Source: Caldifarciminota bacterium
GTDB taxonomy: Bacteria; Hydrothermota; UBA3072; B12-G15
Direction of reading: 5' to 3'
DNA: 13,465 bases
NCBI GenBank assembly: GCA_021163525.1
Contig: JAGGTX010000098.1
Coordinates: 1 to 13,465, forward strand
How positions within the stretch are numbered: the first letter of the stretch is position 1; every line of letters starts with the position of its first letter. Positions 1 to 13,465 of the stretch are shown here, one piece after another. The notes beneath the pieces are model-generated. The model was not told the origin of the DNA and made no database searches. It saw only the letters and a list, made by a program, of their open reading frames with translations. A program made the position numbers and the translations under genes.

Positions 1-2
1 AC

Positions 3-503
3 AAAAAGGTGAGAATGGAATGGTTTATCAAGGGCAAGGAGATCTGTGAGAAACTTCTGAAGAAGTATCCAGAGAATGCTGAACTCCATTACTGGCACGC
101 AGTGAACAGGGCAAAGGAGGGTGAGGCAAGGGGTGTGATGAGTTCCCTGTTTATGGTGGATGATTTAAAGAAGGAGGCCAACCTTGTCCTGAAATTGAAC
201 CCAGAGCATGCAGGCGCACATGTGTTGCTTGGAGGCATCTACGACGCACTTCCTGGATTTGCGGGTGGAAGCAGGGACAAGGCAATCCAGCATTACAAAC
301 AGGCAATCCAGAATGATTCAACATATGTTGCAGCATACACAAGGCTTGCAGAGGACTTAATCAAGAAAAAGAAGTATGATGAGGCAAGAGAGATTTTGCA
401 AAAACTTTTGAATCTGAAAAATCCAAATGATGCAAGGCTTTATTACCTTGAAGACAGGCCAAAGGCCGAAAAGATGCTGAAGGAACTGGAGGGAAAGAAG
501 TGA
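3..503 (+). CDS. TPR repeat protein, 5'-truncated by window edge
   Basis: The reading frame is open back to the first complete codon at 3, so the true start probably lies outside the window; an in-frame GTG at 9 has no visible ribosome binding site. The 166 visible residues are mostly helical and carry tetratricopeptide-type repeats. One lies around the stretch ending KKYPENAELHYWHAV, one around VLKLNPEHAGAHVLLGGIY, one around HYKQAIQNDSTYVAAYTRLA, and one around KKKKYDEAREILQKLL. An insert with LPGFAGGSRDKA between repeats resembles a loop seen in TPR proteins of the TRAP-T/RMDN-like type (recalled from family knowledge, not searched). TPR proteins are protein-binding scaffolds and no enzymatic residue is seen. 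The stop codon overlaps the next gene's GTG by 4 bases, so the two are translationally coupled. The partner and cell location cannot be told from the visible part. Confidence 0.8.
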   Translation, partial: KKVRMEWFIKGKEICEKLLKKYPENAELHYWHAVNRAKEGEARGVMSSLFMVDDLKKEANLVLKLNPEHAGAHVLLGGIYDALPGFAGGSRDKAIQHYKQAIQNDSTYVAAYTRLAEDLIKKKKYDEAREILQKLLNLKNPNDARLYYLEDRPKAEKMLKELEGKK

Positions 504-1705
504 AAAATTCCATGCCGGTCCTTCAAAAACTTGTCAAGGACGAAGGTGGAAAGATTATACTCCTTGTGATGGATGGATTGGGCGGACTCCCTGTGGATGG
601 GAAGACCGCCCTTGAACTTGCAAGGACACCCAACATGGATAGACTTGCCTCACTTCACTCAGTCGCACTCATGGATCCTGTGTTCCCTGGTATCACCCCT
701 GGAAGTGGACCTGGCCATCTTTCACTCTTTGGTTACGACCCGCTTGAGTATGATATAGGAAGAGGAATACTTGAGGCACTTGGTGTGGATATGGAGGTTC
801 TTCCAGGCGATGTAACAGCAAGGGGAAACTTCTGCACAATAAAAGAAGACATCGTTGTTGATAGAAGGGCTGGAAGGATACCCGATGAAAAGAACAGGGA
901 ACTGATAGAGAAATTAAAGGAAAGCATCAAGGAGATAGATGGTGTTCAGGTGATACTTAAAAGTGGTAAGGAGCATAGATTTGTTGTTCTATTCAGGGGT
1001 GAAGGACTGACTGGTTCTGCAACAGACACAGACCCTCACAGGGAGGGTGAACCCGTTTTGAAGTCTGAACCTGTTGATGGTGGAGGAAGAATAGCAGATG
1101 TTGTGAACAAGTTCTCCGTGCTCGCAAGGGAGATTCTAAAGGATGAGAAACCTGCAAACGGTGTAATCCTGAGAGGGATAACAGGTGCACCCCACATTCC
1201 TGCGTTTCCTGAAATCTACAAAATGAAATCACTGGCCATTGCCACCTATCCCATGTATCGTGGAATTGCTAAACTTCTGGGTATGGATGTTGCCCAGATG
1301 ACTGGAACCAGTGTTAAAGACGAGATAGATATTCTGAAAAAACATTACAACGATTATGACTACTTCTTTGTCCACATAAAAAAGACAGATTCCTATGGAG
1401 AGGATGGCAATTTTGAAGGGAAGGTGGGTGTGATTGAAGAGGTTGACAGGCTGATCCCTGAAATCCTGAATCTCAAACCAGATGTCCTTGCAATCACTGG
1501 TGACCATTCAACCCCTGCATCATACAAGGCACATTCCTGGCATCCTGTCCCTCTCCTTCTTGTATCAAAGTGGACAAGGATAAGTGGTGTGAAGGGGTTC
1601 AATGAGAAGGAGTGTGCCTTAGGGGATATGGGAAGAATCCCTGGTATTTATCTTACTTCCCTATTACTTGCACACGCAGGCAGGCTTGACAAGTACGGTG
1701 CATGA
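500..1705 (+). CDS. apgM: 2,3-bisphosphoglycerate-independent phosphoglycerate mutase, archaeal type
   Basis: Predicted to interconvert 3- and 2-phosphoglycerate in glycolysis and gluconeogenesis in the cytoplasm, without a 2,3-bisphosphoglycerate cofactor. The 401 residues match the usual ApgM size. Alkaline-phosphatase-superfamily metal and nucleophile motifs are visible. An N-terminal VMDGLGG (Asp25) is present. A GSGPGHLSLFGYDP segment carries Ser69, which aligns with the phosphoserine nucleophile of iPGM in NSxxGH. KKTDSYGEDGNFEGK lies in the C-terminal third, followed by TGDHSTP and HSWHPVP metal ligands. The start is GTG at 500, with GGAGGG at 488-493 six bases upstream; it overlaps the TPR stop by 4 bases. 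The end overlaps the next ATG by 4 bases. Some relatives in this family have been proposed to be alternative homoserine kinases, so the mutase call is by similarity. Family membership is secure and the exact substrate slightly less so. Confidence 0.9.
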   Translation: MKNSMPVLQKLVKDEGGKIILLVMDGLGGLPVDGKTALELARTPNMDRLASLHSVALMDPVFPGITPGSGPGHLSLFGYDPLEYDIGRGILEALGVDMEVLPGDVTARGNFCTIKEDIVVDRRAGRIPDEKNRELIEKLKESIKEIDGVQVILKSGKEHRFVVLFRGEGLTGSATDTDPHREGEPVLKSEPVDGGGRIADVVNKFSVLAREILKDEKPANGVILRGITGAPHIPAFPEIYKMKSLAIATYPMYRGIAKLLGMDVAQMTGTSVKDEIDILKKHYNDYDYFFVHIKKTDSYGEDGNFEGKVGVIEEVDRLIPEILNLKPDVLAITGDHSTPASYKAHSWHPVPLLLVSKWTRISGVKGFNEKECALGDMGRIPGIYLTSLLLAHAGRLDKYGA

Positions 1706-3090
1706 TAGTCTTTCTCATTTCCCTCATAAAGGTATTATACTTCTTTGACCCACACTGCCCTGATTGTGAGGCAGTGAAAGAGAATGTTCTGCCCCAGGTT
1801 GAGAAATTATCCTATGTAAAGATAGTTCCCCTTTCTGTTGAAAAGATAGAAAACATGAAACTCCTTATGGAGATAGAAGATGAGCACAGGGACTATGACA
1901 ATGCCATTCCCGTGGTAGTTGTTGGTGATAAGATCTTCGGGAACAGAAAAGAGATAGAGGAAGGACTCGTCAAATACCTCAAGTCTCTAAATCCAGAACA
2001 GAACATAAGTGCAAAAACAAAATTAGAAAAGGATACCCTGAAACTTGAAAATCCCGTTTATGTTCTGTATTTCTATTCAAAAGGATGCCTGAAATGTTCA
2101 AAGGTTGACCTCTACCTGAATACACTTGTGAAGGAATTCCCCGCCCTCCACATTAAAAGGATGGATGTGCTTGAGCATGCAGGCCTTCTTCTATCAATAG
2201 AAAAACGGCTTGGAATAGATAAAGAAAAATATCTGGTTACACCTGTTGTAATCCTTGATACACTTGTTTTTTTCCAGAGCGACATCCACCGGCTGCGTGA
2301 TGCAATTGTCAAGACTTCAAAGGAAGGAGGGAATCTTCCCTTCTGGCAGAATTACAGGGAAGAAAAGGTCTATGGACTTCTGAAGGGCATGAAGGCAACA
2401 GGGGTATTCCTTGCTGGACTCATTGACGGTATAAATCCCTGTGCATTTGCAGTCCTTATATTCCTCATGGCATTTCTATCCATGAGGGGTGGCAGGCGTG
2501 AGATACTCTGGGGAGGTATTCCTTTCATCATTGCTGTTTATATCACTTATCTGTCAATTGGTATGGGACTCTTTTCATTCTTCAGGGGTCTGGAGGGTGT
2601 CAAAAATATAGGGAAGGCAGTCTATATCATGAGTGGTATTTTTGCCCTTGTGCTCGGGCTCTTGAGTTTCAGGGATGCCATCCTTTACAGGAATGGCAGG
2701 GATATGGCACTCCAGATGCCAGAGAGATTCAAAAAACTTGTTAAAGGAACCATAAGGAAGGGGTTTGGTAAAGGAGCAATACTCTTTGCAGGCCTTTTGA
2801 TTGGATTCCTTGTTACACTCTTTGAATTCACATGCACAGGTCAGGTCTACTTCCCCGTGCTTGCATACCTTGCAAAGGACCCAATGGTGAGGATGCACGT
2901 ATTCAGAATGCTCCTCATATACAACATTGGATTTATCATTCCCGCAATTATTGTGTTTTCCCTTGCCCTGTTCGGGTTTGGTCAAAGGGAATTCAACAGG
3001 TTTCTTATAAAGAGGGTGGTATTCATCAAGGCATTGACGGGCACCCTGCTTCTTGGAATTGGAACGGCAGTCCTTATTTATTCCATTTAA
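1702..3090 (+). CDS. Double thioredoxin-domain / CcdA-like membrane thiol-redox protein
   Basis: The 462-residue protein has two thioredoxin-like domains followed by a CcdA/DsbD-type membrane domain. Domain one (about 10-95) has the redox pair CPDC (Cys19, Cys22) and a cis-proline-like AIP at Pro70. Domain two (about 117-205) has CLKC (Cys129, Cys132) and a TP at Pro181. From about 232 there are six hydrophobic segments. Segment one has GINPCAF (Cys247) and segment four has EFTCTGQVY (Cys378), the two-cysteine arrangement by which CcdA/DsbD passes electrons across the membrane. The protein probably carries reducing power from cytoplasmic thioredoxin to the extracytoplasmic face, for disulfide reduction or cytochrome c assembly; its final substrate is unknown. 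The hydrophobic N-terminus is short and runs straight into domain one, so the export signal is not clear. The ATG overlaps the apgM stop by 4 bases (ATGA). Confidence 0.82.
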   Translation: MIVFLISLIKVLYFFDPHCPDCEAVKENVLPQVEKLSYVKIVPLSVEKIENMKLLMEIEDEHRDYDNAIPVVVVGDKIFGNRKEIEEGLVKYLKSLNPEQNISAKTKLEKDTLKLENPVYVLYFYSKGCLKCSKVDLYLNTLVKEFPALHIKRMDVLEHAGLLLSIEKRLGIDKEKYLVTPVVILDTLVFFQSDIHRLRDAIVKTSKEGGNLPFWQNYREEKVYGLLKGMKATGVFLAGLIDGINPCAFAVLIFLMAFLSMRGGRREILWGGIPFIIAVYITYLSIGMGLFSFFRGLEGVKNIGKAVYIMSGIFALVLGLLSFRDAILYRNGRDMALQMPERFKKLVKGTIRKGFGKGAILFAGLLIGFLVTLFEFTCTGQVYFPVLAYLAKDPMVRMHVFRMLLIYNIGFIIPAIIVFSLALFGFGQREFNRFLIKRVVFIKALTGTLLLGIGTAVLIYSI

Positions 3091-3114
3091 ATTTTCCCGG
3101 ATGTCCCTAAATGG
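3083..3114. terminator. Possible weak bidirectional terminator between convergent genes
   Basis: A perfect 7-base inverted repeat, CCATTTA (3083-3089) and TAAATGG (3108-3114), flanks an 18-base loop. It lies at the junction of the plus-strand redox gene and the minus-strand PorV-like gene, which are only 27 bases apart. The stem is AT-rich and has no clear T-tract on either side, so this is a tentative call. Confidence 0.25.
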
Positions 3115-3117
3115 TAA

Positions 3118-4317
3118 TTACATGCCCCTGAAAACAAATGAGGCAAGGACATTCACATTGCTCTGGGAAACATCGTTTCCATAGAATGTGTATGAACTTG
3201 GACCAATCTGCATTGAAAAGTCAAAGTTTATGTTTGGAAGAAGAAGACCCGTTCCAAATGTGATGTATTTCCCAATGACCTGGTCACCTTCATTACCATT
3301 CATATCTGTGTTAAAGTAGGTTCTGGGGTCTGTCATAAATCCAAGCCTCAACGGGATTCCAACAGGACCAAGGCTGAGAAGATACTCAAGCCCAACCCTA
3401 AATTGATTACAGTCAGGCAGCTCATTATTATATGTAGTTCCGTTCTCCTCAACCTCCATGTTACTGTACTTTCGCATCTCGTAATCAACAGAGAATGTGA
3501 GTGAGGAGAAGTTTAGTGCCACACCAAAACCAAGCATCATGGGCCAGTGAAGTATTGCAGAATCCACATAGGTGGTATCAAAATCAGAATATGCCCCCGT
3601 TCCAATTGCATGTATGTCATAATCTTTGTTGTATTTCATACTGAATGGCAGCCTCATTGTTGCACCAATCTTTACAAATCCACCTGGAGGTGTTATCAGT
3701 CCTCCAATAACAACACCAAATCCCAAAACATCATAATTTCTGGTTTGCGTGTAATCCCAGGTTCCACTTGAATCAGAATAGTAATATTTATACTCATCAG
3801 TTGGTCCCTTGAACCAGATGTCTGTTGCAGCACCTATTGCTACCATAGGAAGGTCTATGGCAATTGCAGGGGTTATAGCGCTGTATGCACCAGAAACCTC
3901 AAGTGTTTCTATGTGTGACGAATCAACAGTATAATCATAATATGAATATGTATCAAATGCATAAACATCAATCATACTGTGGTATGCAGCAGCAATAACA
4001 AGATTTGAAAATCCTGTTGAAACTGGCATGACAAGGGAGGCAAAATCTATTGTGCCGTGTGAATAAGAGTACCAATCATCTCCATTTAATGTTGCAGTTT
4101 CCATTTTGAATCCACCCATAATACCAACCTCTGGTTTGATAAGCTGGGTTAATCCTGCTGGGTTCCAGGTAATGGCAGATGCATCATCTGACATTGCTAT
4201 AAATGCACCACCCATACCCAGTGCCCTTGCACCTGAACCCATCAGGTTGAAATTCATCCCCTGTGCAAAGGCAGTAAGTGAAACTGTTGCAAGTGTCAGT
4301 AGAAGCGCCTTTCTCAT
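3118..4317 (-). CDS. PorV/UPF0164-like outer-membrane beta-barrel protein
   Basis: The 399-residue protein is predicted to be exported. It begins with a signal peptide of about 18 residues (MRKALLLTLATVSLTAFA, then QG). The start of the mature protein carries the hallmark GARALGMGGAFIA, then DDASAITWNPAGL (about residues 29-56). This motif is shared by the PorV/UPF0164/FadL-like outer-membrane families. The rest alternates short polar and aromatic stretches with glycines and many tyrosines, as in beta-barrels. PorV itself is part of type IX secretion in Bacteroidetes, but no other such component is seen here, so transport or scaffold roles are both open. It is the last gene of the operon. GGAGG lies six bases before the ATG, inside the 14-base gap to the preceding gene. 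Being co-transcribed with periplasmic partners suggests it is the outer-membrane component of the group. Confidence 0.8.
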   Translation of the reverse strand: MRKALLLTLATVSLTAFAQGMNFNLMGSGARALGMGGAFIAMSDDASAITWNPAGLTQLIKPEVGIMGGFKMETATLNGDDWYSYSHGTIDFASLVMPVSTGFSNLVIAAAYHSMIDVYAFDTYSYYDYTVDSSHIETLEVSGAYSAITPAIAIDLPMVAIGAATDIWFKGPTDEYKYYYSDSSGTWDYTQTRNYDVLGFGVVIGGLITPPGGFVKIGATMRLPFSMKYNKDYDIHAIGTGAYSDFDTTYVDSAILHWPMMLGFGVALNFSSLTFSVDYEMRKYSNMEVEENGTTYNNELPDCNQFRVGLEYLLSLGPVGIPLRLGFMTDPRTYFNTDMNGNEGDQVIGKYITFGTGLLLPNINFDFSMQIGPSSYTFYGNDVSQSNVNVLASFVFRGM

Positions 4318-4331
4318 TTAAAACCTCCTTC

Positions 4332-5471
4332 CTATTTGGTTATAACCCTGTCCCCAACCCTGGGAGTCTCAGTGGATTTCACAATGTGGCACTCGGTGAG
4401 TTTTGGCTGAACAACCCTTGCCACTGCTTCACATACATGGATTATCTTCTTACCCAGAACTTCGCCTGTTACAGGGTTCTTGATTGGTTCACCTTCCCTG
4501 TAAACAACAACCTTGAGCCCCTTCTTTATTCCTTTGTCAGAGCCAATATCAATGAATATGGTTGTGTCCTCCACCTGAACAACATATCCTTCAACCTCTG
4601 GAACATCCGCAACAATCTGGTTCGCTATCTGGTCAACAATCTTCTTTATGGAGGTTATATCCTTGCTGTAAACATAAGCATCCTTTGATGTTATTATACC
4701 CGCAGTCTCTGTATCAATGAGCCTTGCGTCAAGGCTCACTGTTCCTCCTGTTGAGGATACACTTCCAAGCAGAATTGCATCAAGCCCTATTCCCTTACCA
4801 ACACGGGCAGCAGTTGCAGCATCAACAATACCAGAAATCTCAAGTTGCTGTTCCTGTAATACCTTTTCAAGTTCAGCCCTCTCCATGACATCAAATCTTC
4901 CAAGATTCACAAGGGAGGTTATCATCTTATCAAGAACCATGTCACCTATGTCAACGGATAATCCCTTTGTTTCAAAGGGAAGGACCGCAATCTTCATTCT
5001 TTCAACGGGTCTCTCCTTGCTTTTCCGCGGAGCGGGTTTCTGGTATGTAGGAGTGTAGGTATGTGTGGGTGTAGGCATTCCAGGTGCAGGTTTCTGGGTT
5101 GCTGGTGGAGGGGGCTCTACCCCAAGCTTCTTCTTTGTCATGGCAAGGTAGAGTTTTGCCCTGTTTGAGGGCTTCTGTGTCATTGAAAGTTTGAGGAACT
5201 GAAGTGCCTTTTCATACTCACCAAGGAAGTAATAACATATACCTATCTCCCTGTTGGGGTAGTAATCAACAAACACAGTCCCATATGCCCTTATCCTCCC
5301 TGTGTCCCTGGACTTTTTGGAAATAGCCTTTTGAAAGTGTATTATTGCTTCAGCATACCTGCCCTGCTTCATAGCAGTAACTCCCCTTCCGTATACCTCA
5401 TACCACCTTTCCCCTGCCATCAGGGGAATAGCACCAAGAATAACCAGAATCAGGAATGTCCTTTTTATCAT
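4332..5471 (-). CDS. TPR - CsgG-like - FlgT C-terminal-like envelope protein
   Basis: The 379-residue secreted protein begins with a signal peptide (about 1-20, ending PLMAGE). Two or three TPR-like helical repeats follow (about 24-115), with GRYAEAIIHFQKAI and GEYEKALQFLKL. A proline- and threonine-rich linker (about 119-155) contains QKPAP twice. A CsgG/TolB-N-like domain follows (about 159-290): MKIAVLPFE, then RFDVMERAELEKVLQEQ, then GLDAILLGSV. A final beta domain (about 293-379) holds IDIGSDKGIKKG, NPVTGEVLG and the terminal VGDRV, a pattern like the FlgT C-terminal domain. CsgG forms the curli export pore and FlgT forms a ring around the flagellar base; either relation is at domain level only. 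No lipobox cysteine is visible, unlike CsgG. The ATG overlaps the FecR-gene stop by 4 bases. Confidence 0.8.
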   Translation of the reverse strand: MIKRTFLILVILGAIPLMAGERWYEVYGRGVTAMKQGRYAEAIIHFQKAISKKSRDTGRIRAYGTVFVDYYPNREIGICYYFLGEYEKALQFLKLSMTQKPSNRAKLYLAMTKKKLGVEPPPPATQKPAPGMPTPTHTYTPTYQKPAPRKSKERPVERMKIAVLPFETKGLSVDIGDMVLDKMITSLVNLGRFDVMERAELEKVLQEQQLEISGIVDAATAARVGKGIGLDAILLGSVSSTGGTVSLDARLIDTETAGIITSKDAYVYSKDITSIKKIVDQIANQIVADVPEVEGYVVQVEDTTIFIDIGSDKGIKKGLKVVVYREGEPIKNPVTGEVLGKKIIHVCEAVARVVQPKLTECHIVKSTETPRVGDRVITK

Positions 5472-6220
5472 CTTCCCTCTCCCATTTTCTTATCCCTTTC
5501 AAGATTCCATTTCACCCATGGGTCAAGTGTATCTTCCTTCATTGAAAATTCACTCACCCTGTACTGGCCTGTCTTTGAAACCCAGAGTTCCTGCTGTGCC
5601 TTCACAATAACAAACCACTCTTCAAGGCTCACCTCGTGGGGTCCAGGAACAGGATGTGGTCCAGGAACCTGATGTGGTTTCTCAAGTTTCGCCCCCTCCT
5701 TCTTCTTTTGAACAAGGGGTTCGTTCTTCACAGCAACAGAACCTTTGTAAACCCTTATCCTTGTTGAAGAATCAGGAAGGACATCCATACGGTACTCGGT
5801 TCCCCTGACACCTGCAACAACAATGGGGTTTTTAACAGAAAAAACAGACTTCTTCATCAACCTCTTCACCTTTGCCCACAATCTTCCCCTTGGCATAACA
5901 GCCTTGAAGATAATAACAGGGTCACCATACGCATCAAGTCCTTCTATCTGCAGAAAGGAGTTTTCAGCAATTCTCAACACACTCCCGTCAATCAAAGAGA
6001 GTTCAGCCTTTGAATCAAATCCAGTTTTAAGCCATTCGCCTTCCTCAACTGCCTCGTCAAGTGTTGGTTTTTCCCATTCCTTTGGAGGAAGCCTTCGTGC
6101 AACATCACCGTAAAAATAGGAGATTTTGCAGACAGGCTCATTGCTCTCCTCTGCAGTGGTCTGCTCAGCACCAAGGAGGAAGAAAAATATGGGCAGTATA
6201 AAGAGTCCTAATTTTCTCAT
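5468..6220 (-). CDS. FecR-domain secreted protein
   Basis: The 250-residue protein has an N-terminal signal sequence (MRKLGLFILPIFFFLLGAEQ). Its FecR-type domain (about 62-165) is recognised from EWLKTGFDSKAELSLIDGS, the following LRIAENSFLQIEG, VAGVRGTEYRMDV and RVYKGSVAV. FecR domains are beta-rich and extracytoplasmic. In the iron system they signal to sigma factors, but in many other secreted proteins they appear to be structural, and no sigma-factor gene is present here. A Pro/Gly/His repeat (about 183-196) precedes a charged C-terminal tail with WFVIVKAQQELWVSKTGQY. I chose ATG at 6220 over the GTG two triplet positions earlier in the same frame (6223) because GGGAGG at 6225-6230 is four bases from the ATG and only one from the GTG. 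The ATG shares one base with the upstream stop (TGATG), which couples their translation. Confidence 0.8.
   Translation of the reverse strand: MRKLGLFILPIFFFLLGAEQTTAEESNEPVCKISYFYGDVARRLPPKEWEKPTLDEAVEEGEWLKTGFDSKAELSLIDGSVLRIAENSFLQIEGLDAYGDPVIIFKAVMPRGRLWAKVKRLMKKSVFSVKNPIVVAGVRGTEYRMDVLPDSSTRIRVYKGSVAVKNEPLVQKKKEGAKLEKPHQVPGPHPVPGPHEVSLEEWFVIVKAQQELWVSKTGQYRVSEFSMKEDTLDPWVKWNLERDKKMGEGR
5641..5676. repeat. Tandem 18-base duplication inside FecR-domain gene
   Basis: Two adjacent 18-base units (5641-5658 and 5659-5676) agree at 16 of 18 positions. On the minus strand they encode the in-frame repeat HQVPGPHPVPGPHEV, a Pro/Gly/His linker between the FecR domain and the C-terminal tail. It is a simple in-frame duplication and does not break the gene. 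Confidence 0.8.
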
Positions 6221-7392
6221 CACTCCTCCCTATATGTTACCTTGATTGTGATCCTGGATGGTGTCTGTTCTTTCACCTCAACATCAAAGTGGGGCAGTTT
6301 CTTTCTGGTGAGTTCCAGAACAAGTTGCTCTGAATTTCCTTCAAATTCAACCTCAAAGATTGCCTGGCCTGCCTGGAAACCATGGGAGTACAGGCCTTTA
6401 ACGCCCCTGAGTATTGAGGAGAACTCATTCTTAAATGAATATACCTGATTGAAGTTCTTGAATCCATACACAGCCATTTCAATCTTCTGTGTTCCAGTAA
6501 CATCTGCCTGCCATCTTGAAAGAATCTTATTCATGAGGTCCTCTGCAGCAGCCTTTGTAGCCTTCTTTATTGCCTCGTTTCCCGCTGTGATTTCATCTAT
6601 GTGAACAGCAGCACCATGCTTTGAAGAGACAGCAATAATCTCACCATTGGATACATCAATTGCCCTCAGGGTGACATCTGCCTGGCCTGATTTCATATCC
6701 CCAAGCATTTTCATACCTGAAACGGCCTTAGCCACTGCTTTTCCAACGATGATGACCTCTGCCCTGAAGGCAAGTCCAAGTGCCTTTGCTGCCTCAACAT
6801 CACCTGAAATTGCTGCAAGTGCACGGGTTCTATCAAGTTTTGCCTTTGCAGCCTCCTGGTCAATGAATGAAAAGCCCCTGGACATGAAGGTTTCCATCAC
6901 CGTGTTCTCTGCTGTGTTGAGGTTTACATCAATCACTGTTCCAGAGGCACTCCCAACATTGTTTTCCTGGATAAGAACCATCATCCTGGGAAGGTTTTTC
7001 CTTCTCAATAGAAGCCCGATTGCAGCAAGGTCGTCCTTCACCATGCCCTTTTTCACATATGCCTTCACCTTCACCTCATAGATAAAGTCGTTCTTCTTTC
7101 CTTCGTTCAGGATTTCATACCTCTGGACATACCCTGTTGAACGGGAGTAAATCCTGTCGTCTATGGTCATAAAATTCTTGGTGATTGTCTCTGATGAGAG
7201 GAGCATCCCAACGGTCTGCTCAACCGCATTCCTCAGGGCATTCTCAATTGCATCGTCCCTTGCCTTTGCAAGGTCCCCCTGAACAATGCTCCCATCACCT
7301 ACAGCCTCAACAATGGCGACCTCACCACTACTTGTTTCCTGTGCAGGTTGCTGTGAAATCAAAAAGAGGGTAATTAAAATTAAATTTACCAT
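6220..7392 (-). CDS. FlgT-like exported protein
   Basis: The 390-residue protein has a short hydrophobic N-terminus (MVNLILITLFLISQQ), probably an export signal although it lacks the usual positive charge. Residues about 24-115 resemble the FlgT N-terminal domain: VEAVGDGSIVQGDLAKARDD, then NALRNAVEQTVG, then RIYSRSTGYVQRYEI with alternating strands after it. The middle part (about 135-297) looks CsgG/TolB-N-like, with MMVLIQEN, GFSFIDQE, AKALGLAFRAEVIIVG and VTLRAIDVSNGEI. The last 90 residues form a separate alpha/beta domain. FlgT is a periplasmic ring protein of the polar flagellum in Vibrio, but no flagellar gene is nearby, so only domain kinship is claimed. ATG 7392 is preferred over GTG 7398 because GAGG at 7398-7401 is well spaced for it. 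The gap to the upstream stop is 7 bases. Confidence 0.7.
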   Translation of the reverse strand: MVNLILITLFLISQQPAQETSSGEVAIVEAVGDGSIVQGDLAKARDDAIENALRNAVEQTVGMLLSSETITKNFMTIDDRIYSRSTGYVQRYEILNEGKKNDFIYEVKVKAYVKKGMVKDDLAAIGLLLRRKNLPRMMVLIQENNVGSASGTVIDVNLNTAENTVMETFMSRGFSFIDQEAAKAKLDRTRALAAISGDVEAAKALGLAFRAEVIIVGKAVAKAVSGMKMLGDMKSGQADVTLRAIDVSNGEIIAVSSKHGAAVHIDEITAGNEAIKKATKAAAEDLMNKILSRWQADVTGTQKIEMAVYGFKNFNQVYSFKNEFSSILRGVKGLYSHGFQAGQAIFEVEFEGNSEQLVLELTRKKLPHFDVEVKEQTPSRITIKVTYREE

Positions 7393-7399
7393 GGACACC

Positions 7400-8524
7400 T
7401 CACAGGTTTGCCTTTACCCTCTTCATTATAAGAAGGGCATCCTTGCCAGGAACCTTATCAGAAAGCCCAAATGTTCCATCAAGTTTTGCCTTCATTATTC
7501 CCCTTGTTGTGACAAGCATCACTGCATTGAATGCAAAGTGGGAATTTGGAACATCGGGGAATGGTGAGGTGCTTCCAATGAACCTTGTGGTGAGCGAAGG
7601 GTCTTTCAGGAGACCCGCAAGAAGATTCTGAACAGCCATGGCAAAGTTTGCCCTTGTGATCGGCTCATCCGGATGGAACTTTCCATCTGGATATGGCTCC
7701 ATTATGCCGAGTTCCATAACCTTCATTATATAGTGTTTTGCCCAGTGGTTATTTACATCGGATGGAAGTTCGGTCCCCGCTTTTCCTGCAGGCTTACCCA
7801 TCACTGACTGCTGCTGTGGTGCATAAAACTTCTTTGCCTCTGGAGGACCAGGCTTCTTTGTAATCTTGTCAAGGTCAAGTTCAACAACAAAGAGTGCGGC
7901 CAGGTCAGCCCTTGTTATTGCAGGACTCCTTGCTATAGCAAGATACTGTGGAGGAAGACCAGCAGCAGCCCTTCTCATATCCTGCATCATCTGCCATCTT
8001 GAATTCAGTTCCTGAGAATTGGGAAGGTTCTTCATGCCTTCGCTGTAAACCTTCTCTGCCTCATCATACTTCTGCATGTTCACAAGTGCATCTGCCTTAT
8101 AGATGTAGGCATCCTCAAACTTTGGATTGTTTTTCAAAGCCCTGTCAAACCACTTTATAGCACCCTTGTTGTCACCCTTTGCCATGAGCACCCTTCCCTT
8201 TGCAACCATTCCTGGAACGAAATTCTTGTCCCTTTTCAGGCAGTCATTTGCATACTTTTCAGCCAGTTTCAGGTCTCCCTTTGCAAGATAAACCAGTGCC
8301 ATTCCCTCATATGCAGGTGCATAGTTTTTATCAAGAAGTATTGCCCTGTTGAACTCCTTCCTTGCCTCATCAACCTGATTCTGTTTGAGAAGCCTCTTAC
8401 CCTCTGCATAGTGTGCCTGGGGTGTATCCATGAGACCACCAGGTGTGACTGTCTGCTTCTTTGCACATCCTGTTCCAAGAACAACAAAGGAAATGATTGC
8501 TATTATCAGTAATAATTTTTTCAT
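7400..8524 (-). CDS. TPR lipoprotein with C-terminal SLH domains
   Basis: The 374-residue lipoprotein begins MKKLLLIIA with a lipobox-like LGTGC, predicting lipidation at Cys20. Four TPR units follow (about 37-171), for example QVDEARKEFNRAILLDKNYA and KGDNKGAIKWFDRALKNNPK. A linker comes next, with one weak SLH-like piece (SPAITRADLAALFVVE). Two S-layer-homology-like domains follow: about 254-303 (SDVNNHWAKHYIMKV, PYPDGKFHPDEPITRANFA) and about 322-370 (FPDVPNSHFAFNAV, IMKAKLDGTFG). SLH domains bind peptidoglycan-linked polymers, so the protein may tie a membrane to the cell wall while its TPRs hold partners. The start at 8524 is chosen because AGGAGG lies five bases upstream and the signal peptide then starts properly; the frame is open nine codons further upstream. 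The gap to the preceding gene is 19 bases. Confidence 0.87.
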   Translation of the reverse strand: MKKLLLIIAIISFVVLGTGCAKKQTVTPGGLMDTPQAHYAEGKRLLKQNQVDEARKEFNRAILLDKNYAPAYEGMALVYLAKGDLKLAEKYANDCLKRDKNFVPGMVAKGRVLMAKGDNKGAIKWFDRALKNNPKFEDAYIYKADALVNMQKYDEAEKVYSEGMKNLPNSQELNSRWQMMQDMRRAAAGLPPQYLAIARSPAITRADLAALFVVELDLDKITKKPGPPEAKKFYAPQQQSVMGKPAGKAGTELPSDVNNHWAKHYIMKVMELGIMEPYPDGKFHPDEPITRANFAMAVQNLLAGLLKDPSLTTRFIGSTSPFPDVPNSHFAFNAVMLVTTRGIMKAKLDGTFGLSDKVPGKDALLIMKRVKANL

Positions 8525-8543
8525 TCTTGCCTCCTTTCCTGAT

Positions 8544-9353
8544 TCAATCAACGATTATCATTACACGGCACTGTTCAAGAAACTTGAGGTTCTCACTGTA
8601 CTGATGGAGTCTCATTGCATCATTGGGGGATATAATAATGTCGGTTTTGTTGGGACCAGTTACGCCGATCGCCTTTATTATCAATGGATTTGGCTTGACC
8701 CTGTCGTCATTCCTTGCCTGTTCTATATTTTTTGCATAACCTGCAATACCCATCTCAACAGCGTATTCCCTTGAAACAAAACCCGTACCATAAACCTCAA
8801 CCCCATCAGGGGTAACTATCTTTGGTGCCATTGCAGGCTGAACCTTGAATCCCCTTGCATCAATAATAAGACCGGTGAATATTCCTCCGGCCTGGGGCTG
8901 AACCAGTGGGGAATTCATTCCAACCTGCTGAGGGAGCAGGGTGTTTATCATTTCACCAGTAAGGGGAACCTCCACATCCACTTCAATGGAGCCATCGGAC
9001 ATGTATCTTATGTCTGTGACTGTGAAGTTACTTACAATTCCGTTGATTTTTGTCTTGATAACATCGGAAACAGTCATTGCGTTCTCAACAGTGGTTTCTG
9101 CATCAATGTAAACCCCCTTAATGGTTTCAAGAATATTCCTCAATGCATCAAGTTTTGCTGCCCTCAGTGCACCCGCCCTCTGTGCAGCAAGTGGGACATC
9201 AGGATTTGGAGCACCAATACCAGTTGCCTTCACAACACACCTTGTCCAGTCAATTGCACCTGCTGGCATCTGCTGGACATAATCATACCCTCCTGAAACC
9301 TGTGCAGATAAAAGATAACCCAGGAGGAGTGAAAGGATAAGACCTCTTCTCAT
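8544..9353 (-). CDS. LPP20-domain exported protein
   Basis: The first gene of the six-gene operon encodes 269 residues with a signal peptide (MRRGLILSLLLGYLLSA). The LPP20-type domain (about 40-130) shows VVKATGIGAPNPDVP, the long helix AAQRAGALRAAKLDALRNIL, ETTVENAM, and the strand pair DIRYMSDGSIEVDVEVPL. A second conserved-looking domain (about 155-269) has FTGLIIDARGFKVQPAMAP, EVYGTGFVSREYAV, DIIISPNDA and CRVMIIVD. I recall this as a frequent partner of LPP20 domains. LPP20 proteins include a Helicobacter lipoprotein and flagellar FlgP. Here no lipobox is seen, so the protein is probably soluble or bound to partners. ATG 9353 is chosen over GTG 9359 because GGAGG at 9359-9363 is five bases before the ATG and overlaps the GTG. 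Confidence 0.8.
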   Translation of the reverse strand: MRRGLILSLLLGYLLSAQVSGGYDYVQQMPAGAIDWTRCVVKATGIGAPNPDVPLAAQRAGALRAAKLDALRNILETIKGVYIDAETTVENAMTVSDVIKTKINGIVSNFTVTDIRYMSDGSIEVDVEVPLTGEMINTLLPQQVGMNSPLVQPQAGGIFTGLIIDARGFKVQPAMAPKIVTPDGVEVYGTGFVSREYAVEMGIAGYAKNIEQARNDDRVKPNPLIIKAIGVTGPNKTDIIISPNDAMRLHQYSENLKFLEQCRVMIIVD

Positions 9354-9386
9354 AACCACCTCCTTTTAATTGTTTTCCAGTATATA

Positions 9387-9416
9387 AAATTATGAACATC
9401 CATACTCTTTTGTCAA
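9387..9416 (-). promoter_or_regulatory. Promoter of the six-gene envelope operon
   Basis: On the minus strand a perfect TTGACA -35 (9411-9416) is followed, after 18 bases, by TAATTT (9387-9392) as -10; ATAATT one base earlier gives 17. The predicted leader to ATG 9353 is about 27 bases and contains the GGAGG. It is the only good promoter seen upstream of this operon. Confidence 0.55.
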
Positions 9417-9637
9417 GGCATTGCTTTGCCTCAAAAAAAATCTATACGAAATATAAAAACGGCCTCACTTTAAAATCTTTTTAAAAGTGAAAGAAGACAG
9501 GAAATGAAGAGTTAACCATGGTTGAAAAGCACAGGATATCAGCAAGTAGTATAACAGGACAGGTAAGAAAGGCAAGGCATTATAATTCACATTCTTCTAT
9601 TCTACACAAAATTATAATAACTCTTCCCAAAAATGAC
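9417..9637. other. Non-coding divergent region between two promoters
   Basis: This stretch lies between the -35 elements of the minus-strand operon and the plus-strand di-myo-inositol phosphate gene. It holds an A-rich run after a small hairpin (AGGCA/TGCCT, 9417-9432). An inverted repeat follows, TCACTTT (9465-9471) with AAAGTGA (9484-9490), separated by 12 bases. A 10-base palindrome lies at 9514-9523. A 45-codon frame at 9518-9655 lacks a ribosome binding site and is not called. No tRNA, CRISPR or mobile element is recognised, and none of the hairpins is followed by a T-tract in a useful place. Confidence 0.6.
9514..9523. promoter_or_regulatory. Perfect palindrome, possible operator
   Basis: AACCATGGTT is a perfect 10-base palindrome. 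With one mismatched pair the symmetry extends to 14 bases (9512-9525). It sits roughly midway between two divergent promoters, where a shared regulator could bind. No known regulator site is matched, so this is speculative. Confidence 0.2.
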
Positions 9638-9665
9638 TTGACATTTGAACCCTGAATAATATATT
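9638..9665 (+). promoter_or_regulatory. Promoter of the di-myo-inositol phosphate gene
   Basis: A perfect TTGACA -35 (9638-9643) and a TATATT -10 (9660-9665) are separated by 16 bases. The predicted transcript would start near 9672, leaving a leader of about 36 bases with AAGGAGG at 9696-9702. The layout (TTGACA, 16 bases, TATATT) is the same as the ribonucleotide reductase promoter in this window. Confidence 0.6.
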
Positions 9666-9707
9666 TATTGTGAAGCAATTAAATGAGAGTTATTTAAGGA
9701 GGTTGGT

Positions 9708-10997
9708 ATGGATGCATTAATCCTTGCAGCAGGTGATGGAACAAGGATGGGTTCTTCCAGACCCAAAGTTCTCCTCTCAATCAATGGAACGACACTCCTT
9801 GAACATCATATCAATGCACTTAATGCTTTGGGAATTAAGAAAATATACATTGTAACCGGTTATAAACACCAGGATATTGAGAAGTTTATAAAAGAGAAGG
9901 GATACAGGAATGTTTTCACAATATACAATCCAGACTGGGAGAAGGGGAATGCTTATTCTGTTATTGCTGGTGAAAAATTTCTAAAAAGGCCATTTCTTCT
10001 TGTTATGGGGGACCATTACTACCAGTTGTCCCCTTTAAGACCCCTTGTTAGAATGAAGGCGGATTTTATGATGGTGGTTGATTCAAATCCAGGGTATGTG
10101 GATGTGGATGAGGCCACAAAGGTGAGGTTTAAAAACGGGAGGGTTGTGGATATTGGAAAGGGATTAAAGGTATTTGATGCCGTTGATACGGGAATCTTCC
10201 TTCTTTCACCCTCAATCTTTCCATTCATAAAAAATTCAATCAAAAATGGTGCAGAGACCTGGAACGATGTAAAGAGATTGTGGATAGAAAAAAATCCCCT
10301 GCCTCTCTATGATATAAATGGGTCGCTGTGGTATGATGTTGATACACCAGAGGATTTTGAAAACCTGAAGAGGATTATTAAAGAGAGGGAAATAATAAAG
10401 GCAAGGGATGGTATAATATCAAAAACCCTGAACAGAAGGATATCCTCATGGCTCTCTCAACACCTTGTAAAAACCCGAATTACACCAAATCAGATTACAA
10501 TTATTTCATTTGTGATAGCCCTTGCTTCAGCAGTTTTCTTTGGTCTTGGAAGAAGATGGAGCTTGATTATTGGAGGCCTCCTCATACAGCTTTCTTCAAT
10601 TGTTGATGGATGTGATGGAGAGATAGCCAGATTAAAGAAACTATCATCAGCATATGGGGCTTGGCTTGATTCTGTGCTTGACAGGATTGCAGATGCTGCA
10701 GTGATTACAGGCATGGCATGGGGAGCATCCCATCAGTTTGGCTGGATAGTCTGGCCGCTTGCAATGATTGCCCTTGCTGGCTCACTCAGTGTGAGTTATA
10801 CAGAAACAAGGTATGAGGCCCTTTTCAGAAAACCACTGGACAGCTCAAAAGAGATACCTGCAAAAAGGGATATGAGGCTTTTTCTCTTTATGCTTGGTGG
10901 TATCTTCAACCTCATTCCCCATGTCTTTCTGATTGTATCTACACTCTCCTTTGCAGAGGTTTTGAGACGGCTGCTGCTACCCACTGCTGAGGAGTAA
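9708..10997 (+). CDS. Bifunctional inositol-1-phosphate cytidylyltransferase / DIPP synthase
   Basis: The 429-residue fusion probably makes CDP-inositol from CTP and inositol-1-phosphate, then joins it to a second inositol-1-phosphate to give di-myo-inositol-phosphate phosphate. After dephosphorylation that yields the heat-stress solute of hyperthermophiles. Residues about 1-225 are a nucleotidyltransferase: LAAGDGTRMG at 6-15, Lys20, and the metal-binding MGDH at 100-103. Residues about 235-425 are a CDP-alcohol phosphatidyltransferase with several membrane segments. This domain has the full signature of four aspartates (Asp300, Asp303, Asp321, Asp325), with GEIAR and Gly317 at the right spacing. 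Start: AAGGAGG lies five bases before the ATG. It is transcribed alone; no inositol-1-phosphate synthase gene is in view. Another CDP-alcohol product, such as an inositol or sugar phospholipid, is possible, but the fusion order fits the known IPCT-DIPPS enzymes. Confidence 0.82.
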   Translation: MDALILAAGDGTRMGSSRPKVLLSINGTTLLEHHINALNALGIKKIYIVTGYKHQDIEKFIKEKGYRNVFTIYNPDWEKGNAYSVIAGEKFLKRPFLLVMGDHYYQLSPLRPLVRMKADFMMVVDSNPGYVDVDEATKVRFKNGRVVDIGKGLKVFDAVDTGIFLLSPSIFPFIKNSIKNGAETWNDVKRLWIEKNPLPLYDINGSLWYDVDTPEDFENLKRIIKEREIIKARDGIISKTLNRRISSWLSQHLVKTRITPNQITIISFVIALASAVFFGLGRRWSLIIGGLLIQLSSIVDGCDGEIARLKKLSSAYGAWLDSVLDRIADAAVITGMAWGASHQFGWIVWPLAMIALAGSLSVSYTETRYEALFRKPLDSSKEIPAKRDMRLFLFMLGGIFNLIPHVFLIVSTLSFAEVLRRLLLPTAEE

Positions 10998-11004
10998 AAT
11001 TCCT
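10990..11004 (+). terminator. Small hairpin at convergent gene ends
   Basis: AGGAGTAAAATTCCT can fold into a six-pair stem (one G-T pair) with an AAA loop, overlapping the stop codon at 10995-10997 and followed by TTATATTGTG. Only 7 bases separate this gene from the end of the convergent ribonucleotide reductase gene. It may act as a weak terminator; the T-tract is poor. Confidence 0.3.
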
Positions 11005-13128
11005 TTATATTGTGCAGGTTTCACACCCACCAGAGTACTCTGAATCAACATTGAGAAATCCATTCCCCAGATTCAGATCCACTGATGGTGGGGTGGTCTT
11101 TGACCTGTTCCTTGAATCCCCTATATATATCACCTGCTCTGACTTACTCCCATCCCTGTAAACAGTGATACCCTTCACACCAAGTTTATACCCCAGCATG
11201 TAAATCATCTCAACATCCCTTGGTGTGGCATGGTAAGGAAGATTCACTGTTTTTGATACTGCATTATCAACATGCTTCTGGAATGCAGCCTGCATCCTCA
11301 CATGCCATTCAGGATGAATATCATGGGCTGTGACAAAGAGCCTCTTCACCTTCTCCGGTATACCCCTCACATGTTGAACACTACCTGTTCTTGCCACCTC
11401 CCTCATCAGTTCCTCTGAATAGAATCCCTGCTCCTTTGCAATCCTTTCAAAATATGGATTTATTTCAAGGAGTTCAGTCCCCTCCATAACATTCCTTATG
11501 TAAACAACGGCAAACAATGGCTCAATACCACTTGAGCATCCACCAATGATACTAATTGTCCCGGTAGGAGCGATTGTCGTGAGGGTTGCGTTCCTGATGG
11601 AAGGTTCTCCTCTCTGGTCAAATACAGAGCCCCTGAAATTTGGGAATGCACCACGTTCCTCAGCAAGTTGTCTTGACTTCTCCCTTGCAGTTTTTGAGAT
11701 AAAACTCATAATCTCTTCAGCCTTCTGGAGTGCCTCATCACTGTTATAGGGAATACCCAGTTGTATAAGCATATCTGCAAATCCCATAACCCCAAGCCCA
11801 ATCTTTCTATTTCCCCGCACCATTCTGTCAATCTGTTCAAGTGGATACCTGGACATATCAATCACATTATCAAGGAAGTGAACCGCTGTGTAAACAACCT
11901 CTTTCAGGTCATCATAATCTATCTTACCATCCTTAACAAACTTTGATAGGTTTATTGAACCAAGGTTACAAGCCTCATACGGTAGTAGCGGTTGCTCACC
12001 ACATGGGTTGGTAGATTCAATATGCCCAATGTGTGGAGTTGGATTGTCCCTATCAAGTCTATCCACAAATATTATTCCAGGGTCACCCGATTTCCAGGCA
12101 TTATAAACGAGCAGGTCAAAGATAACCCTTGCCTTCACCCTCCTTACAGGTTTGCCATCCCTGGGATTTATAAGGTCTATCTCTTCATCGTTCTCAACCG
12201 CCTTCATGAATTCTTCAGTGATTGCCACGGATATATTGAAGTTACTCAGTATGCCTTCTGTGCTCTTTGCCGTGATAAAGTCAAAAATATCAGGGTGGTC
12301 ATACCTGAGAATCCCCATGTTTGCCCCCCTTCGCTTACCACCCTGCTTTATAATATCGGTGGCAACATCAAACACCCTCATGAAAGAGAGTGGCCCGGAG
12401 GCAATCCCGCCTGTGCTCTTAACCACATCGTTCTTAGGTCTCAGATGGGTAAAGGAAAATCCGGTACCTCCACCGGTCTTATGTATGAGCGCAGTGTATT
12501 TCACTGCATCAAATATTTCCTCTATTGAGTCACCAACAGGAAGAACAAAGCATGCTGCAAGTTGCTGGAGTTCAGTCCCTGCATTCATCAGGGTGGGGGA
12601 GTTAGGCAAAAATTTTAGAGAGGTCATGAGTTCAAAAAACTTATTGTATGCCTCTTCAGGGTCTTTTCCGTAATTCTTCTCTGCCTCTGCAATGTTCCTT
12701 GCAACCCTTTCAAACATCTCAAGTGGGGTTTCAACGGGTCTGCCATATTCATCCTTTCTCAAATATCTTCTTTCAAGAACCTTCAAAGCATTAAGGGAGA
12801 GTTTCAATTCATCCTTCACCCCTGTAAGAACCTCTTTTGCCTTCCTTATTTCAGCCCTTTCCTTTCTGTAAAGGATATAGGCCCTTGCTGTCTCAACGAG
12901 GTCCGAATCAATCAAAACCTTCTCAACAAGGTCCTGAATCCCTTCTACATCGGGCATCTCCTGTCCATACTTCTTTATAATTTCTTCCTCAACCATCAAT
13001 GCAAGTTCATCCGCCTTTCCCTTTTTTCCTTGGCCTGTGGACTGGAGTGCCTTGAAGATCGCAACAGCGATCTTCTCCCTGTCATAGGGAACAACCCTTC
13101 CATCCCTTTTTCTGACACATTTTATCAT
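11005..13128 (-). CDS. nrdJ: Class II (adenosylcobalamin-dependent) ribonucleotide reductase
   Basis: Reduces ribonucleotides to deoxyribonucleotides using a B12-generated thiyl radical, so it needs no oxygen and no small subunit. The 707 residues begin with an ATP-cone (about 3-95: [16 protein letters not shown]) for allosteric control. The catalytic barrel has Cys193 (AACF) and the class II-type [11 protein letters not shown] and GGKRRGAN. It also has NPCGEQPL with Asn374, radical Cys376 and Glu378, and Cys387 (EACNLG). The spacing 376/387 equals that of the Thermotoga enzyme (322/333). [11 protein letters not shown] follows at 520-530. The C-terminal GGCETCTI supplies the shuttle pair Cys702/Cys705. 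ATG 13128 matches the family's usual beginning, with AGGAGG 12 bases upstream. An in-frame TTG at 13134 would have better spacing (six bases) and add two residues. The still longer frame starting at TTG 13203 runs through the promoter and is rejected. Confidence 0.94.
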
Positions 13129-13148
13129 GCCCAACCCTGACCTCCTTT

Positions 13149-13164
13149 CCACTACATATTGTGT
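13149..13164 (-). promoter_or_regulatory. NrdR box, promoter-distal copy
   Basis: Read on the minus strand this is ACACAATATGTAGTGG, matching the NrdR box consensus acaCwAtATaTwGtgt at 14 of 16 positions. It lies just downstream of the predicted transcription start and upstream of the AGGAGG. Its start is 32 bases from that of the second box, the usual three-helical-turn spacing for the ATP-cone repressor NrdR. The nrdR gene itself is not in the window. Confidence 0.75.
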
Positions 13165-13175
13165 TTTGTGAAAAG

Positions 13176-13203
13176 AATATATACTATATATTGTGCTTGT
13201 CAA
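13176..13203 (-). promoter_or_regulatory. Promoter of the ribonucleotide reductase gene
   Basis: On the minus strand a perfect TTGACA -35 (13198-13203) and TATATT -10 (13176-13181) are 16 bases apart. Transcription would start near 13169, giving a leader of about 40 bases. The spacer between the two elements is almost entirely occupied by an NrdR box. Confidence 0.65.
13181..13196 (-). promoter_or_regulatory. NrdR box, copy between -35 and -10
   Basis: Read on the minus strand this is GCACAATATATAGTAT, matching the NrdR consensus acaCwAtATaTwGtgt at 14 of 16 positions. It fills the spacer of the promoter, so bound repressor would exclude RNA polymerase. Together with the copy at 13149-13164 it forms the tandem arrangement typical of NrdR-controlled genes. 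Confidence 0.78.
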
Positions 13204-13262
13204 GGTTTTATTCTCTGCGGAAAAATGTCAAATTTTCAACTTCCGTCCCCAGGGATGTACTC

Positions 13263-13290
13263 TTGCCATTACCCTTTTATACAGTATAAT
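13263..13290 (+). promoter_or_regulatory. ffh promoter, probably producing a leaderless mRNA
   Basis: TTGCCA (13263-13268) and a consensus TATAAT (13285-13290) are separated by 16 bases. The -10 ends only six bases before the ATG at 13297, so transcription would begin at or within a base or two of the start codon. No AGGAGG-like site is present, unlike most other genes here. Confidence 0.6.
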
Positions 13291-13296
13291 TCAGGT

Positions 13297-13465
13297 ATGT
13301 TTGAACAGATTTCAGGAAGGCTTCAAAAAATCATAAGGAATTTTGGTAAGAAGGGAAGGCTCACACCCGAAAGGGTTCGTGAGGGACTGAAAGAGGTGAG
13401 GCGTGCCCTCATAGAGGCGGATGTGAATGTTGAGGTGGCCAGAGAGTTTATAAAGATGGTTGAGG
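13297..13465 (+). CDS. ffh: Signal recognition particle protein Ffh, 3'-truncated by window end
   Basis: The first 56 residues are the N-domain of Ffh/SRP54, the GTPase that binds signal sequences of nascent membrane proteins with 4.5S RNA and delivers ribosomes to FtsY. The start MFEQISGRLQKIIRNFGKKG, followed by LTPERVREGLKEVRRALIEA and DVNVEVAREFI, is the characteristic helical opening of the family, so the ATG is well fixed. The GTPase and M domains lie outside the window. FtsY shares a related N-domain, but its start is normally preceded by a longer variable region, so Ffh is favoured. It is divergent from the ribonucleotide reductase gene. Confidence 0.92.
   Translation, partial: MFEQISGRLQKIIRNFGKKGRLTPERVREGLKEVRRALIEADVNVEVAREFIKMVE

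What the first reader, a model, noticed from the sequence alone, without database searches (positions are those of the whole stretch)
3118..9353. Six-gene all-envelope operon of unknown function
Six consecutive minus-strand genes run from one promoter, with gaps of 19, 7 and 14 bases and overlaps of 1 and 4. Every product has an export signal or lipobox. The set is LPP20 protein, TPR-SLH lipoprotein, FlgT-like, FecR-domain, TPR-CsgG-FlgT_C-like, and a PorV-like barrel. Together they offer a membrane anchor, a cell-wall binder, ring-type modules and an outer-membrane barrel, as expected of a trans-envelope complex. I know of no named system with this composition. A function in export, outer-membrane tethering or surface assembly is inference.
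Basis: partly seen in the sequence, partly recalled or inferred. Interest (0 to 1): 0.72.

Follow-up and report, generated by a model that had tools for sequence, protein, structure and literature searches.

The report
FlgP/FlgT-type ring operon without flagella
This operon encodes relatives of proteins that form rings around bacterial flagella, next to a lipoprotein with a cell-wall-binding domain, in bacteria where no flagellar gene was found; it may be an unnamed outer-membrane ring and anchor, which nobody has yet tested at the bench.

Summary
In detail: six minus-strand genes for exported proteins, tightly packed, behind one strong promoter-like motif. g1-g5 belong to a cluster that recurs outside the window's phylum; g6 (PorV-like barrel) is linked only sometimes. 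The tightest pair is g1 with the TPR-SLH lipoprotein g2: all 25 genomes with a strong g2 have g1 within 5 kb, 24 on the same strand, in 18 families; this includes all 10 genomes not used to build the search profile. g1 is a FlgP-type ring domain joined to the D2 domain of Treponema Tp0624; g3 is FlgT-like; g5 is CsgG-like with a FlgT_C-like end. These are flagellar H-ring/basal-disk modules, yet none of the 30 g3-bearing genomes of the phylum has FliF. Outside it, 9 of 20 strong-g2 genomes do, always on another contig. In nine relatives g5 is a full-length CsgG; here both hairpin regions are missing. Best explanation: a flagellum-independent FlgP/FlgT-type ring scaffold under the outer membrane, fixed to the cell wall by the SLH lipoprotein, often with a CsgG-class channel. 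The gene unit is shown; rings, wall binding and transport are inferred. I found no name for it in the libraries and papers searched.

The parts
9389..9416 (-). Promoter-like motif TTGACA-16-CATAAT ahead of g1
   Evidence: Consensus scan, 11 of 12 matches; not evidence of function by itself
8544..9353 (-). g1: exported protein, FlgP-type (LPP20) domain about residues 40-131 plus Tp0624-D2-type domain 157-269
7400..8524 (-). g2: TPR-SLH lipoprotein, probable outer-membrane anchor and wall binder
   Evidence: Pfam TPR_2 2e-20, SLH 4e-20; 16 of 16 relatives have SLH, 14 of 16 TPR_2; Cys20 and the Arg of the first TRAE-like motif invariant in 16
6220..7398 (-). g3: FlgT-like protein (FlgT_N domain, TolB_N/CsgG-like middle domain, C-terminal part not identified)
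   Evidence: Pfam FlgT_N above cut-off; model pLDDT 86, best match FlgT 3w1e E 2.4e-10; 59 of 61 relatives match the LipL46 model below its cut-off in the window
5468..6223 (-). g4: exported FecR-domain protein, role unknown
   Evidence: Pfam FecR 1e-11; near g2 in 14 of 25 strong-g2 genomes
4332..5471 (-). g5: TPR plus CsgG-like domain plus FlgT_C/TsaP-like end; both CsgG hairpin regions missing
   Evidence: Pfam CsgG 1.7e-13; profile end matches TsaP 3jc8 E 2e-13; alignment with nine full-length CsgG relatives
3118..4317 (-). g6: PorV/FadL-like outer-membrane barrel, facultative member
   Evidence: Weak PorV and Toluene_X hits, BamG 51.9 against 250 bits and PorV_fam 46.9 against 90; conserved next to g5 in G001 and G017, near g1-g3-g5-g4 in G275

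Best explanation
The operon encodes a flagellum-independent FlgP/FlgT-type ring scaffold between outer membrane and cell wall. g1 and g3 would form multi-subunit rings against the inner face of the outer membrane. g2, held in the outer membrane by its lipid, would contact g1 and bind a wall polymer through its SLH domain, fixing the rings to the wall. g5 would form a CsgG/FlgT_C-type collar; in other lineages it keeps the CsgG hairpin regions and would be a channel at the centre, while in the window's lineage these are lost and the neighbouring barrel g6 may supply the membrane part. g4 is an exported accessory of unknown role. SHOWN: the gene set, the domain assignments, the conserved linkage (g1-g2 above all), the missing FliF in the phylum's carriers, the missing hairpin regions of g5. 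INFERRED: ring formation (from the FlgP/FlgT family), wall binding (from SLH), g1-g2 contact (from linkage), any channel (from CsgG), any replacement by g6.
For: g1 matches flagellar FlgP without gaps from the helix through the insert that a published C. jejuni motor study connects with ring formation in this family (PMC12222027, passages); g3 does so too against 9hmf, E 1.4e-8. g3's best structural match is FlgT, alone and in the Vibrio LPHT ring. g1-g2 are within 5 kb in 25 of 25 strong-g2 genomes of 18 families, and within 17 bases as open frames in all 10 that were not in the g2 profile. In Tp0624 the g1-type domain pair is fused to an OmpA-like domain (PMC5104382, passages). The Arg that contacts the pyruvylated wall polymer in SLH proteins (PMC10628300, passages) is conserved in the first SLH repeat of 16 of 16 relatives. 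FliF is in 0 of 30 g3 genomes of the phylum and absent from 16 of 25 strong-g2 genomes.
Confidence: 0.45

Rival explanations
1. A mainly mechanical outer-membrane tether: g1-g2, with g3 and g4, fix the outer membrane to the wall as OmpM, Pal or OmpA do; no channel or transport is involved.
For: g1-g2 is the most constant pair and occurs without nearby g3 or g5 in G261, G226 and G367. SLH tethers such as OmpM are known (PMC10628300, passages), and Tp0624 joins the same domain pair to an OmpA-like domain.
Against: Does not explain FlgT- and CsgG-type modules, present near g2 in 17 and 9 of 25 genomes. Tp0624's OmpA-like domain did not bind the usual wall component in the published test.
Confidence: 0.25
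2. A CsgG-type exporter (curli-like or of another substrate), with g1-g4 as its accessory parts.
For: Full-length CsgG domains (E 3e-33 or better) in the cluster of nine relatives of 11 examined; g3's middle domain resembles CsgG and PelC.
Against: The window's g5 and those of G008 and G009 lack both hairpin regions; 16 of 25 strong-g2 genomes have no g5 near; no curli subunit gene was seen, though none was searched for specifically.
Confidence: 0.15
3. Flagellar accessory genes, or relics of them: H ring or basal disk parts in organisms that have or had flagella.
For: The homology itself. 22 of 56 g3 genomes outside the phylum have FliF, and 9 of 20 strong-g2 genomes there.
Against: 0 of 30 g3 genomes of the phylum have FliF, while its five FliF genomes lack g3. 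In all nine strong-g2 genomes with FliF it lies on another contig than g2. g1 carries an extra D2 domain and sits with an SLH lipoprotein, which the H ring does not have.
Confidence: 0.1
4. A collar of the type IV pilus secretin, like TsaP.
For: The g5 end matches TsaP; 19 of 30 g3 genomes of the phylum have a secretin.
Against: 11 of 30 have none found, among them all eight of family f32 and both of f27; the window's own draft genome also shows none, but is 76% complete. No pilus family was noticed as a conserved neighbour.
Confidence: 0.03

Closest known systems
Flagellar H ring of Vibrio (FlgO, FlgP, FlgT) and basal disk of Campylobacter (FlgP)
   Same: FlgP-type domain with the ring-linked insert in g1 and g3; FlgT-like N-terminal and middle domains in g3; FlgT_C-like end on g5
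   Different: No FliF in the phylum's carriers; g1 has a further D2 domain; FlgT_C is on g5, not g3; SLH lipoprotein and FecR protein in the set
Treponema pallidum Tp0624
   Different: Tp0624 adds an OmpA-like third domain; here a separate SLH lipoprotein stands next to g1
Leptospira LipL46
   Same: g3 matches the LipL46 model over nearly its whole length, and so do 59 of 61 relatives
   Different: Far below the equivalog cut-off in the window (55.9 against 400 bits)
CsgG (curli channel)
   Same: CsgG domain in g5; full length in nine relatives
   Different: Both hairpin regions missing in the window's lineage; extra TPR and FlgT_C-like parts
OmpM-type SLH tethers
   Same: SLH domain on an outer-membrane-anchored protein; conserved Arg of the TRAE-like motif
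   Different: Lipid anchor and TPRs instead of a barrel; SLH repeats in one chain at the C-terminus
TsaP (pilus secretin collar)
   Same: C-terminal domain of g5
   Different: No LysM found in g5; secretin not required for presence of the family

Membership tests
Flagellar H ring / basal disk (FlgO, FlgP, FlgT) | FlgP-type domain with the insert between helix and second strand | tested here: met
   Gapless alignment of g1 through the insert with FlgP and of g3 with 9hmf; insert not modelled as a hairpin
Flagellar H ring / basal disk (FlgO, FlgP, FlgT) | FlgT with N, M and C domains in one chain | tested here: inconclusive
   N and M matched over residues 28-297; FlgT_C was not found in g3 but a similar domain ends g5
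Flagellar H ring / basal disk (FlgO, FlgP, FlgT) | Occurs with a flagellum | tested here: not met
   FliF in 0 of 30 g3 genomes of the phylum, drafts; outside it in 22 of 56
CsgG channel family | CsgG domain with two transmembrane hairpins | tested here: not met
   Window, G008 and G009 g5 lack both regions; nine relatives have them. The place of the hairpins is partly recalled; the alignment with solved CsgG reaches only the first
Curli system | Curli subunits and CsgE/CsgF partners | not tested
   Only a sub-threshold CsgE hit in g3 (15.3 against 25 bits)
SLH outer-membrane tether | SLH domain | tested here: met
   Pfam SLH in the window's g2 and 16 of 16 alignment members
SLH outer-membrane tether | Binding to the wall | not testable with these tools
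   Arg of the first TRAE-like motif in 16 of 16, of the second in 14 of 16 with Lys in 2
OmpM | SLH and outer-membrane barrel in one chain | tested here: not met
   g2 has TPRs and a lipid-anchor Cys, no barrel
Tp0624 | D1-D2-D3 with OmpA-like D3 | tested here: not met
   D1-D2 matched, g1 ends after D2
LipL46 equivalog | Score above the NCBIfam cut-off | tested here: not met
   55.9 against 400 bits
Type IX secretion PorV | Score above PorV cut-offs | tested here: not met
   g6: PorV 15.5 against 27, PorV_fam 46.9 against 90, T9SS_OM_PorV 21 against 250 bits

The most novel reading that the evidence does not exclude
A widespread, unnamed, non-flagellar envelope machine: FlgP/FlgT-type rings bolted to the cell wall by an SLH lipoprotein and built round a CsgG-class channel. 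Flagellar H rings and basal disks, and the spirochaete proteins Tp0624 and LipL46, would be borrowings from or remnants of this older system.
Probability: 0.18. Interest if true: 0.85.

Novelty: new variant of a known kind. Interest (0 to 1): 0.65.

Why it matters
It places flagellar ring proteins in a conserved gene set that exists without detectable flagellar genes, so the origin of H rings and basal disks becomes testable by comparison. It gives gene context to two spirochaete envelope proteins of unclear function, Tp0624 and LipL46, and proposes a concrete outer-membrane-to-wall connection in lineages known mostly from draft genomes.

Tried and rejected
Chance grouping: rejected by recurrence in other families. 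Six genes as one fixed set: rejected, g6 is facultative. Flagellar part: disfavoured in the phylum, not excluded outside it. Pilus collar: disfavoured. Type IX secretion: g6 is below all PorV cut-offs. Plasmid relatives: none for g1; for g2 only matches to its TPR or SLH part, no record covering 80% of it.

Naming: the only named relative is QNDZ01000102.1, 'MAG: bacterium isolate B12_G15', which by contig number and length should be G001's contig (my inference). The C-terminal part of g3 (about 300-392) was not searched alone, and each VIA-align list covers only part of its model; families missing from those lists are not excluded.

Limits of the counts. 86 of 390 genomes had g3. I fetched g3 loci for 28 of 29 further phylum genomes (not G074) and 40 of 56 outside; one search counts 69 g3 loci in them (G142 twice), the window not included. 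'Strong g2' means at least 160 bits (25 genomes); I set this line after seeing the gap between 167.7 and 137.5 bits. The 13 weaker genomes (58.8-137.5 bits) were left out; I fetched eight of them and one, G232, had g1 near. The g2 profile was made from 15 members that I had found beside g3 or g1, so the overlap of strong g2 with g3 genomes (25 of 25; the chance value printed) is biased and ignores kinship; the fairer figure is the 10 genomes not in the profile, two of them close sisters of members. Distances run between stop-to-stop frames and are lower bounds. In some searches at most 13 candidates per genome were scored.

After the recount I lowered the best explanation from 0.5 to 0.45 and the novel case from 0.2 to 0.18, because six of the eight newly found strong-g2 genomes have FliF, and raised the flagellar rival to 0.1.
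Full report
OBSERVATION. Six minus-strand genes fill 3118-9353, bounded by a divergent gene (from 9708) and a convergent gene (to 3090), behind a TTGACA-16-CATAAT motif at 9416-9389. Each product begins with an export-signal-like stretch (by eye). The order is g1 (LPP20, just under cut-off), g2 (TPR-SLH, lipid-anchor Cys), g3 (FlgT_N), g4 (FecR), g5 (TPR, CsgG, FlgT_C-like end), g6 (PorV/FadL-like, weak).

DISTRIBUTION IN THE PHYLUM. 147 genomes of the phylum are held. At E 1e-6, g3 is in 30, g1 in 71, many by a more distant LPP20 type, g4 in 34 but strongly (over 400 bits) in 4, g5 in 75 but strongly (over 300 bits) in 5. g2 at E 1e-20 is in 7, full length in 5: G000, G001, G008, G009, G017. 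Of 29 further g3 loci in 28 genomes, 21 have g1 within 5 kb on the same strand; the eight misses are seven loci of family f32 and one contig edge. In the loci fetched from families f15, f18, f27 and f35 most carry a simpler set: a CsgG/LpoB-like lipoprotein, g1 and g3. The six genomes of the order outside the window's family have no g1, g2 or g3 at these thresholds.

DISTRIBUTION OUTSIDE. In 390 genomes g3 is in 86 at E 1e-10, 56 of them outside the phylum. In 40 fetched outside loci, 19 have g1 within 5 kb on the same strand. Over all 69 g3 loci, 12 have at least three of g1, g2, g4, g5 at strict thresholds: G009, G017, G220, G361, G275, G300, G152, G388, G267, G252, G295, G270; 24 have none. 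A profile from the SLH half of g2 finds 38 of 390 genomes, 25 strongly. These 25 lie in 18 families; within 5 kb of g2, g1 is in 25 (24 same strand; in G292 divergent, 2.1 kb away), g3 in 17, g4 in 14, g5 in 9. Fifteen of the 25 were in the profile; the other 10 (G001, G252, G368, G227, G284, G261, G226, G339, G197, G367) all have g1 next to g2, within 17 bases as open frames. G275 carries g5, two PorV-like genes, g1, g3, a full-CsgG g5, g4 and a further CsgG-TPR protein in one locus, which ties g6 to the system; G001 and G017 keep g5-g6 as a pair, and G184 has a PorV-like gene between g5 and g4.

FLAGELLA AND PILI. FliF is in 5 of 147 phylum genomes and in none of the 30 with g3. Outside, 22 of 56 g3 genomes have FliF. 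Of the 25 strong-g2 genomes 16 have none; the nine with FliF (G220, G361, G292, G368, G284, G226, G339, G197, G367) have it on another contig than g2. Against my reading: of the eight strong-g2 genomes new to the g2 search and not close sisters of profile members, six have FliF. All are draft or mostly draft genomes, so absences are not absolute; the window's genome is 76% complete. Secretins are in 120 of 147 phylum genomes; 11 of 30 g3 genomes show none, so the family does not need a pilus secretin.

MECHANISM. The most economical reading is a ring scaffold: FlgP- and FlgT-type rings under the outer membrane, held to the wall by the SLH lipoprotein beside g1, with a CsgG/FlgT_C collar or channel. 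Fusion of the same domain pair to an OmpA-like domain in Tp0624 makes a wall link of g1 plausible, although that OmpA-like domain did not bind the usual wall component in the published test. In Vibrio, FlgO, FlgP and FlgT form the H ring (PMC6375700, passages); in Helicobacter a lipoprotein encoded with flgP forms a ring that protects the outer membrane while the flagellum turns (PMC11756786, passages). Which of tether, channel support or export dominates is open: 0.45 for the ring scaffold, 0.25 for a pure tether, 0.15 for an exporter, 0.1 for a flagellar accessory, 0.03 for a pilus collar.

NOVELTY. 0 of 45 g1 relatives match an NCBIfam model. Paper searches: at least three of LPP20, S-layer homology, TPR, FecR, 0 papers; LipL46 or FlgT, 137 papers, and the listing, which puts papers with both terms first, shows none with both; at least two of CsgG, FlgT, LPP20, 3 papers, all on flagellar motors by title; FlgP with homolog and non-flagellated, 5 papers, none on such a system by title (listing only). 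Most subscription papers and all preprint-server copies are outside that library. The parts are of known kinds; their combination, their linkage and the flagellum-free setting appear new.

Noticed in passing
window 9708-10997 (+): Fusion of a nucleotidyl transferase with a CDP-alcohol phosphatidyltransferase; it resembles, from recall, the enzyme of di-myo-inositol phosphate synthesis of hyperthermophiles.
   Followed up: no
window 1702-3090 (+): Thioredoxin/glutaredoxin-like N-terminal part (weak Pfam hits) on a protein with a membrane-like C-terminal half, by eye.
   Followed up: no
window 500-1705 (+): Cofactor-independent phosphoglycerate mutase of the PF10143 type.
   Followed up: no
window about 13159-13464 (+): Open frame cut by the contig end whose last part looks like the start of a signal-recognition-particle protein (by eye).
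   Followed up: no
L016 8042-8614 (-): A clear LpoB (PF13036, E 8e-35) lies just beyond g1-g3 in G022; similar small CsgG/LpoB-like genes flank g1-g3 in other f15 genomes.
   Followed up: partly
L015 12129-13925 (+): An Omp85 protein with POTRA domains follows g4 in G017, another outer-membrane assembly-type barrel beside the cluster.
   Followed up: no
L014 7139-7918 (-): Two short similar proteins directly after g5 in G009 look like microcompartment shell proteins, by eye.
   Followed up: no
L093 13795-15486 (+): A transglutaminase-core protein follows the cluster in G270; similar genes lie in L065 and L071.
   Followed up: no
L034, L036, L043-L047: Family f32 carries g3 with no g1 nearby although g1-like genes are elsewhere in these genomes; what g3 does there is unexplained.
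   Followed up: partly
window 6220-7398 (-): The Leptospira lipoprotein LipL46 model matches 59 of 61 FlgT-like g3 relatives, which suggests LipL46 is itself FlgT-like.
   Followed up: partly
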